Of a DNA stretch of 63,572 bases, positions 1 to 63,572 are shown piece by piece (the stretch's first letter is position 1; each line of letters opens with the position of its first letter). The notes beneath the pieces were generated by a model. The model ran no database searches. It was given only the letters and a program-made list of their open reading frames with translations, and was not told where the DNA came from. The translations under genes were made by a program, and so were the position numbers. The DNA is from a virus. The DNA lies in IMG/VR virus record IMGVR_UViG_3300009788_000107, positions 1-63,572 of that record; one strand, written 5' to 3'.

Positions 1-574
1 CCCCCTCCCAGACTTCCCCGCCCGCTCGCGTGCTGTCTTGTTTTGGTGACACCTTCGGCACAAGCTCTGCCTGTTCAGCTTCGCCCGGCGAAGTTTCTCG
101 TTCCCTCTCCACGGTTCGACGTGGTCGCAGTCAGTCGCAGGGGTGATCCGCCCTTGCTCGACACACAGGCTGTTATGGGGATCCGGGATCCGCTCATCGC
201 GATCGCCGCATAGGGGATACCGCCTCAGGTGTCGCTTCGCTGTGCGTTTCCACCAGGCATCGTAGCCCCTGGTGTGTGCGCTCGAGCGTCCGGCTCGAGG
301 GGATCGGCCTTCGGACCGGCATCGGTCACAGAACGGCGTCCCGCTCCCGTTGCATCCTGGGGTCGGACACTGTCGCTTCAGGGCTTCCGGCATGGCTCGG
401 GGGATCAGGATCGGCCATCCGGATCGGAGGGGACGGCGATCAAGGGGATGAGCTGTCCGAGGGCTATCGCTCTGACCTGGAGAGGACGGCGCGAGGGAGG
501 AGGGATCTTGTCTGGGTTCGGCTCTCGCTTTGGCTCGTCTGTTACTGGAGGGGATCCCTCCACAGGGATCGGCA
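1..574. other. Non-coding end region rich in GGGATC/GGGGAT motifs
   Basis: No convincing gene is seen here; the plus-strand open frames are arginine/serine/glycine-rich and lack ribosome sites. From about 177 to 602 the motif GGGATC or GGGGAT recurs at least ten times on the plus strand (for example near 177, 185, 213, 299, 402, 445, 501, 550, 564, 577 and 597). If the genome is circular or circularly permuted, this block lies between the last virion gene (575-1219) and the terminase operon at the right end. A packaging, origin or regulatory region would fit, but that is inference. Confidence 0.55.
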
Positions 575-1219
575 CTAGGGATCGGCCTCCTCTGAGGGGG
601 ATAGGCCGGAGATCTCCTCGAACAGCTGGTGAATCTCGACGCTCGCCTGGTGTGTGATCGACGCACCATGAGCATCGCCCTTATCCTTCAACCTGGTAGC
701 AGCATCGAACAGGGAATGACTAGCCTTCTCCAAACCGAGAGCGATACTCTTCAGAACAGCTCCTGCCTCCTGGCCTTGTGTGTGTCCCCCTCTCAGGTAG
801 GCGTCGAGGCGTACCGCGATGTGGTCCTGTGCGTGTGTGAGCCAGAGCCAGGCGAGGCGCTGGTCGGCCTGTGGTATCTCATGCGCGTCGGTCACGTCGA
901 CAGGTACCACACGCCGACGCTGGTCCCTGAGGAAGTCGAGCGCCGCTGTGTACTGTGTGGCTATGCCCTCGGCCCGATCTTTTATATTGTCCATCGCCAG
1001 CCGCCGCCGCTCGAGAGGAGAACAATCGGCGCAACCTGGACACAGTCGAACCGATCCAGGCGCGCTACCTGGGATTTTCCCGCTCCCGTCGCATAGGGGG
1101 AGGCCTTCAGCGAGGCGCTTCGCTGTGATCGCATCCTTCGCGAACGTAACACGGGATCGGCCGATTGGCTCGGCCGCTGGCTCCAGGTCGGCATCTATTC
1201 GATCTGATAGGTCGCTCAT
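575..1219 (-). CDS. Hypothetical protein with half zinc-finger motif
   Basis: This gene encodes 214 residues with no recognised family. Residues about 43-67 contain CDGSG and, further on, CPGCADC, like one half of a DnaJ-type zinc finger. The rest is mainly helical and charged. The ATG is preceded by GGACGGAGG about nine bases upstream, a strong ribosome site. It is the last gene of the leftmost virion cassette. It ends in TAG, with an in-frame TAA ten codons further on. Confidence 0.7.
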   Translation of the reverse strand: MSDLSDRIDADLEPAAEPIGRSRVTFAKDAITAKRLAEGLPLCDGSGKIPGSAPGSVRLCPGCADCSPLERRRLAMDNIKDRAEGIATQYTAALDFLRDQRRRVVPVDVTDAHEIPQADQRLAWLWLTHAQDHIAVRLDAYLRGGHTQGQEAGAVLKSIALGLEKASHSLFDAATRLKDKGDAHGASITHQASVEIHQLFEEISGLSPSEEADP

Positions 1220-1324
1220 AGGAAAGGTCCTCCGTCCGTACGATCGTACCGCTATGGGAGGCGCGCCGTCGATGCCCTCAAAGGTTGCGAGGCCTCAACT
1301 TATTCGAGGATTCTATCGAGGAAC

Positions 1325-1346
1325 TGTTCCCACCGTGAAGGGAACA
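1325..1346. other. Hairpin in 1220-1411 gap
   Basis: TGTTCCC at 1325-1331 pairs with GGGAACA at 1340-1346 across an eight-base loop, between two genes. It could be a weak terminator or processing site. There is no T-run, so terminator function is doubtful. Confidence 0.35.
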
Positions 1347-1411
1347 CAGCGCGGCGAATCCAGTAATACATATCAGTTCGACACCTACCGGCCAGCCAGT
1401 AGCGAAGGCGT

Positions 1412-1699
1412 TCACTCATTCGTGATCCGGATCTGCAGAACCGCGTCTTCCTCGAGGCCGGTCGCCGTGGTTATGTGAACCTCGATATCGTGACAGACGC
1501 CGACAACTCCCTTCGCCGGAAGTCTCACACTGGCCGAGGTCGTGGTGAAGCTCTCCGACACGAGAGGACCGATCGCGGCCGGGATCGTCCACACAGCGGC
1601 GGCGATCGTGTCGCTCCCACGCTTGGCGAGCCATCTCGCCCAGTTGATCGTATGCAGTGAGATCGAGTCTGGGTCCTTCCGCTGTGAACCGACTCTCAT
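1412..1699 (-). CDS. Phage fibre-tail adaptor-like protein
   Basis: This 95-residue protein has the layout of small phage proteins annotated as fibre-tail adaptors. Near the N-terminus are KDPDS and NWARWLA, then DTIAAAVWTIP, then a beta-rich half ending in LQIRIT. Such proteins are virion components encoded beside tail fibre genes. AAGGGGG stands eight bases before the ATG. Neighbours are a lipoprotein and the repeat protein, which supports a role in host attachment. The family assignment is from remembered motif layout, not a search. Confidence 0.6.
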   Translation of the reverse strand: MRVGSQRKDPDSISLHTINWARWLAKRGSDTIAAAVWTIPAAIGPLVSESFTTTSASVRLPAKGVVGVCHDIEVHITTATGLEEDAVLQIRITNE

Positions 1700-1715
1700 C
1701 AGGGATCCCCCTTTT

Positions 1716-2171
1716 CTACGCGTTCACTATCCATCGGAAGACGTCAGAATCGGACGCCCTTCCATCAGAACAAGTCAGGCTCGGTGAAAACGGCGAACTG
1801 TCAGCAGATGAGCTAGTGATCTCGCCTGAGATTAGCCCCGTTCCCGAATCTTGCTGAAGTCCTCTCGGTAGACCGGACGCGCTGAATGTGACCGTGTCAT
1901 CTTCGTCGGGATCGACGCAGCGAACGAGGAGCGAGACCTGGTCACCCGCGTCGTTCGTTTGGTCGGGCGGAATAATCAGGACCGGGCGTCGATTCTGGCT
2001 GTCGCTATCGTCGTCGCCCTTGTCGCCGCTGTGATCATCGTGGTCGTTGATCACGGTCGTGTTGACTTCGACGTCAATCTCGATTGGATCCGGTCCAATA
2101 GGGATCGCCTCTTCACAGCCAACGGCAAACACCGCCAGGACGACGATCGTGACGTACGTTCGTGTTTTCAT
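1716..2171 (-). CDS. Lipoprotein with putative Ig-like domain
   Basis: The N-terminus MKTRTYVTIVVLAVFAVGC is a lipoprotein signal peptide with lipobox AVGC, so the mature protein would begin at Cys19 and be lipid-anchored. Residues about 35-60 are an Asp/His/Ser-rich linker. Residues about 62-150 resemble the putative Ig (cadherin-like) fold, with DQVSLLVRCVDPDEDD and GLPRGLQQDSGTGLISGE as the typical signature. AGGGAGAAG precedes the ATG. Phage lipoproteins often act in superinfection exclusion, but here the context is virion genes and the role is unknown. Confidence 0.65.
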   Translation of the reverse strand: MKTRTYVTIVVLAVFAVGCEEAIPIGPDPIEIDVEVNTTVINDHDDHSGDKGDDDSDSQNRRPVLIIPPDQTNDAGDQVSLLVRCVDPDEDDTVTFSASGLPRGLQQDSGTGLISGEITSSSADSSPFSPSLTCSDGRASDSDVFRWIVNA

Positions 2172-2205
2172 CTTCTTCTCCCTTTCTTGTTTTTAGAACT
2201 CTATA

Positions 2206-4683
2206 TCATCCGTTTCTCGGGACGACTCGCACCGGATCCAGCGCTGGAACGTTCGCGACCGGGTCTCTCGCTGGAACATCCGAACTCGGCGGCGTTTCGA
2301 TGAGCGCCTGGCCCGACTGTCCGGTCGCCGCCGCGATCGCGACGCCCGCTGAAGCCATCACAGCGGCGTGAGTCGAGATCCCGACTCCAGAGACCGTCGC
2401 GAGTCCGACAGAAGACGCCGCCGAGCCCGAGAGGAGCGCCTGGCCGACACCGGAGACAGAGGCGACGCCATTCGACGCCGCGACCGCATGTCGGCCCGTT
2501 TCGCCGTCTCCAGCGTTTACTGAGACGCCGTTCGCGTTCGCGACACCCGCGTGAGTCGATCGCCCGATGCCGGAGTTCACCGAGACGCCCGCGCTTGACC
2601 CGACGCCCGCTCGGATGCTCGCCCCGACCCCTGAGACAGCTCCGACGCCGCTCGAGGACCCCACGCCAGCGACGATGGCCTCGCCGACGCCGGATCCGAC
2701 GCCAGCGCCCGCTGAGGACGCGATCGCGGCGTGAGTAGACCTCCCGACCCCTGTTCCGACTCCCGAGCCGCTCGCGGAGGCGACAGCCGCCGCTGTCGAA
2801 CGTCCGACACCCGATCCGACCCCGACTCCGGCCGAACTCATCGCGGCCGAGTGAATCGAGCGCCCGACACCGCTCACAGCGGCGACGCCGTCCGAGGACC
2901 CAACTCCGGCGACGACTTCCTTCGCCTCACCGACCCCGAGGACCGTCGCGAGGCCCGCTGAAGCGCCGACCGCATGGATCCCGGTCTCACCGTCCGCTGA
3001 GGCCGTCGCGACGCCTGAGGAGGCGGCGACCGCCGCGTGAGTCGACCTCCCGGCCCCTAAGACGGCCGCGACGCCGTCAGAGGACGCGACAGCCGCCCGT
3101 ATCGACGCGCCGACGCCGGAGACCGCTCCCGCGCCGTTCGAGGAGCCGACCGCATGTCTCCCGGTCTCCCCGATCCCGGTGACGACCGCGACACCGTCTG
3201 AGGAGCCGTCTCCGGCCGCTGTGGAGATTCCGACGCCGGTCGCCGTCCCGATACCATCAGAGGAGCCGTCTCCGGCGACACGAGGCGCGCCGACGCCGAA
3301 AGCGACCCCTTCCCCGGCCGCTGACGCGACAGCGGCGTGAGTGGACCGGCCGACCCCGTCGTTCGAGGAGACGCCAGCGCTCGACGCGGTCGCTGAGACG
3401 ATCTGAACGGCGACACCGACACCAGAGACCGCCGCCGAGCCGTCCGAAGAGCCGACGCCGTTCCAGATCGCGTTCCCGACCCCTGTCGCGACACCAGCAC
3501 CGTTCGAGGCTCCGACAGCCCCATAAGTCGACCGCCCGACGCCTGAGGCGACACCAGCGCCCGCTGAAGCGCCGACAGCGTGTCTCCCGGTCTCGCCGAC
3601 CCCTGAGACCGACGCGACACCGTTCGAGACCGCCTCGGAGCCTGAGAGCGCCTCACCGACACCAGAGACAGTCGCAACGCCCGCTGAAGCGGCGACCGCG
3701 TGTCGTCCAGTCTCTCCGTCGCCCGAAACAGCCGCGACACCGTCCGAGGAGGCGTCGGCCGCGTGAGTTAATCGGCCGACCCCGTCGTTCGTCGAAACCC
3801 CGTCGCTCGACGCGTCTCCGGCGTGTGTCGACCTCCCGACGCCAGTTCCGACAGCTACGCCGACCGAGGACCCGGCCCCGCCTCGGATACTGGCTCCGAC
3901 GCCAGCGTTCGCCGAGACGCCAGCAGAGGAGGCGACCGCCGCATGAGTCGAGCGCCCGATTCCGGTCGCGACACCAGCGCCAGCGGAAGCAGCGTCGGCC
4001 GCGTGAGTCGAGATCCCGACTCCAAGCGCGACGCCTTCGCCGTCTGAAGAGCCGACCGCGTGTCGACCTGTCTCACCGACACCTGTAGCTGTGCCGACGC
4101 CGTCTGAGGAGCCGTCCCCCGCTCGAACGCTTGCGCCAACTCCGTTGACCGCCGCGACGCCGTCTGATGACGCGACCGCGAGTCGACCCGCTTCACCGTC
4201 CCCTGAGACGGTCGCGACCCCATCTGAAGAGAAGTCTGCCGCCGCTGTCGAGATCCCGACGCCGGTCCCGACTCCAGCCCCCGCGCTGGCGGCGGCGGCG
4301 GCGTGTGTGGAGATCCCGATACCGTCTGTCGTCGCGGCTCCGGCCGAGGACCCGACTCCGGACCTGATACTGGCTCCAACGCCAGCGTTCGCGGAGACAC
4401 CAGCACTCGCCGCGACCGCTGCATGAGTCGATCGGCCGATTCCGGTCGCGACACTAGTGCCAACGCTGGAGGCGGTCGCCGCGTGAGTTGAGATCCCAAT
4501 CGACGCCACCACAGCGACGCCAGCGGCGCTCGCGACAGCGGCGACGATCGATCGGCCGACACCTGTCCCGACTCCGGCTCCAGCCGACGACATCGCGCCG
4601 GACTGAATGTCGGGACCGCCGAAGAGCTGGAGAGGGAGTCCAGTCTTCGGCCCGAACGGTTGACCGCGTCCGAAGATCGCCAT
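2206..4683 (-). CDS. Giant 20-residue tandem-repeat protein (37 repeats)
   Basis: This 825-residue protein has a 40-residue head (MAIFGRGQPFGPKTGLP...), 37 consecutive repeats covering residues 41-785, and a 40-residue Pro/Asp/Val-rich tail. The repeats are exactly 20 residues except three that carry one or two extra residues. The approximate consensus is GVGRSTHAAVASSAGVATVS. Gly1, Gly3, Ser13 and Gly15 are nearly invariant; positions 4-8 vary between a few classes (RSTHA, ISTHA, ASIRA, ETGRH, EAL/EAI). The regular Gly/Ser/Ala/Val pattern predicts a beta-solenoid or rod. The position at the end of the fibre cassette suggests a virion fibre or surface filament. No function is known to me. Confidence 0.8.
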   Translation of the reverse strand: MAIFGRGQPFGPKTGLPLQLFGGPDIQSGAMSSAGAGVGTGVGRSIVAAVASAAGVAVVASIGISTHAATASSVGTSVATGIGRSTHAAVAASAGVSANAGVGASIRSGVGSSAGAATTDGIGISTHAAAAASAGAGVGTGVGISTAAADFSSDGVATVSGDGEAGRLAVASSDGVAAVNGVGASVRAGDGSSDGVGTATGVGETGRHAVGSSDGEGVALGVGISTHAADAASAGAGVATGIGRSTHAAVASSAGVSANAGVGASIRGGAGSSVGVAVGTGVGRSTHAGDASSDGVSTNDGVGRLTHAADASSDGVAAVSGDGETGRHAVAASAGVATVSGVGEALSGSEAVSNGVASVSGVGETGRHAVGASAGAGVASGVGRSTYGAVGASNGAGVATGVGNAIWNGVGSSDGSAAVSGVGVAVQIVSATASSAGVSSNDGVGRSTHAAVASAAGEGVAFGVGAPRVAGDGSSDGIGTATGVGISTAAGDGSSDGVAVVTGIGETGRHAVGSSNGAGAVSGVGASIRAAVASSDGVAAVLGAGRSTHAAVAASSGVATASADGETGIHAVGASAGLATVLGVGEAKEVVAGVGSSDGVAAVSGVGRSIHSAAMSSAGVGVGSGVGRSTAAAVASASGSGVGTGVGRSTHAAIASSAGAGVGSGVGEAIVAGVGSSSGVGAVSGVGASIRAGVGSSAGVSVNSGIGRSTHAGVANANGVSVNAGDGETGRHAVAASNGVASVSGVGQALLSGSAASSVGLATVSGVGISTHAAVMASAGVAIAAATGQSGQALIETPPSSDVPARDPVANVPALDPVRVVPRNG
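2329..4563 (-). repeat. 60-bp coding tandem repeat array, 37 units
   Basis: The DNA encoding the repeat protein has a 60-bp period, so successive units line up, with recurring CCGAC(A/G)CC near each unit boundary on the plus strand. Units are diverged but share long identical stretches, which should allow recombination to change copy number. The array is purely coding and has no constant repeat with unique spacers. Confidence 0.85.
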
Positions 4684-4697
4684 TCGCTACTCGATGA

Positions 4698-5204
4698 TCA
4701 GATGTTGATGATCACGTAACAGACGACGTTCACCGCCGCCGCGAACGTGTTCCGGATCCGGAGGTTGGTATCGTGATCCACCTTCGGCCGCTCGCCCAGA
4801 GGCCACTGTTTGACGTACTGATTGAGGCCCATGATGTACTGCTGGTCGAAACGGCGAACCGCCGTGACGGTTCCCTCCGCTGTCGCGGTGAATCCGGTCG
4901 CCGCCGTTCCGAGTGTGACGCGAAGCTCGGTGTCGACCGCTTCCGCGTCGGGGTCGCCGGTCTTGTTGATCCCCGACGCCACATGGGCTGTGACCGTTGC
5001 GTTGATCGCGCCGGTATCGATCAGCTCGACCGCGCCGGGAGCCGCGAGCGCGGAGAGATCACCCGACCATCCCCACTCGACGACCTCGAACTTCTTCGAG
5101 GCCTGGACCTGGAGCATCGTCCGAAGGGACGTCGTTGAGTCGACGCCGGGGATCGCGATCGTCGGGTTTGCCGCGCCATTGAAAATCGTTAGCCGTTGTC
5201 CCAT
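4698..5204 (-). CDS. Putative virion structural protein
   Basis: This 168-residue protein has no enzyme motif. It has a beta-rich N-terminal half and a C-terminus with FDQQYIMGLNQYVKQWPLGE followed by a hydrophobic end. Repeated GGAGT/GGAGG motifs precede the ATG. It lies between the repeat protein and a LamG-type protein, so a fibre or tail role is inferred from position only. Confidence 0.6.
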   Translation of the reverse strand: MGQRLTIFNGAANPTIAIPGVDSTTSLRTMLQVQASKKFEVVEWGWSGDLSALAAPGAVELIDTGAINATVTAHVASGINKTGDPDAEAVDTELRVTLGTAATGFTATAEGTVTAVRRFDQQYIMGLNQYVKQWPLGERPKVDHDTNLRIRNTFAAAVNVVCYVIINI

Positions 5205-5257
5205 TCCTCACTCCTTCTCTAACCTCCTTTCGTCCGTCCGTGAGGCGCGTATGGTTG

Positions 5258-6472
5258 TTAGAAGTAGCTCGCCCTCTTCACCGCCTGGTTTAGTTGCGCC
5301 GACCGGATCGGAAAAGCAGAGGGCGGGGCCGGAGTGTAGTCGACCATCGCCCACACCGCCGTAATAAAAAAGTCGCGACCGGCGCCGCTCGTCACCCGGT
5401 TGCCGCCGATCTGCCAGATGTTGATATTCGCGAAAGTTTCAGAGGCAGGTGTGGCCCCGTAGGCGCGAGAAGTGGCGGGGCCGTGTATCTGGTAGGCCAC
5501 CGCGAGAGAACCATCGACCTGTATCTCGTTATCGATCGAGTTCCGTCGGTCGATCGAGTTCATGGTTTTTCCGGACCCGTTGGTGCGATTAGCTGAGAAG
5601 ATGATCGCCGCAGCGTTAATCGTGTCGGAGGCCCCGATGGTCTCGGAACCATGCCCCGCTTGAGCTGCATCGAAGTCCTCGATGTCCGCCGTCTGTCGAG
5701 TATTCGCCCCCGTATCTGACGCGTCCGCTTCGGTCGTGGCCCCATCCGGTGGAGTGTCGTCCCATAAGGGACCAACGTCGGACCCGCTGGATTTATTCCA
5801 CGCGTCGTAGGTAGGGGTTCCCCCTGTAATCGGCTGGCGCACGATGCACTGACCGGCTCCGAAAAAGACGCTGCCGGGGGCATCGCCAGAGATGACATCA
5901 TCAAAGAAGAAGTCGACGCCCTGACCGTTACGATCAGCGACCTTCCCCAAGCGACACGCCCCCAGTGATGCGCTAGCGCCAAACGCCGCCTCGATATTGG
6001 TGTGCTCAGCCGCGCCATCTATTTCAACGGACACCTGGTCGTCGCTCCCGGCCCCTGCGTTTAAGTCGAACTTCACGTCAAGGCGATACCACTGGTCGAG
6101 GCTAAGAACCGTCGTGCCGCTCGCCTGGAGCGCTCCGCCAGTCGGGAGATACACGTTGATCTGCCCTGCGCTGTCTTGGCGCAGTTCAAATAACTCGGTC
6201 CCGCTGGAGCTAAGTGCGACGAAGAACGGCTCATCGTTGGCAGATGGGCGTGCCGCGACTAGAAAATAGAACCGCCAAAACTGGACCGTACCGCCTCCCG
6301 CCGCTTGTTCCGCGAGGTCAACGAACCCGGTCCCGGTCGTCGTCGGGTTGGTGCGGAGGGAGAACGCCCCGGTGCGGAAGGTGCTGGACGAGACCTCAAC
6401 AGTCCCCGTCGAGGATTCAACCTCGCCGAGATCGCCTGTCTCGAACCCGGTCAGTATATTAACGTCTGACAT
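5258..6472 (-). CDS. LamG/concanavalin A-like phage adhesin
   Basis: This gene encodes 404 residues. Residues about 1-200 look like a laminin-G/jelly-roll fold: GFETGDLGEV, WRFYFLVAARPSANDEPFF, LSLDQWYRLDVKFDLNAG and FFFDDVISG are typical strand and turn segments of sugar-binding LamG-like domains. The C-terminal half is beta-rich and resembles the distal part of phage structural proteins. A carbohydrate-binding tail or fibre protein is likely. It is co-directional with small fibre genes on both sides. Confidence 0.7.
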   Translation of the reverse strand: MSDVNILTGFETGDLGEVESSTGTVEVSSSTFRTGAFSLRTNPTTTGTGFVDLAEQAAGGGTVQFWRFYFLVAARPSANDEPFFVALSSSGTELFELRQDSAGQINVYLPTGGALQASGTTVLSLDQWYRLDVKFDLNAGAGSDDQVSVEIDGAAEHTNIEAAFGASASLGACRLGKVADRNGQGVDFFFDDVISGDAPGSVFFGAGQCIVRQPITGGTPTYDAWNKSSGSDVGPLWDDTPPDGATTEADASDTGANTRQTADIEDFDAAQAGHGSETIGASDTINAAAIIFSANRTNGSGKTMNSIDRRNSIDNEIQVDGSLAVAYQIHGPATSRAYGATPASETFANINIWQIGGNRVTSGAGRDFFITAVWAMVDYTPAPPSAFPIRSAQLNQAVKRASYF

Positions 6473-6482
6473 CAGTCGCCTC

Positions 6483-6809
6483 TCACGGGATCGGGCTATT
6501 GCTGATGGTGACGTCGATCAGAAAAGGGTTTTTGCTGCGGACGTGACTCTTGGCGTAGGCCTCCCAGACGCGTTGCCCGTTCAGGGGATCGTCGGGGATG
6601 GCGACCACAACCGACAAGCGGTCCTGGAGCCATTGGTCGACCCATACCTCAATCTCGGATAGCGTCCCATTCCGGACGCTTCCGGGGACATCGAGCCGGT
6701 CGAGCGTGACGATTTGCGGCCGGAGTGCTGTCGGATGCGGATGGGAAAACTCGATCCGGAGGCCGGTCCCGTCTGGGTTCAGCGGCCCGATCTTCCGATA
6801 CAACGGCAC
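6483..6809 (-). CDS. Hypothetical protein, GTG start
   Basis: This 108-residue protein of unknown function begins VPLYRKIGPLNP. The open frame extends upstream, but that part overlaps the preceding gene and is arginine-rich, so the GTG at 6809 is chosen. It has AGGG about eight bases upstream and lies ten bases after the TAG of the preceding gene. It is predicted beta-rich, with ILVDVTISNSPIP-like character at the end. Position suggests a tail or fibre accessory protein. Confidence 0.55.
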   Translation of the reverse strand: MPLYRKIGPLNPDGTGLRIEFSHPHPTALRPQIVTLDRLDVPGSVRNGTLSEIEVWVDQWLQDRLSVVVAIPDDPLNGQRVWEAYAKSHVRSKNPFLIDVTISNSPIP

Positions 6810-6819
6810 GGTTTCTGCC

Positions 6820-7077
6820 CTACCGCCCGAGGACCTTCCGTCGCGCCTCGAGCTGTGCAGCCTTGATGATCTCGGGGTCGGTTTCGCCCTCCGCAACACA
6901 CTTCTTGACCGCGTCGACCATCGCTTCCTCGACGATCTTCGCGAGGGGACTGGATCCGGTCGCGGCGCGGCCAACTGCGACGCCGGTCGCCGCGACGATC
7001 CGAGGCTTCCCTTCCCCGTCGATCTTCAGTACGCCGACGTCGTCCTTCGTGATCGTTTGCTTCTCACGTTTCGTCAT
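6820..7077 (-). CDS. Hypothetical small basic protein
   Basis: This 85-residue protein begins MTKREKQTITKDDVG, with an acidic helical C-terminal half (IVEEAMVDAVKKC, EIIKAAQLEARRKV). It overlaps the end of the preceding gene by 14 bases, which suggests coupled translation. It ends in TAG. No family is recognised. Confidence 0.6.
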   Translation of the reverse strand: MTKREKQTITKDDVGVLKIDGEGKPRIVAATGVAVGRAATGSSPLAKIVEEAMVDAVKKCVAEGETDPEIIKAAQLEARRKVLGR

Positions 7078-7381
7078 GATGATCTCGCTCCCACTGTTTC
7101 TGATCAGGGTCGACGGCTTCCGCGCCCGTGACCTGGATCTTCATACCGAGACCGCCGTCGCGCTCGGTCCCCCTCAGCTCTTCGACCCGACGCTCGCACG
7201 CCTGGAGAACCAGCGGCCGACACAGGCCCGCGAGTTCCGCCCGTTGTGCGCGAATCGCGCCGTCGACCGTCTCCGTATGTCGAAGGCCGATCATGATCTG
7301 GAGGACGCTGTTCCGCCTCATGATCGTGACCTGTTCCTCCCAGGTCACAGCGCGACGCGGCGTCGGGTCGAAGTGTGCCAC
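7064..7381 (-). CDS. Hypothetical protein, GTG start
   Basis: This 105-residue protein begins with a GTG (MAHFDPTPRRAVTWEEQ). The start sits five bases after AGGA, within the palindrome CCTAGGTACCTAGG that also contains the stop codon of the upstream gene. It is helical and charged with no recognised motif. Confidence 0.55.
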   Translation of the reverse strand: MAHFDPTPRRAVTWEEQVTIMRRNSVLQIMIGLRHTETVDGAIRAQRAELAGLCRPLVLQACERRVEELRGTERDGGLGMKIQVTGAEAVDPDQKQWERDHHDET

Positions 7382-7386
7382 GGTTC

Positions 7387-7400
7387 CTAGGTACCTAGGC
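7387..7400. promoter_or_regulatory. Perfect palindrome CCTAGGTACCTAGG
   Basis: This 14-bp perfect palindrome spans the junction of two genes: it contains the TAG stop of 7395-7823 and the ribosome site of 7064-7381. Close relatives lie at about 20270-20281 and immediately after the major capsid stop (about 54633-54647). A protein-binding site is possible. Confidence 0.35.
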
Positions 7401-7823
7401 CTCGGTGATCGTCGACGCGGTCGTGAGTCGCGGTGTCACGCCGGACGAGACGACAATGTTCGGCGTGACCGTCCCGTGATAGAACGAGACGCCCGCTGTC
7501 GTGAGGAGCTTCCCGCAGATGAAATGCGTCTCGGTTTCCCCGCCGCCTGTCGCCTCGGTAAAGTCGATATTCGCGGCCGGTGAGGTTGAGCCGCCCGACG
7601 CCGCCGCCCAGCCAGCCGGACGAGCGACCGCTTGGCGAGCGTAGGACGTGTACGCGGCTTCGCTCGTGATCTGTGTTCCGGCATCGCCAGGGTCCGCCGT
7701 GTGTAGCGACACATGAATATCGGTGTTCGGCGACGCCGCCGCGTTGTCCCAGATGTTCGCGAGCGCAACGGCGCGAAACAGAATGTCGAGTACGGAGTTT
7801 TCGTAGGTATCGGATTTGCTCAT
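7395..7823 (-). CDS. Phage virion-associated protein (fibre/tail type)
   Basis: This 142-residue protein resembles a common small phage structural protein. It begins with SVLDILFRAVALANIWDNAA, continues with HVSLHTADPGDAGTQ and SEAAYTSYARQAVARP, then a beta-rich end with VSFYHGTVTPNIVVSSG. Such proteins are usually encoded among tail fibre genes. AGAGGG precedes the ATG. It ends in TAG inside a palindrome. The exact role in the virion is unknown. Confidence 0.65.
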   Translation of the reverse strand: MSKSDTYENSVLDILFRAVALANIWDNAAASPNTDIHVSLHTADPGDAGTQITSEAAYTSYARQAVARPAGWAAASGGSTSPAANIDFTEATGGGETETHFICGKLLTTAGVSFYHGTVTPNIVVSSGVTPRLTTASTITEA

Positions 7824-7984
7824 GGCGCTATCCCTCTCTTGGAGCGGGTGAACGGGGAGAGAGATCGAGGGGAGGGGTCGAGCGGATCGAGCGCCTCTGT
7901 GTTCACCGTCGCGAACCCTCTAGTCGATTCTCGGGTTTCCGATCTCCGTCCGCAACGTCCGTCCTACATCGCCCACTATACCGA
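7824..7984. other. Gap without recognisable gene
   Basis: These 161 bases separate the early operon end from the virion cassette. They contain copies of the GGACGGAC motif on the minus strand but no open frame of note. A leader or promoter region is possible; I see no clear sigma70 promoter. Confidence 0.4.
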
Positions 7985-8428
7985 TCAGGAGAGCTTCGCG
8001 CCAGGTGGGAGGACGAGGTTCGGCCTCGCGATCGCCGACCCCCTCAGCCGTTCGAGCTGTGCCGCCTTCTCGGCTTCGGTCTGATCCCGAACCGTCACTG
8101 TGAGGATTGACGTCTCGCCGTTCAGGTTCATGAACACCCGCTCGTCCCCGTCGATCCCCTTCATCGTCTCGGCCGGGACGACGAGCCGCTTCAGCTCCGG
8201 AGGCGGCGTATCGCCCTCGGCGACCTCGCCCTGGTCGACGACCTCGCCGACCCCCCGAACGAGTCCCGCGATCGCGATGATACTGTGCCGCTTCCACTCC
8301 AAGAGTTCCGAGAATTGAGCCTGAAGGTTGTCGAAGCGCGCCTTCAGTCCCGCCTGGCTCTCGGGGTGAATCCCCATCACGATCGGTGGTCCCTTCCCGC
8401 CGCCTCGTCCGTTCCACGGTCCGCCCAT
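7985..8428 (-). CDS. Hypothetical protein
   Basis: This gene encodes 147 residues. The ATG at 8428 overlaps the TGA of the previous gene (TGATG), and a GAGGGGGAA ribosome site is adjacent; a GTG one codon upstream is possible. It has a helical N-terminal half (LQAQFSELLEWKRHSI) and a C-terminal region with an EKAAQLERLRG helix. No family is recognised. Confidence 0.6.
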   Translation of the reverse strand: MGGPWNGRGGGKGPPIVMGIHPESQAGLKARFDNLQAQFSELLEWKRHSIIAIAGLVRGVGEVVDQGEVAEGDTPPPELKRLVVPAETMKGIDGDERVFMNLNGETSILTVTVRDQTEAEKAAQLERLRGSAIARPNLVLPPGAKLS

Positions 8429-8730
8429 CACTTCCCCCTCTTCGCTCGCTCGAGTGTCTTCGCCGGATACGCGTCGCCCTCGCGTTGCCTTAGCCGCTCT
8501 TCCTGAACCAGCGCGACCGCCGCCGCCGCGCCGTACTCCCCGAACGCGTGCGCCGCGAGCATTAGCGCGGCCTGTAGCGAGCCGAGTCGCTTGGTCTCCG
8601 GTAGACCTCGGATGATCGTTTGCGCGAACCCGATGATCTCCTTCTCGGTCGCGTCGTCGGCGACCTTCGTGATCCGCGCTCGGAACTCCGCTGTCGCTCC
8701 CTTCATGCCCGCCTTGATTGTACCTCCCAT
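8428..8730 (-). CDS. Hypothetical protein
   Basis: This 100-residue, mainly helical protein has alanine-rich segments (LQAALMLAAHAFGEYGAA) and a basic C-terminus. It is coupled to the next gene by a TGATG junction. No function is apparent. Confidence 0.6.
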   Translation of the reverse strand: MGGTIKAGMKGATAEFRARITKVADDATEKEIIGFAQTIIRGLPETKRLGSLQAALMLAAHAFGEYGAAAAVALVQEERLRQREGDAYPAKTLERAKRGK

Positions 8731-8732
8731 TA

Positions 8733-9023
8733 TTAGTCTCGCTTCTCCTCGTTTACTGTCATCGCCTGGTCGACGACGTCGACGCGGTCGAGCGCCAGGC
8801 TGAGGCCGTCCGCTGTGTAGATCGCGAAGTGATCAAGGTGGCGATACGAACGAACGACCCCTATCGCATCCGTCGCGATCTGGCTCACGTTGCGGACCTG
8901 GCTTTTTAGATCCATGCGAGCCTCCCGCTCACGAGACCATGTTTCGAGATTGTGTTCCGCTTCCCTCTTTGCGACCGCGAGCTTCGAGCGAAGCGACCGG
9001 ACTTCCTTCGAGACTCTCCTCAT
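8733..9023 (-). CDS. Hypothetical coiled-coil protein
   Basis: Residues 1-45 of this 96-residue protein form a highly charged predicted coiled coil (VSKEVRSLRSKLAVAKREAE), followed by a compact beta-containing C-terminal part. The start overlaps the upstream stop (ATGA). Confidence 0.6.
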   Translation of the reverse strand: MRRVSKEVRSLRSKLAVAKREAEHNLETWSREREARMDLKSQVRNVSQIATDAIGVVRSYRHLDHFAIYTADGLSLALDRVDVVDQAMTVNEEKRD

Positions 9024-9403
9024 TCTGGATTCTCCTCGGCCGTCGCCGCGAGCGCGACCTGTGTGTCTTCGAGGGTCTTCACCTTCGCGAGCGCGAGCGC
9101 GTGAATCCCCGTCGCCCTGTCGATCCCCTGGAGAGCCGTCGCGACCTCAGCCTGAGCCGCCTCGATCATTTCGCCGAGCTTCTTCTCGAACGCGACCGCG
9201 CTCCGTTTCTTGATCGTCTTCGGTGTCTTCGCCGCCGCCGCCGCTGTCGTTGCCTTTGGTCCCATTGCGTCCTCGTCTTCCTTCCAGCCCATCGTACAAG
9301 CGAGACAGTCCCCGCCAACCGCCGCCAGATGTGACGGCCTTCCACACTTCACACAGATCGCCATCGGTCCGTCGAGGCCGACGCTCACGACCTCAGTATT
9401 CAT
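9020..9403 (-). CDS. Zinc-ribbon protein with helical tail
   Basis: Residues about 17-36 of this 127-residue protein carry CVKCGRPSH and CLAC, a zinc ribbon with C-x2-C and C-x2-C pairs. It is followed by an alanine-rich linker and a helical domain. The ATG is preceded by GGGAGGGACGG. It is one of many small zinc-binding proteins in this operon. Function unknown. Confidence 0.65.
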   Translation of the reverse strand: MNTEVVSVGLDGPMAICVKCGRPSHLAAVGGDCLACTMGWKEDEDAMGPKATTAAAAAKTPKTIKKRSAVAFEKKLGEMIEAAQAEVATALQGIDRATGIHALALAKVKTLEDTQVALAATAEENPE

Positions 9404-9698
9404 CCGTCCCTCCCGGTTGCCAGCGGGTCCGAACCTCGACGCCTGGATCGTGTATGAAACAACACAGCGCCGTACTCTTAAACTCGATCGGCCCGCCCCA
9501 TGACGCGACGCCGCAGTCGTACGCGCCTGGCTGTTGTTTCTCCTTCGGCTCGTCGGTGTTCAGACACGGCGAGATTGCCGCCATGAACAGCGGCCGTTCC
9601 GCGAGCGGGTCGCCGTCTGGTTCCGTCAACCGAAACAACATGAACTGCTGAGCGCGGTCCGTCCAGTTCAGCGCCGAGAGACCGAGAAGAACTCTCAT
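9393..9698 (-). CDS. Hypothetical protein
   Basis: This 101-residue protein begins MRVLLGLSALNWTDRAQQF. Four cysteines are scattered through its second half (PCLN, DCGV, LCCF). AAGGGACGGACGG directly precedes the ATG. It overlaps the next gene by 11 bases. Function unknown. Confidence 0.6.
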   Translation of the reverse strand: MRVLLGLSALNWTDRAQQFMLFRLTEPDGDPLAERPLFMAAISPCLNTDEPKEKQQPGAYDCGVASWGGPIEFKSTALCCFIHDPGVEVRTRWQPGGTDEY

Positions 9699-10225
9699 CC
9701 GTCCGTCCCTTCTTTCTCGATTGCGGCTTGAACCAGGCCGACGAGGTCTCCGTCGAGCTGTAGTGAATGCCGAAACTTGCCGTACACGTCATCGCTCTCT
9801 TCGACTCGCTTCTTTAGCCGGAGGAGCTTCGCCGCCTGTGTCTTTGTGAGGCGCTTCAGTACCGTCTCGTCCTGATCGTGATAGCCGTCGAGCGTGTCAG
9901 ATTGCTTCGTGCGTTCGTTCCTGAAGCGGACCTTCGCCGTTCGACCGTCGATCCCTGTGATGGTGATCGGGTCGACGATGTAGCGATCAGACCAGCGCCC
10001 CTCATGGTGAAGATACGAGGCCGGGATCGCGACGCGTGTTTTCTTCTGGCGAAACGTGCGTGACGCGTTCCTGATCACCGACTCGCGATCCTTGCCACTC
10101 GCGAGCCGGACGCTCTTCTGGTACGCGTACCAGCGGCCGGTCGACCCGTCGACGTGGAGCGAGATGTTTACTCCGGAGTTCAGTTGATAGTTACCGACGT
10201 ACGCGCCGTCTTTCTCGCCGCTCAT
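9695..10225 (-). CDS. Hypothetical basic protein
   Basis: The gene is taken from the ATG at 10225 (MSGEKDGAYVGNYQLN), which overlaps the upstream stop (ATGA) and follows GAGGAGGGACGG. The product is 176 residues and basic, with a beta-rich middle and a Lys/Arg helix (TKTQAAKLLRLKKRVEES) near the end. The open frame continues upstream but only as a shadow of the kinase gene. No family is recognised. Confidence 0.6.
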   Translation of the reverse strand: MSGEKDGAYVGNYQLNSGVNISLHVDGSTGRWYAYQKSVRLASGKDRESVIRNASRTFRQKKTRVAIPASYLHHEGRWSDRYIVDPITITGIDGRTAKVRFRNERTKQSDTLDGYHDQDETVLKRLTKTQAAKLLRLKKRVEESDDVYGKFRHSLQLDGDLVGLVQAAIEKEGTDG

Positions 10226-10632
10226 CCGTCCCTCCTCGCGGCCAGCTCGATCAACTCCGCGCCGATCGTCTTCACGATTCGCTCGGCCTCGCTCTTCTTC
10301 GTGACGATCACATACACGCCGACCTCCCCGTCGAGCGTCGTCGACCCGAGCCAGTCGACCAGCGTCTCGCGACAGAGGACCGCCGCCGTCGTGATCCAGT
10401 GCGACACGCGGCCGGGTGAGACCGCGCCGCGATACGAGAACGCGCCGAGAACCTCGTCGAGGTCCCAGATCAGATCGCCCGCCTCCGCATGGTCGCGAAC
10501 CCAGGTCGTTTTCCCGCTCCCTGGTGGACCGCACACGACGAAGCGACGCCTTGCGTGAGCCTCACACCGTCCCCACTTCACCAGCGCCTCACAACCAGGC
10601 ATCGAACACGGTCGCTTGAGAGACTCAGGCAT
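10222..10632 (-). CDS. P-loop NTPase/kinase with N-terminal zinc motif
   Basis: This 136-residue protein has a short cysteine/histidine knuckle at residues about 9-26 (CSMPGCEALVKWGRCEAH) followed by a P-loop, VVCGPPGSGKTTWVRDHA, at residues about 32-49. LIWDLDEVLGAF follows in the Walker B position. It resembles small phage ATP-binding or nucleotide-kinase-like proteins. The zinc knuckle before a P-loop is uncommon. The start follows the upstream TAA directly (TAAATG). Substrate unknown. Confidence 0.7.
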   Translation of the reverse strand: MPESLKRPCSMPGCEALVKWGRCEAHARRRFVVCGPPGSGKTTWVRDHAEAGDLIWDLDEVLGAFSYRGAVSPGRVSHWITTAAVLCRETLVDWLGSTTLDGEVGVYVIVTKKSEAERIVKTIGAELIELAARRDG

Positions 10633-10716
10633 TTACAGGCCTCCATAGAGTGCGGCGACAAGAAACGCGACGAACCCGATCAAGAGAGCGACGCCGACCC
10701 ACTCGTCGGACCTCAC
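10633..10716 (-). CDS. Single-pass membrane microprotein (27 aa)
   Basis: GTG at 10716 opens a 27-residue frame, VRSDEWVGVALLIGFVAFLV and seven more residues, which is essentially one transmembrane helix. The GTG overlaps the upstream stop (GTGA) and GGGGAACTGGTGAA supplies a possible ribosome site. Confidence 0.5.
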   Translation of the reverse strand: MRSDEWVGVALLIGFVAFLVAALYGGL

Positions 10717-10880
10717 TTCACCAGTTCCCCGAGGAAGACCAGATCTTCGACCGTCTTCTGGTCTGTCACGATGCGAGCGACCAGCGCGCGAAGCTCCTCG
10801 ATACACCTGATGTAGTGATGAGGAAGGTTCTCGCCGCCTCCGCAGAGATTGCATCGTTCGCCGGAACGTGTGTCGCTCAT
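10713..10880 (-). CDS. Zinc-binding microprotein (55 aa)
   Basis: The frame begins MSDTRSGERCNLCGGGENLP, followed by HHYIRC and a helical tail ending GELVK. The CNLC plus HH/C residues form a plausible zinc ribbon. AAGGACGG precedes the ATG. It is tightly coupled to the membrane microprotein downstream. Confidence 0.6.
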   Translation of the reverse strand: MSDTRSGERCNLCGGGENLPHHYIRCIEELRALVARIVTDQKTVEDLVFLGELVK

Positions 10881-10893
10881 TCGTCCGTCCTTC

Positions 10894-11241
10894 CTATCCC
10901 TTCGGTGGTTCGTTGTGGCTCGGCCCGCCTGGTCGATAGCGCGGCCGTTTCGTCTTCGCCGCTTTCTTCTTCGTCTTCTTTGTCTTCTTTGTCGGCGTCG
11001 CGTATCCAGGCAGAACGATCCGCTCGGGCTCGAGGAGCTGAAGGCGGTCCTCGTCGAACCAGCGTCCCTCGATCTCTTTGCACGCCTCCCCGTGTTCGCC
11101 GCTCTTCTTCCCCGAGAGTCGAGTCGTCACGCTGTACTGATTGCATCCGGAGATGTAGTCGGCGCGGCCGGTGATCACGCCCTCGAACCGGGTGACGAGA
11201 TCCCTCACCGTGTCGCCGTGTTGAAACTGATAGTCCTTCAT
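10894..11241 (-). CDS. Hypothetical phage protein, lysine-rich C-terminus
   Basis: Taken from the ATG at 11241 this is 115 residues. MKDYQFQHGDTVRDLVTRFEG followed by ITGRADYISGCNQYSV matches a frequent small phage protein of unknown role, with a conserved WFDEDRLQLL segment. The C-terminal 30 residues are Lys/Pro/Arg-rich. An in-frame ATG at 11307 also has a GAGGAG ribosome site and would add 22 residues, so the start is uncertain. It ends in TAG. Confidence 0.65.
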   Translation of the reverse strand: MKDYQFQHGDTVRDLVTRFEGVITGRADYISGCNQYSVTTRLSGKKSGEHGEACKEIEGRWFDEDRLQLLEPERIVLPGYATPTKKTKKTKKKAAKTKRPRYRPGGPSHNEPPKG

Positions 11242-11350
11242 CCGTCCCCCTGTGAGCCGTTCACGTATCGACGGCATGTCAAGAACGATTTCGACCGGCG
11301 ATCGCATCCGTCACTCCTCTGTGAAATCCCGGCCGCGCCGCAATCTGGGA

Positions 11351-11362
11351 CCGTTGCAACGG
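11351..11362. promoter_or_regulatory. Perfect palindrome CCGTTGCAACGG
   Basis: This 12-bp perfect palindrome lies in the gap between two genes (11308-11450), flanked by GGAAC/GTTCC sequences. It could be an operator. No promoter is certain nearby. Confidence 0.3.
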
Positions 11363-11450
11363 AACCCAGTTCCCAACGTCGCTTATGCCATCCCTTATAT
11401 GCCGACAACCTGTGCTCGTAGAGGCGTCGGTTTCAGATGGACCGGGGAAC

Positions 11451-11906
11451 CTATCTCCCTCCTCCGACGAGCTGCTCGCCGACGTACCACTCGATCGCGC
11501 CGTCCGCCTGGTCCTCGGTGAGGAACACCAGCGAGAGACGCGGTCGCTGTTGGCCGTCGTACATCCGATGATGGGTCCGACAGATTCGACAGCCGAGCGC
11601 GGTCGTGTGTCGCTCCTCCGGATCCTGGCCGGTCGTCTTCGTCCGGCGTCCTTCCTCCAGGTGTCCCCACTCGTCCGGCCCGCCATGCGGCCAGCGCGGA
11701 TCCTCGGGGACCATACACGCCGGGTCGCGCCGGAAGATGATCGCACGGACACGCGTCTTCACCGCTCGCTCCTGTTTTTGTTCTCGGTTGCGCCGTTCGA
11801 GGGAGGTCTCCCCCTTCGGGAACCCGAACCCGTTCCAGTCGATCCCCTTCTTCGGAGCCTCCTGATTCTTTCCGGATTGTTTCCGGAATCTCTTCCCTCG
11901 CTTCAT
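11451..11906 (-). CDS. HNH endonuclease
   Basis: This 151-residue protein has a basic N-terminus with a long charged helix, then an HNH-type nuclease core. AIIFRRDPACMVP is followed by GHLEEG, HTTALGCRICRTHHRMYDG and a short tail. The Cys/His pattern fits the zinc-bound beta-beta-alpha metal fold of HNH nucleases. Such enzymes are often homing endonucleases or packaging partners. It lies next to a PD-(D/E)XK-like gene with a 4-base overlap. Confidence 0.75.
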   Translation of the reverse strand: MKRGKRFRKQSGKNQEAPKKGIDWNGFGFPKGETSLERRNREQKQERAVKTRVRAIIFRRDPACMVPEDPRWPHGGPDEWGHLEEGRRTKTTGQDPEERHTTALGCRICRTHHRMYDGQQRPRLSLVFLTEDQADGAIEWYVGEQLVGGGR

Positions 11907-12559
11907 CGTTTCGGCCGCTCAGGAAGGTCTCGCATGTCGAGGAGATGCGTACTCTCGAGGTACCAAGCGGCCCCGCCCTTCCGCCAGACTTCTTTCGCCC
12001 CAAGTCCTCCGGTGACGTCCCTCGCATACCTCCAGCCGCGAAGCGTCGCGTACTCGTGTCGAACAACGACGAGGATCATCGGGTGATCGGGGTTGTCCGG
12101 TCTCTGGTGTTCGTCCCCATGAACGATCAGGCGAAGCGACTCGCGCTCGACGCCTCGAACTCCATAGAACCCGCCGACGTCCTCCGCGTCGTAATCGCCG
12201 AGCGATCCGTTCCAGAAACAATCGCGGTGTTTGGCGACGGCCAGCTCCGCGCCCGCTCCGAGAATATGATTCGGGACACTCACGCCGCGCTGTCCGGCGC
12301 GGTCGGGCTTCCCCTTCGCCTTCGTTTGTTCGGCGCGGCGACGGCCGACGAACTGATACAACTCGCGGTCCGCCGCTGTGTATCGAACCTGAATCTCGTC
12401 GCGCTTTGGAGTCGTCGACATTGCTCTCCTCTTGTCGTATTGAGGGTGTAACCAGACGAACTGTTGACACCGGCCGCACCGCATGAGGTCGATCGGTTGC
12501 TGGACCTCCTCGCAGACCATGACGGTCTCGCCACAGTGAACGCGCTCGACTAGTTTCAT
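11903..12559 (-). CDS. Putative PD-(D/E)XK nuclease with N-terminal zinc ribbon
   Basis: This gene encodes 218 residues. Residues 1-45 hold a zinc ribbon (HCGE ... RCGRCQQF). Residues about 47-218 include ILGAGAELAVAKH, AEDVGGFYGVR, LRLIVHGD and ILVVVRHEYATLRGW, the layout of small phage proteins with a restriction-endonuclease fold: an acidic helix, a D in DAEDVGG, then a beta hairpin. An internal ATG (residue 47, MSTTPKRDE) follows GAGGAGAGC, so a shorter nuclease-only product may also be made. Assignment is by remembered motif pattern. Confidence 0.55.
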   Translation of the reverse strand: MKLVERVHCGETVMVCEEVQQPIDLMRCGRCQQFVWLHPQYDKRRAMSTTPKRDEIQVRYTAADRELYQFVGRRRAEQTKAKGKPDRAGQRGVSVPNHILGAGAELAVAKHRDCFWNGSLGDYDAEDVGGFYGVRGVERESLRLIVHGDEHQRPDNPDHPMILVVVRHEYATLRGWRYARDVTGGLGAKEVWRKGGAAWYLESTHLLDMRDLPERPKR

Positions 12560-12566
12560 CGCTTCA

Positions 12567-13055
12567 TCAGATCATCGGACCGTACGAGATGAGGACCGAG
12601 GGGAACGTCGCGCTCGTCGGCTTGCCCTTCTTATCGAGGATCGGTTTCCCGCCGAGCGTGAACATGAGTCGGCCGCGTATCAGCTCGAACGAGACGCCAG
12701 GCTGTCGATAGACGTGGTCGTGAAACCAGCGGGTATCGGTCCGCGCCGGGAGGAGGAAGACGCCGAAGTTTCCGATGAGCTGTTGCGCGACCGCCTTCTC
12801 CGTCCAGTGATAGATACCGAGACCGTACGGAGGGTTGCACCAGTACGGTCCGCGTCCCAGGTGAGACCAGCCGGAGCCGTCCGCCAGCGCGTCGTCATTC
12901 TCCGTGTAGTAGTACCGACAGAGCGCATTCTTCGGCGTCGCGGCGATGTCGATCGCGAACCCGCCGACGTTAGAACTCACGGTCTCGAACAGGTCGCGAG
13001 GCGTTTCCCATTCCTTGTTCCCTGAACTCATCAGAACTGCCAGGTTTTTTCTCAC
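12567..13055 (-). CDS. Phage DNA N6-adenine methyltransferase (Dam type)
   Basis: This 162-residue protein matches the phage Dam family (PF05869 type). It has KEWETPRDLFE, GGFAIDIAATPKNALCRYYY, the catalytic NPPY in GPYWCNPPYG, and FLLPARTDTRWFHDHV. The enzyme transfers a methyl group from S-adenosylmethionine to adenine N6, commonly in GATC. GTG at 13055 or ATG at 13031 (MSSGNKEWETP) may be the start. GATC is frequent in this genome by eye, which fits self-protection; that is inference. Confidence 0.85.
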   Translation of the reverse strand: MRKNLAVLMSSGNKEWETPRDLFETVSSNVGGFAIDIAATPKNALCRYYYTENDDALADGSGWSHLGRGPYWCNPPYGLGIYHWTEKAVAQQLIGNFGVFLLPARTDTRWFHDHVYRQPGVSFELIRGRLMFTLGGKPILDKKGKPTSATFPSVLISYGPMI

Positions 13056-13227
13056 GTCCGTTCGTCTCCCTGAGTGTCTTCCGGTTCGTCCCGTCGCCGA
13101 GGAACGGCCGGAGTGTTCCCGAGTGCCCGCATGTCGGACACGGGTCGCCCACGCGGTACGGTCCCTCCGGCTGTCCGTCGAGCATCCGACGACACCGCGA
13201 ACAAACGAGGAGATACTTCACGCGCAT
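12970..13227 (-). CDS. Zinc-ribbon protein
   Basis: This 85-residue protein begins MRVKYLLVCSRCRRMLDGQP and has CPTCGHSG, giving a four-cysteine zinc ribbon at residues 9-36, followed by a charged tail. Its 3' end overlaps the methyltransferase gene by up to 86 bases, so the C-terminus is less certain. Confidence 0.5.
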   Translation of the reverse strand: MRVKYLLVCSRCRRMLDGQPEGPYRVGDPCPTCGHSGTLRPFLGDGTNRKTLRETNGREKKPGSSDEFREQGMGNASRPVRDREF

Positions 13228-13230
13228 CGC

Positions 13231-13770
13231 TCAGCGCGAACTCCAGGCGATCGTTATTCGCGGCGCGTCGGCCGTATGAGTCGAGACGCCGTGAAGACAC
13301 TTCGCGCTGAACAGGATCGCCTCGCCCTCGTTCGGCGTCGGGTCGACGAAGTCGTGCGCGCCGTCGACACTCTCGGTCGTCCAGAGCCGCCCACCGCCAG
13401 CCGGGAGCGAGAGACCGTACACGCCACCGCGAAGGCTGTCGCCGCCTGGTCGCTTCCCGTGATGATGAATCGCGATCGAGTCGCCCCGCTCAAGGATGTT
13501 CGCCCACATGATCAGGTCGCTCCCCCCACTCCAGGGTTTCGACAGACCGAGTTCGGCGAGCGATTTGTACGCCGGTTCTTCGAGCGTCCAGATCCAGCGA
13601 ATCAGATCGGAGAACCCGGCGTACGTCTGGAGGATCTTCGGCGACGACCAGCTGCCACCCTGTTTGAGCTTCACGCCAGGGTGTCTCAGCCTCGCTCGAG
13701 CGACCGCGTCGAGAAGCGGCCCGCGCCAGGCGGTCGCGAACGGCGTGTGAGACCGCCTCAGCTCAGCCAC
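13231..13770 (-). CDS. Putative 2OG-Fe(II) oxygenase
   Basis: Taken from GTG 13770 this is 179 residues. The second half fits the 2-oxoglutarate/Fe(II) oxygenase family of the PF13759 kind: DSIAIHHHGKRPGGD, GGVYGLSLPAGGGRLW, EGEAILFSAKCLHGVSTH and PRITIAW. The His in IHHH, the His in LHGV and the Arg in PRI are the expected metal and 2OG ligands. Phage members are thought to hydroxylate proteins or bases; the substrate is unknown. The start overlaps the preceding microprotein gene. Confidence 0.65.
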   Translation of the reverse strand: MAELRRSHTPFATAWRGPLLDAVARARLRHPGVKLKQGGSWSSPKILQTYAGFSDLIRWIWTLEEPAYKSLAELGLSKPWSGGSDLIMWANILERGDSIAIHHHGKRPGGDSLRGGVYGLSLPAGGGRLWTTESVDGAHDFVDPTPNEGEAILFSAKCLHGVSTHTADAPRITIAWSSR

Positions 13771-13937
13771 CAGATCACCAGGCGAACGCCACCGATAAAG
13801 AACCCGGCCATGATCGCGCCGATGAGCGCGCCGCCGACCATGATCTGATAACAGGCGGGACACAGCGTCCGGTCCGCCCGCGTGACAATCCGATCACAGC
13901 GAGCGTTCCGACAAGGGATGCGCCGGTCAAATCTCAC
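13758..13937 (-). CDS. Zinc-ribbon membrane microprotein (59 aa)
   Basis: GTG 13937 opens a 59-residue frame with IPCRNARCDRIVTRADR and LCPACYQ (four-cysteine ribbon), then a single hydrophobic helix GALIGAIMAGFFIGG and a basic/aromatic end. GTGA overlaps the upstream stop, and CAGGAG lies eight bases upstream. It is clearly similar to 14380-14544 (CRN-x2-CD and CPAC spacing), so the two are probable paralogues. Confidence 0.6.
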   Translation of the reverse strand: MRFDRRIPCRNARCDRIVTRADRTLCPACYQIMVGGALIGAIMAGFFIGGVRLVIWWLS

Positions 13938-14383
13938 GCGCTACTCCTGAGCCAGTGAACGATCTCGATCGTGTTGACGGCGAGACAGTCGGCGAGGCCG
14001 TACATCAGCTCCGGCTCGCCGTCGTCGAGGAGGATCCCGGTCCGCTTGCTTTGCCCGCGACAGTAGCCGAGTTCGAGATGCGCGCTCCGGCCGCACGGCA
14101 TCACGAGAACACACGCGTCGGCCGCGTTCAGCGCGCCGTAATCCATCGAGAACCCGGCGACGGCGATCGGATGCTTGAGCGCGGCGCGGAACTGCTCCGG
14201 CGTCCAGCTCTTCCACAAGGGATCGATATCGCTCCAGTGAAACCCACCGACGCCGGGCCGACTAGTTGGATTCCTGAAGTCGTAGACCTCGAACCCGTTC
14301 GCCTGAAGATCGTTCACGACGCTCGGCTGTCTCGCGTTCCGCCAGCTCGAGGCGACGTAGACGTTCATAGGGTAGACGTTCAT
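13934..14383 (-). CDS. Nucleoside 2-deoxyribosyltransferase-like protein
   Basis: This gene encodes 149 residues. MNVYPMNVYVASSWRNA followed by NGFEVYDFRNP, AALNAADACVLVMPCGRSA and HLELGYCRGQ gives the typical nucleoside deoxyribosyltransferase-like Rossmann layout, with the Asp of NAADACVLV and the Glu of LELGY as putative active-site residues. Members move deoxyribose between bases or hydrolyse nucleotides; in phages they may serve nucleotide salvage or base modification. TGGAGATGG precedes ATG 14383. The start overlaps the upstream stop. Confidence 0.7.
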   Translation of the reverse strand: MNVYPMNVYVASSWRNARQPSVVNDLQANGFEVYDFRNPTSRPGVGGFHWSDIDPLWKSWTPEQFRAALKHPIAVAGFSMDYGALNAADACVLVMPCGRSAHLELGYCRGQSKRTGILLDDGEPELMYGLADCLAVNTIEIVHWLRSSA

Positions 14384-14544
14384 GGAACCATCTCCAGCCA
14401 ACGAGCGAAGAGGTAGACCGGCCATGAGATCCCGACCCATTCCGCGCCGAGTCTCGCCATGCGCCGACAGGCCGGACAGAGATTGATAACAACGGTTACT
14501 CGAATCGGTTCATCACACAGCCAGTTCCGACAGCGCTTCGTCAT
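14380..14544 (-). CDS. Zinc-ribbon microprotein (54 aa)
   Basis: ATG 14544 follows the strong site AAGGAGATCAACCT. The product starts MTKRCRNWLCDEPIRV and has NLCPACRRMARLG, then a Trp-rich hydrophobic end. The CRN-x2-CD ... CPAC pattern matches 13758-13937. The two flank the deoxyribosyltransferase-like gene. Confidence 0.65.
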   Translation of the reverse strand: MTKRCRNWLCDEPIRVTVVINLCPACRRMARLGAEWVGISWPVYLFARWLEMVP

Positions 14545-14840
14545 AGGTTGATCTCCTTACAGTGAGCGCGGAACGCGTGTCGGAGCGCTCGAAGCGAGAG
14601 CCGAGGTTTTCCTCGCCGAAGGATGAGCCATGCCGTCTCGACCCATTCGTCGGAACTCTGAGGCCAGGCCAGGATAAAGGCGAGTGACCTCAGCCCCGGC
14701 GCGAGTCCGGCGATCGCCTCACCCGCGAGCTGAAACCCACGACCAAGTTCCGCCATACGCTTCTCAAACTCGACAAGCCTCGGCGTAATGAGGTCGAAGA
14801 ACTCCAGCCTGAACCGACCGCGAGCGTCGTATTCAGCCAT
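14541..14840 (-). CDS. Hypothetical helical protein
   Basis: This 99-residue protein is mostly helical (VEFEKRMAELGRGFQLAGEA) with a basic C-terminus. The stop overlaps the next start (ATGA) and the start overlaps the upstream gene. No family is recognised. Confidence 0.6.
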   Translation of the reverse strand: MAEYDARGRFRLEFFDLITPRLVEFEKRMAELGRGFQLAGEAIAGLAPGLRSLAFILAWPQSSDEWVETAWLILRRGKPRLSLRALRHAFRAHCKEINL

Positions 14841-15129
14841 CGGACGGACGCGGGGAGTGTTGTCCCCACTCAGTAAAGAGCGGCGCTCGAACCTTCGTCT
14901 GAATCAGGCGAAGCGCCTTCTCGACCTCGGGATCCTGCGTGAAGGTCGGCCTGATGATCGGCGGCGTCTCGCCCTCGAAGAGCTTCACGTCGCGGAGCGA
15001 CGGGTGTTCGATCTCAAGCTCGATCGTCTGCGGGTCGACGACGGACGCTCCGAGAAGCAGCGTGTCGTTTGGTAGCGGGATCGCGGCGAGAAACAGCTCG
15101 CGACTGATTCTGATGCGTGCGAGTTTCAT
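14833..15129 (-). CDS. Hypothetical protein
   Basis: This 98-residue protein begins MKLARIRISRELFLAAIPLP and has a beta-rich N-terminal half. The ATG follows ACGGACGGAGGAGACT, a very strong ribosome site carrying the recurring GGACGGA motif. Function unknown. Confidence 0.65.
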   Translation of the reverse strand: MKLARIRISRELFLAAIPLPNDTLLLGASVVDPQTIELEIEHPSLRDVKLFEGETPPIIRPTFTQDPEVEKALRLIQTKVRAPLFTEWGQHSPRPSDG

Positions 15130-15283
15130 AGTCTCCTCCGTCCGTAAGTTCCGTCCGTAAGTCTAGATCCTGAGCGATTCTCAGGCTACGCAGAAAGCGC
15201 TTGTCGCCGCCCGTGGGAGCGCGAGCGAAGAGCCGCCTCATCATGGTTCCGTCGACGTTCTTTACCTTCCGATCGGCGATCAC
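15014..15283 (-). CDS. Possible small protein overlapping 14833-15129
   Basis: GTG 15283 overlaps the upstream stop (GTGA) and opens an 89-residue frame (VIADRKVKNVDGTMMRRLFA...). Its last third overlaps the next gene by 116 bases, which is unusual here, and that part is arginine-rich. It is listed because nothing else explains 15130-15280. Confidence 0.35.
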   Translation of the reverse strand: MIADRKVKNVDGTMMRRLFARAPTGGDKRFLRSLRIAQDLDLRTELTDGGDYETRTHQNQSRAVSRRDPATKRHAASRSVRRRPADDRA

Positions 15284-15894
15284 GCGACCTTCTCCCCGAG
15301 CTTGTCTTTCATCCAATCGACGATCGTTTGAAGCTCGTCGGCTGTCGCGTCACGCTTCAGGTTGTTACACCGCCAGCATACAAGGAAGACGTTCCCCTTC
15401 ACGTACCCGACACTCGGCTCGAAGCGATCGAGGCTCGGCGAGTTGTCTTTCTTCTGTCGGTCGAACTTGTATCCAACGTCGAAGGTCACGCCGCAACATT
15501 CACAGGTTGGCTGGAGCTGGAGCCAGTCACAGATAAAGACCGCCGTGAAGATATCGAGATCGGCCGGAAGCTGTTTCTCTCTCGCTCTCGTGATTATTCC
15601 ATTACGGAGAGCGCGAGCGCGACTCATAAGAACAGGCTGATCACGGAAGTAGCGACGCGATCGCCGTCTTGACGCGTGAAGTTCGCGCTCACGACCGCTA
15701 ATTCTTCGCCTCGCGTAAGCCCGTTCACGGCTCTCTCTCCATCCGCCGTTCCAGTTCGGATTCTGCGCCATCTTCGGATGATGATTAGGAAGGAAGCGCA
15801 ACGGTCGCCCCGTGATCCATCCGCGATCTGGTCTGGTCTCAGTCGAGAGTCTAGTTCGGCCACCACAACCACACTGACAAAGGCCAGGCTTCAC
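15280..15894 (-). CDS. HNH endonuclease with N-terminal zinc motif
   Basis: This gene encodes 204 residues from GTG 15894. The N-terminus VKPGLCQCGCGGRTRLS is the short zinc motif found before many phage homing HNH proteins. The C-terminal HNH core contains CECCGVTFDVGYK, SLDRFEPSVGYVKGN and VFLVCWRCNNLKRDA. It is probably a homing or nicking endonuclease. GTGA overlaps the upstream methyltransferase-like gene. Confidence 0.75.
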   Translation of the reverse strand: MKPGLCQCGCGGRTRLSTETRPDRGWITGRPLRFLPNHHPKMAQNPNWNGGWRESRERAYARRRISGRERELHASRRRSRRYFRDQPVLMSRARALRNGIITRAREKQLPADLDIFTAVFICDWLQLQPTCECCGVTFDVGYKFDRQKKDNSPSLDRFEPSVGYVKGNVFLVCWRCNNLKRDATADELQTIVDWMKDKLGEKVA

Positions 15895-16814
15895 GCGATC
15901 TTCTCTCCGATTTGCTTCCCGTAGTACGTCCATCCGGCCCTCCGTGCTTTCCGCTTTGCTAACAGTTCAAGGTACGGTCCGGTCTCATACAGCCGCTCGA
16001 TCATCTTTCGACACTCCTCGGGGATCTCCCCGTCGTGCGGTTCGGCTCGCCAGGTCGCGACCGAGTCGAACATCGGAGTCAGTCTATCCGGAGGGAGCTT
16101 CCCACGCACACACCAGAGGACCGTCTCGTGTCGCTCGTCGAGGTAGGCGTCGGCGCGCTGGTGCAGTACACGGTCCCAGATGATCGCCCGCTTGTACTCG
16201 AACTCCCAGGCGTCGAGGAGCGCCGCGATCTCAAAGCGAAGCGACTCGGGGTGAACCAGGAAGAGCGCGGCGTTCGGTTGCATGTGCGACGCGACCGGGA
16301 TCTTCGCCAGCTCGTCGAGCGTGATCTCGCCGTAGTCTGGCGAACACACCAGGACCCGATACTTCCCGACGAGCTTCGCCTTCCCCTCGGCGACCGGCCT
16401 CCGCTTGACGTGACGAACCTCCTCTCGGATCGCGGAGACGCTCAGGTTCTCGGCCCGCGCCTTCGCGAGGACTTTCCGCTGGTGCGCCGGGTCGAGACCC
16501 GCGACCGCCTGATAGTGCGTGAAGGAGATCCCGCCCGTGAGGAACCGGCGACCCTTGGGGATCTTCTCGTGAACGCGAGCGTACTCGGTGAGCGTGGTCA
16601 GCTCGAACCCTGAGCCGTCGACGAGTTGGTACGCCCTATCGCCGAACCGCGCCTTCGCGTCGGCCCACCATTCGCCGATAAAGAACGGTGTCCGTTCCTC
16701 AAGGTCTCGAAGAAACTCCCCGACCTCGGCCGCTTGCTTCAGCGTCGGGTCGAGAACCTTCAGCCCTCTCGACTGAAGTGTGTAACCGGGGAGTTTGATC
16801 GGACGCCAGCTCAC
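15891..16814 (-). CDS. MT-A70-like protein with altered DPPW motif and ParB-like domain
   Basis: This gene encodes 307 residues (GTG start). Residues about 25-140 form a helical domain (FLRDLEERTPFFIGEWWADA, HYQAVAGLDPAHQRKVLAKA) like the ParB-like DNA-binding region of 24674-25180. Residues about 150-307 resemble MT-A70 adenine methyltransferases: ALFLVHPESLRFEIAALLDA, FEYKRAIIWDR, ETVLWCVRGK, YLELLAKRKARRAGW and YYGKQ. The catalytic DPPW expected near residue 157 reads SPDY here, so it may be inactive, or a DNA-binding relative. Confidence 0.65.
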   Translation of the reverse strand: MSWRPIKLPGYTLQSRGLKVLDPTLKQAAEVGEFLRDLEERTPFFIGEWWADAKARFGDRAYQLVDGSGFELTTLTEYARVHEKIPKGRRFLTGGISFTHYQAVAGLDPAHQRKVLAKARAENLSVSAIREEVRHVKRRPVAEGKAKLVGKYRVLVCSPDYGEITLDELAKIPVASHMQPNAALFLVHPESLRFEIAALLDAWEFEYKRAIIWDRVLHQRADAYLDERHETVLWCVRGKLPPDRLTPMFDSVATWRAEPHDGEIPEECRKMIERLYETGPYLELLAKRKARRAGWTYYGKQIGEKIA

Positions 16815-16817
16815 GAA

Positions 16818-17162
16818 CTACGCCTTCGGGACCGGCGAGCGCTTCACTTGGACATCGTGCTTCTCGGTCGTCCGCGCTGTTACCGTCATGATTGTATCGC
16901 CGACCCGACGACGGTATATCGTTTTCTTGTGCTTCCTCATCACGTCGTCGACCTGGTCCTTCGCGACCTTCTCCTTCTTCAGGTTCGCGAGCCGCTTGTC
17001 GCGCCAATTCTCGTATTCGGCGGCGGCGTCTTCGATCTCGGCGATCCCTGTCTTCTCCAGGTCGCCGGGGAGCCGTTGCTGGCGAGGAGGCCCGCCGCTC
17101 GTTGTCTTCGTTGTGGCCTTCTTCCTGTGGAGTCTTCGCTGAGGAGTTTTCTTCTTCACCAT
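16818..17162 (-). CDS. Hypothetical charged phage protein
   Basis: This 114-residue protein has a Lys/Arg-rich N-terminal tail followed by a helical domain (GIAEIEDAAAEYENWRDKRL, VDDVMRKHKKTIYRR). Proteins with this layout are common in phage early operons near recombination genes, with no known role. The ATG at 17162 follows AAAGGACGGACGC. It ends in TAG. Confidence 0.6.
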   Translation of the reverse strand: MVKKKTPQRRLHRKKATTKTTSGGPPRQQRLPGDLEKTGIAEIEDAAAEYENWRDKRLANLKKEKVAKDQVDDVMRKHKKTIYRRRVGDTIMTVTARTTEKHDVQVKRSPVPKA

Positions 17163-17197
17163 TGCGTCCGTCCTTTCCGTTCGTGAGTTCCGAACTG

Positions 17198-17443
17198 TTA
17201 GAGCTGCCCGTTCCGCTCGACCCACATGACGTTCACCGCCCGGTCGAGTGTCTTGATCGCGCCCGCGACCATCCGATCGATCCGGATCGGATCGAACTCG
17301 ACGACGTCGTTCACTTCCATATCGTGAAACAGTTTCGAGTCGTCGTTCACGTCTCCAGCATGAAAGAACCGCTCCTTCTGATCCTCGCACGCGAGGAACC
17401 CGAAGTTCTTCTTCCCGATATGCCTGATGATTTTCCCCTTCAC
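17198..17443 (-). CDS. Cold-shock-domain protein
   Basis: This 81-residue protein from GTG 17443 (VKGKIIRHIGKKNFGFLACE) has the cold-shock layout: KNFGFLACED for RNP1, ERFFHAGDV for RNP2, then VNDVVEFDPIRID. It would bind single-stranded nucleic acid, perhaps as an RNA chaperone or replication helper. GTGA overlaps the RusA gene. Confidence 0.75.
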   Translation of the reverse strand: MKGKIIRHIGKKNFGFLACEDQKERFFHAGDVNDDSKLFHDMEVNDVVEFDPIRIDRMVAGAIKTLDRAVNVMWVERNGQL

Positions 17444-17901
17444 GAGAACAGCCCCGCGATCGTCGGCGCAAGCGGAGCGATCGTGATCTGCGCGCCGGTC
17501 CTCCCGCCATCTGGTAGGTAGCGCTTGATCGAGTGGGAGTCGCACACTTGGCAGTCGTCGCGCCAGGCGACGTCGGTGAGTGAGTCGAGAACGAGGCGGT
17601 CGAGCTTGTCGATGTCCGGTGTCTTATCCCGAAACAGTAACTCGACCGACGTCTTCTGAGCGCGAGGCAGGTAGTACACGATCTTGATCTGAATAGGTCC
17701 GTCCATCAAGCGCGGGACGTGAGCGCGCTTCGCTTCGTAGAAGATTGCCTTCCGCCAAACCTCAGCCTCCGGCGAGTTCTTCGCGAAGAGGATGCAACAG
17801 CGCCGCTTCGCGTTCCACATAGCATCCCATGAACCTTTCGGCTTTGGAAGACCTTCGACCCAGAGACTTACCGCGTCCGTCCCGTCCATACGTGACGACA
17901 T
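17440..17901 (-). CDS. rusA: RusA-family Holliday junction resolvase
   Basis: This 153-residue protein matches RusA. It has LPKPKGSWDAMW near the N-terminus, a helix, PIQIKIVYYLPRAQK, then the signature KTPDIDKLDRLVLDSLT followed by VAWRDDCQV. The acidic residues in PDIDKLD and WRDD are the metal-binding catalytic set of this family. The enzyme cleaves branched DNA and would clear recombination intermediates before packaging. ATG 17901 lies just after the TAG of the previous gene. Confidence 0.85.
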   Translation of the reverse strand: MSSRMDGTDAVSLWVEGLPKPKGSWDAMWNAKRRCCILFAKNSPEAEVWRKAIFYEAKRAHVPRLMDGPIQIKIVYYLPRAQKTSVELLFRDKTPDIDKLDRLVLDSLTDVAWRDDCQVCDSHSIKRYLPDGGRTGAQITIAPLAPTIAGLFS

Positions 17902-17902
17902 T

Positions 17903-18520
17903 CTACCCCGAGCCGTCGCCGATGAGCGGCGCGAAGTCCGACCGCCGCGTCGCCAGCTCACGGTCGACCGACAAGATACCAGCGCGAACGCCACCGAGGA
18001 ACTTCAGCCGAACGACCGGATTCTTCTCCGCACAGTGACACGGGGTCGACTTGTCGTCGACGACGATCGACCCCGAGTCGCGACACTCGACACAAATCCA
18101 GCCGCCCTCCATCGGGTGTCGAATCGGAATCGCTTGGAGGATTTTCTCAGCGCCGGGATAAGCCTTCTTTAGCTCTCGGATCGCCTTCGCCTTCGCTCGC
18201 CCGAGACCCGGCATGTCGGCCGCGACCTGGTCGGCCGCGACAGGGATCGACTTGTGTGTTTCGATCGCCGCTTCGAGCGCCTTCTTCTCGAACCTCAGCG
18301 CCAGGCCGAACAGCTCGGGAGCTTTCGGGAAGAAGTGTCGGCCGTCCGTGCCGGTCCCCTGGCGACAGAGCGCCAGTGTCGCCGCCTCGATCGCCGGGAG
18401 AGACAGCGGCCGACACGTCGCGAGGAACACGTCGTACTCGTTCACGTCGCGCTTTTTCTGCCATGCCGCACACAGCCAGTGATAACAGCGGCGAAACTGT
18501 TCCTCTTCCTGGTCGGTCAT
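17903..18520 (-). CDS. Hypothetical protein, possible helicase-loader-like N-domain
   Basis: This gene encodes 205 residues. The helical N-terminal half (YDVFLATCRPLSLPAIEAAT, FFPKAPELFGLALRFEK) resembles G39P/lambda P-like replication proteins in general layout. The middle has CVECRDSG and PCHC, a zinc ribbon. Function is inferred only weakly. It sits with RusA and a cold-shock gene, which fits DNA metabolism. It ends in TAG. Confidence 0.5.
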   Translation of the reverse strand: MTDQEEEQFRRCYHWLCAAWQKKRDVNEYDVFLATCRPLSLPAIEAATLALCRQGTGTDGRHFFPKAPELFGLALRFEKKALEAAIETHKSIPVAADQVAADMPGLGRAKAKAIRELKKAYPGAEKILQAIPIRHPMEGGWICVECRDSGSIVVDDKSTPCHCAEKNPVVRLKFLGGVRAGILSVDRELATRRSDFAPLIGDGSG

Positions 18521-19083
18521 CGCTGCCGCCTGTCGTCCAGTGTCCGATTAAATAGGTCGGCGTCGTCTGATTGCGCGCCACGACCCGCGACTTGTCGCCC
18601 GCCCTTCCCATACTGCACGATTGTCTGCGCGAATATACCAAGAGAGTGAGAGTTTTTCGCGATGTAGCGGTCAGTCTCGGCGAAGAAGGGATCCATTCGC
18701 TCGACGAGGACGGCGTCGAGGTAGTGCTTCCGGAGGTCCCGAACGCTCTTCATGTCGCGAGCGACCGCGCCGGGATACTTCTCGCCGGGGTACCGGCGCT
18801 CCCACTTAGCGACGAACTGGAGACGAACCGCGTCGGTCGACGTGGTTCCCTGTGCGACGAGTTCCTCAACCTCCGACGCCGCGTCGACGAGCTGAGCCGC
18901 GAGCTTCCGAAAGTTACTGACCGCCTTGAGGATCCTCGCGTTCTTCCGCTGTTCCGCTTTCTCGATCTTGTCCGCTGGCGTTCCGTCCGTAATCTGTTTC
19001 ACTATCGTCGCCTGGTTCAGGGTATCGGATTGAGCCGCTAATCGTGAGGATGAGGCGAGAGCGGAGACCGGGATCTTTTCCAC
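18517..19083 (-). CDS. Hypothetical helical protein
   Basis: This 188-residue protein is mainly helical (DKIEKAEQRKNARILKAVSN, LAAQLVDAASEVEELVAQG), with a conserved-looking C-terminal part (YIAKNSHSLGIFAQTIVQYG). GTG 19083 is the assumed start, but the first third overlaps the zinc-ribbon gene 18914-19156, so the true start may be further in. No family is recognised. Confidence 0.55.
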   Translation of the reverse strand: MEKIPVSALASSSRLAAQSDTLNQATIVKQITDGTPADKIEKAEQRKNARILKAVSNFRKLAAQLVDAASEVEELVAQGTTSTDAVRLQFVAKWERRYPGEKYPGAVARDMKSVRDLRKHYLDAVLVERMDPFFAETDRYIAKNSHSLGIFAQTIVQYGKGGRQVAGRGAQSDDADLFNRTLDDRRQR

Positions 19084-19156
19084 AGTGATACCCGCCCTCG
19101 TATGAATCAGGGAGCGCGTGAACCTCCATACAGTTTGGACACTGAAAGAGCTTCAT
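18914..19156 (-). CDS. Small zinc-ribbon protein
   Basis: The frame begins MKLFQCPNCMEVHALPDSYE followed by GGYHCGK, a CPNC plus HC zinc ribbon typical of tiny phage proteins. ATGA overlap with 19153-19383 supports this start. The remaining residues overlap the next gene in another frame, so the C-terminal half may not be under selection. Confidence 0.5.
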   Translation of the reverse strand: MKLFQCPNCMEVHALPDSYEGGYHCGKDPGLRSRLILTISGSIRYPEPGDDSETDYGRNASGQDRESGTAEEREDPQGGQ

Positions 19157-19383
19157 CGTCGACGCTCGAAAAGGCGGTCGAGGACGTGTCGACTCCGGTC
19201 CAGGTGATCGAGCGCCTGGTTCCCATAGTGACCGGCCGCGATCGCGTGCGACTCTGCGGTGTTCTCGTGATGGTCTAACGCCGCCTCGCGTATTTGAGGG
19301 AAGGGAAACGACTCAAGGCTTTCAATCGCTGCGACCGCGCTCTCGCCCAGTTCGGCCGCGATGTTCGTCGCTATCGGTCTCAT
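19153..19383 (-). CDS. Hypothetical small helical protein
   Basis: This 76-residue protein is rich in His, Glu and Ala (LDHHENTAESHAIAAGHYG). Both ends overlap neighbours by 4 bases (ATGA). Function unknown. Confidence 0.55.
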   Translation of the reverse strand: MRPIATNIAAELGESAVAAIESLESFPFPQIREAALDHHENTAESHAIAAGHYGNQALDHLDRSRHVLDRLFERRR

Positions 19384-19631
19384 GATCGATCCTTCATCGT
19401 CTCGACGTGGAGTCGAAGGATCCCAGTGAACAGCGTCGCGAACTGTTCCGTCTCGTCGGTCCCGAGGCGAACGTTTTCCTTCACGATGATCTCACCGACC
19501 TGATAGCTCAGCGCCGACGCGAGAATATAAGCCTCCTCCTCGGGAAACTCATCACGTAACAGCGCGGCGAGTCGTAGCTGAACACGCTCGGTCCGAATGA
19601 TATACGAGGGATCGAAAGCTGGTAACACCAT
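19380..19631 (-). CDS. Hypothetical small helical protein
   Basis: This 83-residue protein begins MVLPAFDPSYIIRTERVQLR at ATG 19631, chosen for GGGGGAG upstream and the TGATG overlap with the preceding gene. No family is recognised. Confidence 0.6.
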   Translation of the reverse strand: MVLPAFDPSYIIRTERVQLRLAALLRDEFPEEEAYILASALSYQVGEIIVKENVRLGTDETEQFATLFTGILRLHVETMKDRS

Positions 19632-19792
19632 CACTCCCCCTTCGTGAGCCGCGACCATTTCCACTGAATCAGCAGGATATTCACCAGTGACGTGAGGAGG
19701 AAGACGACCAGCCATCCGACGCTCCGACTCTCGACCGAGACATACACACACCCAATAATCGAAACCGCCAGCGAGAAGATCGCCTTCTTCAT
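19631..19792 (-). CDS. Two-helix membrane microprotein (53 aa)
   Basis: The frame MKKAIFSLAVSIIGCVYVSV continues with a second hydrophobic segment, SVGWLVVFLLTSLVNILLIQ. Two transmembrane helices in 53 residues resemble small phage membrane proteins such as holin-like or exclusion factors. The role is unknown. Confidence 0.6.
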   Translation of the reverse strand: MKKAIFSLAVSIIGCVYVSVESRSVGWLVVFLLTSLVNILLIQWKWSRLTKGE

Positions 19793-19965
19793 GATCCCGC
19801 CTTTGTGAGTTCGTCGAGGCGTGTGACGATCGCCTCGTCGACAAAGCCGTCGATATCGCTCGCGTGAAACACGAGGAGCTGAGCGAGGAGTTTTAGTGAC
19901 TCCTCCCATGAGAGTATGACCTCGCCGGTTCCGTGTTGGATTCTCACTTGTCGTTCTACTTTCAT
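19789..19965 (-). CDS. Hypothetical protein (58 aa)
   Basis: ATG 19965 opens MKVERQVRIQHGTGEVILSW, followed by an amphipathic helix (EESLKLLAQLLVFHASDID). It overlaps the membrane protein gene by ATGA. It is the first gene after a 446-base gap. Confidence 0.55.
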   Translation of the reverse strand: MKVERQVRIQHGTGEVILSWEESLKLLAQLLVFHASDIDGFVDEAIVTRLDELTKAGS

Positions 19966-20411
19966 TCGCTTATCCGTTCGTCTGATTTCGTCCTAGATTG
20001 GATCCGGTTGCTGTTTTGAGACAGAGCGACTCCGTAGGGGAATCGCTCTCCCTCGTGCGCCCTGAGTTCTACCGGAGCGTATGAGTCCGCGAGCCGGACG
20101 GTCCGACCGCTCGCGTTTCGCCAGCTTCTTCGAGCGTCGTCGCTCGTGCGATCAGGAGCTGGCTCTTCGCGCCTCCCGCCAGGCTGTGACCGCGCCGCCC
20201 GATAGCCTGGTTCCGCCAATACAGGTCCCTCGGCCGGAGTTCTGCCTGGACCCGCTGAAGATTTGCTTTCTAGGTACCTGGGAGGGGAGAATAGCGGGAC
20301 ACAGGGAAGCGGTTCCCAACCGTGACCCGCTGACTTCCGTCTCAAGTCTTCGCGCCGTCGAGTCTTCAGCTCGGCGGCGTTGTGCTTTGTACCTCATTCC
20401 TTCCTCGGCCG
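19966..20411. other. Structured non-coding region
   Basis: No believable gene is present; the long minus frames are arginine/serine-rich with no ribosome sites. The region holds several inverted repeats: CGAGCG/CGCTCG at about 20132-20147, CCAGGCT/AGCCTGG at 20179-20210, and AGCGGG/CCCGCT at 20293-20331 enclosing GGGAA/TTCCC. A TTTCTAGGTACCTGGG motif is at about 20268-20283. It could be a promoter/operator block, small RNA or origin. Confidence 0.5.
20268..20283. promoter_or_regulatory. CTAGGTACCTGG motif
   Basis: TTTCTAGGTACCTGGG contains the near-palindrome CTAGGTACCTGG. The identical 16 bases occur in reverse orientation just after the capsid gene (about 54632-54647). It sits between hairpins in the structured gap. 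Confidence 0.35.
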
Positions 20412-20606
20412 TCAATCGGAAACGATCTCGCGGAGCCGGTCGAGCGTCATCTGAACCGCCTCCTCCTCGCTTTCGTTCGAGACAGTCGCGCCAGGAGGGA
20501 CGACCATCCGGTGTAGAAACTCGAAGTCCGAGAGGAGCGACGGTCGTTCCTCTAGGCGAGCGATCATCATTCGGAGGATGCTTCGTTGTGCGAGCGGTTT
20601 GTTCAT
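20412..20606 (-). CDS. Hypothetical small protein
   Basis: This 64-residue helical protein begins MNKPLAQRSILRMMIARLEE. CCAGGAGAG stands close before the ATG. Function unknown. It is the last gene before the structured gap. Confidence 0.6.
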   Translation of the reverse strand: MNKPLAQRSILRMMIARLEERPSLLSDFEFLHRMVVPPGATVSNESEEEAVQMTLDRLREIVSD

Positions 20607-20695
20607 TCGTCTCTCCTGGCGATCGGACCGTACCCGAATGGGAAACGAGACGTCGTCGTTCGGTCCGACACGAGGGTTCAGCCGCCCATGTCTTC

Positions 20696-20830
20696 TTATT
20701 CCATCCCCGCGATCTTTCCGAGTAACTCGATCACAATATCGAGCCGCTGGAGAACCGCGATCGCCAGGACGACGCCCGTCGTGATAGCGATCGACCAGAA
20801 CAGGAAGTACGGCCCGTTCCCTTTCTTCAT
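20696..20830 (-). CDS. Single-pass membrane microprotein (44 aa)
   Basis: MKKGNGPYFLFWSIAITTGV begins one hydrophobic helix followed by an amphipathic end. The ATG overlaps the stop of the upstream gene (ATGA). A membrane-located role is likely but unknown. Confidence 0.55.
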   Translation of the reverse strand: MKKGNGPYFLFWSIAITTGVVLAIAVLQRLDIVIELLGKIAGME

Positions 20831-21069
20831 AGCTTCCTTGCCTTCTCGACGTACCGAATCAGCCGGATCAGGTTCGGCTTGTGTTCCGTGACCGCGTGAC
20901 GCGTCTCGCTCCCGACCTTCTCGCCCGCTGGCGCTCGGAGGATCAGCTTCGACCCGTGCATCCGAACCTCGTACCCGTGATCCTCCAGGTCCCAGAGACA
21001 TTCGATCGCCGGACGTGGAACCATGAACCCGCCCTTCAGTGAGACGACCTCGACTTTAGTTTTTGACAT
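20827..21069 (-). CDS. Hypothetical protein, TubC-docking-domain-like
   Basis: This 80-residue protein has CLWDLEDHGYEVRMHGSKLI, RAPAGE and TEHKPNLIRLIRYVE in the order seen in TubC-type docking folds (helix, beta hairpin with glycine, helix ending in hK-x-eLi). In phages such domains are stand-alone and of unknown use. The similarity is by eye. Confidence 0.55.
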   Translation of the reverse strand: MSKTKVEVVSLKGGFMVPRPAIECLWDLEDHGYEVRMHGSKLILRAPAGEKVGSETRHAVTEHKPNLIRLIRYVEKARKL

Positions 21070-21257
21070 TCACGATCGAGAACGATCTGGTGAGCGCGTC
21101 TCCGAATCTCAAACCCGATCGCTTCGAGGTCCGCCAGGACGAACACCAGAAGCCTCGACTTCGCCGCGAAGACGAACCGGTGTCTGTGATACCGAATCGA
21201 TCCGACAACCTCGCCGCCCCGATACACCGTTCCGTCCTTCCTAAAGCGAAGCGACAC
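21036..21257 (-). CDS. Hypothetical basic protein
   Basis: This 73-residue basic, beta-rich protein (VYRGGEVVGSIRYHRHRFVF) has a C-terminal helix. It overlaps the next gene by 34 bases. Function unknown. Confidence 0.5.
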   Translation of the reverse strand: MSLRFRKDGTVYRGGEVVGSIRYHRHRFVFAAKSRLLVFVLADLEAIGFEIRRRAHQIVLDRECQKLKSRSSH

Positions 21258-21266
21258 AGCGACATT

Positions 21267-22040
21267 CTAGAAGACGCCCTGAGCCGAGCCCTCGAGCCCG
21301 GTGTCGACACGGTCCGGACAGGCGGGAATCTCGCACCATCTACACTCCTTCTTCGACCCGACGCGCGCCGGAGCTTCCGGAGCGGCGAAGACTCGGACCA
21401 GCTCAAAGATCCGCTGTTTCGCTTCGGACGTGATATGAACGAGCTTCTCGTCGTCTGTGTACCGAACCTCTCCGAAGAACTTCAGGTTCGCCCACGCCTT
21501 TTTCGCGAACGGGATCAGCGCGATATAGATCCGGACTTGCCAGCGGTCTTTCCCTTTCTGTTTCCCGGTCTTCGCGTCGACGATCAGAACGTCGTCGTTC
21601 TTCCTCGCGACGATATCGGGTTTCCCTGAGACCGTCGCCGCGTCGCCGTTCACCTTCATCGCGTTCTGATCTTCGATCGTGACGTTCCAGCCTTCGGCGA
21701 TCAGCTCGGTCGCCCGCTTCGCCACGAGCGCCGCGTGTTTCCGTTTCCACTCGTCCAGGTCCGAGTCTTCTTTCGGATACTTGAAGTGAGTCTTGAACCA
21801 GCCCGCGTACTGACACTGTTCCTCGCCGTCGAGCGGACCACAGAGCCACGTCACCCAAATATAGGGGAACCCTCGCGGCTCGACGCCCTCAGCCTTCGTC
21901 GGGTCGAGAACCTTCGGCTCGACGGGTTCGATGGTCGGCGCGATCGCGTCGGGATCACCGACCGTCTGAACGTTCTTCTTTGCGGACTTCCCCGCCGCCT
22001 TCTTCTTCGCCGCCTTCTTCTTAGGCACCTTCTTCGACAC
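21267..22040 (-). CDS. Cas4/RecB-like PD-(D/E)XK nuclease
   Basis: GTG 22040 (AAGGAGACGCGGC upstream) starts a 257-residue protein. Residues 1-25 are Lys/Ala-rich. The nuclease core has VSGKPDIVARKND (motif D) and VLIVDAKTGKQKGKDRWQV (D-x-K plus QV). Cysteines CRWCEIPAC near the C-terminus, with a single upstream Cys in WLCGPLDG, match the four-cysteine iron-sulphur arrangement of Cas4-type nucleases. It lies a few genes from the annealing protein, which suggests an end-resecting recombination nuclease. No CRISPR array is present. It ends in TAG. Confidence 0.7.
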   Translation of the reverse strand: MSKKVPKKKAAKKKAAGKSAKKNVQTVGDPDAIAPTIEPVEPKVLDPTKAEGVEPRGFPYIWVTWLCGPLDGEEQCQYAGWFKTHFKYPKEDSDLDEWKRKHAALVAKRATELIAEGWNVTIEDQNAMKVNGDAATVSGKPDIVARKNDDVLIVDAKTGKQKGKDRWQVRIYIALIPFAKKAWANLKFFGEVRYTDDEKLVHITSEAKQRIFELVRVFAAPEAPARVGSKKECRWCEIPACPDRVDTGLEGSAQGVF

Positions 22041-22299
22041 GCCGCGTCTCCTTGTATTGATCCGCCCTTGCAAGCGCGAGCGCCGTCTGCCACTTCTCGA
22101 CCATGTAAAGGGCTAGCTCGATCCTCTCGTCAGTTGTCAGCTCGAAGTCTTCACACAGGTCGCCGTCGTACCCGTAGTGAAGCGTGAGCGCTTTCGGGTT
22201 CAGTCCTATCGCTCCCCATATATCCAACCGTCTGCCAGAGCTGAACACCAGCCGCTCGCGTATCTGCCCGTGTGGTCGTTCTTCTTCTTCGACTTTCAT
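22021..22299 (-). CDS. Hypothetical protein
   Basis: This 92-residue protein begins MKVEEEERPHGQIRERLVFS and contains IWGAIGLNPKALTLHYGYDG and a helix with TDERIELALYMVEKWQ. It overlaps the nuclease gene by 20 bases. It belongs to no named family I know. Confidence 0.6.
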   Translation of the reverse strand: MKVEEEERPHGQIRERLVFSSGRRLDIWGAIGLNPKALTLHYGYDGDLCEDFELTTDERIELALYMVEKWQTALALARADQYKETRRVEEGA

Positions 22300-22309
22300 T
22301 CTTCCCCCC

Positions 22310-22507
22310 TCACCGCTTCCCTCTCCTGAGATTCCCGGCGCGACCCCGACAGACCCGCGAACAGTACCGCGCCGTCCGGTACTCGGGTACGAACTGGCGA
22401 CCACAATGATCACAGCGCCAGTACTCCCCGTCGCCGACCATCGTCGCGAGGTACCCGTGTTGTCGGTCGCTCATCTCGTCGTCCGGTCTGACCGGCTCGC
22501 GCCTCAC
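22310..22507 (-). CDS. Zinc-ribbon microprotein (65 aa)
   Basis: GTG 22507 overlaps the upstream stop (GTGA) and follows GAGGAAGGAC. Residues WRCDHCGRQFVPEYRTARYC plus SRVC form a four-cysteine ribbon of the type seen in MYM/FCS-like fingers. A shorter ATG start at 22474 is possible. Confidence 0.65.
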   Translation of the reverse strand: MRREPVRPDDEMSDRQHGYLATMVGDGEYWRCDHCGRQFVPEYRTARYCSRVCRGRAGNLRRGKR

Positions 22508-22731
22508 TTGTCCTTCCTCAGCTCGTCGCCGTACCGGAGGAGTCGCTGGATCTCTTCGTCGAGCGGTTCGAGTACCGGATACGAGATGAACGGATCCGAA
22601 CACAGTGGTGGGATCAGAGGCGGGGATTCGACGGCACACTCGGGCGGGAGTCCGTTCTGGATCTGCTCACGAGCGGCCTGAAGTCCCACGGTAAACGAGT
22701 CGAGGACGATAGCTAGCTGTTCGTTCGTCAT
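22504..22731 (-). CDS. Hypothetical small protein
   Basis: This 75-residue protein begins MTNEQLAIVLDSFTVGLQAA and is helical at both ends with a Pro-rich middle. It overlaps both neighbours by 4 bases. Function unknown. Confidence 0.6.
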   Translation of the reverse strand: MTNEQLAIVLDSFTVGLQAAREQIQNGLPPECAVESPPLIPPLCSDPFISYPVLEPLDEEIQRLLRYGDELRKDK

Positions 22732-23669
22732 ATCGATCGATACCTCGGGTCGCGTTTACAGATCACGCCAGGGATCCGAATCTCCCCGTCGTGAGCGGCG
22801 GCGAGCGCGGTTAGCCAGGGAGCCGGGACGAGGTCCCCCTTCGAGCGCGTCGCGCTGTTCTTCGTCTCCCGCTTCAGGTTCAGCGCCGCGATGGGGATCT
22901 CGGCGAGCTTCTGTTTCGCGAGTCCCTTCGCGATCTCCATCAGCTCGGGGTTCGAGGCGACGATCGCCGCGACCAGGAGGCCGGGATCGTCCACCAGGAC
23001 GAGATAGTTCTCAGCGACCGTCCCCTTCCCCTTCTCACCGCCGAGCGCCTCCTTCCGAGCGCGTTCGGCGGCGGCGTCCGCGTCGGGGAGCGCCTGGTCG
23101 CGGAGCGCCTGAGCCTCGGCCTTGAAGTCGACCCGGTCCCCTCGGCTCTTCGACTTCTTCGCCGCCCGGTCGAGCTTCTTCGCCTCCCGCTCATTCTCGG
23201 CCGCTTGCTGGCGAGCTTCCTCCTTAGCCTCCTCCCTGGCGAAACGAGCCTTCTCGTCGGCCTGAGCCTCAGTAAAGGCGACGATCGCGTTCCTGAGCGC
23301 CTTCTCGACCGCCTGGCGGGGTTTCTCGTGAGCGGCGACGTAGGCGCGGAGAGTCTTCACCATCTCATCGGACCGCGCCTTGAGCCTGGCGTACGTCGGA
23401 TCGGTCTTCAGATCCTTCGACCAGGCCGAGAGGCCCGCGACCAGATCCCGCGCTGAGGAGGCCTGAGCGTCGTCCTGAAGGGCGAACGAGAACTCATCCG
23501 ACCCCTCGGTCGTCACGGTCGGGAGCGCGCTCGCGAGCTTCAGGAGGCGGTTTAGGGCGGACGGCCTGAAAGGTGTCAGGTTTGCCGCGTTCAGGCGGCG
23601 AAGCTCCAGCGTCCCCTCCGTTTTGAGAGTCGCGAGAGCTGTCAAAGAGGTCCGTTTCGCTTTAGTCAC
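22728..23669 (-). CDS. Hypothetical large coiled-coil protein
   Basis: This 313-residue protein from GTG 23669 has a long charged coiled coil at about residues 100-220 (KARFAREEAKEEARQQAAEN). It ends with a compact region (PAPWLTALAAAHDGEIRIPG). Between nuclease and HNH genes, a role in DNA metabolism or structure is possible. No family is recognised. Confidence 0.6.
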   Translation of the reverse strand: MTKAKRTSLTALATLKTEGTLELRRLNAANLTPFRPSALNRLLKLASALPTVTTEGSDEFSFALQDDAQASSARDLVAGLSAWSKDLKTDPTYARLKARSDEMVKTLRAYVAAHEKPRQAVEKALRNAIVAFTEAQADEKARFAREEAKEEARQQAAENEREAKKLDRAAKKSKSRGDRVDFKAEAQALRDQALPDADAAAERARKEALGGEKGKGTVAENYLVLVDDPGLLVAAIVASNPELMEIAKGLAKQKLAEIPIAALNLKRETKNSATRSKGDLVPAPWLTALAAAHDGEIRIPGVICKRDPRYRSI

Positions 23670-23670
23670 G

Positions 23671-24045
23671 TCATTCCTTTCGTCTTTGAATCCTGGCCCG
23701 CTCCCTCGAACAATCGTGGCATTCACCATTCGGAGAGTTCGCCGGGAAAAAGCTAAGGGGTTTCGGTTGTTTGCAGTCCCAGCACATCCGATCACGGTTC
23801 GGATCGCCGCCAGCCCTGAGTATTCGTGTTCTCACGTGGAGGAGGGAGTGATACGCCGCGTCTTGGTATATCACTAGGTTCCTGTTTTGATTGTCGTTCC
23901 TGACCTGGTTGACGTGATGAACTGGGCAGCTCCCGTCGAGTTCCCGCCCAAGGGCTCTTTCAGCAACCAACCGATGCTCGTAACTCCGGCGCCCACCCTC
24001 CCCAGCTCGACCTCCGCGACGAGTCTGCACCGGCCTCGGCTTCAT
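23671..24045 (-). CDS. HNH endonuclease
   Basis: This 124-residue protein begins MKPRPVQTRRGGRAGEGGRR. It contains YEHRLVAERALGRELDGSC, PVHHVNQVRNDNQNRNLVIY, and a C-terminal CWDCKQPKPLSFF ... CHDCSRERA zinc ribbon. The HH...N...N...L pattern is typical of HNH homing enzymes (HNH_3 type). ATGA overlaps the upstream nuclease-like gene. Confidence 0.75.
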   Translation of the reverse strand: MKPRPVQTRRGGRAGEGGRRSYEHRLVAERALGRELDGSCPVHHVNQVRNDNQNRNLVIYQDAAYHSLLHVRTRILRAGGDPNRDRMCWDCKQPKPLSFFPANSPNGECHDCSRERARIQRRKE

Positions 24046-24674
24046 CGGATCCTGTCCAACTGTTCGAGCGGACCATTCCGCGCCGGATCGTGACACTCTT
24101 TGCGCCACGTCTTTAGGCATTCGAGAAACTCGTCAAAGTCGGCGAAGTTCTCGTTCCACTTCAAGCGATAATCACCGTTCGATTTGAGCTGAAGGATCGC
24201 CCGCTTCCTGTTCGAGCGTCGCTTGTCGTACGCCAGAATCTCGGCGGCGCTCTGAAGCTCGTTCGCGTGAGCTGGCGCGCCGGTCTTGATGTTCATCACC
24301 ATCGGCCCGCGACCGCGACACGCGCCGACGCGATCGATAATCGTCGCGAACCCGAGCTTCCGGTGAAACGCGCCGAGCTCGATCCGGTCATACCTGGGAC
24401 GCTCCTCGGCGAGAAACTTCAGATAGGCAAGACACCAGGGACGGAGCGGACCCTCGACCGTGTTCAGGTCGACGAGGCCGAGGTCGTGGTCCTCGGTGAG
24501 CTGATGTACTAGGGAGCCGCGTTCTCGCGCTTCGTGAGGGATCCACTTGTCGTCGAACCGGTTCGCGGTCTTGAGGATCTCCGTCGTCCCTGGGAGGTAG
24601 TACCGCCGCTCGCCATGCTCGAGCCAGTACTGATGCAGGCGGGAGTCGAATCGGAACTTTCCAGGGAGCGCCAT
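24042..24674 (-). CDS. RecB-type PD-(D/E)XK protein with altered catalytic motif
   Basis: Taken from the TGATG overlap at 24674 the protein has 210 residues. GTTEILKTANRFDD, ARERGSLVHQLTEDHDLG, GFATIIDRVGACRGRG and IKTGAPAHANELQSAAEIL follow the order of RecB-like nuclease domains. The usual (D/E)-x-K motif reads N-I-K here (VMNIKTG), replacing one metal-binding acid. It may be inactive, or use another acid. A longer start at 24731 would overlap the upstream gene. Confidence 0.65.
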   Translation of the reverse strand: MALPGKFRFDSRLHQYWLEHGERRYYLPGTTEILKTANRFDDKWIPHEARERGSLVHQLTEDHDLGLVDLNTVEGPLRPWCLAYLKFLAEERPRYDRIELGAFHRKLGFATIIDRVGACRGRGPMVMNIKTGAPAHANELQSAAEILAYDKRRSNRKRAILQLKSNGDYRLKWNENFADFDEFLECLKTWRKECHDPARNGPLEQLDRIR

Positions 24675-25180
24675 CAGGTGATCTGGAATCGCTCGCCGCA
24701 TTTCGGACAGCGAACGTTTCGGCCTCCCCATTTCGTCGGTCGTGGTGTGTGTTGCTGGCGCGAACCTGGGATCGTTCGCCCTGTCTGACGAATCGTCTCG
24801 TCTTTCGTCCAGTCCTGATCGGCGGCGCGGTCGAGGAGTCCTCGGCGCTGAGACTCCGGCGCGGCGAGTAGCTCGCGATAGACCGACCAGGCGAGGCCGG
24901 GTTTCCGAAGGCGGCGCGGGAACTGTCGAGCGACGCGGACACATTGACTCACCCATTCGTACGATCGGCTGAAGGCCTTCGCGACGTCGTAGTACGTCGA
25001 GTCGTCCGACCAGCCGCGTTCTTCGCCGTACACCAGCCAGTCACCGACGACAAAGTTCAGCGCGTTTCCCATCCTGAAGAGCGTCCGTCCGTACGCGTCC
25101 CATACTTGGTGACTCGGCTCCCCGTGAGGAACGAGGCCCTCGTTCCCCATCGCGAATCGAGGCGTCCTGTCGACCGTCAC
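24674..25180 (-). CDS. ParB-like DNA-binding protein with C-terminal zinc ribbon
   Basis: This gene encodes 168 residues (GTG start). The helical middle (MGNALNFVVGDWLVYGEERG, AFSRSYEWVSQCVRVARQF, WSVYRELLAAPESQRRGLLD) resembles the helix-turn-helix region of ParB-like phage proteins and the N-terminal half of 15891-16814. The last residues RCPKCGERFQI are a half zinc ribbon. A DNA-binding or regulatory role is inferred. Confidence 0.55.
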   Translation of the reverse strand: MTVDRTPRFAMGNEGLVPHGEPSHQVWDAYGRTLFRMGNALNFVVGDWLVYGEERGWSDDSTYYDVAKAFSRSYEWVSQCVRVARQFPRRLRKPGLAWSVYRELLAAPESQRRGLLDRAADQDWTKDETIRQTGRTIPGSRQQHTPRPTKWGGRNVRCPKCGERFQIT

Positions 25181-25305
25181 GAGCGACGAAGGTCCGCAAG
25201 TTGTTTTGAGTACGCAGCGTTGATCGCGAGGACCCGCTCGAACAGTTTCTCTCGGAGCCTTGTCGAGGCTTCGTCCTTCTCTTGATCAGTGAGTGGTTCG
25301 ACCAC
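25177..25305 (-). CDS. Helical microprotein (42 aa)
   Basis: GTG 25305 follows GGAGGCGACC and the stop overlaps the next GTG (GTGA). The product is a single charged helix (VVEPLTDQEKDEASTRLREK...). Real translation is likely from the junctions; function unknown. Confidence 0.5.
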   Translation of the reverse strand: MVEPLTDQEKDEASTRLREKLFERVLAINAAYSKQLADLRRS

Positions 25306-25543
25306 GGTCGCCTCCGATGTCGTCAAGCTCGGCGAGTTCACGCTTCCACTTGTCGCGCAAGGCTCCCGCCTCGACGAGTAGCTTCGTTGACCCCTCCGAC
25401 GTTCCAGTTTGTTGGATCACTTTCTCAGCGATCTCGATCGTGAACTCGGCGCGAACTATCGAGTCTTCGAGAAAGCGTCGCAGGTTTCTCTCCAGCTCGA
25501 ACAGTTCCACTTCGGTATCGGCTAGACGTCGGTCGTCGTTCAT
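25286..25543 (-). CDS. Hypothetical coiled-coil protein
   Basis: This 85-residue protein begins MNDDRRLADTEVELFELERN and is almost wholly helical. It overlaps the microprotein gene. Function unknown. Confidence 0.55.
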   Translation of the reverse strand: MNDDRRLADTEVELFELERNLRRFLEDSIVRAEFTIEIAEKVIQQTGTSEGSTKLLVEAGALRDKWKRELAELDDIGGDRGRTTH

Positions 25544-25571
25544 CGTCGGAGACCAGCGGCCCACGCGAGGT

Positions 25572-25844
25572 CTACCTTCTCCACTTATCGGAATCCTTAC
25601 AGGTGGAGAAATGGCTCACGTGATCGCCGAGTCGACCGCTGAGCTTGACCTCGGCGGCGGTCACGATATCACCGTTCAGATCCGCGACTCGATCCGTTCG
25701 ACTGAACGCGAGATCGTGTCCGTCGAGGATGTTCGACTTTCCGGTCGCGACGTTCACGACCCACGTTACCGGCTGGCGACAGCTCCGACACTCCGATTCG
25801 TTCGGCGCTTTCCCCGCGCCCTCGCGCTTTAGATAGATCCACAC
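25572..25844 (-). CDS. Small zinc-binding protein
   Basis: GTG 25844 starts a 90-residue protein with ECRSCRQPVTWVVNVATGKS followed later by HFSTC, a plausible three- or four-ligand zinc ribbon (CxxC plus H/C). The start overlaps the TAG of the previous gene. It ends in TAG. Confidence 0.55.
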   Translation of the reverse strand: MWIYLKREGAGKAPNESECRSCRQPVTWVVNVATGKSNILDGHDLAFSRTDRVADLNGDIVTAAEVKLSGRLGDHVSHFSTCKDSDKWRR

Positions 25845-26167
25845 TATCGAGCCTCTCTTTCGGGACCGCTGAGATGTGTCGTGGGAACGATGGTGAGTTC
25901 TTCGGGACCGACCCTCGGACACTTCGCCTCGACAATCACGCCGCGAAACCTCCAATCCGGTTCGCCTGGGATCCTCAGCGAGTACGCGTGATCGGCTGTC
26001 GGCGCATCGCGAGGAATAAAGCGGATATAGTCGAACCGAAACCGGATCATCGGACGCCGCGTGCTGAGTTCACGAAGACCGATCGTCGCAACCGCGCCGA
26101 CGATACGGCGACCGCACAGGAGGAGCGCTGGTCCGGTCGACCTGGTTTTTCCTGATCGCCCGCCCAT
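25844..26167 (-). CDS. Hypothetical protein
   Basis: This 107-residue protein starts at ATG 26167 (TGATG junction, AAAGGGAA upstream). The beta-rich C-terminal half has IRFRFDYIRFIPRDAPTADH and FRGVIVEAKCPRVG. No family is recognised. It ends in TAG. Confidence 0.55.
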   Translation of the reverse strand: MGGRSGKTRSTGPALLLCGRRIVGAVATIGLRELSTRRPMIRFRFDYIRFIPRDAPTADHAYSLRIPGEPDWRFRGVIVEAKCPRVGPEELTIVPTTHLSGPEREAR

Positions 26168-26322
26168 CAGGAGATGTTCCCTTTCAACGATGAACAGACG
26201 CGAGACCACGCCATGTACAGACGACCCAGGATCTCGAGTGTCATCTCGCCGTCGAGGTCGACGTCGCGGATGTCGATATGTAGCTCGTCGTCAACCATCT
26301 CGAGGAAGGTTCGGATCGTCAT
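26167..26322 (-). CDS. Acidic microprotein (51 aa)
   Basis: ATG 26322 opens MTIRTFLEMVDDELHIDIRD, an acidic peptide with alternating charge. GGGCGGGAC precedes the ATG and the stop overlaps the next start (TGATG). Function unknown. Confidence 0.5.
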   Translation of the reverse strand: MTIRTFLEMVDDELHIDIRDVDLDGEMTLEILGRLYMAWSRVCSSLKGNIS

Positions 26323-26370
26323 GGTGTCCCGCCCATCAGCGGAGCCTCCGGATCACGTCTGCCGGACCGC

Positions 26371-26703
26371 TCATCGAACCACACGAAACCGGATCACCTT
26401 CACGACCAGCGACGGATCCCAGATCCCGACCCGCTTCCGCCAGGACGTGACGAACTCCGCGACGGAGTCGTAGCCCTCGGCGCGAGCCGCCGCCCGTGTG
26501 AGTGTCGACAGACGCTCCTCGTCGATCTTGAGGATCTCCAGCTTGGCGAACTCCTCGGCCTTCTTCTCTTTGCCCTCCCCGCGCTCGACGGTCGCCGACT
26601 GGATCGACCCGACCTTGAACTTCACAGTCGGCCAGTCGCGCCGCGTTTCGATCTTTCGTCCGTCCATGATTCTCTCGACGTGCTTCGCGGCAAACTTCAT
26701 CAT
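26371..26703 (-). CDS. ASCH-domain protein
   Basis: This 110-residue protein has the ASCH layout. KFAAKHVERIMDGRKIETRR supplies the typical h-x3-I-x2-G-x-K-x2-T/E-R motif; VGSIQSATVERG follows; AEGYDSVAEFVTSWRK and WDPSLVVKVIRFRVV close the barrel. ASCH domains bind RNA or modified nucleosides and are often found in phages. The exact ligand is unknown. The start overlaps the annealing protein gene. Confidence 0.75.
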   Translation of the reverse strand: MMKFAAKHVERIMDGRKIETRRDWPTVKFKVGSIQSATVERGEGKEKKAEEFAKLEILKIDEERLSTLTRAAARAEGYDSVAEFVTSWRKRVGIWDPSLVVKVIRFRVVR

Positions 26704-27758
26704 CAGACTTCCACGACCTTCCCCTCTGAAACTTCTCCTGTTTTCGTGTCGACGTTATCCGGAGGCGCTTCCTCGAGGATCACGTCGTATGGTGCGCTGA
26801 TCCACTCCTTCACCGCTTTGAACTGAGACTTCAGGATCTCCTTCTTCGACGAGTATCCGAACTGGGCCTTCAGAAAATCCTTCAGCGCCTTGTCGGTGAT
26901 CTCGTGCGTCCTCGCGTGACCGATGAGGTTCTTCAGCGCGCCCTCAGTGATCGGTCCGTCGCCAGCTGGCTGAACCGACGTTGTGTGTCGCACGTCGGCC
27001 CGCGAAGCGGCGTCCTCGTCCTCGTCCTGGCGCGGCCGAGTCTTCGCGGCGAGTCGTCCCTTCGCGGTCGGCCGCTGGTAGCGGTCGGCATTCGGTGAGT
27101 TCGGATCGATATCGATCTCGTCGTCGAACGGTTCGCCTTCGACATTCCGCCAGCCGTCCGAGCTACGCTGGCGCTTCACATACACGCCGTTCTCGCGCCG
27201 GAACCTCGCGGTCCAGCGACCGTTCCAGCATTCGTTCGCCATGCCGATATCTTTCACACAGCGGACGAGGCCGTTTGACTTCGCGGATTCGAGCGCCTTT
27301 CCCCAGGAGTGTTTCTTGTTCGACGCCTGGTATCGTCCCTCGCCGAAGGCCTTCGCGACGGCGACGCCGTTCACGTACAGGCGACAGAGGATGATCACGC
27401 GCCCGCCCTTCTCGACGGGAGGGTCGAAGTCGAGACCCCAGTTCCCCGGCCGGAAGGTTTTGTTCAGTTTGTTTCGGACGTGAATCTGCGGAATGTAGAC
27501 CTCACCGCCTGGGAGGATCTCCAGCTCGTCGACGGTGAAGGGTTCGAGAATCGTCTCGACCTGCGTCGGTGTCCAGTTCGATCGGCTGAGCCCTTGCGCC
27601 GCGAGGGACGCGTCGCCGCCGATCTTCTCGAGCGCGATCTGATCGGGTCGAGCCTGGCGGGAGAGCTTCCGGGGTTTTACCTGAGCGAGCGCCCGAGATG
27701 ACGCCGGGTCTTCCGCTCGAGCTGTCCGCTTCCGAACCTTCCCGCTTTGTCCGCCCAT
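26703..27758 (-). CDS. Rad52/Mgm101-like single-strand annealing protein
   Basis: This gene encodes 351 residues. The core at about residues 80-200 has RPGNWGLDFDPPVEKGGRV, LYVNGVAVAKAFGEGRYQAS and KKHSWGKALESAKSNGLVRC followed by KDIGMANECWN, which resembles the Rad52-like annealing proteins of the Mgm101 type (AxSAKSDxLxRCCKDLGxxxELW). The C-terminal part is an acidic linker and a small helical domain. It would anneal complementary single strands in phage recombination, with the Cas4-like nuclease nearby. By-eye similarity only. Confidence 0.7.
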   Translation of the reverse strand: MGGQSGKVRKRTARAEDPASSRALAQVKPRKLSRQARPDQIALEKIGGDASLAAQGLSRSNWTPTQVETILEPFTVDELEILPGGEVYIPQIHVRNKLNKTFRPGNWGLDFDPPVEKGGRVIILCRLYVNGVAVAKAFGEGRYQASNKKHSWGKALESAKSNGLVRCVKDIGMANECWNGRWTARFRRENGVYVKRQRSSDGWRNVEGEPFDDEIDIDPNSPNADRYQRPTAKGRLAAKTRPRQDEDEDAASRADVRHTTSVQPAGDGPITEGALKNLIGHARTHEITDKALKDFLKAQFGYSSKKEILKSQFKAVKEWISAPYDVILEEAPPDNVDTKTGEVSEGKVVEV

Positions 27759-28084
27759 CAGCGAATCCTCTTCTCGACGTCGGCGAGCGCGTCCTCGTTC
27801 GCGACGAGGGTCCGCTTCTGTCTGTCGAGGATCTTCCCGTACCAGATCAGAATGTCGTGTATCCGGTAAAGGATCTCCTGCTCGATCCGTTCATAGCAAC
27901 AGTCACAAACCTGGAGACCGGCGAAGTCGGTATGAGCGATCGACACGTCGGAGAACCCGCCGCTCGGGTCGTTCGGATCCTCTCGGTCGGTGTAGTCAGT
28001 AAGACAGAACCCACAGGTGATGTTCCCGACCGTCGACACGCCACAGCCGCCGCCGAACAGCTCGGGGGAATCCTCGTGTCTCAC
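27758..28084 (-). CDS. Hypothetical zinc-binding protein
   Basis: This 108-residue protein (GTG start) has GCGVS, ITCGFCLTDYTD and LQVCDCCYERIEQEIL, several C-x2-C pairs suggesting a zinc-binding fold, and a helical C-terminus. TGATG couples it to the annealing protein. Function unknown. Confidence 0.6.
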   Translation of the reverse strand: MRHEDSPELFGGGCGVSTVGNITCGFCLTDYTDREDPNDPSGGFSDVSIAHTDFAGLQVCDCCYERIEQEILYRIHDILIWYGKILDRQKRTLVANEDALADVEKRIR

Positions 28085-28086
28085 AC

Positions 28087-28248
28087 CTATTCCCCGTGTT
28101 CCACTCGCGAGAGCTGGCGCGCTGGCGAGTCGACGTGTTCACAGTTCTTCGGGAGGTCGGCGCTCCCGCAACACGGACAGTACGAGTGCTCGACGTCCTT
28201 CGGGTGATACGTCTTCCGCCGACAGAGCGGACAGAGATAGAAGCTCAT
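28087..28248 (-). CDS. Zinc-ribbon microprotein (53 aa)
   Basis: ATG 28248 opens MSFYLCPLCRRKTYHPKDVE with YCPCCGSADLP, a clear four-cysteine ribbon, then a polar tail. The start overlaps the upstream gene (ATGA); it ends in TAG. Confidence 0.65.
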   Translation of the reverse strand: MSFYLCPLCRRKTYHPKDVEHSYCPCCGSADLPKNCEHVDSPARQLSRVEHGE

Positions 28249-28436
28249 TCGACACTCCTCATAGCGTCGTGAAGTTCGACCGTCCGCTCGCCTTTGTTGT
28301 AACGCTCAGATAATGGAGCGAACACACCAGCCAGCGCGATCTCGACGTTCACGCCTTGAACGCCTCGCAGATCGAGGTACTGTCTTTCGACGCCGTCGAA
28401 GTGTTTCTTCGCGCTCGTCCAATCGAGATCGCTCAT
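28245..28436 (-). CDS. Hypothetical small protein
   Basis: This 63-residue protein begins MSDLDWTSAKKHFDGVERQY. Both ends overlap neighbours (ATGA). No family is recognised. Confidence 0.55.
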   Translation of the reverse strand: MSDLDWTSAKKHFDGVERQYLDLRGVQGVNVEIALAGVFAPLSERYNKGERTVELHDAMRSVE

Positions 28437-28630
28437 ACGCTAGGCCTCGGCCGAGGCGCGGTCTCCCCGCTCGGTTTCGGTTTTCGGATTCGCTTCGTCT
28501 TCTTCTTCTTCGCTTTCGACATACAGACCTCGCAGGTCGTCGCCTGGGGAAACAGCGACCGATCGGAACCTGGGATGATTCCCCTGCACAAGGGACAGTA
28601 TTCAGTCCGCGCCCGCCTCGCTCCGCTCAT
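28433..28630 (-). CDS. Zinc-ribbon microprotein (65 aa)
   Basis: Residues EYCPLCRGIIPGSDRSLFPQ and TTCEVCMSK form a four-cysteine zinc ribbon, followed by a Lys/Arg/Pro tail that could bind nucleic acid. ATGA overlaps occur on both sides. Confidence 0.65.
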   Translation of the reverse strand: MSGARRARTEYCPLCRGIIPGSDRSLFPQATTCEVCMSKAKKKKTKRIRKPKPSGETAPRPRPSV

Positions 28631-28818
28631 TTCGATCGGAGACAGCTCACGAGGTCATCCCAGAGGGACGACGTCGGCGGCGGCGAGGAGGCCGAGACCG
28701 CGTTCGCGTACTTCCGCGTGTGTCCCGCCCGGTGAAGGTTCTCGTGATCGCGACCGGTCATCGCTCGATAGCCCTTCCGCTTGGTTCGGTCGATCTCCTT
28801 TATTCGCTTTCGGTTCAT
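28627..28818 (-). CDS. Hypothetical basic protein
   Basis: This 63-residue basic protein begins MNRKRIKEIDRTKRKGYRAM. The ATG overlaps the stop of the membrane microprotein upstream. Function unknown. Confidence 0.55.
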   Translation of the reverse strand: MNRKRIKEIDRTKRKGYRAMTGRDHENLHRAGHTRKYANAVSASSPPPTSSLWDDLVSCLRSK

Positions 28819-28901
28819 AGCTGCAACCAGAGCGCCCGCAACGCCGCGAACAGCGCGATCACCAACAAGACGGCGACGACTTGATCCAGAAACCACTCCA
28901 T
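28815..28901 (-). CDS. Single-pass membrane microprotein (28 aa)
   Basis: ATG 28901 overlaps the upstream stop (TAATG) and opens MEWFLDQVVAVLLVIALFAA plus eight residues, a single membrane helix. It is similar in design to 10633-10716. Confidence 0.5.
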   Translation of the reverse strand: MEWFLDQVVAVLLVIALFAALRALWLQL

Positions 28902-29197
28902 TAGTCAGCGAGCCAGGCCTTCACCTTCTCCGGTGAGCCGTAGCACGGCGACGGGAGACACCAGTTCAGGTATCGGACCAGGTCGGGAAGCGCCGTCTCG
29001 CTGAACATTTCGGCTCGACTGAACGCGTCGACGAGATCGTTCTGGAGGACCGCCATCAGAAAGGACCCGACCGGTATCCGGTCGCGAACGTAGGCGTCGA
29101 GACCCGAGAGAAGGAGCGCGGGAACTTTGGCGCGAGCCTCCGCGATCGCCTCGTCGCTCAAGTCGTGAACGTAGCCGTCCGGAAACTCAGACCGCAT
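28901..29197 (-). CDS. Conserved-looking phage protein of unknown function
   Basis: This 98-residue protein is taken from ATG 29197 (MRSEFPDGYVHDLSDEAIAE). YVRDRIPVGSFLMAVLQNDL, EMFSETALPDLVRYLNW and YGSPEKVKAWL recur in many phage hypothetical proteins. The role is unknown. Confidence 0.65.
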   Translation of the reverse strand: MRSEFPDGYVHDLSDEAIAEARAKVPALLLSGLDAYVRDRIPVGSFLMAVLQNDLVDAFSRAEMFSETALPDLVRYLNWCLPSPCYGSPEKVKAWLAD

Positions 29198-29507
29198 CGG
29201 CCGGGAGTCCCTTCGGCCAGACAGCGCGACCGCTGATCGAGGAGACAATCTCCCCGTCGACCTGGTACCGAAGCTCGACGTACCCGCCGTGAGGGAGCGG
29301 CTGAATCCGCCAGGGTTCCGGAACTAAGAACGTGAAGGTGTCGGCGCTCGTCCAGCGCTTCTCGAACTCCAGCCACGGAGAGCGTTCGATCTCTCGCTCG
29401 GCCTTCTCCTCCGCGTCGACGATCGCGGTCAGACGTGAATGAGAAATGGAGTCTTGCGTCGTGTGCTCGAAGTGGTCCTGAATGGCCTTCCGCAGTCTGA
29501 TGAACAT
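29187..29507 (-). CDS. Hypothetical protein
   Basis: This 106-residue protein has a helical N-terminal half with FEHTTQDSISHSRL and a beta-rich end (YVELRYQVDGEIVSSISG). It overlaps the next gene by 11 bases. Confidence 0.55.
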   Translation of the reverse strand: MFIRLRKAIQDHFEHTTQDSISHSRLTAIVDAEEKAEREIERSPWLEFEKRWTSADTFTFLVPEPWRIQPLPHGGYVELRYQVDGEIVSSISGRAVWPKGLPADAV

Positions 29508-29710
29508 AGAGCCTCCGTCGTCTGAGTGACAGTGACACCGAGCGAAGGAGCCAGTTTCATGAAGGCGAGAACACCCTCGATCAGCTCGTCGTCGGTGAGG
29601 ACTTGGACGGACGGAAACCCGAGAGCGGCGAAGTGGCGCTTCACCGAGAGGCAGGTTCGACGCAATCTCCAGCGCCGATACGTCGCTCGAACCAAGTCGA
29701 GATTGATCAT
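29429..29710 (-). CDS. Hypothetical protein
   Basis: This 93-residue protein begins MINLDLVRATYRRWRLRRTC. GGACGGACGGAGG stands about nine bases before the ATG, one of the strongest sites in the window. The last quarter overlaps the next gene. Function unknown. Confidence 0.55.
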   Translation of the reverse strand: MINLDLVRATYRRWRLRRTCLSVKRHFAALGFPSVQVLTDDELIEGVLAFMKLAPSLGVTVTQTTEALCSSDCGRPFRTTSSTRRKTPFLIHV

Positions 29711-29779
29711 GTCTAAACCTCCGTCCGTCCGTCCGTTAGGAGCTGTGAATCTACTCCGCGAAGCGACTCGGCGTCAAGC

Positions 29780-30034
29780 TCACCCGTAGAACCGGTGAGG
29801 GGTCGGCCCATCGTTCAGGAGTCCAGGCGGGATCCCGAACCAGCGTGCGATCTCCTTCGCTTGCAGTTCGCGGAGCGCGAGGAACTCTCCAGAGGAGACG
29901 ATCGCCTGTTTCCCGTGGAGCGGCGCGGTCGCGCCCATCGCGAAGAACCTCGCGGCATAGTCGGAGGCGACAGGCGTCCTGAATGCGACGACGACCGGCG
30001 CGGCAAGTATCGAGAAGAAGACTCGTCTATTCAT
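29780..30034 (-). CDS. Signal-peptide mini-portal-like protein (84 aa)
   Basis: Residues 1-20 (MNRRVFFSILAAPVVVAFRT) are a twin-Arg/Sec-like signal. Residues 24-31 SDYAARFF match DTYAARFF of this phage's own portal (its residues about 222-229), and residues 61-70 EIARWFGIPP match EVARWLGIP (its residues 301-309). The roughly 70 residues separating these segments in the portal are shortened to about 30 here. It therefore looks like a condensed portal wing/crown fragment exported from the cytoplasm. Its role is unknown; interference with other phages' portals is one guess. TAATG overlaps the upstream gene. Confidence 0.6.
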   Translation of the reverse strand: MNRRVFFSILAAPVVVAFRTPVASDYAARFFAMGATAPLHGKQAIVSSGEFLALRELQAKEIARWFGIPPGLLNDGPTPHRFYG

Positions 30035-30777
30035 TAGTCGTTCACCAGGATCATCGAGTATTGAACGAACGCCGCTGTATCGTCCGCGTCGACGGAGACA
30101 ATCCACTTCAGATCGCCCGTTTCGTATTTCGTCGGAACGCCGTTCGCGAGGTCCGGCGAGGGAGAACCGTCCGACCGCTGGCGGAAATCGTTTTGTATCC
30201 GCCACGCGCCGCCAGTCGGTCGGTAGAAGAGTCGGAAGTTTCCCTGTTTTGATGCGCCGCCCGCCGCCGCCGCGATCGAGGTATGCATCGAGATCATATA
30301 GACGCTATGAGAGACCGGGATCAAATAGTGACCGATCAAGCTCTGACCGTCGCCCGCCGCGATCGTGCATTGGCGAGCGCCGGATCCGGACGAGGTCGGA
30401 TCGATCGTGATGATCCCGGCGTTCTCTAGACCGGTCCCGGTTGTCACGACGAAGACGCGGTTCAGACGGATGAAGGCCTGAGTCGTGACGACCGGCGTCA
30501 GTCCGGCGAGCGTAACGATTTCGGTGATCTCCTCGAAACTGGCGTCGCAACCTTCAAGCAGAACGGTTCGAGCGCCGGTCCCCGCGCCCGCGTCGGCCGC
30601 ATCCGTACTCACAATGTCGAGCGTTTCTGCCGCTGCGAGGTACGTCCGGAGTCCGCCTGTCGCCCAGACTTCCTCAGCGGCGGCGAGGTCGACGTCGGCG
30701 TTCCGGCCGAACTTGTTCACGATCCGATGGGACTGAATGTTTCCCTTCGCGAGCCTCAGCGAGTATTCGTCCATCAT
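30034..30777 (-). CDS. Putative virion structural protein
   Basis: This 247-residue protein is beta-rich with no enzyme motif: KFGRNADVDLAAAEEVW, RTVLLEGCDASFEEITEIVT, FVVTTGTGLENAGIITID and SHSVYMISMHTSIAA. Proteins with the AEEVWATGG start are common in phage virion clusters. GGAGAAACCG precedes the ATG. Confidence 0.6.
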   Translation of the reverse strand: MMDEYSLRLAKGNIQSHRIVNKFGRNADVDLAAAEEVWATGGLRTYLAAAETLDIVSTDAADAGAGTGARTVLLEGCDASFEEITEIVTLAGLTPVVTTQAFIRLNRVFVVTTGTGLENAGIITIDPTSSGSGARQCTIAAGDGQSLIGHYLIPVSHSVYMISMHTSIAAAAGGASKQGNFRLFYRPTGGAWRIQNDFRQRSDGSPSPDLANGVPTKYETGDLKWIVSVDADDTAAFVQYSMILVND

Positions 30778-30787
30778 CGGTTTCTCC

Positions 30788-31258
30788 TCACGGAATGAAT
30801 CGTGGGTTCGTCGGCGGCGCGATCATGATGAGCGTCGCCCCTTCGACGGAGCATCCGTCCGCCGAGTCCCAGACGCCGGTCGCGGTCCCGAGATCGTTAC
30901 AGGCGATCACCTTTGTTTTGAGCTGAACGTACGTGTCCTGAAGGCGGAACTCGTACTGTTCTGCGGCGCACGTCGGATCCCCACACGGAACGAGACCGGC
31001 GTCGAACCAGGTCGACCCGTCGTACACCATGAACCGAGCGACTTCACAGCCAGGATTCAGACCAGGGTTTGACGGGTCCGGACAGCGCTGGACGAGCGCC
31101 GCGTCGGCATAGCCCCAGACGAGGAGCGGACCGAGCGCGAGCGGGTCGAACACCCCGAGCGGCGGCTCTGACCCGAACGGATTCTGAAACGTGATCGGCG
31201 TCCGGACGGAACAGCTCGCCGTCGCAAGCGTCAGCGCGACAACGATCGCGGCTCTCAT
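30788..31258 (-). CDS. Lipoprotein of unknown function
   Basis: The N-terminus MRAAIVVALTLATASCSVRT is a lipoprotein signal with lipobox TASC. The mature 140-residue part has several cysteine pairs (RCPDPSNPGLNPGC, PCGDPTC, IACND). Such paired cysteines suggest a disulphide-bonded secreted fold. It overlaps the upstream secreted protein gene (ATGA). Confidence 0.6.
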   Translation of the reverse strand: MRAAIVVALTLATASCSVRTPITFQNPFGSEPPLGVFDPLALGPLLVWGYADAALVQRCPDPSNPGLNPGCEVARFMVYDGSTWFDAGLVPCGDPTCAAEQYEFRLQDTYVQLKTKVIACNDLGTATGVWDSADGCSVEGATLIMIAPPTNPRFIP

Positions 31259-31668
31259 CCGATCACAATCTGAGTGGTTCCGACGACCTCCGCGAAGCGC
31301 GGGTTCGACGGTCCGCCAGGTTGCCGGATCGCGTTGTTGGTCGCGGGGACGTCGACCGAGGCGATCGTCGGATCGAACACCGCTCGGAACACGCCGGTAT
31401 AGGTCCCGAAGGTGATCGGCTGGACGTTGATCGACACCGTGACATCTTGACCCGCGACGCCGGTCGGTTTCCCGAGCGGGATCGTTGCCTCGATAGCTCC
31501 GGATGAATCGACCAGGTCAACCTCGTAACTCGTGACCAGGCTGTGATCGACCGACAGCTCGAACCTAACCTCTGAGGGATTGACGACGTCCTGTGCGTGT
31601 GCGGGAGCGACCAGAAAGACCAGGACGAACGAGACGAGAAGAATCAGCGCGACAGTGAGTGTCTTCAT
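31255..31668 (-). CDS. Secreted Ig/FN3-like protein
   Basis: This 137-residue protein has a Sec signal, MKTLTVALILLVSFVLVFLV, with cleavage likely after AHA at about residue 25. The rest is beta-rich (VRFELSVDHSLVTSYEVDLV, YTGVFRAVFDPTIASVDVP), resembling an FN3- or Ig-like domain. It is the last phage gene before the inserted cassette. Confidence 0.6.
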   Translation of the reverse strand: MKTLTVALILLVSFVLVFLVAPAHAQDVVNPSEVRFELSVDHSLVTSYEVDLVDSSGAIEATIPLGKPTGVAGQDVTVSINVQPITFGTYTGVFRAVFDPTIASVDVPATNNAIRQPGGPSNPRFAEVVGTTQIVIG

Positions 31669-31793
31669 TCGGACAGCCTATCACGCGATTGAGTAAGACA
31701 GCCGGGACGACCCGTACGCCTCCGTTGCGCGCTACTAAGAGACCGCGAGTGGGACCCCGGCTGACCTACCCACAAATTAGGGTAATAATATAC
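31669..31793. other. Junction between phage genes and mobile cassette
   Basis: About 100 bases of GC-rich phage-like sequence turn AT-rich near 31770 (CAAATTAGGGTAATAATA), which I take as the left boundary of the cassette. No terminal inverted repeat could be paired by eye. Confidence 0.4.
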
Positions 31794-31822
31794 TTGACTC
31801 CCCACTACTTACCCAGTAATAT
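31794..31822 (+). promoter_or_regulatory. Sigma70-type promoter of the transposase
   Basis: TTGACT at 31794-31799 and TAATAT at 31817-31822 are separated by 17 bases. The ATG is only six bases after the -10 box, so transcription would begin at about the start codon, which suggests a leaderless mRNA. Confidence 0.6.
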
Positions 31823-31828
31823 AGGGGC

Positions 31829-32779
31829 ATGTCAGACGTAGGCACCCCTAAAACCCTCCAAGAAGCCATTATCCACTTCGCTGACCCAGAGGTAGCGCAC
31901 CAGACGATGGTCCAGATGCGCTGGCCCCACGGCGTCGCCTGTCCGACCTGTGGCAATATCGAAGTAAAATACCGAGCAAAACAGCGCACCTGGCGCTGCC
32001 GTGAGCATAGCAAGAATCAGGACTTCTCGGTCAAGAAGGGCACGATCTTCGAGGACAGCCCGATTAGCCTCTCAAAGTGGCTCACGGCCATCTGGTTGAT
32101 AGCGAACTGCAAGAACGGTATCAGTAGCTACGAACTAGCCGGCTCCATCGGTGTTACCCAGAAGACCGGCTGGTTCATGCTTCAGCGGATTCGGAAAGCG
32201 ATGCAGGCCAAGACGTTCGACAAGCTCGGGGAAGAGGTCGAGATAGACGAGACCTACATCGGCGGCAAGGCTCGGAACATGCACAAGGGGCAGCGCAAGC
32301 TAAAGGGGACGGGCGGTGTCGGCAAGGCAGTGGTCATGGGACTCTTGCAGCGGCACGGGCCAGACAAACATTCGACCGTGCGAACGACGGTCATTGGTCG
32401 ACCTCGCAAGTATGTCCTTCAGGGCGAAGTGCTCGACACGGTCGCGCCGGGGTCACAGGTCTACACGGACGAGCTAAAGTCCTACGATGGACTCGACAGC
32501 CACTACGCCCACAAGGTCATCAACCACGCGGAGAGTTATGCGCGCGGCAACGTGCATACGAACGGCATCGAAAACTTCTGGAGCTTGCTCAAGCGGTCGC
32601 TCTCCGGCACATATGTCAGTGTTGAACCCTTCCACCTATTCCGGTATCTTGACGAGCAGGCGTATCGGTTCAACCATCGGAAGCAGACGGACGCGGAGCG
32701 GTTCGCGGGTGTGCTAAGTTCAGTCGAAGGACGGCGCGTGACTTATCAGCAACTAACGGGACGCCCAGGCGATTTGTAG
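31829..32779 (+). CDS. IS1595-family (ISXO2-like) transposase
   Basis: This gene encodes 316 residues. A zinc ribbon at residues 38-60 (CPTCG ... CREH) is followed by a helix-turn-helix region and the DDE core. D140 lies in EVEIDETYIGGK, D214 in VYTDELKSYDGL, and E248 in TNGIENFWSLLKR. The full set matches ISXO2-like transposases, with usual length (about 310). It appears intact. Codon and base use differ from the phage genes. Confidence 0.9.
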   Translation: MSDVGTPKTLQEAIIHFADPEVAHQTMVQMRWPHGVACPTCGNIEVKYRAKQRTWRCREHSKNQDFSVKKGTIFEDSPISLSKWLTAIWLIANCKNGISSYELAGSIGVTQKTGWFMLQRIRKAMQAKTFDKLGEEVEIDETYIGGKARNMHKGQRKLKGTGGVGKAVVMGLLQRHGPDKHSTVRTTVIGRPRKYVLQGEVLDTVAPGSQVYTDELKSYDGLDSHYAHKVINHAESYARGNVHTNGIENFWSLLKRSLSGTYVSVEPFHLFRYLDEQAYRFNHRKQTDAERFAGVLSSVEGRRVTYQQLTGRPGDL

Positions 32780-32822
32780 GGGCCACGGAACTGCCAATTT
32801 CGAGGAAGACGGCGCAGGCCAG

Positions 32823-32993
32823 ATGACAGCGCGACCATCGTGGACACCACCGGCGACCGAAGGCGAGACACCGCACGCGCGGTTCACGAATCTACTGGCT
32901 CGTCTGCTCAAAGTCCCAAAGCACGAAATCGACGAACAACGAGAAAGCGAACGAGTAGCTAAGACCAGGAAAAAGAAAGCTGCATCAGACTAG
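32823..32993 (+). CDS. Small passenger protein of the IS1595 element (56 aa)
   Basis: ATG 32823 opens MTARPSWTPPATEGETPHAR followed by FTNLLARLLKVPKHEIDEQR and a Lys-rich tail. Small proteins of this make-up (a helix with LLxVPKxEI) are often encoded right after IS1595-type transposases; the function is unknown. It stops one base before the 3' end of the tRNA gene on the other strand. Confidence 0.6.
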   Translation: MTARPSWTPPATEGETPHARFTNLLARLLKVPKHEIDEQRESERVAKTRKKKAASD

Positions 32994-32994
32994 G

Positions 32995-33079
32995 TGCGGG
33001 CGGTGGGAGTCGAACCCACAAGCCCTGCCAGGCGGCGATTCTAGAAATCGCTGTGTTTACCGATTTTCACCACGCCCGC
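32995..33079 (-). tRNA. Suppressor tRNA, Leu-type body, anticodon CUA
   Basis: An 85-base class II tRNA folds cleanly. Acceptor GCGGGCG pairs with CGCCCGC (7/7). The D arm GTG/CAC encloses a loop with GG. The anticodon stem GCGAT/ATCGC is perfect, with loop TTCTAGA, giving anticodon CTA (reads UAG). The long variable arm is GCCT-GGC-AGGGC, the T arm GTGGG TTCGACT CCCAC, and the discriminator A. The TGGTGAAAATCGGTAAACAC D arm and A73 are leucine-tRNA features. This is the layout of an amber suppressor inserting leucine, as in E. coli supP. No full CCA is encoded. Confidence 0.9.
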
Positions 33080-33101
33080 ATCCTGGTTTCCTCGCCGAAG
33101 T

Positions 33102-34289
33102 TCACACGGTCGCCGCTTCTGATTGCAAGCCAGGCACTGAGTCTGTTTCGCTAGCGAACGGGTCTTCGTGTTCTGGACCACGCTCCGCTTCACGCACCTT
33201 TTTCCAAATCTCTTGCAGTTGCAGGCCTGGGAAATAGCGGCGACCCTTTCGCTCACCCGCAGTGACTATGAACCCATGGTCGGCTAACATCTTAAGGTCT
33301 CTAGTTGCGACGTGTTCAGGAACGCCCGCTGCGTGCCGATAGTGGGGATTCCTAATACCGTTTTGCGGGCGCATGGTCACATTGACTAAGCTAGCCACCA
33401 TCCTTTCCGGAAGTTTCGCGCTGGCAATTAATTGCTCAACCTCATCCCACACGCGCTGCATTTGGCGAGTTCGACGGAGCAATCGCATCGCTTGGCGATA
33501 GTGGGCAATCAAACAGAATCGAATCCATCGGCTTGTGTCGTTCTCAGGATGCCATGCTCCTTTTGCCGTGTCTGACAGCACAGCGTAATAGTCTGCGCGC
33601 TCGTTCCATAGATACTCTTCAATGCTGCAAAACTCTGGGCTTAGGATCTCCTCCCGAGCTAGAACCATGGTTTGGAGACATCTGGCCATTCGACCATTTC
33701 CGTCTGAGAACGGGTGAATCATTACCAAGTTAAGGTGCGCCATAGCTGCCCGTATCATCGGTGGCAGAGCAGAAGCTTCAGACAGGTCGCTGACTAATTC
33801 CGTGACTAGCTCAGGGATAAGTGCGTCGTCAGGAGCGTCGTACACCACCTTCTTTGTTGCCTCGTTTCGGACATAGATCGGCCCAGGGCGGTATCGGCCG
33901 GGATGTTTTGGTGGTCCGTAGTCGAGGGTGTATTTCATGATCATGAAGTGCAACCCTCGGATGAGGTCATCTGAATATTTGAAGTGAAGATCGTCCGAGA
34001 GCTGCAGAACGTATGTCATTGCCTCTTGATAACCACGGACGGCGGCCCAGGTTTTCCCTGGGGTCTCAATAGGTTCTTCACCATCAACGGCGGCAACAGC
34101 ATCCTCGTCGCTTACGTGATACCCCTCGATGCTATTCGACCCTTGGAGCGCTTTGGCAGCCGCAAAGCGACTAAGCAAACCGGTCCAGCGGCGCGGCTGG
34201 ACGGCATTGCGTAGCCGCTTCCTGAGATCATCAATACGTTTATGGACCTCTACCTCATGTGGGGTAAGGTCAATAGCTCTGAATAACAT
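33102..34289 (-). CDS. Fic-domain protein (putative AMP transferase)
   Basis: This 395-residue protein has the inhibitory motif SNSIEG at 51-56 (class II, N-terminal type) and the catalytic motif HPFSDGNGRMAR at 192-203, both complete. A winged-helix-like domain follows (RDLKMLADHGFIVTAGERKG). Fic enzymes transfer AMP or other nucleotide parts to target proteins; stand-alone bacterial members often act as toxins or regulators. The gene is less GC-rich than the phage genes and lies in the mobile cassette, so it is probably host-derived cargo. Confidence 0.85.
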   Translation of the reverse strand: MLFRAIDLTPHEVEVHKRIDDLRKRLRNAVQPRRWTGLLSRFAAAKALQGSNSIEGYHVSDEDAVAAVDGEEPIETPGKTWAAVRGYQEAMTYVLQLSDDLHFKYSDDLIRGLHFMIMKYTLDYGPPKHPGRYRPGPIYVRNEATKKVVYDAPDDALIPELVTELVSDLSEASALPPMIRAAMAHLNLVMIHPFSDGNGRMARCLQTMVLAREEILSPEFCSIEEYLWNERADYYAVLSDTAKGAWHPENDTSRWIRFCLIAHYRQAMRLLRRTRQMQRVWDEVEQLIASAKLPERMVASLVNVTMRPQNGIRNPHYRHAAGVPEHVATRDLKMLADHGFIVTAGERKGRRYFPGLQLQEIWKKVREAERGPEHEDPFASETDSVPGLQSEAATV

Positions 34290-34408
34290 TTAAGGTGCCA
34301 TGTAAGAATGTATGTTATAAACCAACTCTGAGGCGTATGATATCTTACAAGAGACATAATATCAAACATATTTCGTGGTAATATATCCAACATTAGGGAG
34401 AGAACTTT
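34290..34408. other. AT-rich spacer upstream of Fic gene
   Basis: This stretch is unusually AT-rich for the window (for example GTAATATATCCAACATTAGG) and holds no gene. It probably contains the Fic promoter, but no single match is clear. Confidence 0.4.
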
Positions 34409-34681
34409 CTACTTTCGCCTAATAGATACGAGATATAGTGGTGTTTGCACGCATGGCCTGTTGTCGCAGCGGTGGAGAACCTGAAGGCCTGGCGGGATAG
34501 CTCCGTGCGTCAGTTCGTAACTGAACCGATGAGCGTCGATCTTCCTGTTGCTTTTCCTGTGTTCGCCGATCCAAAACCGGCCGTATCCTCCCCGACGTTG
34601 GCCGAGCCATATCCAACACTCGCCGCTGTGTGCGTCGACCTTCTGCCAGAACCGATCGATCGTTGATCGCGGATAGCTCAT
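34409..34681 (-). pseudogene. HNH endonuclease truncated at its 3' end
   Basis: Residues 1-75 are a normal homing HNH start: FWQKVDAHSGECWIWLGQRR, GGYGRF, DAHRFSYELTHGAIPPG and LQVLHRCDNRPCV. Intact relatives continue with a NPxHL...GT..DN segment; here the sequence goes directly into QTPLYLVSIRRK and a TAG. The break, near 34440, coincides with the shift to AT-rich DNA, so the mobile cassette most likely interrupted this gene. Confidence 0.65.
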
Positions 34682-35307
34682 CGGTCTGAAAGTGGAACGA
34701 ACCGGTCCGGCGCGTTCCCTCGTGGAGGTTGCGGGTCGACGCGGCGAGGCGTCGGAGTCGGTCGCTTCACGCCGGAGAAGGTGAACGTGATCGCGGTCGT
34801 ATAGTTTGTCTTCGTGAACGTCCGGATCTCCGTTGCGCCGCCTGGAGGCGCGAGGCCGGGAACGAACGTCGGATCCGCGAAGACGGCGTTCGGTTGCGCG
34901 CAGACAGCGACGCCGACGCCGAAGGCCATTCCGCCGCGCTTGAACGCGAACGTCGGTCCAGCGCAGAGCTTGTCTATGATATTTTCCCCAGGCTCGGCGA
35001 GGATGCTCGGTCCGACCTCAAGCCACGGGAGAACGGGGAACAAAAGCTGAAGCGATCCGACAGGTCGAACAGCGGAGTCGAGATCCTCGTCGGTCTGGAT
35101 CACGATCGCGTCTTTCCCCTCACCGAAGATCGCGAGACCGGCGCGAGGGTCGTTAAAGTTTGTCCGGAACGTGGTCCCGACTGCCCACCATCGGACCTCG
35201 CCGTTCGGGTCGACCTCGTCCTCGTCCTCCTGAGCGAAGACCGGCGCGACGGTGATCGAGAGGACGAACCAGAAGACGAGCGTCGAGATCAGCGTTCGTA
35301 CGATCAT
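34678..35307 (-). CDS. Secreted protein, possibly outer-membrane-like
   Basis: This 209-residue protein starts at ATG 35307 (MIVRTLISTLVFWFVLSITV), a Sec signal with likely cleavage after VFA (residue 25). The mature part is acidic at first, then beta-rich (VRWWAVGTTFRTNFNDPRAG, GGMAFGVGVAVCAQPNAVF) and ends Pro/Arg-rich. The strand pattern recalls a small outer-membrane beta protein. It overlaps the serine protease gene (ATGA). Confidence 0.55.
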   Translation of the reverse strand: MIVRTLISTLVFWFVLSITVAPVFAQEDEDEVDPNGEVRWWAVGTTFRTNFNDPRAGLAIFGEGKDAIVIQTDEDLDSAVRPVGSLQLLFPVLPWLEVGPSILAEPGENIIDKLCAGPTFAFKRGGMAFGVGVAVCAQPNAVFADPTFVPGLAPPGGATEIRTFTKTNYTTAITFTFSGVKRPTPTPRRVDPQPPRGNAPDRFVPLSDR

Positions 35308-36407
35308 GTGAGCCTCATTCCCTGTCCGAAGACCGCGACGACGTCGCTGATCTTGTTTGCGATCGTGATGTCCGGTCCGCCTTGCTGAGGACCGCCCGCG
35401 AAGAGAAGCGACCAGAGTTCGGATCCATCGTCCGAGACAATCCACGACCCCGAGTCGCCGCCCGCGCTTCCCGCGCTCACGCCGTCCCGGTGTGTGTAGA
35501 TGTCCTGATCCTCGAACTCGGCGACATTCGAGCCCCCGTATCCCACGTCGACGACTCCCTCGACGCCGGTACAGATCAGCGGAGTGAGAAGCGTCGTCCG
35601 GCCGAGCTTATTCGTAAGACCGCCGAGCGGCGCGACGCCGAAGTTCTGCGGCTGTCCGATCCCTTCGATCTCCGGAATGATCAAGTCTTGGTCGAGAAGT
35701 TTCTGAAGCGACGCGTCGACGTGGTTCTTCCCCCAGGGTTGTTCTAAGTACCTGGGACCGACCCGCATTCGGAACGGACAGCGCGTCGCCCTCGCGCCCG
35801 CATTCCCGAGAGCGCGAACCGAGTTCCACCAGGCTTTCGCGATCATGGTGTTTTTCTTCCCTGGGACGCTCGCGCCTCGCATCGTGATCTCGGCCCACTC
35901 CGCGAGCGTCGCGACCTGGTCGACCGGATCGATTCCCTGGTCGTGTGGTCCCGGCTGGAGATAGTGATCGCCGACCTTGACCGCTGTCGACCAGTGAGGC
36001 GCGCCGACGTGCGCGTTCGTGAGGAGGAACCAGTCGCCGGAGGGTCCCCACTTCACGAACCCGCCGTTCGTCCCCGCTGTGATGCTGTGGTGTCCCCCTG
36101 AGGACCCGCCTCGGAACGGACGCGCTCGCCCGGTCCCGGCCTGAGACTCGACGTCGACCACTCGCGGGAGAATCGGACGCGGAGCCTCGAACAGCGGGAC
36201 CTCGATTACGTCGGTCGGTCCGCCGTCGATCTCGAGCGGAAGGCGATCGTCGGCCGCGACCAGGTCGAGAGGGATCTTCTTCTTCACCGAGAAGACCGTT
36301 CCGACGTCGTCGGTTCGCTGTCCACCCTTGAACTTATACCCGCGCCAGACGCCGTTCAGGTTTCGGTTCTTCGGTTTGAAATCGTTCGCGATCGTTCGGA
36401 CGTTCAT
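35304..36407 (-). CDS. Trypsin-like serine protease
   Basis: This 367-residue protein from ATG 36407 (GAGGAGAGGCT upstream) has a chymotrypsin-fold triad: His133 in LLTNAHV, Asp231 in HVDASLQ, Ser319 in AGGDSGSW. GGFVKWGPSGDWFLLTNAHV begins the protease core after a 105-residue N-terminal part. No signal peptide is seen. Phage trypsin-like proteases are rare; lying between amidase and secreted-protein genes, it could act in lysis or virion maturation. Confidence 0.75.
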   Translation of the reverse strand: MNVRTIANDFKPKNRNLNGVWRGYKFKGGQRTDDVGTVFSVKKKIPLDLVAADDRLPLEIDGGPTDVIEVPLFEAPRPILPRVVDVESQAGTGRARPFRGGSSGGHHSITAGTNGGFVKWGPSGDWFLLTNAHVGAPHWSTAVKVGDHYLQPGPHDQGIDPVDQVATLAEWAEITMRGASVPGKKNTMIAKAWWNSVRALGNAGARATRCPFRMRVGPRYLEQPWGKNHVDASLQKLLDQDLIIPEIEGIGQPQNFGVAPLGGLTNKLGRTTLLTPLICTGVEGVVDVGYGGSNVAEFEDQDIYTHRDGVSAGSAGGDSGSWIVSDDGSELWSLLFAGGPQQGGPDITIANKISDVVAVFGQGMRLT

Positions 36408-36856
36408 AGCCTCTCCTCGACACACTCGCGAAAGTCGTCCAGATCGAACAGCTCGCCGGGACAGCTCTTCGCCGGGTTGAAATCGCGGTGTCCGACGATG
36501 CCCTCGACGTCGATCCCGAAGTAGTTACAGAGAAACGCGACGAACTTCGCGCTCGCGAGAAACACGTCGTCGGGAGGTTTGATCTCATCGTAGTTTCCGA
36601 CGATACAGACGCCGAGACTCTTCCGATTCATCCCGGCGTGTCGACAGTGCGCGCCGTTACGGCTCCAGCCGCGACCCATGAGGATCTCGGGGACCGGCTC
36701 ACCGTCGCGGCCGACGTTCGCCAGCTCGACCCCGAAGTGATAGCCGATATCGTTCCAGTGTTTCGTCTCAGTGTGGTATTTCCTGATCGCGCCCCAGGAC
36801 ACGGTTCCCGAGTCTTTCGTTAGACTGTGATGAATCATCACATGCTCGGGTGTCAT
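36404..36856 (-). CDS. Endolysin: N-acetylmuramoyl-L-alanine amidase (PGRP/amidase_2)
   Basis: This 150-residue protein has VMIHHSLTKDSGTVSW, DIGYHFGVE, KSLGVCIVGNYD and IVGHRDFNPAKSCPG. Zinc ligands are His in IHH, His122 in GHRD and Cys132 in SCPG. It cleaves the amide bond of peptidoglycan and is a T7-lysozyme-sized single-domain endolysin with no signal peptide, so it needs a holin. ATG 36856 overlaps the previous stop (TAATG). Confidence 0.85.
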   Translation of the reverse strand: MTPEHVMIHHSLTKDSGTVSWGAIRKYHTETKHWNDIGYHFGVELANVGRDGEPVPEILMGRGWSRNGAHCRHAGMNRKSLGVCIVGNYDEIKPPDDVFLASAKFVAFLCNYFGIDVEGIVGHRDFNPAKSCPGELFDLDDFRECVEERL

Positions 36857-37131
36857 TAGAGACCCTTCCGATAGAAGCGCCAGGTGAGGATCGCGAGACA
36901 GAGGACTTCGCTCAAGACGCCGATCATTTGCCAGACGTCGACACTCCCGCCTGTGAACCCGGTCCGCGCCAGGAAGACGCCCTTCTGAAACGCCTCCGCG
37001 TAGAAGTACAGGCCAAGAACCTGGAGGAGTGGACCGGAGTCCTTCGCGTACAGCCACGACCCGATCCGAACATCGGCCGCGAGCCGAAAGAGTGTCATCG
37101 CGAGATATGCCTCGGGAGGGATCTCACCCAT
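36856..37131 (-). CDS. Putative holin (membrane protein)
   Basis: This 91-residue protein has two hydrophobic segments (LLQVLGLYFYAEAFQKGVFL; VWQMIGVLSEVLCLAILTW) and a short basic end, next to the amidase with a TAATG overlap. Size and position fit a holin; proof is lacking. Confidence 0.55.
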   Translation of the reverse strand: MGEIPPEAYLAMTLFRLAADVRIGSWLYAKDSGPLLQVLGLYFYAEAFQKGVFLARTGFTGGSVDVWQMIGVLSEVLCLAILTWRFYRKGL

Positions 37132-37363
37132 GATGCACCGCCCGGCGTTGTCGGCGATCTAAGCGGCGCGCCGCGAGTTCCTCGATCCGCTGCTCCAGCT
37201 GCGCGGCGCGAGAGTCTTTCTCCTCGAAGCGTGTCGGGTCGGTCAGCTCCCCGCGATAGCCGGACCGCGTGACAAACTTCCCGGTCCCGAACTCTTCCTT
37301 CACGCAACCGTTCTCACGGTTGGTCCGACCGAAGAGCCGACGTAGATAATCCATCAGTTCCAT
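37124..37363 (-). CDS. Hypothetical charged protein
   Basis: This 79-residue protein begins MELMDYLRRLFGRTNRENGC and has a C-terminal coiled-coil-like helix (AQLEQRIEELAARRLDRRQR). It overlaps the holin candidate by 8 bases. It could be a spanin-like or lysis accessory protein, but there is no signal or membrane segment. Confidence 0.5.
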   Translation of the reverse strand: MELMDYLRRLFGRTNRENGCVKEEFGTGKFVTRSGYRGELTDPTRFEEKDSRAAQLEQRIEELAARRLDRRQRRAVHHG

Positions 37364-37381
37364 AGCTCCTCCCTCCCCGCG

Positions 37382-37591
37382 TTACGCGTCGACGTCGACG
37401 ATCTCGACGAGCTTCCCGTTGATCTTGCTCTGTCGATCCTCGGCGACTTGCCACTTGTCCCGATCCGAGACCATGTCTCGATACACGAACCCCGGAACCC
37501 ACCAACCGCGAACGAGGCCGACGTACCCGAGGAACATGAACGAGACCAGCCCGATCCGTTCCCCAATCACTAACCATTCGCTCGGTGTCAT
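37382..37591 (-). CDS. Small membrane protein near lysis genes
   Basis: This 69-residue protein has one hydrophobic helix (IGLVSFMFLGYVGLVRG), then VPGFVYRDMVSDRDKWQVA and a polar tail. Phage proteins with a membrane helix followed by V/YxDxxxxRDxW are common next to holins. A lysis accessory role is inferred. Confidence 0.55.
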   Translation of the reverse strand: MTPSEWLVIGERIGLVSFMFLGYVGLVRGWWVPGFVYRDMVSDRDKWQVAEDRQSKINGKLVEIVDVDA

Positions 37592-37601
37592 AGCTCGGCG
37601 T

Positions 37602-38060
37602 CTAGTTTTCAGACTCTCCCGTTTGCAGCCAGTTCGCGCCGTCGTAGTACAGCTCGATCACCTTCGCCGCCGCGCCGACATCGTTCGTCGCCGTGCCTTC
37701 CAGGTCGATCGCATCAGCCGCCGTTGTCACGTCGTCATCAGCGATCGTGCAGTCCGTATCCCGGTGTTCAATCAGAAGGCGCATTCCGGAGAGACCGCCC
37801 GTGATCGTGTTGATTGTCTCAGCCCCGGTACATGTGAGCTGCACATAGGACGAGGTCGCCTCGAAGGTCGTCGCAGAGTCGATATCGACGGCCTGCGGTG
37901 CCGTGTTCGTCCGACCAGTCAGATTAAGATCGCGCCCGTTCAGGTTCGCGACCTGTGGCGGTTGCGCCAAGAGCGGACGCGGGAGCAGATCGCCGCCAAT
38001 CGCAACGGTGAGGATTCCAGCGGCGAGAAAAAACCATAGCGCGCGTTCGTGTCTGATCAT
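37602..38060 (-). CDS. Membrane-anchored/secreted virion-type protein
   Basis: This 152-residue protein has an N-terminal signal-like helix (ALWFFLAAGILTVAIGGDLL). The C-terminal domain, with GLSGMRLLIEHRDTDCTIAD, ATNDVGAAAKVIELYYDGAN and WLQT, is the type often found at the tip of phage fibres. The signal-like helix on such a domain is unusual. It ends in TAG. Confidence 0.55.
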   Translation of the reverse strand: MIRHERALWFFLAAGILTVAIGGDLLPRPLLAQPPQVANLNGRDLNLTGRTNTAPQAVDIDSATTFEATSSYVQLTCTGAETINTITGGLSGMRLLIEHRDTDCTIADDDVTTAADAIDLEGTATNDVGAAAKVIELYYDGANWLQTGESEN

Positions 38061-38545
38061 GAGTCCCTCCGTACGATCTTGGCCTTCACCCAGGCGTCAT
38101 GTGTGTTGTTTGATCGGATCGCCTCGAAGCGATAGTTCTTTCCAGCGACCGGAGTGAATGCGGTGGTCTGTTTCGTGAACGAGGTCGACGTGATCGCGGT
38201 GCCGGTAAACTCCGTGGTTGAGTCCGTCGTGTTTCTGAGTCGAATCGTGACCGACGTCGCAGCGTTGGCAACCGCACCCTCGACGACCGCCTCATAACTA
38301 AAGCCGCCCTCCTTCGCTGCGGGAACGTCAAAGTCCTCATACTCAAGAATCGGTTCCCAGGTCGGCGTGATGGCGGTGATCGCTTGGATTCGCGATCCGC
38401 CCATGTGGAAGATCGAGTGAGCGCACGCAATGAGCGAGGCGCGAACCGGCTCGAAGAACCCATCAGCCCCGACGTCGTCGACGTCGCCCTGAATCTCGCC
38501 CGCGCCGCCGCTTCCACTTGTGACGTCTGTCCAGCCTGTCGCCAT
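38057..38545 (-). CDS. Putative tail/virion protein
   Basis: This 162-residue protein starts at ATG 38545 (TAATG overlap). It is beta-rich (AATSVTIRLRNTTDSTTEF, FTPVAGKNYRFEAIRSNNTH). Position directly after the tail-tip protein supports a fibre or tail accessory role. Confidence 0.55.
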   Translation of the reverse strand: MATGWTDVTSGSGGAGEIQGDVDDVGADGFFEPVRASLIACAHSIFHMGGSRIQAITAITPTWEPILEYEDFDVPAAKEGGFSYEAVVEGAVANAATSVTIRLRNTTDSTTEFTGTAITSTSFTKQTTAFTPVAGKNYRFEAIRSNNTHDAWVKAKIVRRDS

Positions 38546-41337
38546 TATCCGCTCCCGACTCGTTTCGCTGTTCCGGTAGATTCTAGCCCGACGACGCCAG
38601 CGGTCGACGGTGAACTCGACTCCAGGCCGACCGGCGAGAAACCGTTCCCGGCGATCGATTGAACGACGAGCGTCTGATTCACGCTCTCGAAGAGGACGGT
38701 CGCGATCATGCCCTTCCCCTGGCTTGAGGGGTTCAGGATGATCCCTGTTACCTTGACGACGTGATCGACCCATCCGGTCGCGCCGAGGCCGAGGTCATGT
38801 GTGATTTCGATCAGCTCGCCAAGCGCCAAGTCAATCCCCTGAAGGTCGGTCCCGAACCCTCCGTATATTGGTTCCGTCCGGAGCCGGAGGAGCTTCCGCG
38901 AGATCACGTCGTCGGCGACGTCGGGTCTTCGGATCGGGTGAATCTCGATGTCCGGCTGTTCGTACGTCTCGCCATAGTCGGCGACCGAGCCGCCGTCCGT
39001 CATAGACCGGAGCGCGTTCGAGAAGCGGCCGGTCGACGGCTCTGGTCCGGAGACATACGTGAGCTTGTTCACGATCTCGTCGCTCTGGGGATCGAGCTGA
39101 AAGCTCCCCTCGATGATGTTCGAGTGATCGAACCCGGTGAGGCCGGAGACCGTCGCCGCGTCGTCGAGGTCGTCGAACGTGATCTGGTGTCGCGACCGGC
39201 CGAGGCGGATCTGGGTCCCGACCTGGAACTCCTCCCAGTACGATCGAATCGGTCGGCGCTGGCGAATCGCCCAGGCGACTTCATACCCCGTGGTCGGGAC
39301 CCGCGCCAGATGGAGCGCGTTCAACGTGACGACGCTCGCTCGGTTGACCTTCGGCGTCGACGTCGAATCGATCGGCGGATCCGGCCAGGCCTCAGGCGAT
39401 TGTCCGCCAGGGGAGGGAAGACGCTGAAGGCCGATATAGTTCCAGAAGTGAAACGCGACCTCGGCCGCTTGATCAATCACGTCACCCGTTCCGTCGCCGA
39501 CGTCTTCGACCCCGCACAGGTTCACCGAAAACGGGGGTCCGCCCGTGTCGTGTGAGTCGGCTCGCGGTCCCTTTGCATAGAACGCCGTTACTCGATACGT
39601 CTGACCGTCGATCCCGAGAATATCGAGGTATTTCGCCACGCCTACGATCGCGGTCCAGTTCGTGTTCCCAGGAATCAGGAACTCGGTTCCCTCGACGTCG
39701 GAGAGGTCCATTCGGATCGGACCCGGTGAGACGCCATCCGCCGCGAGGTTCGAGGCGAAGACCGAACTGATCTCCTTCGAGGCCCATCGGCAAATCAGGT
39801 ACAACCGCCACGCCTGGCCGTCGCTCAGCGTCTCCTCGCGACACGGTCCGATCACGGGGACGATCCCGACCGGCGTCCGTTTTGGATCCTCGGTCCACTT
39901 CTCGTCGTCCCCGTACTGGCCGTAGTAGTACGGGAGCGGGATCGAGAGAATGTTCTCCGGGGCGTCCGGAAACAGGTCGGCGACATTCACGTCAGGGATC
40001 GGCCGGTCAAGGCTCTTTGGACCTTGCTTCGCGGACAGCTCGTCGACTAGCTCGATCGCGAATCGAAACTCGTCGAGCGGTTTCCAGTTTTTCAGGAGAT
40101 ACGTTCCCACTTTGAGCGGCGCGGTCCCCACACGCCGCGCCGCGTCCGACTCAAGAAAGGCGACGGCTGGTGAGTTCTTGAGGAACTTGGTCGCCGCTGT
40201 GTCGACGAACCCGCGAAAGAGGCCGTCCGTATCTGAGAAGACGACGCGGAGCGACGAGGCTGACATTCGCCCATAGTGATCGCTCAGTGTTTGCGCGATG
40301 AATCCGATCGTGATGATCCGTCCGTCGCGGAACTTCTCAACCGGAGTCGACAGGCCTTCCTGCGCGAGTCTAAGAACGGAAAGGTCGGGAAGCGTGAGAT
40401 CGATATAGACCAGCGGCGAATCGATCCCGCTCATCGTCTGAGGATCGGTCGGGTCTGTCAGCGACGGCGCGACGCCGTTGCCTGGGCAGGCGGTAAAACT
40501 CGGCGTCGCTCCACCCGGAGGAATGATTACCGGAGTCGTCGACGACGGTGAGTTGATCCGAGGGGTCAGTGAGGAAAAATGTGTGGTCGAGCCGCCCGGT
40601 CCGCCGCTGCCACAACAGGGATTCCCAAACGACTCATTGGTCCCCGGAACAATCGTCCCAGGCTGAACCGGCCCCTGCCCACAGATCCAGCCCTGGGTGA
40701 CGTAGAGACAATCGAAGTCGTCGCCGTTCCCAGGAATCCCGATCGCGATGTTGTCCCACTGAGGAATAAGGGAGTCGAAGTTGTCAACAATGACTCCCTG
40801 AACACAGGCCATCTCGATACCGTCTAATGCCAACCGAACCGCTCCATCGGACGCCCCACCGACCGACGAGATACAGCCCGCAATGTCGATCTTTCTGAAG
40901 CCAGCCTGCACGGGTACCGCGTTGGCAATTCGGAACAGTTCGTTCGTGCTAACCCCCTTAAACGCGACGATGTCAAACGGAGTGCCAGAACCGATCGGAT
41001 TGTCTTCGACATTGAACGAGATGATCGTGCTGTTGGCATCCCGAAGTTCGGCGAAGTAGAAGCCTCCGTTGGGAATGTCGGCGAAGGTCCAGTATCCACC
41101 GAAGCCAAATCGAAGCCGGTCGGTACACTTCGTCGGGATATTAATCGCTGGTGTATTGAACTGTGCCGTGATTGCCGAGGACCGCACGCCACGAGAGCCG
41201 TTGATCCCCGCCCCCGCCGTTGGGGCTCCGCCGTTCGCGATCGAACTGATCTGCAAGTACCCCTGAGAGGCGAGCGTTTCCACGTACTCGAAATCATCAT
41301 TCCACAGGGTAGCGGGGTCGTGGCAACATTCGGCCAT
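38545..41337 (-). CDS. Large tail tip/host-attachment protein with LamG-like N-domain
   Basis: This 930-residue protein from ATG 41337. Residues about 10-210 are a jelly-roll/LamG-like domain (RLRFGFGGYWTFADIPNGGF, FRKIDIAGCISS). A Gly/Pro linker follows. Residues about 310-880 hold a tail hub-type module (SPLVYIDLTLPDLSVLRLAQ, TIGFIAQTLSDHYGRMSASS). It probably forms the tail tip and contacts the host. ATG overlaps the upstream gene (TAATG). Domain calls are by eye. Confidence 0.7.
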   Translation of the reverse strand: MAECCHDPATLWNDDFEYVETLASQGYLQISSIANGGAPTAGAGINGSRGVRSSAITAQFNTPAINIPTKCTDRLRFGFGGYWTFADIPNGGFYFAELRDANSTIISFNVEDNPIGSGTPFDIVAFKGVSTNELFRIANAVPVQAGFRKIDIAGCISSVGGASDGAVRLALDGIEMACVQGVIVDNFDSLIPQWDNIAIGIPGNGDDFDCLYVTQGWICGQGPVQPGTIVPGTNESFGNPCCGSGGPGGSTTHFSSLTPRINSPSSTTPVIIPPGGATPSFTACPGNGVAPSLTDPTDPQTMSGIDSPLVYIDLTLPDLSVLRLAQEGLSTPVEKFRDGRIITIGFIAQTLSDHYGRMSASSLRVVFSDTDGLFRGFVDTAATKFLKNSPAVAFLESDAARRVGTAPLKVGTYLLKNWKPLDEFRFAIELVDELSAKQGPKSLDRPIPDVNVADLFPDAPENILSIPLPYYYGQYGDDEKWTEDPKRTPVGIVPVIGPCREETLSDGQAWRLYLICRWASKEISSVFASNLAADGVSPGPIRMDLSDVEGTEFLIPGNTNWTAIVGVAKYLDILGIDGQTYRVTAFYAKGPRADSHDTGGPPFSVNLCGVEDVGDGTGDVIDQAAEVAFHFWNYIGLQRLPSPGGQSPEAWPDPPIDSTSTPKVNRASVVTLNALHLARVPTTGYEVAWAIRQRRPIRSYWEEFQVGTQIRLGRSRHQITFDDLDDAATVSGLTGFDHSNIIEGSFQLDPQSDEIVNKLTYVSGPEPSTGRFSNALRSMTDGGSVADYGETYEQPDIEIHPIRRPDVADDVISRKLLRLRTEPIYGGFGTDLQGIDLALGELIEITHDLGLGATGWVDHVVKVTGIILNPSSQGKGMIATVLFESVNQTLVVQSIAGNGFSPVGLESSSPSTAGVVGLESTGTAKRVGSG

Positions 41338-42125
41338 TAGAGCGGTTGACCTCTCCCGACCTCGACCCACTCAACGCCGATATCGCGAGCCCCGAGCGTC
41401 GAGAGCTGAGGGTCGAACCCTTCAGGCCACCACACGTATAGGTGTTCCTCGGTCGCGGCCGGGTTGACGATGAAGTTTCGGCGCTGTCCCCAGGTGGCAC
41501 GCTGGAGGGCCTTCATTTTGTCGTAGTCGGTCGAGTCGTGCCGGAACGATCCGACGACAGCGCGGAGGAGGAGCTGGTGATCGTACTCGAACCGTCCGCC
41601 GTCCCGGCGCTCGTGTTGTGTCATCTTCCGTTGCGTCGGGAACCGGATCCCGTACCGGAAGGAGTTCGTGAGTTCTCGCTTTTGACTCCAGATCGAGAAC
41701 TCGCCGATCTCGGTGATCACGCCGATGTTCGGCACGAAGAGCGACGCGAACTGAAACCCGCCGACGAGGTAGCCCGCGACGCCGGTCACGTCGAGCGCCT
41801 GGCTCACGGGGAAGTCCCCCTGAAACGCGGGAATCGTCAGGTCGCCGTCGACGCTTGGCGATCCCCAGGAATCGGTCGCGTTCATCTGGAACTTGACGGC
41901 TGAGGTCGGGGGGATCCCGTGCATCGGCAGCGAGACATAGTCGACCCGCTGAGCGGATCCGAAGTCCCAGACGAACCGAGCGCCCGTCGTCGTCGTCGAC
42001 TTGAACCCCTTCGCCGGGTCCGAGTTCGTGAGATTCGCGAGCGGGTTCTCCGCGTCGGGTGTCGCGATCGAGAGGACCGGCGTCACGTCGTCGGCGACAT
42101 TCTCTGTCGGGAGCGTATAGATCAT
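41337..42125 (-). CDS. Tail tip component (distal-tail-like)
   Basis: This 262-residue protein has a galactose-binding-like N-terminal half (RFVWDFGSAQRVDYVSLPMH) and a C-terminal region (DYDKMKALQRATWGQRRNFI, LYVWWPEGFDPQ). It lies directly downstream of the tape measure, the usual place of the distal tail protein. Assignment is mainly positional. Confidence 0.6.
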   Translation of the reverse strand: MIYTLPTENVADDVTPVLSIATPDAENPLANLTNSDPAKGFKSTTTTGARFVWDFGSAQRVDYVSLPMHGIPPTSAVKFQMNATDSWGSPSVDGDLTIPAFQGDFPVSQALDVTGVAGYLVGGFQFASLFVPNIGVITEIGEFSIWSQKRELTNSFRYGIRFPTQRKMTQHERRDGGRFEYDHQLLLRAVVGSFRHDSTDYDKMKALQRATWGQRRNFIVNPAATEEHLYVWWPEGFDPQLSTLGARDIGVEWVEVGRGQPL

Positions 42126-45100
42126 GAGGTCTGAGCCTTGAGAGTTCCGATGAGTCGTGTCACAGGTCGCCCTCCGGACGTGAGAGCGCGTGTGAGGCCG
42201 TCGAGGATAGCCTCTCCCGCGTCCTGAAGGCCTTCGATACGGATAGCGCCATCTTGAACCTGGAGCGTCACACCGCCACCGCCAGCGGCTCCTCCGGCTA
42301 TCATCGGGCCGAGCGCGGTCGCGATCTCCTCGGCGAGGTCGTGCCCGCCGCCCCTGGGAATGATCGCCTCGTCCCGGTGAACGCGGATCTCCGTCTCCTG
42401 GCCGAAGTCCTCGAAGTCGAGATTCGGGGATCCGAACTGTCGACGGAACGACCCGCTCGAACTGATGCTTCCGCCACTCGCCTTCGCGGACGTCGTCGCG
42501 ACGCCGCCGACCGTGTTCGTCGGGACGAACGTGACGGGGACGTTCACGAAGTCGGGGATCTGCGTGGTCCGCAGCTGTGAATCGTCGACCTCGAACGTCA
42601 CCTTCGGATTGATCTCGGTTCGGTCGAGTCTCCCGGCCTCGTCGATCGTTCCGCCGAGAAGAACGACGATCTGCTGTAGCGCGAGAATCATCTTATCGAA
42701 GGCCTCGAGCTGCTTCTCGGCCGCGCTCTTCGCCTCCTCGCCGGAGATCCCCGCCGCTCGTCCCTGGTCGATGATCTCTTGAGTCGACGCGCTGACAGAG
42801 AATCCGTACTCGTCCTGAAGACGAATCAGAAGCGCGATCTGAGGTCGGAGCGCTTGAAGCGCCGCCTCCCCGCTGAGCCCGCCCGCGACGAGCCGGTCGA
42901 AGTTTCTCCCGATCGTATTGCCGAGAACGTTGAAATCTTGCTGAGCAACAACACCGAGTTCAGTGAGCGCTCTCAGGACGTCGCCCGCCGCGACCGCTCG
43001 ATCGAAGATTTTCTTCAGGCCTTCGTCGGCGAAGAGGGTCGCGCCCTCGTTCAGTATTTGGAAGGTCGGCCCGAGATCGATCCCCAGGGCTCGAGCGCGG
43101 TCCGCGATGGTTCCGATCGCGGGACCGAGGATCTCGATCACTTCGGCGAAGCTCAGCCCCGATGCGATCAACTGGTTGAACATCGCGACCGCCGCTCGAC
43201 CGGCGACCTCGACCTGATTCTTCGTGTTCACGAACCCCGACTCGACGAGATCGTTCAGCGCCGCCGCGCCATCCCTGGCGACTTCAGCGAGAAGCGCCTT
43301 CCGCTTCTCGATCACGTCGTCGAGCTTCTCGCCGATTGCCTCGAAGAATGCCGCGAGATTCTCTGACTCGACGCCGAACTCGGTCGCCAGCTCGATCAGC
43401 TCTTTGAAGTCCTCCCGCATTTCGCCGGTTGCTTCGTTGAAGGCGAAGGGGAGAATCTGAGCGAACGTGAGGTTGAACTGTTCCCCAAGTTCCTCGGTCG
43501 TGATCTGACCGCGCTCGAAGAACGAGAAGAGATCGTGAACCAGCGCGATCGACCGTTCGAGACCGACCGCGAGAACACCGCCAGAGTCCTCGATCGCCGC
43601 CGAGAGATTCGCCATCAGCGCGGCTCCGGCGTCTTTCCCGAACCGATCGCTCTGTTGACCAAGGGCATCAATGAACCCATCGGTCAGCGCGAACCCCATC
43701 GTCTCGCCTTCTCGTTCGATGTTGTCTGCGAGCGACCGACCCAGGCCACGGAAGAAACCAGCGATCGCGCCGATTCCCGCGCCGATCGCGGTTCCGATCC
43801 CTGGGAGGATCGCCGTTCCGATCGTCGCGCCGAGAACCGCGCCGGAGGCGACGAACGCGCCCGTCGTATGTCGGCCGAAGGTGTCAAAGAAGATTGACGC
43901 GGCGATCGGTGCGGCGACTTGCATCGCGCCGCCGAGCGCCTGTCCGAGTGCGCCTTCCCCGAGCTGGTCCGCGCCGATCCCGGCGAAGATGTTTCCGAGC
44001 GACGACCCGAGCGCCGCGCCGATCTGGTCCCGGTTCCCTTCGAGGATCGCGCTCGTGATGATCGACCCGGCCCCGGCGAAGAAGTCCGAGAGACCTTCTC
44101 GAAGAGGCCGGAACGTATCGGCGATGAACGCGGGCGGAAGCTGGAAGTCGAACAGTCCGGTCAGATCGCCGCCGAGCTGAGGCGGGAGCTGAAAGAACTT
44201 CCCCGGCTGAGTCGTGTCGAACCGCTCCTGTTCCCCGCGAAGAAGACGGAGCGCGTCAAGCGTCGTGAGGATCGCGAACGGAGCCTCGATCCCCATCGCG
44301 TTGTACTTCGCGAGCGCCGAGCTGAGCGCCTGGGTCGCCTGAGCCTGTTCCTCCTTCGTGAGATTCGTCGCGCCGCCGATCCTCTCGATCGCATCGAGCC
44401 AGAGGTTCGCCGCCTGGAACGCTTGACCGCCGCCGATCGATTCGAGGAGCCGGTCGAGCGCTTCCTTGTATTCCTCGGCCGCTGTCTTCGCGGCCGGGAG
44501 TCCGCCGCCGTCGTCGCCCGCGACCTCTTCCGCCGCCTCGGTCGTATTGTTCAGCCAGGTCACGAGATTTTCGAGAACAGGAGGAAGCTCCCCGACCTGA
44601 GTCTTCAGGCCTCGCGCCTGGGTCGCGATCTCACGCATGACGCTCGGCGTGAGCTTGCCTTTATTCGCGAAGTCGGTCGCCGCCTTCGCCAGGTTCTCGA
44701 CCTGGATCACCGCGAACGGAAGATTGTCCGCGAGTTCCTGAGCCGCGAGCTTCGCCGCGACCGTCGCATTCGTGAACCCCGCGATGTCTTTCGCGGCGAG
44801 AGCTTCGAGCGTCGCGGAGAGATCGGCGAACCCGTCGCGTTCTCGCTGGAGCGCTTCGCCGAGGCGGCGGGATTCGTCCGACGCTCGGATCGACGCCTCC
44901 GACACGCCGAGGAGTTTTCCCCAGAGGATCTGAACCTGAAGACCGAGGCCGGTCACGTCGGAGATCCACTTGCCGATCTTCCAGCCGCCGATCGCCGCGC
45001 CCGCGACGAGCGCCGCTGGACCGAGCGCCTTCAGCGACAGCAACATTCCGCCGAGCATCCGGGTAAAGAACCCCATCTTCCCGGCGACCACCGTGAAGAC

Positions 45101-46540
45101 CCCGCCGAGCGCCGCGCCCCAGGCGATGAACGTCGGGAACGACCGAGAGAGAAGCGGACCGATTCGAGCGAGCGGACCCAGGAGGCCGACGCTCGCGATA
45201 CCGTTCGCTGTGAACGCAAGCGTCAGGGACTGGACCGCGAACGCGAGCTGTCCGAGGATGAGGAGAACCGGACCCGCCGCCGCGACGATCGCCAGGAACC
45301 CGACCGCCGTGAGCTGAAGACCGACCGGCATGTTCGCGAAGAGATTCGCCGCGCCTTCAAGGATCGGGATCAGCCGGTTGAAGATATCGATCAGCCGCTT
45401 GATCATCGGGAGGAGCGCGTTCCCGAGTGTGATCCCGACGTCCTTGATCCGGTTCCAGAGAAGCGTTAGCTGAGCCTCGGTCGTCTCGAATCTCTTTTGA
45501 GCCTCTTCGGTAAGGGCTGAGTTCTCGCGGAAGGCGGTCGTCGCGTTGTCGAACGCTCGCGCCGTGATGTCTCCGGCGTTCGCGAGCCGGAGCATAGAAT
45601 CGCGAACCCGAATACCGCCGAACGACAGATCCTCGAGGACCGCGAAGATCGACGCGCCGCCGTCCTCGACCTTCCCGAGTCCTTCTATGAAGATTTCCAG
45701 CGCGCCCCCCGCGTCTTCCTTGAACAGCTTCGCGAACTTGGCGGCGGCATCGTTCACGCCAGGAAGAGCGACGTCGGCGAAGTTACTGAGCGCCTCTCCT
45801 CCGGAGTCGACGGACGACGCGATCTCGATCATCACGCGAGAGAGCGCGGTTCCTCCGGCCTCCGCTCTGATCCCGACCGAGGAGAGCGCCGTCGCGAGGC
45901 CGAGTATCTGAGCCTCAGTCAGGCCGATCTGGGTTCCCGCGCCGGCGAGCCTCAGGCCCATCTCGACGATCTCTTGCTCGGTTGTCGCGAACGAGTTCCC
46001 TAAGGAAACGATGGTGCTACCAAGGGAATCGAAATCTGTCTGCGCGAGGCCGGTGATGTTCGCGAATCGAGCGAGAGAGGTCGCCGCTTCCTGAGCGCTG
46101 AGGTTCGTCGTCACTCCGAGGAGTGACATGGTTTCCGTAAACCCGAGAATGTTCTGGGTTGCGATCCCGAGCTGTCCGGCCGCTTCACCGACGCCGTTCA
46201 GTTCGTTGACCGAGATCGGAATCTCTTTCGAGAGATCGCGGAACCCCTGAGCGAGAGTCGCCAGCTCCGTTTCAGTTGCCTCCACGGTTTTCAGGACGCC
46301 AGCGAAGGAACTCTCAAACGAGATCGCCAGGCTCGCCGCCGCCGCGCCGCCCGCGATAATCGGAAGGGTGAAGGCGGTCGTCGCCGTCCGCCCGATGTTC
46401 GTGAGCTGTTGCCCCATCCGTCCCGCGTCACGCGAGAAGGCCTTGAGCGCTTTCGACGAACTCTCGACCTCGCGGTTGAACTCAGCCGCGTTCGACACGA
46501 GGAGCGCTCGGAGGATTCCGACGATCGCACTACCGGCCAC
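42122..46540 (-). CDS. Tail tape measure protein (TP901-like)
   Basis: This 1472-residue protein starts with a helical domain (FNREVESSSKALKAFSRDAG), then the TP901-type core LAQGFRDLSKEIPISVNELN ... GEAAGQLGIATQNILG and SLARFANITGLAQTDFDSLG. Hydrophobic segments in the middle (about 400-540 and 870-960) are alternating Gly/Ala-rich. It sets tail length; at about 0.15 nm per residue the tail would be roughly 220 nm. The large plus-strand open frames across this gene are shadows. Confidence 0.9.
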   Translation of the reverse strand: MAGSAIVGILRALLVSNAAEFNREVESSSKALKAFSRDAGRMGQQLTNIGRTATTAFTLPIIAGGAAAASLAISFESSFAGVLKTVEATETELATLAQGFRDLSKEIPISVNELNGVGEAAGQLGIATQNILGFTETMSLLGVTTNLSAQEAATSLARFANITGLAQTDFDSLGSTIVSLGNSFATTEQEIVEMGLRLAGAGTQIGLTEAQILGLATALSSVGIRAEAGGTALSRVMIEIASSVDSGGEALSNFADVALPGVNDAAAKFAKLFKEDAGGALEIFIEGLGKVEDGGASIFAVLEDLSFGGIRVRDSMLRLANAGDITARAFDNATTAFRENSALTEEAQKRFETTEAQLTLLWNRIKDVGITLGNALLPMIKRLIDIFNRLIPILEGAANLFANMPVGLQLTAVGFLAIVAAAGPVLLILGQLAFAVQSLTLAFTANGIASVGLLGPLARIGPLLSRSFPTFIAWGAALGGVFTVVAGKMGFFTRMLGGMLLSLKALGPAALVAGAAIGGWKIGKWISDVTGLGLQVQILWGKLLGVSEASIRASDESRRLGEALQRERDGFADLSATLEALAAKDIAGFTNATVAAKLAAQELADNLPFAVIQVENLAKAATDFANKGKLTPSVMREIATQARGLKTQVGELPPVLENLVTWLNNTTEAAEEVAGDDGGGLPAAKTAAEEYKEALDRLLESIGGGQAFQAANLWLDAIERIGGATNLTKEEQAQATQALSSALAKYNAMGIEAPFAILTTLDALRLLRGEQERFDTTQPGKFFQLPPQLGGDLTGLFDFQLPPAFIADTFRPLREGLSDFFAGAGSIITSAILEGNRDQIGAALGSSLGNIFAGIGADQLGEGALGQALGGAMQVAAPIAASIFFDTFGRHTTGAFVASGAVLGATIGTAILPGIGTAIGAGIGAIAGFFRGLGRSLADNIEREGETMGFALTDGFIDALGQQSDRFGKDAGAALMANLSAAIEDSGGVLAVGLERSIALVHDLFSFFERGQITTEELGEQFNLTFAQILPFAFNEATGEMREDFKELIELATEFGVESENLAAFFEAIGEKLDDVIEKRKALLAEVARDGAAALNDLVESGFVNTKNQVEVAGRAAVAMFNQLIASGLSFAEVIEILGPAIGTIADRARALGIDLGPTFQILNEGATLFADEGLKKIFDRAVAAGDVLRALTELGVVAQQDFNVLGNTIGRNFDRLVAGGLSGEAALQALRPQIALLIRLQDEYGFSVSASTQEIIDQGRAAGISGEEAKSAAEKQLEAFDKMILALQQIVVLLGGTIDEAGRLDRTEINPKVTFEVDDSQLRTTQIPDFVNVPVTFVPTNTVGGVATTSAKASGGSISSSGSFRRQFGSPNLDFEDFGQETEIRVHRDEAIIPRGGGHDLAEEIATALGPMIAGGAAGGGGVTLQVQDGAIRIEGLQDAGEAILDGLTRALTSGGRPVTRLIGTLKAQTS

Positions 46541-46543
46541 AGA

Positions 46544-46990
46544 TCATTTCCTCGCCGCGATCAAGACTTTGTCGCCTTGCTTCACTTCGGTTCCTGTTTG
46601 GTGCGCGAACTGGAAGATCGCGTTCTTCATGCTGTTGATCCCCTGAACGCCTGGCGGGGTCTCGCCTTTGGCGCTGGCTCGCGCCCCGCGTCGCGACGAC
46701 CCGCCGAACAGCGTCCCAGGGTCGAGATACTCCTCCGGCCTGGGAAGTTTTTTGAGTCGCTGCAGCTGCGCGATATAGAACGACAGCGCTCGATCCCGAA
46801 CCCATTCATCCCGCCGCCTTTCGCGGATCACTCTGAACTCGCGAAACAGCTCGCGAGGACTTAGCGACCAGAACTCTTCGCGGTCGATCCCGAACCGGCG
46901 CGAGTAGCGATAGAGCCTTTTCCAGTCCCACCAGCTCGCCGGACCTTCTTCGCCTTTGTCTTCTTCGCCGACCGCCGTCGAGGGTCCTGT
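46544..46990 (-). CDS. Tail assembly chaperone GT extension (-1 frame)
   Basis: A -1 frame relative to the chaperone G gene is open from 46990 to 46544. It reads GEEGPASWWDWKRLYRYSRR and FGIDREEFWSLSPRELFREF before the part that could also begin at GTG 46831. The W-x2-L-Y-R and FGIxxEEFWxLSPREL segments are typical of the T part of lambda-like GT chaperones. A -1 ribosomal frameshift near 46945-46985 would make the fusion; no classical slippery heptamer is obvious. Confidence 0.65.
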   Translation of the reverse strand, partial: TGPSTAVGEEDKGEEGPASWWDWKRLYRYSRRFGIDREEFWSLSPRELFREFRVIRERRRDEWVRDRALSFYIAQLQRLKKLPRPEEYLDPGTLFGGSSRRGARASAKGETPPGVQGINSMKNAIFQFAHQTGTEVKQGDKVLIAARK

Positions 46991-47346
46991 TCACTCGGCT
47001 CCGGAGTCGAGGCGTTCAGCGCCTGAGTAAGAACCGACTGAAGCTGAGCGCTTCCGAGCTTTGCGATCTCGTCGCATAGATCCCCGACCTCGATCTGTGT
47101 CACGCCTGGATGAAACTCGCCCAACATCGCCCAGAAGAGGTTCACGTAATCGACCATCGTCTCGCCGCCCTTCATCAGGCGGGTTTGAACAATCACCGCT
47201 GTCTCCCCTTCCGGAAGAACTCCTTCGAGCCGAACGAGCATGTTCATACCGACGCGGAGCCGATAGCGTCCGCTCTTCACGACGAAATCGAACTCGCCGC
47301 GCTCCTGGTTTGCTGGTCCCGCGTCTTCTTCTAGTGGTGTCAACAT
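46861..47346 (-). CDS. Tail assembly chaperone G
   Basis: This 161-residue protein lies between tail tube and tape measure. GRYRLRVGMNMLVRLEGVLP, VDYVNLFWAMLGEFHPGVT and IEVGDLCDEIAKLGSAQLQ form the helical chaperone body; the C-terminal 35 residues are Lys/Arg/Gly-rich and overlap the T frame. It should bind the tape measure during tail assembly. GGAACTGACGG precedes the ATG. Confidence 0.7.
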   Translation of the reverse strand: MLTPLEEDAGPANQERGEFDFVVKSGRYRLRVGMNMLVRLEGVLPEGETAVIVQTRLMKGGETMVDYVNLFWAMLGEFHPGVTQIEVGDLCDEIAKLGSAQLQSVLTQALNASTPEPSEQDPRRRSAKKTKAKKVRRAGGTGKGSIATRAGSGSTAKSSGR

Positions 47347-47463
47347 CCGTCAGTTCCTCTCGTACCTGGTGAACGACACTCGTCGAGCGAACCCCGACAC
47401 AGCGAGCGGGGTCCGCCCTCGAAGCTCGAACGCCAGCGCGGTACGAAAACGCTAGGCGCTCAG

Positions 47464-47916
47464 TTACGGAAGCGTCACAGCGCTGGAGATCGTCAGCTCG
47501 ATCTGAGCTTCGCCCTTCCCCTCGACAGGCATGTCGGAGGGGTCGAACTTGCTGAGAAAGGCCGGGAACGTCCAGAGCGTGTTGGGTGAATCTGGCAGGG
47601 TGACCTGCCAGTTGTGGATCGCCGCGAGAAACGACTCCTCCGCGAAGAACAGGAGACCGCCGGCCACGTTCTGGTGGGTCGCGTTATCCGGTATGTAGTT
47701 GATCGTAAACGTACAGGGACCGGACGTCCGGAGACCCGCCTTCAGCTCACGGTGTTCGTTCGGAGACTCGTGGTGAGTGAACTCGACCTGTCCTCGATCC
47801 TGGGACGGAAGTTTAACGTTCGTCACTTCCGCGACGTTCGTGAAGACCTCCGGAGAAGCGCCGTCGCCTACTGCCAACAGCGCGCCGAAAGTTGTGAATC
47901 CTACAGATAGCGCCAT
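47464..47916 (-). CDS. Major tail tube protein
   Basis: This 150-residue protein has the tail-tube signature: FTNVAEVTNVKLPSQDRGQV, EFTHHESPNEHRELKAGLR, TFTINYIPDNATHQN, and a C-terminal FLSKFDPSDMPVEGKGEAQI. Position before the chaperones and tape measure fits. It should polymerise as the tail tube. Confidence 0.85.
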   Translation of the reverse strand: MALSVGFTTFGALLAVGDGASPEVFTNVAEVTNVKLPSQDRGQVEFTHHESPNEHRELKAGLRTSGPCTFTINYIPDNATHQNVAGGLLFFAEESFLAAIHNWQVTLPDSPNTLWTFPAFLSKFDPSDMPVEGKGEAQIELTISSAVTLP

Positions 47917-48012
47917 GTCGTACTCCCTCGCTGTGTGTACCCGACCCGACGTTAGTGTCGAGCCGTCGCTGGCGTTCCGTCCGTAAGATCCGTACGTTCG
48001 TTCGAGAAGTGA

Positions 48013-48468
48013 TTAGGTCTCTCTACAGTGTTGAACCCTCCAGATTTGGATCTGTCGAAGAACCCGAAGTTCGTCGGGGTCGTACGTCTCCGACAAGTCC
48101 TGAAGAATCATCACGCCGACGAATAGCTCGTTCGGGGACACACCGAGATCTCCGGTGAATCCCGAGAACCCTCCGGCGTCCGAGCGCGCCGAGAGAATCG
48201 CGCCGACCGTTTGAACCTCGATCAACGGGTTTCCGTTCGGAGCCTGTTCCTCGCTCGACGCGACCTCGATCTGATACTGCGACGTGATCAGGCCGAAGTC
48301 GCCCGAGTGTGAATACTCGCGATCGACCTCGCTGATCTTGTTCACGCGGATCGCCGGGTACGTCGGCGTCTGCGGATACTTCATCGCATACATGCGCGTT
48401 CCGACGAGCGCGGTCAGCGGCGCGAGCGTCTGAGCGTGATCGCGGAAGGCTTGATAGAAGTTACTCAT
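48013..48468 (-). CDS. Tail completion protein (DUF3168-like)
   Basis: This 151-residue protein begins MSNFYQAFRDHAQTLAPLTA and continues RMYAMKYPQTPTYPAIRVNK, SQYQIEVASSEEQA, the general pattern of DUF3168/gpU-like tail completion proteins. The order connector, adaptor, gp10, this gene, tail tube is the classical one. ATGA overlaps 48465-48908. Confidence 0.7.
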   Translation of the reverse strand: MSNFYQAFRDHAQTLAPLTALVGTRMYAMKYPQTPTYPAIRVNKISEVDREYSHSGDFGLITSQYQIEVASSEEQAPNGNPLIEVQTVGAILSARSDAGGFSGFTGDLGVSPNELFVGVMILQDLSETYDPDELRVLRQIQIWRVQHCRET

Positions 48469-48908
48469 ACCGGGACCGCTCCCGTCGATCGAATCACCGA
48501 TCGGATCTCGAACCACATCTCATCCCCGAAGATCTGGAGCGCTTCCTTCGTCTTCGCGTTCAGCGCCGCAGTCGCGAACGGTTGCGGTCCGTGGTGAATC
48601 GTTCCGCGCTCTTGGAACAGACCGTGGAACGCGCCCTTCCCTGGACCGACCGCGACCGTCGCGTCGGTCGACCCTCGACGAGCGCGGACCGTGGAGATCG
48701 TCATACTCCCCGCCAGGCGAACGCGTCCCTCGCGGAGCGGCTCTCTCCCCCGAGGCGCGTTCCGTCCCATCTGATCGCGGATCGGTTCGGCGGCGAGCTT
48801 CAGTGCCTCGATCTGTTTCTTCCGCGCTGTCGCCAGCGGGAGGCGCGCCAGGTTCTCCGCGAGACCCTTGACGCCTTCGACCCGAAGTCCTCGCACTACG
48901 AATGCCAT
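48465..48908 (-). CDS. HK97 gp10-like neck protein
   Basis: This 147-residue protein from ATG 48908 has LRVEGVKGLAENLARLPLA, QIEALKLAAEPIRDQMGRNA, VGPGKGAFHGLFQERGTIHH and PFATAALNAKTKEAL, the hallmarks of HK97 gp10-type head-tail joining proteins. Confidence 0.8.
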   Translation of the reverse strand: MAFVVRGLRVEGVKGLAENLARLPLATARKKQIEALKLAAEPIRDQMGRNAPRGREPLREGRVRLAGSMTISTVRARRGSTDATVAVGPGKGAFHGLFQERGTIHHGPQPFATAALNAKTKEALQIFGDEMWFEIRSVIRSTGAVPV

Positions 48909-48913
48909 TCCCG

Positions 48914-49294
48914 CTACGCCTCGATCCTTCCCTTCGCGATCGTCTCGATCTCGATCCCGTGTCTCATGCTCCACATTTCGATCGGCGCTACTCGAACGAT
49001 GTCATAGATCCTTGACCGATGAACGATCCGGAACTCCTTCTGGACGTCAATCAGATCGGGGTCGAGATCCTCTCGGTACCACGTTTGCCACATTGTATCG
49101 AAGGGCGATGAGAGCTGGCCCGCCGAAAACCGTTCGTCGCCGCGAAGATCGACCTTCCGCGCCATCACGTCGAACGAGTCGACCCAGACGTCGGTAGGGA
49201 ACCCGCCGCTCCCCGTGACGCTCGTCTGTGTTTGAAACGTGATCACCCTGTTGAGTTCTCCAGGGTTGATTGGTTTCAGTCTCATCTTCGCCAT
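48914..49294 (-). CDS. Head-tail adaptor protein
   Basis: This 126-residue protein matches phage head-tail joining proteins: INPGELNRVITFQTQTSVTG, GGFPTDVW, ARKVDLRGDERF and FRIVHRSRIYDIVRVAP. It follows the gp6-like connector and ends in TAG. Confidence 0.8.
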   Translation of the reverse strand: MAKMRLKPINPGELNRVITFQTQTSVTGSGGFPTDVWVDSFDVMARKVDLRGDERFSAGQLSSPFDTMWQTWYREDLDPDLIDVQKEFRIVHRSRIYDIVRVAPIEMWSMRHGIEIETIAKGRIEA

Positions 49295-49307
49295 AGTGAT
49301 CGCCTCT

Positions 49308-49934
49308 CTAGTGGAGCTTGTACCTCCACCAGAGATTCTCCGCGCTGATCACGGCCGGGTGTTGGAAGACGTCCTGAAGCGATTGCTTCCGCTGAACGTA
49401 TAGCTCGCCGATAATCAGTTTCATTCCGTGTTTGATCGTAGCCGGGACCGCCTTCCCGTTGTCGCCGTACCCACACTTGAACGTGACCTTCACAGCGTCC
49501 TGTTCGCCGCGAACGGTCGGCCAGGTGAGACCCCAGGCCGGACGGATTCGCGCTCGTGGCGGTCGGATCGCGTTGCTATTGGCGGTCGTCTGGCCGGAGA
49601 CCTTGTACTCTGCCGCCGCCCAGGTGACGAGCGCCCCGGTCGTGTCGATATATTCGATCGTCGTGATCGACTGGAGCGGCGGAAGCGGGACGGTGATCTG
49701 GTGTCGAGGGAAGCGGTCGAGGAACAGTACCCAGTCCTGAGTAATCAGCGGCCGACGAAGGAACCCCTCCGCGTGTTCTCGCGCCACTTTGATCAGGCCT
49801 TGAAAGTACGCGTGTTCGTCGGCGTCCGAGATCAGGCGAACGTGTTCGTCGCGAGCCTCGTCGACCTCCATTGGCTCGGCGGTCGGTTCGGTGAGTTGCT
49901 CGAGTCTCCAGGGCACGTCCCCGTTTATTCTCAT
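49308..49934 (-). CDS. gp6-like head-tail connector
   Basis: This 208-residue protein has the gp6 connector pattern: LISDADEHAYFQGLIKVARE, HAEGFLRRPLITQDWVLFLD, VPLPPLQSITTIEYIDTTGA and ATIKHGMKLIIGELY. It caps the portal below. It lies after the glycan island rather than directly after the capsid gene. It ends in TAG. Confidence 0.85.
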   Translation of the reverse strand: MRINGDVPWRLEQLTEPTAEPMEVDEARDEHVRLISDADEHAYFQGLIKVAREHAEGFLRRPLITQDWVLFLDRFPRHQITVPLPPLQSITTIEYIDTTGALVTWAAAEYKVSGQTTANSNAIRPPRARIRPAWGLTWPTVRGEQDAVKVTFKCGYGDNGKAVPATIKHGMKLIIGELYVQRKQSLQDVFQHPAVISAENLWWRYKLH

Positions 49935-50872
49935 GAGCTGTCCCCTTCGATAGGAGTCGGACCAGGTGGACCTCCTGGTGTCTCAGACGTCGTCGAGCGC
50001 TCCGCGACCGCGCCGCCTGGCGGTTGTCGAGGCCGTCTCGGTTTCTTTACCTGGCGCGGGACCGGCGCGCCTGGCGCGTCTCCGGCGACCAGGTGTCGGA
50101 ACTCGGCGACGACCTGGTCGGGCGAAATCCCCGTCATGGCTTTGTAACAGTGATCGCAGTCAAGCCACGATCCGCACGGCGTACCGGGGAGGTCCGAGAC
50201 GATATTGAAATGGTTCGGATACCCCAGGTGTTCGGCGCTCGTACACCCGCCGAAGATCACGACGGCCGGAACGCCGAGCGCGGCGGCGGCGTGATGATAG
50301 CCGCCGTCAGATCCGAGGAGACCCTTCGACGCGGCGATGAATCCGCAGGCCGTCCGAAAGTCGCACTCGATCGACTCGACGCCTTTCATCGGCCGCTGTT
50401 TCGAGTACGTGAGCTGAACGAGCTTCACGTCGTCGCGGAGCTGGCGAGCGACTTCCATGTACTGTCCCCACGGCCAGCGCCGATTGTTCGAGGCGTTAAA
50501 CTTCGTGTTCGGCTCGAACACGTAGAAGTCCCCGCTCTCCGCAAGGTCACGTCCCGGTTGCGCGTACGGTTCGATCGACAGCTCGCCGACGTGGTCTTGC
50601 GCTTTCCAGTCCGCCCACCGCCAGCCGGTTTTTCGCGTGAAGGGATACTGAATATACGGCCGACAGTTCGGACCGTTCCTCACGCGGACATACTTCACGC
50701 CGCGCTCCTGGTCCCCAGGCTGGAGGATGTACGAGAGACCTTCCCACAGCTCATGATACCGAATGGTCGAGCGCTCTCCACAGAGCGCGATCTTCATCGT
50801 CGAATCCGCGAGCTTCGCGTGTTCGTCCCTCGCGTGTCCCGACGCCATGATCTCATCGCCATATCCCATCAT
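49931..50872 (-). CDS. GT-B glycosyltransferase (family 9-like)
   Basis: This 313-residue protein starts at ATG 50872 (GAGGAGAACGA upstream). FVFEPNTKFNASNNRR-like, KGLLGSDGGYHHAAAALGVP, AVVIFGGCTSAEHLGYPNHF and IVSDLPGTPCGSWLDCDHCY are close to the C-terminal half of heptosyltransferase-type (GT9) enzymes. The C-terminal 60 residues are Pro/Gly-rich. It would transfer a sugar from a nucleotide donor. Confidence 0.75.
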   Translation of the reverse strand: MMGYGDEIMASGHARDEHAKLADSTMKIALCGERSTIRYHELWEGLSYILQPGDQERGVKYVRVRNGPNCRPYIQYPFTRKTGWRWADWKAQDHVGELSIEPYAQPGRDLAESGDFYVFEPNTKFNASNNRRWPWGQYMEVARQLRDDVKLVQLTYSKQRPMKGVESIECDFRTACGFIAASKGLLGSDGGYHHAAAALGVPAVVIFGGCTSAEHLGYPNHFNIVSDLPGTPCGSWLDCDHCYKAMTGISPDQVVAEFRHLVAGDAPGAPVPRQVKKPRRPRQPPGGAVAERSTTSETPGGPPGPTPIEGDSS

Positions 50873-50892
50873 TCGTTCTCCTCGTTCGTCCG

Positions 50893-51573
50893 TTACCACT
50901 TCATCAGATAGTCGCCGCTCATCACTGAGACCTTCCGAGCGCCGAGGCCTTCGAGGAACGTGACCGCGTCGGTCGTACCGATTCCGTAGCGGTCCGCGTG
51001 TCCTGGTTTCTGTTCGACGAGAACGACCGGCCGCTCGCGCTGAAGCGTCTCCGTCGCGCCTTCGAGAACGAACCGTTCGTATCCCTCACAGTCGATCTTG
51101 AGGAACCCGATCCCCGTAAGCTCGAAGCTGTCGAGCGTCTTCACGTCGACGGCGTCGCCCTGGTTCCCGTTCGCGTTCGGGTCGACGTACGTGTGTCCGG
51201 AGCTTCCCGCGTGTCGCTTCATCACCGCGACCCCGCCGTCGTGAGGCCCGAGCGCGACCTCGAAGAGACACGGCGTCGCGACGCGCTTCGGGTTCAGCTC
51301 CGGCGCGAGGTTCGCTTTCCAGCATTCGCGATGCTCCGCGATCGGCTCGAAACAAAACACGTTCTCCTGAAAGAACTTCACGAGCTGGATCGTCCACAGG
51401 CCGACGTGAGACCCGACGTCGATCGCGTTCCTCCGGTTCGTGATATGTCCCTGAGCCGCCGTCCACTTCTGGAACTGGTACGCGCCGCGCCCGTCGACCT
51501 TCGGCATGCGCTCGATCATGTCGACCAAGTGAACCTCGCCGTCCGGTAAGTAGATCCCGCGACATTCGATCAC
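50893..51573 (-). CDS. FkbM-family methyltransferase
   Basis: GTG 51573 overlaps the upstream stop (GTGA); the product has 226 residues. RRNAIDVGSHVGLWTIQLVK is the SAM-binding motif; VFCFEPIAEHRECWKANLA and FLKIDCEGYERFVLEGA are the FkbM signatures. Such enzymes methylate sugars (O-methylation) in glycan clusters. Confidence 0.8.
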   Translation of the reverse strand: MIECRGIYLPDGEVHLVDMIERMPKVDGRGAYQFQKWTAAQGHITNRRNAIDVGSHVGLWTIQLVKFFQENVFCFEPIAEHRECWKANLAPELNPKRVATPCLFEVALGPHDGGVAVMKRHAGSSGHTYVDPNANGNQGDAVDVKTLDSFELTGIGFLKIDCEGYERFVLEGATETLQRERPVVLVEQKPGHADRYGIGTTDAVTFLEGLGARKVSVMSGDYLMKW

Positions 51574-51923
51574 GACGGCCCCCCGTTGATCTTCGCGATG
51601 AGCGCGGCGCGCTGGTCGTTCAGGACTTGGATCCCGAGCGCGACGTCGAGAACTTCCCGTTCGTCCAGCTCCAGCGGTTTCGTCGCGGCGCGGAACGCAC
51701 GTATCCGATCCTCGAAGGCCCACAGCTCCCCGTTGATCGCGGCGAGCGCGAGATAGTCCTCGAACTGAAACGCCGAGTCTCGAAGCGCCTCCGCGATCGC
51801 CAGGATGAGCTGACCGCGCTCCTCAAGATAGGCGGCGGTCGACTTGTGAAAGAGCTTCAGCGTGATCACCGACAGCCGGTCGGCCAGCTCGCCGGGTCCA
51901 GGGTTCAGGAGTCGACCGGCCAT
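51570..51923 (-). CDS. Small glycan-cluster protein (DUF6165-like)
   Basis: This 117-residue protein has GELADRLSVITLKLFHKSTA, ALAAINGELWAFEDRIRAF and EREVLDVALGIQVLNDQRAA. Helical proteins with this ADRLS...LW..EDRIR pattern are frequent among sugar-transfer genes in bacteria and phages. The role is unknown. Overlaps on both sides show it is part of the island. Confidence 0.55.
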   Translation of the reverse strand: MAGRLLNPGPGELADRLSVITLKLFHKSTAAYLEERGQLILAIAEALRDSAFQFEDYLALAAINGELWAFEDRIRAFRAATKPLELDEREVLDVALGIQVLNDQRAALIAKINGGPS

Positions 51924-52666
51924 CAGTACGCGATCTCCTCGACCTGGTCGGCGACGGCGTGAAACTCGTCGACGAGCCAGCGGTCGGTTTGGCGGAACTC
52001 GCCGGTCCGAGGCGAACCGAGGGTGAAGTGAGCGATCGCGACGTCGTCGGTCGGTTCACTCACGCCGATCAGATAGTTCCAGCGGAACGGAAGCGAGCCG
52101 ATGAGGTTGTCGTCGGCGAGCCAGCCGAACCCGTGAAGCGTCCGACCCGGCCAGGTGTTCACGACCGGCCGCGAGAGACACCGGTTCGCCGGGTGTCCGC
52201 AGTTGATCAGCATCACGCTCGACCAGTTCTTTCGAGCGTAGTAGCTCTGAGCATGCCCGCCCTTCTTCCGGTCGACGCCGTGATCGTGAATATGCGGAAC
52301 ACACATGATCGCGTATCGGTCGTCGGCCAGGGTGAACAGCTCGGCCAGGTCACGGCGAAACAACACGTCTTGATCCGCGAAAAACGCCCATCCCTGGAAG
52401 TCGCAGAGGAGAGGAATCAGGAACCGTGAGATCGCGAACCCGGTCGACATAGGCGCGTCGCTGATCTCGTCGAACAGCGCGGTCGGTCCGCCTGGAATGT
52501 CCGGCTCGACGACTCGCGTCGGCCGCGTGTAGAGTCCTCGGCGTTGCATGTCCGCCAGCTCGATCGGTTCGATCGTCGGCGCGTTCGGGGACGTGTCCTG
52601 AATCGAGCGAACCGCGACGTCGAAGTCGAGCTGTTCGCCTGTGTCGTGTCCAATAAAGAGTCTCAT
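51923..52666 (-). CDS. GT-A glycosyltransferase (GT8-like)
   Basis: This 247-residue protein has LFIGHDTGEQLDFDVAVRSI, a substrate-binding start; GFAISRFLIPLLCDFQGWAF and FADQDVLFRRDLAELF supply the DxD metal site; later GWLADDNLIGSLPFRWNYLI. It fits GT-A sugar transferases of the GT8 kind. ACGGATGAG at its start again carries the recurring GACGGA motif. Confidence 0.7.
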   Translation of the reverse strand: MRLFIGHDTGEQLDFDVAVRSIQDTSPNAPTIEPIELADMQRRGLYTRPTRVVEPDIPGGPTALFDEISDAPMSTGFAISRFLIPLLCDFQGWAFFADQDVLFRRDLAELFTLADDRYAIMCVPHIHDHGVDRKKGGHAQSYYARKNWSSVMLINCGHPANRCLSRPVVNTWPGRTLHGFGWLADDNLIGSLPFRWNYLIGVSEPTDDVAIAHFTLGSPRTGEFRQTDRWLVDEFHAVADQVEEIAY

Positions 52667-52669
52667 CCG

Positions 52670-53509
52670 TCAGTGTCCCCCAATCTTCCGCCAGGTCGTC
52701 CCGTTCCGGATCTCGCTGAGCGTCCACTGTTGCGACGCGAGCTGGATCATGAGGCGCTCCCGATGTTGCGGGTACATCGGATCCTCGATACGGCTGAGAT
52801 CGTGAAGGCTCAGGTCGTGAGCCGCCGACTCCTCCGACAGGGTGAAGCTCGGCACGCCTTGGATCAGCGCGTCGAGCGCGGAGGCGCTGGAGTACGTGAC
52901 ACAGGCCCAACAGTCCGCTAGATGATGCTCGATCGGATGCTGGTCCCGGTCGTTGAGACTCCAGGGTTTCCAGCGAATCCGAATCGGTCGGTCGGTGTGT
53001 TCCTGAAGTTCCGCGACCACGCGGCGCGTCCAGGCGTCGGCGCTCTCCTCGCCTCGAAGCTGAAAGTGAAGCGGCGAGTTCGGACAGACCAGAATGTGAT
53101 CCCCGTACATGCGCCACTCGCGGATCGTGCGGCGGTGAACGAGCCAGCGATCCATACAGCCGGGATCGGTCCCGTGATACTGGAAGTCGTTCCTCGTGAC
53201 GCGGAAGAACCGCTTCCGGCTGAAGTAGCCGTGATCGCCATAGTAGAAGGTCCGCCGCTGGTCCCGCGCCTTCTTCACGAGCGGAAAGATCCGAGGCGAC
53301 GGGAAGAGCGCGATCGGCGGCGGTCGCTCGCCGCGTCCTGCGTCCCCGAGGACGGCGTCGACGTCGAGCGGTCCGAGCTGTTCGCCCTCCGGAGGCGTGA
53401 GGTCGACGAGCTGAGCCGCCTCGTCCCTCAGGCCCGCCACGAACGCCGCGCCGAACTTCGGCGACGTCGGCGACCGACCCGAATCGACGAACGTGATCGG
53501 CAGGGTCAC
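52670..53509 (-). CDS. Glycosyltransferase/capsule-synthesis-like protein
   Basis: This 279-residue protein has FYYGDHGYFSRKRFFRVTRN, YGDHILVCPNSPLHF, RPIRIRWKPWSLNDRDQHPI and TYSSASALDALIQGVPSFTL. The last motif resembles the donor-site region of capsule polysaccharide transferases (GT-B). Similar proteins occur in phage glycan clusters. Substrate unknown. Confidence 0.6.
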   Translation of the reverse strand: MTLPITFVDSGRSPTSPKFGAAFVAGLRDEAAQLVDLTPPEGEQLGPLDVDAVLGDAGRGERPPPIALFPSPRIFPLVKKARDQRRTFYYGDHGYFSRKRFFRVTRNDFQYHGTDPGCMDRWLVHRRTIREWRMYGDHILVCPNSPLHFQLRGEESADAWTRRVVAELQEHTDRPIRIRWKPWSLNDRDQHPIEHHLADCWACVTYSSASALDALIQGVPSFTLSEESAAHDLSLHDLSRIEDPMYPQHRERLMIQLASQQWTLSEIRNGTTWRKIGGH

Positions 53510-54135
53510 GGAAGCGCCTCTTCGAGACTCATCTCGTCGAAACAGTGAAGCGCCGTCTCGCGGGTCGCGTTCACGACCGAGACGTTCAGCCGCTTGAGGT
53601 CGTCGAGCATCCCCTCGAACTCAGGGATGAACCGCTGCGTGATCGGCGCGGTGTTCCAGGGGTGACGACCGAAGAAGTGATGTTTGTTGTACGTGTGTTG
53701 CATGTCGTACCCCAGGAGGACGATCCGTGACCCTCCTAAGTGGACAGCGACATTCATCGCCTGGTATCCCGAGTTCTTCCCCGTCCGTACCATCGAAGGG
53801 TCGGTGTCGAGTCCTGTTGCCCCGCCGTTCGCGAGCTGTATCACGTCGGCGTACGGCCACTGATCCCGGCCGTAGTCTTTCGCCTTCGCGAGATCGTTCT
53901 TCGTCTGGACCATGCTGATCTTGAGACCAGCAAAGTCCGGAAGGCCTTTGTGGTACACCCACCACTTCGCGTCGTAGGCGTAACACGCATCGGCGAACGG
54001 AGCGAGTCGAACCGAGTCCTTCACGACCAAGACACGCGCTCGACCTCGGAGGTATTCACAATCCTCCGAGGTCAAGCTCGGTCCAGGTGCTACACAGACG
54101 ATCGTCGAACCCGGCCAGAGCCGGGGAACGATCAT
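53506..54135 (-). CDS. MptE-like/DUF115 protein
   Basis: This 209-residue protein has IVCVAPGPSLTSEDCEYLRG, VVKDSVRLAPFADACYAYDA, TGKNSGYQAMNVAVHLGGSR and IVLLGYDMQHTYNKHHFFG, the motif series of the MptE-like (DUF115) family common in phage and flagellin-glycosylation clusters. These are thought to make or transfer sugar/nucleotide derivatives. It is the first gene of the glycan island. Confidence 0.65.
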   Translation of the reverse strand: MIVPRLWPGSTIVCVAPGPSLTSEDCEYLRGRARVLVVKDSVRLAPFADACYAYDAKWWVYHKGLPDFAGLKISMVQTKNDLAKAKDYGRDQWPYADVIQLANGGATGLDTDPSMVRTGKNSGYQAMNVAVHLGGSRIVLLGYDMQHTYNKHHFFGRHPWNTAPITQRFIPEFEGMLDDLKRLNVSVVNATRETALHCFDEMSLEEALP

Positions 54136-54137
54136 CG

Positions 54138-54593
54138 CTAGGTGACGACTTCAGCAACGTCCGAGCTATCGGCTCCAGGCTGATAGCGCCGGTCGAACTG
54201 TTGCACGAGTGCGGAGACGTCCGACGTCGCCACAGCGACGGTAACCGTCAGCCGGAAGAAGTCGAACCCACCCTCGACGTCCAGCTCCTCGGTCGCCAGG
54301 TTGATCTGTGCGACCTTGCTCGCGTCGTTCGGTGAGTCGATATCCGTAAGCTGCGTGATCGCCTTCCCTGTGATGTCCTTCGCTCCAGCGCCGCCCGAGG
54401 TCGTCGCCTGTTCCAGCTTCGCGTCGATCGTCGCGTCCGTTCCGAGGACGCCGGTCTGAACCGTCGCGAGGTAGTTGTGAGCGTTCGCCGCGTTGATCCA
54501 CGCGGACGAAACTGCTCCCGCTGCGTGTGCGTCCGGATCGATCTTGCCAACGTACTTGGCTCGATCCGACGGTTTCACATTCACGTCGCCCAT
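54138..54593 (-). CDS. Probable capsid decoration/head protein
   Basis: This 151-residue protein follows the capsid gene. RAKYVGKIDPDAHAAGAVSS, AWINAANAHNYLATVQTGV, DAKLEQATTSGGAGAKDITG and EELDVEGGFDFFRLTVTVAV match a widespread phage head-associated protein. A decoration role is inferred. GAAGGAG precedes the ATG. It ends in TAG. Confidence 0.65.
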   Translation of the reverse strand: MGDVNVKPSDRAKYVGKIDPDAHAAGAVSSAWINAANAHNYLATVQTGVLGTDATIDAKLEQATTSGGAGAKDITGKAITQLTDIDSPNDASKVAQINLATEELDVEGGFDFFRLTVTVAVATSDVSALVQQFDRRYQPGADSSDVAEVVT

Positions 54594-54631
54594 GTTGTTT
54601 TCTCCTTCGTATCTTCAGATGAACGAACCAG

Positions 54632-54647
54632 CTTCCCAGGTACCTAG
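54632..54647. promoter_or_regulatory. CTAGGTACCTGG motif after capsid gene
   Basis: On the minus strand, TTTCTAGGTACCTGGG directly follows the capsid TAG. It repeats the 20268-20283 motif base for base and supplies a second in-frame TAG. It could be a binding or processing site between capsid and decoration genes. Confidence 0.35.
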
Positions 54648-54652
54648 AAAAA

Positions 54653-56068
54653 CTAGGCGCGCTCAGCGAGAAGAACCATGTGGGACTTGTTGTCCCCCTT
54701 GTTTGCGACGATCGGCGTCGACAGGAACGGCTGTCCGGCCAGACGGAAGATCCAGCGGAATGCCTGGATGTTGTAATCGAAGAACAGATGAATCGACGTC
54801 GCGAACTGAAGGCCCGCGCTCGGTCCGCCCTTCACAGCCGCGTAGTATCCCGCGCTGTTGATGAGCTGGAGATCGCCGAGGTCGCCCAACGTCTCCGCGT
54901 GCTCCGACCACATGATCGGATAGCCGAGCAGCATCCCGCCTGGCGTGACGGTGAGGCCGGACGTCGGCGACGTCCAGATCGGCTGATCTCCGATCGTCAT
55001 GACAGCGATCTGGGGGAGCGTGTTCCGATTCGCGAGCCAGAAGATCCGAGCGGTGTCGGATCCATCCGTGTGGAGCGCCCCGAACATCTTGAGGACGTTC
55101 GCCGCTTCGATGGTGTCCGCCGCTTGGCTCCCCTCCTTCGCGATGGTGATGGTCCCCGGCGCATTGAACCAACCGAGCGGCTGTCCCGCGCCGGTCCCGG
55201 TGACGATCGCCTCGGACGCCTTGAACCGAATCGCCGCGCCTGCCTGTTGCGTCAGGCGGTTGTTCAGTCGCGGCGCGTCGGCGAGGAGTTCCTCGGTCGC
55301 CAGGACGAACGCGTACAGCTCGTGAAGGCGAACGGTCTCGCGCTTCGTCTCGAGCTGGCTTGGCGTCATCTGTGCCGACTCGGCTCTCCAGCGAGCCTGA
55401 ACGCCAGTCGCGCCCCAGGGCGTGTTCTCGTCCGCCTCGACCTCGACGGAGTTGGAGTTCGTCGGCTCCGGCTGAACCGCCTCCAACATTCCTCCCTCAG
55501 CGAAGATGAGCTGAAAGATTGTGTTCCGGATCTCAGGCGGAACCATGTACCCCTCGGTCGTGTGGCTCTCCTGATGGAAGTTCGTCGGCGCATCGACCCG
55601 CCGCTGATTCCCCTCCAGGTCGCCGTACGCGACAGGTCCGACCGGCTGAGGTCCGGTCCCCGACCACATACGGGTCAGGCGCTCGTCGAGACGCTGGCCC
55701 GCGTTCGGCCGACTGACGTCCCGAACGGCGACCGCGAAGTCCGCCATGTCCGTAAACCCACACATGGGATCATCTTCGCCCCGGTCATGAACCGAGATCA
55801 CTCCGGCCGATCGGTTCGCGGCAGCAGCGGCGGCGGCGTCCGGTCCCGGTCCCCCTGCGCCCGACGCGGCGAGGTCGCGGTCACGCTGAGCGGACCGCTC
55901 GAGGATTGCGATCTCGGATTGGATCTGAGAGATCGCCGCTTCGAGAACTTTGATCTCCTCGGTCTCTTCGGCGGTCATTAGCCGATCTTCGGTTTCGAGC
56001 GCGGCCGTGATTTCTCGGATTCGGCCTTGCTTCTCTCGAAGCTGGTTCTGAAGTCTTTTCAGTCTCAT
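54653..56068 (-). CDS. Major capsid protein (HK97 fold)
   Basis: ATG 56068 follows GGGAGGACAGAGGA. The 471-residue product has a coiled-coil delta domain (residues 1-about 100; LRLKRLQNQLREKQGRIREI-like) followed by the capsid core: VPPEIRNTIFQLIFAEGGML, WGATGVQARWRAESAQMTP, LYAFVLATEELLADAPRLNN and LLGYPIMWSEHAETLGDLGD. The S49 protease upstream should remove the delta domain. The stop is TAG, with another TAG three codons later and a TGA 23 codons on, so amber suppression could extend it. Confidence 0.9.
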   Translation of the reverse strand: MRLKRLQNQLREKQGRIREITAALETEDRLMTAEETEEIKVLEAAISQIQSEIAILERSAQRDRDLAASGAGGPGPDAAAAAAANRSAGVISVHDRGEDDPMCGFTDMADFAVAVRDVSRPNAGQRLDERLTRMWSGTGPQPVGPVAYGDLEGNQRRVDAPTNFHQESHTTEGYMVPPEIRNTIFQLIFAEGGMLEAVQPEPTNSNSVEVEADENTPWGATGVQARWRAESAQMTPSQLETKRETVRLHELYAFVLATEELLADAPRLNNRLTQQAGAAIRFKASEAIVTGTGAGQPLGWFNAPGTITIAKEGSQAADTIEAANVLKMFGALHTDGSDTARIFWLANRNTLPQIAVMTIGDQPIWTSPTSGLTVTPGGMLLGYPIMWSEHAETLGDLGDLQLINSAGYYAAVKGGPSAGLQFATSIHLFFDYNIQAFRWIFRLAGQPFLSTPIVANKGDNKSHMVLLAERA

Positions 56069-56089
56069 TCCTCTGTCCTCCCTGTTGTG

Positions 56090-56116
56090 AGGCGCGTACA
56101 AAAGAAAAACGCGCCT
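56090..56116. other. Hairpin upstream of the capsid gene
   Basis: AGGCGCGT (56090-56097) and ACGCGCCT (56109-56116) form an 8-bp perfect stem with an 11-base A-rich loop on the plus strand (T-rich on the transcribed sense). It lies about 22 bases before the capsid start, just ahead of the ribosome site. It may protect, process or attenuate the transcript. The 236-base gap 56069-56304 is otherwise free of genes. Confidence 0.5.
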
Positions 56117-56304
56117 GAACCGATCGAAAGAAACCCCGAGCCAGCCGAGGGACAGCCAGAGACCCCTCGAATGTCGGAACCACTCACGAACAGCTCAGCC
56201 GCGTTCATCGGAACCGGCCGCTCTGTGTTCACCGATCGTCCGCGCCGCTCATCGGAGGGAGCGAGGCGACCGGCCTGAATCGAATCTCATCGAGCGTATC
56301 ACAC

Positions 56305-57870
56305 TCACCGACAGGAGAGTTCGGTCAGTCGGAGTATCTGTCGGTGTTGTTCCTTCCTGTTGGCCTCTGAGAGCGTCGAGGCGGCGTTCGGGTCGTCCGG
56401 GGTATCACCAGGAGCGCCGGAACGGCTCAGCGCCTCGTGTTGCCCCCTTGCCGCCGCCTTCACGACGTCGACAGCGGTTCGTCGCGAGATCGTTACCTCG
56501 CCCTCGAACCCGAGGATCCTCATCGGGTTCTCCTTGGTCTCGATGAGCGCCATACTGATCCGATTAACGGACAACGTCTGATCGCCGAGCGCGACGATAT
56601 TGAATAACTCCCCGACGAACGTGAACGGCTGAGTCGTGTCGAGGATCCGACACGCCAGCTCGTGAGACAGCTCGACGCCGTGGACGACCAGGCCTCCCTT
56701 GTCGAAGTTCCAGTTCACGTACGCCGCCCGAAGGTCGTCGGCCAGCATCACGACGACCGAGCCACACTCGGCCGTGATCGCGACGCTCACGACCGTCTCG
56801 TCGTTGGTCCGCGCCCAGTCGACGCCGACGTGTTCCGGAGCCTCGGGCTCGACTTCGACCTCGTCCAGGTCGGCCGCGTTGACGCCGAGGGCGATCAGCC
56901 GGTCCCGCTCGGCCTGGAGCTGTCGCCCTTCCCATTCGTCTTCCGCTGTCCGCTTCGCGATGTTTGCGAGACTCAGGTCGAATGTTCTCGCCGACTCCAG
57001 CGCTTCCGCCGGGACTGTGACCATGCTTCGACGACCTCGAGCGCTGCCTCCAGAGAGACGAGCGAGTTCCTGGTTCAGTGTCCCGACACGGTCCGCGACG
57101 CCTAGCTCGACCGCCTCGGCCGCGCTGAACGTCCGGCCGTCCCCGAAGGTGTTCCGGACCCGGTTCGGTGTGAGGCCTCGACCCTTCGCGACGCCGCGAA
57201 TAAAGTCGGCGTGTATGTCGTCCATTTCCTTCTGGAGATCGGCGTGAACTTCCTCACTGAGCGGCTCGAACGGATTCCCGTCGACCTTATGCTCGCCCGC
57301 GAAGATCAGTGTGATGTCCAGACCGATCTGTTCGAGGAACTTCGACTCGTCGACGTGCATCGTCCAGACGCCGACGCTTCCGGAGATCGACGACGTCGAC
57401 GCGACGATCTGATCCGCCGCGACCGAGAGCCAGTACGCGGCCGAGGCCATCATCGTATTGGAGACCGCAATGATCGGTTTCGATCCGCGAAGCGCCAACA
57501 TCTCAGCCGCCGCCTCGGGTGTCCCGTCGACCTCGCCGCCTGGGGAATCGACGTCGAGAACGATCGACGTGATATCCGGATTCGATACCGCCTCCTTCAT
57601 CGAACGAACGATCGACTGTGAGGACTTGATCCCGAAGAACTCACTGAACGCGTCGCCTCGGTGGAAGATGGGACCGAGGATTGGGATCACCGCGATCGAT
57701 CCGAACTGCGTGAACGCCTTCCCTCGGTCCTGAGCCTCGCGCATCCGTTCGACTTCGTCGGCCGAGACCTGTCCCTTCTCGAACTGGATCATCCGTCGCA
57801 ACAGGACCGCCATGTGATCCTTGTGCATTAGGTAGGGTCGCGTAAGGAGGTTAGTTAGTCGTGACAACAT
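56305..57870 (-). CDS. S49/SppA-type prohead protease with long C-terminal region
   Basis: This gene encodes 521 residues. The protease part (about 55-290) has IVLDVDSPGGEVDGT, the catalytic Ser143 in MMASAAYWLSVA, and Lys195 in AGEHKVDGNPFE. Residues 290-521 are an extra region; the last 80 (MALIETKENPMRILGFEGEV on) could be a separately started scaffold, as lambda Nu3 is within gene C. GGAGATCGAA precedes the ATG. It should process capsid and portal during maturation. Confidence 0.85.
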   Translation of the reverse strand: MLSRLTNLLTRPYLMHKDHMAVLLRRMIQFEKGQVSADEVERMREAQDRGKAFTQFGSIAVIPILGPIFHRGDAFSEFFGIKSSQSIVRSMKEAVSNPDITSIVLDVDSPGGEVDGTPEAAAEMLALRGSKPIIAVSNTMMASAAYWLSVAADQIVASTSSISGSVGVWTMHVDESKFLEQIGLDITLIFAGEHKVDGNPFEPLSEEVHADLQKEMDDIHADFIRGVAKGRGLTPNRVRNTFGDGRTFSAAEAVELGVADRVGTLNQELARLSGGSARGRRSMVTVPAEALESARTFDLSLANIAKRTAEDEWEGRQLQAERDRLIALGVNAADLDEVEVEPEAPEHVGVDWARTNDETVVSVAITAECGSVVVMLADDLRAAYVNWNFDKGGLVVHGVELSHELACRILDTTQPFTFVGELFNIVALGDQTLSVNRISMALIETKENPMRILGFEGEVTISRRTAVDVVKAAARGQHEALSRSGAPGDTPDDPNAASTLSEANRKEQHRQILRLTELSCR

Positions 57871-59557
57871 TTCGATCTCCTGTCTGTCCGAGCGCCAGCT
57901 CCGCGAGCTGAGGTCCGAGCGTTTGTTTCCAGTCTTCGGCGGCGGCGATCCCTTTGTCTTCGAGTACGAGTCCCTGGCGCGCCGCGTACTCGCGAGCCTG
58001 AGAGATCGGAACCTTCAGCGTCTCGGACACGTACTCCGCGTGTCCGCCGTAGAACTCGCGGAGCCAGCCCGACCAGGCGACGCCGTCCTTTGAGAACTTT
58101 CGCGCCGCCTTCTTCACTTGCGTCAGTTCGCGGTTCACGACACGCGACGCCAGCTCGAGCGCGAACAGTGTCTCTCGAACGCCGTGAGTTGAGCGGAGCT
58201 GTTCGGCGCGCTCGCCGGTTGTGAGTTGCCCCTGTGTCGGGTTCGGGTTCCCGTTCCCGCCTGGGTTCCCGCCGTTCGAGCTGGAGCCCCCCGGCTCCGT
58301 TCCGGCCATCATCATATTCGTCGGCTGAAGGAACTCCTCCAGCGACTCCGGACCGGGAACCATGTTCTCGATCTCGCGAGCCTCCGCTCGATTCATCCAG
58401 CCGGTAAAGATCGCGAGCTGGAGGAACGAGGACCGCGCCTTGAGGTCGCCGCGAAGAAGGTCGTCGAACAGATACTCGGCGAACACGTCCTCGTCGACGA
58501 TGAGGTCGCGGAGAACCGCTTGCTCGATTCGAGCGCCGAACGGGCGGAACGCAAACTTCACCAGGTCGGACGAGAAGATTTCCGCCGAGGCGTGCGTTGG
58601 TTCTTTCCCGGCGTCGGCGAGAACCTGTGTCGGGATCCCGAGCCAGCGAGCGACCTCGCGAACGCCGTGTTCGCGTGTCGCCAACATCTGGGCTTCCTGC
58701 GGATTGATCCCGAGCTTATTCACCGTCGTTCCCTGGTCGACGATGAGGACGCCGCCGACGTTCCCGAGGCCGGAGAGGTAGCGCTTGATCGACTGGTGAA
58801 GTTCCTTCTCGCCTTCGTCTTCGAGTTCGTCCTGGACCTGAGCGACCAGCGACGCCGACGCGCCCGACTTAAAGAAGCGCGCCGCGTACGTGTCGGCCGC
58901 GATCACGCCGCCGATCGATCGCGCCGCGACCGCCGTGAGGGACAGGCCCATGAGACCATCGCTCATGAATCCGCGAATGTGAAACATCTCCTCCTGAGTG
59001 AGGAACCGATCCTGTAGAACCGGATCGGTTATGCGGTAAATGATGCGACCAGGGGAACCCGCGATCGCGCTCGGGAGGCGCTCGGGAAACACGCGGTCCG
59101 GATGGAACGGAATGATCTGATCAGCGAACGACCTGGACCCCGGCTTGATCTCGCTGTAGGCGTTCCCTCGAAGGAGGACGTGTCCGATCACCATCTCCCA
59201 GTATTCGAGCGCGGTGTGATCGAGGTTCGGTCTGTTGCGGAGGACGTTATAGATCGGAAGCTCCGGCGCTCGACGTCGCGACGACCGGCCGGTCGGTGTG
59301 TCGCTCGGGATCCGCGTGTAGGACAGGAGCGGCGTCGCCGCCATGTTCCGACCCATGAACGTGATCCCCGAGTAGACCGCCGAGGACGTCATCGCCAGCT
59401 CAGGCGTCATCGGGATCCCGGTGTCCATGAATCCCTGAATCCACGACTGCGGAAGACCCGTGAGACTGTCGGACCAGAGACCCGGTGTGTCGTCGTCCGG
59501 CGCAGCGCCGCCGAAGGCGTAGCGTCCGCTTCTGTGTAGTGACCCGAGGAATCCCAC
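57851..59557 (-). CDS. HK97-type portal protein
   Basis: This 568-residue protein has ELAMTSSAVYSGITFMGRNM, LPIYNVLRNRPNLDHTALEY, YWEMVIGHVLLRGNAYSEIK, DTYAARFFKSGASASL and REHGVREVARWLGIPTQVLA, the standard HK97 portal series. It ends with a Gly/Asn linker and a C-terminal helical domain. The portal forms the dodecameric DNA channel. It overlaps the protease gene by 20 bases. Confidence 0.9.
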   Translation of the reverse strand: MGFLGSLHRSGRYAFGGAAPDDDTPGLWSDSLTGLPQSWIQGFMDTGIPMTPELAMTSSAVYSGITFMGRNMAATPLLSYTRIPSDTPTGRSSRRRAPELPIYNVLRNRPNLDHTALEYWEMVIGHVLLRGNAYSEIKPGSRSFADQIIPFHPDRVFPERLPSAIAGSPGRIIYRITDPVLQDRFLTQEEMFHIRGFMSDGLMGLSLTAVAARSIGGVIAADTYAARFFKSGASASLVAQVQDELEDEGEKELHQSIKRYLSGLGNVGGVLIVDQGTTVNKLGINPQEAQMLATREHGVREVARWLGIPTQVLADAGKEPTHASAEIFSSDLVKFAFRPFGARIEQAVLRDLIVDEDVFAEYLFDDLLRGDLKARSSFLQLAIFTGWMNRAEAREIENMVPGPESLEEFLQPTNMMMAGTEPGGSSSNGGNPGGNGNPNPTQGQLTTGERAEQLRSTHGVRETLFALELASRVVNRELTQVKKAARKFSKDGVAWSGWLREFYGGHAEYVSETLKVPISQAREYAARQGLVLEDKGIAAAEDWKQTLGPQLAELALGQTGDRNVVTTN

Positions 59558-59559
59558 GC

Positions 59560-59835
59560 TTAGCCCCTCCGCTTCTTCGTCTCTCTTGGTTCACGATCGA
59601 AGAAGGGAGGTCGAGGAGGGAGCGCGACCCACAGGAGGAAGATCGCTGGCACGCCGGTCGCCGCCGGTCGGTACACGTCCCACAGTGACCACCCTATGAG
59701 AAACAGGCTCCCCACGAATAGAACCTCTTCTCGTCCGATCGTCTCTTGCGTCCGTACCGTCCGCCAGGCCGTCGCGAAAGGCGCGCCGATCGTCTTTAGC
59801 CTCTCACGTATTCTTCTTGTCGTCTTTGGTCGCAT
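59560..59835 (-). CDS. Small membrane protein between terminase and portal
   Basis: This 91-residue protein from ATG 59835 has two hydrophobic segments (VLFVGSLFLIGWSLWDVY; TGVPAIFLLWVALPP) and basic ends. It overlaps the terminase end by 32 bases; the ribosome site is weak, so the start is uncertain. Function unknown. Confidence 0.5.
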   Translation of the reverse strand: MRPKTTRRIRERLKTIGAPFATAWRTVRTQETIGREEVLFVGSLFLIGWSLWDVYRPAATGVPAIFLLWVALPPRPPFFDREPRETKKRRG

Positions 59836-61717
59836 TGCCGGAGTGTCGGTCACGCTTCGGAACCTCGCGGAGATTCCGGACACCGCCCGACGTCACGAGG
59901 GAGGCGCGGATCCGTCGACCCTTCCGTCTGTGCGGAAGGAGCATGAGCTGATGAACCGCCATCCCCGACGCGACCGCGCCGTCGATTCGTTTGGTTCCCT
60001 GAGGCTTTTCGATCCATAGGTTCTCGTACTTGTCGTACTTGGGTTCCGCGTTCGCGAAACACCAGGCGAGAACCTCGTTCCCGTCGTGTCGGAGTCGACG
60101 CGACCGGATAAGAACCTCGATCAGTTTGAACGCTTCCGAGAGCGCTCGTCCCTGTCGAAGCTCGACGACATTCACTCGACCTCGATCGCGGAGTTGAACC
60201 GCGAGCTGTGTAGCCTCCCGAGGATCGTAGCCAAGCGCCTGAAGTCGGAACCGCTTCTTTAAGTCTCCGACAATCGTCTGATAGATCAGGTCATAGTCGA
60301 TCACGCCGCCAGGCGTCGCCGACAGAAACCCTCTCTGTCGCCAGCTATCATACGGGATCCGTTCCGTCTTCACGCGCTCGATTAGTGTTTCTTCTGGGAG
60401 CCAGAAGAACGGAATCAGTTCGACCTCATAGTTCAGGGTGAGCTTATGGACGATCGGCGCGCCCTCTTCGTCGGTCGATTCGATCTCGACCTTCTCCGCG
60501 TCGCGCCCGCTGGTGTCCTCGTGTCGCATCGCGACGACCGCCGCCGTCAGGTCGAGCTTCGCTGAGAGGTCGAGGCCGAGCGCCGCCGCGTTTCGATCCT
60601 CGTTCGCGGTCGAAACCGCGTCGACCTTGCACGCGTTCCAGTCGTCCGGCGCGATCCATATCCGATGAGTCTGCGTCCAGATACAAAAGTTGAGCCGCTT
60701 AATCAGAGCCGCCTTCGAGGGAATCGCGAGCGCCAGCTCGACCTGTTTCCGGAGGTATTCGTGATCGATCGTGATGTTCAGGAGGAGCGACGGGTTCGAC
60801 TTCGGCCAGGTCTCCTCGTCGGTCCAGTCGTCGCAGTCTGAACACCCTTCCCGAGGTTGTCGATATCCCTTGTCGTAACACGGGTCGCACGGGTCCAGGT
60901 GACAGACGTAGGCGAACCAGGCCTCGTCCTTCACGACCCCTTCGAGGACGTCGATCGATCGCTGATGATGTTCCCAACAGACCGACGTGAGGTCGTGTCC
61001 AGAGTTCGTGATGTCGACCTCCAGCGGCTCGGGATCTTTCTTGAACCCGGCGCGCATCTTGTCGACGACCATCGCGTCCGGATGTTCGTGGAGTTCATCG
61101 ATCAGCGCGAAGTGGGGACGCTTCCCATCGAGGCCTTTGTGTTCAGAGGAGACCGAGCGGAAGAAGGAGTTCGTCTCGTCGACCGCGAGATTGTGTTTCC
61201 CGATCGTGATCACGTCGCGGAGTTCTTCGGAGGCGCTCGCCATGCGGATCGCGTCCCGTAACATGATCGACGCTTGCTCCCGTTGCGTCGCGGCCGAGTA
61301 GATCTCCGACGCCTGGTGTCCGTCGATCACGAGACCGCCGAGACCGATCCCCGCGAGGAGCGGCGTCTTCCCGCTCCCCTTGCCGGTTTCGATGTAGGCG
61401 TGTCGGAAGCGGCGAACCTCGTCGGTGTCATGCTGCCAGCCGAAGATCGACCCGATGACGAACTTCTGCCAGCCGACCACGTCCGCGCCGCCGTCGAGCC
61501 AGAACACGTCGCCCTCTTCGAGCGTGAGGAACGTCGGGAAGAAGTCGATCCACTTGTTCGCCTCGTCCTCGTCGAAGTAGTACGGGAAGCTCGCGTCCCA
61601 TCCGACGCGCTCCAGGTCCCCCAGGTGACGAACACAGGCGAGACGAACAGCGCGGGACGCGAGGATCTTTCCGTCGCGAACGTGTTCGGCGTACTCCGTC
61701 GTCGTGTGCGTCATCAT
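59804..61717 (-). CDS. terL: Terminase large subunit
   Basis: This 637-residue protein has Walker A TGKGSGKTPL (about 111-120), Walker B FALIDELHEH (about 203-212), motif AATQREQASIMLRDAIRMAS, and nuclease acids in LGLDLSAKLDLTAAV and RIDGAVASGMAV. It packages DNA with ATP and cuts concatemers. A cysteine-rich loop (C272, C277, C280, C292, C295) interrupts the region between the two domains, a possible zinc knuckle. ATG 61717 overlaps the upstream gene (ATGA). Confidence 0.9.
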   Translation of the reverse strand: MMTHTTTEYAEHVRDGKILASRAVRLACVRHLGDLERVGWDASFPYYFDEDEANKWIDFFPTFLTLEEGDVFWLDGGADVVGWQKFVIGSIFGWQHDTDEVRRFRHAYIETGKGSGKTPLLAGIGLGGLVIDGHQASEIYSAATQREQASIMLRDAIRMASASEELRDVITIGKHNLAVDETNSFFRSVSSEHKGLDGKRPHFALIDELHEHPDAMVVDKMRAGFKKDPEPLEVDITNSGHDLTSVCWEHHQRSIDVLEGVVKDEAWFAYVCHLDPCDPCYDKGYRQPREGCSDCDDWTDEETWPKSNPSLLLNITIDHEYLRKQVELALAIPSKAALIKRLNFCIWTQTHRIWIAPDDWNACKVDAVSTANEDRNAAALGLDLSAKLDLTAAVVAMRHEDTSGRDAEKVEIESTDEEGAPIVHKLTLNYEVELIPFFWLPEETLIERVKTERIPYDSWRQRGFLSATPGGVIDYDLIYQTIVGDLKKRFRLQALGYDPREATQLAVQLRDRGRVNVVELRQGRALSEAFKLIEVLIRSRRLRHDGNEVLAWCFANAEPKYDKYENLWIEKPQGTKRIDGAVASGMAVHQLMLLPHRRKGRRIRASLVTSGGVRNLREVPKRDRHSGNATKDDKKNT

Positions 61718-61977
61718 TCCTCGAATCGACGGAACGTACACGTCGCGTCGTGTCTTGTGTTGTGGGCCGCTCTACAGAGCGGACAACAACGAACGCCGAG
61801 AGCCGTGTTAAATCCCGACCATTCAACTCGGCGCAATCCTTCCTCCAGCTCGGAGATCTCATTCGCGGCAGACCCGAGAAGCAGAGAAAGAATTATGTTC
61901 TTTGGATACCCTTTGTGGTCTTCCCGAAGAACCCGAGCGGCCTCACGAAGAGTCGACTTCTTAAACTTTTCAGGCAT
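61714..61977 (-). CDS. Small zinc-binding protein
   Basis: This 87-residue protein starts at ATG 61977 (TAATG). The helical N-terminal half (KKSTLREAARVLREDHKGYP) is followed by CCPLCRAAHNTRHDATC, a Cys/His zinc motif. It lies just before the large terminase gene. Confidence 0.6.
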   Translation of the reverse strand: MPEKFKKSTLREAARVLREDHKGYPKNIILSLLLGSAANEISELEEGLRRVEWSGFNTALGVRCCPLCRAAHNTRHDATCTFRRFEE

Positions 61978-62315
61978 TACACCGGCACCCACTTCCCTTT
62001 CCGAATGAACCCGTGATCGCCACAGAGCCGACAGAGAAGGGACGGCGTGAGCGCAAGTGGTTCCCACTCGACAACCGTCCAGAGGGAATCCTTCTCGCTC
62101 CTCATTAGGATCGCCTCGGGGATATCGAAGTGAACCGCGCTATCGCACGTCTCACCGGGAACCTTCAGGTTCGGGTGAGTGACACGAGCGCCCGCTCGCT
62201 CGACGTTTGGAAGCGGCCGACCATACTGTTCGACATTCGCCGGGAGATCGTCGGGTGCCCATCCGAAGAAGTGGAGAAAGTGGTCGCGTCCAAGGTCGAG
62301 TGGATGCCGCTTCAC
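61977..62315 (-). CDS. Hypothetical protein (DUF6527-like end)
   Basis: This 112-residue protein from GTG 62315 (GTGA overlap) has a C-terminal LALTPSLLCRLCGDHGFIRK and GKWVPV, which recalls DUF6527-type proteins (PSLL-x2-C-x2-H-x3-x-G-x-W). Function unknown. Confidence 0.55.
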   Translation of the reverse strand: MKRHPLDLGRDHFLHFFGWAPDDLPANVEQYGRPLPNVERAGARVTHPNLKVPGETCDSAVHFDIPEAILMRSEKDSLWTVVEWEPLALTPSLLCRLCGDHGFIRKGKWVPV

Positions 62316-62548
62316 GCCTTCACCTTCGAGAGAAACGCGCCTCCGTCGACGACGATGATCTTCCGATCCTCGCCGAAGATATATCGAAGTTCTAACTCGA
62401 CCTCCCGCCGCGCTTCGTCGTCGAGGAGGTCCGGCGAGTTGAACACGATCGCGTCGTCCGGTTCGAGCTTGAGCGACTGGATTGTCGGGACCGCCGCGAT
62501 TCCCGCCGCGCCGACCGTGGCCTTGAGGAGCGTCCGCCTCGTAATCAT
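62312..62548 (-). CDS. Twin-arginine-signal protein (78 aa)
   Basis: MITRRTLLKATVGAAGIAAV is a twin-Arg (RRTLLK) signal, followed by a short mature domain (SPDLLDDEARREVELELRYI, IIVVDGGAFL). Export of a phage protein of this size by Tat is unusual, and a second short signal-bearing protein occurs at 29780-30034. ATGA overlaps the small terminase gene. Confidence 0.6.
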   Translation of the reverse strand: MITRRTLLKATVGAAGIAAVPTIQSLKLEPDDAIVFNSPDLLDDEARREVELELRYIFGEDRKIIVVDGGAFLSKVKA

Positions 62549-63018
62549 GTCTTTTTTCTCCCTCTTCGACCGATAAAGTCCTGAAGTTTCGTCACGCTCC
62601 CCGGCTTTTTCACAGTCCCAACCTTGCTCTGAGAGGTCGGCGTGATGCCAAGATCAGCCGCCGCCCTCATCATTGTCGCCTGGGACTTCGACAGAATCGC
62701 GTACCAGGGGTTCTGTATCGGATAGCCAGACGAGGTTTTCACGATCGGCTTCGCTTTTTTTAGTTCGCGGGAGGCCTGAGCGACTCTCCCCCAGGCCTGA
62801 ACCAGGACGACAAAGGTCGGCTGATACACGATCGCCATTCGCTTCTCCGCGAGGAGCTGGTCGCCGATCCGTTTATAAAACCGCTTCTCTTCCGCTCTGA
62901 GAAAATCTGGAGCCGGAGGGAGACCGACCTTCGCGATCGGCTCGTCTGGATTGAGCGCCCGGTGTCCTGGGTTCCCCTCCAGTTTTTTCTGAGCGGTCGA
63001 CTTCGGTCGGCGTCCCAT
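62545..63018 (-). CDS. terS: Terminase small subunit (P27 family)
   Basis: This 157-residue protein has the P27-type start MGRRPKSTAQKKLEGNPGHR, ALNPDEPIAKVGLPPAPDFL, a helical middle (AWGRVAQASRELKKA) and ISK/SQATMMRAAADLGITPTSQS near the end. It recognises packaging DNA. ATG 63018 overlaps the HNH stop (TAATG). Confidence 0.85.
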   Translation of the reverse strand: MGRRPKSTAQKKLEGNPGHRALNPDEPIAKVGLPPAPDFLRAEEKRFYKRIGDQLLAEKRMAIVYQPTFVVLVQAWGRVAQASRELKKAKPIVKTSSGYPIQNPWYAILSKSQATMMRAAADLGITPTSQSKVGTVKKPGSVTKLQDFIGRRGRKKT

Positions 63019-63545
63019 TATGTTTCTCGATCAGTAAAGCTATACGGCATCACGCGCCGCCGTTCGGCGCTTGCTACTTCCGCCGCGATATCCTCGTCCA
63101 GGAACACCCCGAGATGTTTCCCCCGAACAACGGCCCTCCATTTCGACGACGATGGCTCCCACATGACGCCCCGGTGTATCGACTGAGGTTGTCGAGTCCC
63201 CTTGTGAGGCCTATTCGCGCCGCGTCTGTTCTGGCCGTTGATTCCATGTGTCGCATACCGGAGATTCGATTTCCGGTTGTCGAGCCGATTTCCGTCCAAG
63301 TGATCAACTAGGATCGGATCTCCGACTGATAACCCCATCACGAAACGACCAAGCTGAACACACACGCTCCGCTTGTCCCATCCCTTCCCAGCACGCCACC
63401 GACGAAGCGTCGGATGAGGAAAGCACGCGACCGGGTATCCACTGTTCAGCGTCCAAGTTCGGAGCGCGACGCGACCGAAGTCCTCCGGGTCGACGAGCGC
63501 CCATACATATCTGTCGGTTTTTGGCACCCGAACTCCAATTCTCAC
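63018..63545 (-). CDS. HNH endonuclease with AP2-like region
   Basis: This 175-residue protein from GTG 63545 (AGGGGGGTCTCG upstream) has VDHLDGNRLDNRKSNLRYAT, the HNH core, and a C-terminal AP2-like DNA-binding segment (HRGVMWEPSSSKWRAVVRGK, LGVFLDEDIAAEVASA). HNH enzymes next to terminase genes can aid packaging cleavage; others are homing enzymes. Its start lies 28 bases from the window end. Confidence 0.8.
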   Translation of the reverse strand: MRIGVRVPKTDRYVWALVDPEDFGRVALRTWTLNSGYPVACFPHPTLRRWRAGKGWDKRSVCVQLGRFVMGLSVGDPILVDHLDGNRLDNRKSNLRYATHGINGQNRRGANRPHKGTRQPQSIHRGVMWEPSSSKWRAVVRGKHLGVFLDEDIAAEVASAERRRVMPYSFTDRET

Positions 63546-63572
63546 CGAGACCCCCCTGGCAAGGATATCGCG

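What the first reader, a model, noticed from the sequence alone, without database searches (positions are those of the whole stretch)
32995..33079. Natural amber-suppressor tRNA-Leu on a mobile cassette
The sequence shows a complete 85-base class II tRNA with anticodon stem GCGAT/ATCGC and loop TTCTAGA, so anticodon CUA. Known biology: E. coli supP is a leucine tRNA whose CAA anticodon became CUA, and several phage groups carry suppressor tRNAs linked to stop-codon recoding. Here open frames are intact under the standard code, so global recoding is unlikely. Several head genes nevertheless end in TAG (capsid 54653, decoration 54138, connector 49308, adaptor 48914), so partial read-through late in infection is possible.
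Basis: partly seen in the sequence, partly recalled or inferred. Interest (0 to 1): 0.85.

Follow-up and report, generated by a model that had tools for sequence, protein, structure and literature searches.

The report
Amber-suppressor leucine tRNA in standard-code phage
A bacterial virus that uses the normal genetic code carries one well-formed leucine transfer RNA whose anticodon reads a stop signal, beside a candidate defence gene and a transposase; its capsid gene shows no sign of needing it, and similar lone tRNAs turn up in unrelated bacteria and viruses.

Summary
Window 32993-33079 (minus strand) is a complete class II tRNA gene with anticodon CUA (ARAGORN; Rfam 52 bits). D-arm, A73 and A15-U48 are those of bacterial tRNA-Leu, and the long variable arm excludes tRNA-Pyl. 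The read-through reading is not supported. All 15 capsid relatives end at the same residue with TAA, TGA or TAG; TAG usage matches that of relatives without the tRNA; and no gene shows in-frame TAG, whereas four phage loci with Leu-type CUA tRNAs show many (TAG opposite Leu at 14 of 18 comparable sites). The IS1595-type transposase next door does not carry the tRNA elsewhere (0 of 43 related viral loci). The tRNA lies 22 bp behind a SoFic-type gene in a lower-GC accessory stretch. Nine lone Leu-type CUA tRNAs from non-recoded loci (phages, Acidobacteria, Planctomycetes, others) share a variable-arm feature (YU instead of GU before the T-stem) seen in 1 of 25 ordinary tRNA-Leu of the same genomes; several lie beside defence systems. 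Best reading: an accessory amber suppressor carried without recoding. Charging, expression and any target are untested.

The parts
32993..33079 (-). tRNA-Leu-type gene, anticodon CUA (amber suppressor); mature part 32995-33079
33042..33044 (-). anticodon CTA in loop TTCTAGA (33040-33046)
33102..34289 (-). Fic/DOC protein, 395 aa, motif HPFSDGNGR, SoFic-type defence model; ends 22 bp before the 5' end of the tRNA, same strand
   Evidence: PF02661 3.9e-15; SoFic 4.9e-47
31829..32779 (+). IS1595-type (ISXO2-like) transposase, 316 aa, opposite strand to the tRNA
   Evidence: PF12762 2.3e-40
32823..32993 (+). 56-aa ORF that recurs downstream of IS1595 transposases in several other viral loci; its stop codon meets the 3' end of the tRNA
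54653..54655 (-). capsid TAG stop: ordinary terminus (homologues end here with TGA, TAA or TAG)
54138..54140 (-). TAG stop of the gene after the capsid: TGA follows one codon later
49308..49310 (-). head-tail adaptor TAG stop: downstream frame non-coding
48914..48916 (-). head-closure (Hc1-like) TAG stop: second TAG after five codons
16818..16820 (-). only TAG on the coding strand with coding-like sequence in frame on both sides (114-aa ORF, then the MT-A70 gene 15891-16814); most likely two adjacent genes

Best explanation
The element is a structurally intact, probably leucine-charged amber-suppressor tRNA gene carried as accessory cargo (with a Fic gene) by a tailed bacterial phage that uses the standard code. 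If expressed, it would be charged by the host leucyl-tRNA synthetase (which ignores the anticodon), receive CCA from the host enzyme, and compete with release factor 1 at UAG, giving partial, untargeted read-through of host and phage genes. It is not used to decode the phage's own genes in any way that the sequence shows. Shown: sequence, fold, tRNA-Leu features, absence of recoding, recurrence of similar lone tRNAs. Inferred: charging, expression, read-through. The rivals below on what the cargo is for (conflict role, neutral hitch-hiker, early step to recoding) are finer readings that partly overlap with this statement.
For: tRNA and anticodon. tRNA-Leu type: the annotated phage relatives that match along most of its length are tRNA-Leu; Leu-like D-arm, A73 and A15-U48. 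No recoding: coding density 0.88 to 0.92 with TAG as sense, against 0.80 to 1.00 and 0.76 to 0.93 in recoded loci L078 and L081; stops flanked by coding on both sides 2 TAG, 2 TAA, 2 TGA in 63.6 kb, against 4 to 8 TAG in 8-12 kb of four recoded loci. Capsid stop ordinary. TAG share 16/65 in the window, 48/191 in relatives. Accessory stretch: Fic GC 0.535 against about 0.62 around it, weak coding score of Fic. Not IS cargo. That a Leu-type CUA tRNA can serve as a leucine suppressor in phages: TAG opposite Leu at 14 of 18 sites in recoded loci L019, L078, L081, L087.
Against: No expression data; the promoter scan near the tRNA is no better than chance. The variable arm differs from ordinary tRNA-Leu (YU instead of GU before the T-stem), so charging efficiency or even identity could differ. 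The host is unknown.
Confidence: 0.72

Rival explanations
1. Programmed read-through of TAG in phage late genes: the tRNA extends capsid or connector proteins late in infection.
For: Four head genes end in TAG; the anticodon fits.
Against: 15 capsid homologues end at the same residue with mixed stops; extensions short or non-coding; TAG use not different from relatives.
Confidence: 0.05
2. Translational weapon or defence part: the suppressor acts against the host or rival phages by reading through their UAG stops, and travels with defence genes (SoFic here).
For: Fic directly upstream on the same strand; related lone CUA tRNAs beside SoFic and a methylase (L072), type I-G cas genes (L073), IetAS (L074), and with SoFic about 4 kb away (L076); 3/8 loci against about 1/26 ordinary tRNA-Leu loci with a named defence system among the nearest genes, p 0.03. 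Read-through of host genes as anti-defence was proposed for crAss-like phages (PMC7886860).
Against: Small sample, association noticed after the fact; counting an estimated six control loci for all generic PADLOC hits removes the signal (p 0.65). Defence islands often lie at tRNA genes. No Fic-tRNA pair in other viral contigs.
Confidence: 0.17
3. Neutral hitch-hiker: a redundant tRNA-Leu copy left by an element whose anticodon drifted (CAA to CUA is one step), poorly or not expressed.
For: Accessory location; island-borne tRNA copies are under relaxed constraint; no promoter found.
Against: Stems are intact here and covary across ten related tRNAs; nine lone CUA tRNAs from several phyla share the same variable-arm deviation and six of them group together (81/91), which independent drift does not predict.
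Confidence: 0.22
4. Incipient code change: the suppressor precedes TAG accumulation ('suppressor pre-emergence', described for crAss-like phages).
For: Suppressor present without recoding; Yutin et al. describe this state (PMC7886860).
Against: No excess of in-frame TAG yet; the same state recurs in non-recoded chromosomes, so it need not lead to recoding.
Confidence: 0.12

Closest known systems
supP-type leucine amber suppressor of E. coli
   Same: class II tRNA-Leu with CUA anticodon, A73
   Different: natural phage-borne gene, variable arm ends YU instead of GU, CCA not encoded
Suppressor tRNA without recoding in crAss-like phages ('suppressor pre-emergence', PMC7886860)
   Same: phage-borne stop-reading tRNA, no recoding detected
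   Different: unrelated phage; tRNA-Leu type; isolated gene beside Fic and a transposase, not in a tRNA block
TAG-recoded phages with Sup-CTA tRNA (code 15, PMC11210395, PMC10607447)
   Same: CUA tRNA in a phage genome
   Different: no in-frame TAG in genes; predicted amino acid Leu, not Gln
Allo-tRNAs (Mukai et al. 2017, reviewed in PMC7609411)
   Same: odd-anticodon long-variable-arm tRNAs in Acidobacteria and other bacteria, one reported overlapping a transposon-related gene
   Different: allo-tRNAs have 8/4 or 9/3 acceptor branches and mostly Ser identity; this one is 7/5 with tRNA-Leu features
SoFic (PADLOC PDLC03963)
   Same: neighbouring Fic gene matches the model and has the Fic motif
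   Different: carried by a phage; a tRNA partner is not part of the described system

Membership tests
Amber-suppressor tRNA-Leu | anticodon CUA in an intact cloverleaf | tested here: met
Amber-suppressor tRNA-Leu | tRNA-Leu features: class II arm, Leu-type D-arm, A15-U48, A73 | tested here: met
   variable-arm end deviates (YU for GU)
Amber-suppressor tRNA-Leu | charging with leucine and suppression in vivo | not testable with these tools
   needs an experiment
TAG-recoded phage | conserved genes interrupted by in-frame TAG | tested here: not met
   positive controls L019, L027, L078, L081
TAG-recoded phage | coding density clearly higher with TAG as sense | tested here: not met
   0.88 to 0.92
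Programmed capsid read-through | conserved coding extension behind the stop | tested here: not met
tRNA-Pyl | very small variable loop and PylRS partner (own knowledge) | tested here: not met
   15-nt variable arm; a PylRS gene was not searched for
Allo-tRNA | 8/4 or 9/3 acceptor branch | tested here: not met
   7/5; definition
IS1595 passenger gene | tRNA present with related transposases | tested here: not met
   0 of 43 other viral IS1595 loci carry a CUA tRNA
Lone Leu-type CUA tRNAs of non-recoded loci (grouping made here) | YU instead of GU before the T-stem | tested here: met
   9/9 against 1/25 ordinary tRNA-Leu, p 2e-7
Lone Leu-type CUA tRNAs of non-recoded loci (grouping made here) | common descent | tested here: inconclusive
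   six of nine cluster (81/91), one trio strongly (98/93); the window tRNA is placed elsewhere with weak support
SoFic defence gene (neighbour) | profile match and Fic motif | tested here: met

The most novel reading that the evidence does not exclude
A horizontally moving family of lone tRNA-Leu(CUA) genes with an altered variable arm travels with phages and defence islands across phyla, and acts as a component of phage-host or phage-phage conflict by forcing read-through of UAG stops.
Probability: 0.13. Interest if true: 0.85.

Novelty: new variant of a known kind. Interest (0 to 1): 0.45.

Why it matters
Stop-reading tRNAs in phages are usually explained by recoding of the phage's own genes. 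Here, and in at least eight other non-recoded phage and bacterial loci, a CUA tRNA of leucine type is kept without recoding. If such tRNAs are active, they either cost the cell mis-terminated proteins or do something useful that is not yet described; the shared variable-arm feature and the defence neighbours make both possibilities directly testable. The comparison also turned up phages whose TAG positions align with leucine rather than the usual glutamine.

Tried and rejected
Capsid and connector read-through: rejected. tRNA as passenger of the IS1595 element: rejected. tRNA-Pyl (ARAGORN label): rejected on the variable arm. The TAG at 16818 as a split methyltransferase gene: unlikely, because the upstream ORF looks like a complete small protein and the same same-frame adjacency occurs with TGA at 46544 and 52670; no homologue was found to settle it. 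E. coli plasmid 'tRNA-OTHER' hits: only the T-arm region matches, a short tRNA-like sequence beside degraded transposases. Relatives of the Fic gene or of the gene at 35304-36425 in viral contigs, to find an empty site: only the near-identical record. Host assignment: not achieved; terminase matches are 33-38% identical over many hosts. The Borges et al. 2022 paper is not held.

Full report
What is there. The window is an IMG/VR virus record of 63,572 bases. It encodes terminase, portal, head maturation protease, HK97-type capsid, head-tail connectors and an N-acetylmuramoyl-L-alanine amidase, so it is a tailed phage, most likely of a bacterium. ARAGORN finds one tRNA, 32993-33079 on the minus strand, anticodon CTA, and Rfam agrees (52.2 bits). 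The label tRNA-Pyl comes from the anticodon only. The genomic 3' end reads ACCT, so the CCA end must be completed by the host enzyme. A second record, IMGVR_UViG_3300024265_000158, covers the window from about 63572 down to 31752 with five single-base differences in the stretches compared, none in the tRNA; it stops just left of the transposase gene.

Which tRNA. The annotated phage relatives that match along most of its length are tRNA-Leu. The D-arm (TGGTGAAAATCGGTAAACAC) has the layout of bacterial tRNA-Leu, position 15 is A and 48 is U, and the discriminator base is A. From established knowledge, leucyl-tRNA synthetase of bacteria does not read the anticodon, so a CUA anticodon does not prevent charging. 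Leucine is therefore the best prediction; it is not shown.

Is it used for recoding or read-through? Gene calling with a codon model gave 95 genes, 17 ending in TAG. Treating TAG as sense raises coding density only from 0.88 to 0.92. Stops with coding-like sequence in frame on both sides are 2 TAG, 2 TAA and 2 TGA in the whole window, while the same test finds 4 to 8 such TAGs in 8-12 kb of recoded loci L019, L027, L078 and L081, which also carry Leu-type CUA tRNAs. Fifteen capsid homologues (41-53% identical) all end at the residue where the window capsid ends, give or take one, with TGA in five, TAA in four and TAG in six. None of those loci contains a tRNA, though most are fragments. Read-through of the four head-gene TAGs would add 24, 2, 87 and 38 codons up to the first non-TAG stop, with no coding character in the stretches scored. 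TAG makes up 16 of 65 stops of long ORFs in the window and 48 of 191 in the relatives, so the tRNA has left no mark on stop usage. The single TAG worth keeping in mind is at 16818, where a 114-aa ORF is followed in frame by an MT-A70 methyltransferase gene; the same adjacency occurs twice with TGA, so it is probably chance.

Surroundings. On the same strand, 22 bp upstream of the tRNA, ends a 395-aa Fic protein with the motif HPFSDGNGR that matches the SoFic defence model (4.9e-47). Its GC content is 0.535 against about 0.62 around it, which points to later acquisition. On the other side, on the opposite strand, lie an IS1595-type transposase and a 56-aa ORF that recurs downstream of IS1595 transposases in other viral loci. 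The stop codon of that ORF meets the end of the tRNA. Among 43 other viral loci with related transposases none has a CUA tRNA, so the tRNA is a neighbour of the element and not its cargo.

Relatives of the tRNA. Pattern scans for tRNA-Leu-like genes with CUA found few in 2.9 million viral contigs and about ten in a collection of 84,980 species genomes. They fall into two kinds. One kind sits in TAG-recoded phage sequence (L019, L027, L078, L081; L087 also has in-frame TAGs). In proteins shared among L019, L078, L081 and L087, the residue opposite an in-frame TAG is leucine at 14 of 18 sites and glutamine at two (some sites are homologous between L019 and L078, so fewer are independent). This is a positive control: a Leu-type CUA tRNA goes with TAG read as leucine. 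The other kind is lone and sits in sequence without recoding: the window, phage contig L021, and MAG loci L072, L073, L074, L075, L076, L077 and L082. All nine have a pyrimidine-U pair of bases before the T-stem, where 24 of 25 ordinary tRNA-Leu genes of the same MAGs and all six tRNAs of the recoded or viral group have GU (p 2e-7 against the ordinary ones). The tenth, L079, has GU. The stems pair in 98% of cells with covariation. A tree of the 57-column core, anticodon masked, groups six of the nine across phyla (81/91), with L021, L072 and L082 together at 98/93, apart from the tRNA-Leu genes of their own genomes; the window tRNA is placed elsewhere with weak support. Short sequences limit this.

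Neighbours of the lone tRNAs. L072 has SoFic on one side and an IS1595 transposase on the other, the same trio as the window though only 24% and 36% identical. L074 has IetA and IetS starting 30 bp away, L073 type I-G cas genes, L076 SoFic about 4 kb away, L079 a PemK-like toxin and a candidate defence gene, and L075 and L082 IS1-like transposases. In a control with the nearest two ORFs on each side, three of eight CUA loci hold a named defence system. For the 26 ordinary tRNA-Leu loci I counted one (a methyltransferase) as a likely true defence gene; this gives p 0.03, but estimating six control loci for all generic profile hits gives p 0.65. The PADLOC output for the control set does not say which loci matched, so both control counts are my reading of it. 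The association was noticed after looking, the sample is small, and MAG binning can be wrong. It is a lead, not a result.

Mechanism. The most likely account is an accessory, intact suppressor tRNA that, when expressed, is charged with leucine by the host and causes partial read-through of UAG without a dedicated phage target. Whether this is tolerated baggage, a weapon or an early step to recoding is open. Yutin et al. (PMC7886860) describe suppressor tRNAs in crAss-like phages without recoding and propose both an incipient code change and impairment of host proteins; the present case fits the observed state but in another phage group, with tRNA-Leu type and this neighbourhood.

Limits. Host unknown, no expression data, no charging data. 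The relatives were found with D-arm and T-loop patterns, so other forms would be missed; the variable-arm position itself was not part of the patterns.

Noticed in passing
L019 (8377-8461 tRNA), L078, L081, L087: TAG-recoded phage loci (IMG/VR contigs 3300028833_005988 and 3300029705_000100, and Clostridia MAG contigs) with Leu-type CUA tRNA; residues opposite in-frame TAG are Leu at 14 of 18 sites, Gln at 2: a TAG-to-leucine phage code instead of the usual glutamine. A paper search found no report of this in phages.
   Followed up: partly
L074:2180-6017: Lone CUA tRNA 30 bp from an IetA/IetS defence pair in a Planctomycetota MAG.
   Followed up: partly
L073:1-3510: Lone CUA tRNA between repeat-like sequence that looks like a CRISPR array and type I-G cas genes in a Hyphomicrobiales MAG.
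   Followed up: partly
L065:7843-7927: Leu-like class II tRNA with a serine anticodon (AGA) and a deviating variable-arm end before the T-stem, on a phage contig with an IS1595 gene: another odd-anticodon tRNA of similar make.
   Followed up: no
window 32823-32993: Small ORF (about 56 aa, motif KVPKHEIDEQ) found next to IS1595 transposases in about nine viral loci, in either orientation: probable passenger or partner of these elements.
   Followed up: partly
window 15891-17162: Small ORF and MT-A70 methyltransferase gene in the same frame, separated by TAG and one codon.
   Followed up: partly
L023 (about 4866-4893) and L025 (about 5315-5345): Leu-type CUA D-arm/anticodon halves without a normal T-arm in phage contigs; possibly split, intron-bearing or decayed tRNAs.
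   Followed up: no
L097:4954-5026: E. coli plasmid 'tRNA-OTHER' gene (ARAGORN reads a 4-base anticodon), present in about 22 plasmids among degraded transposases.
   Followed up: no
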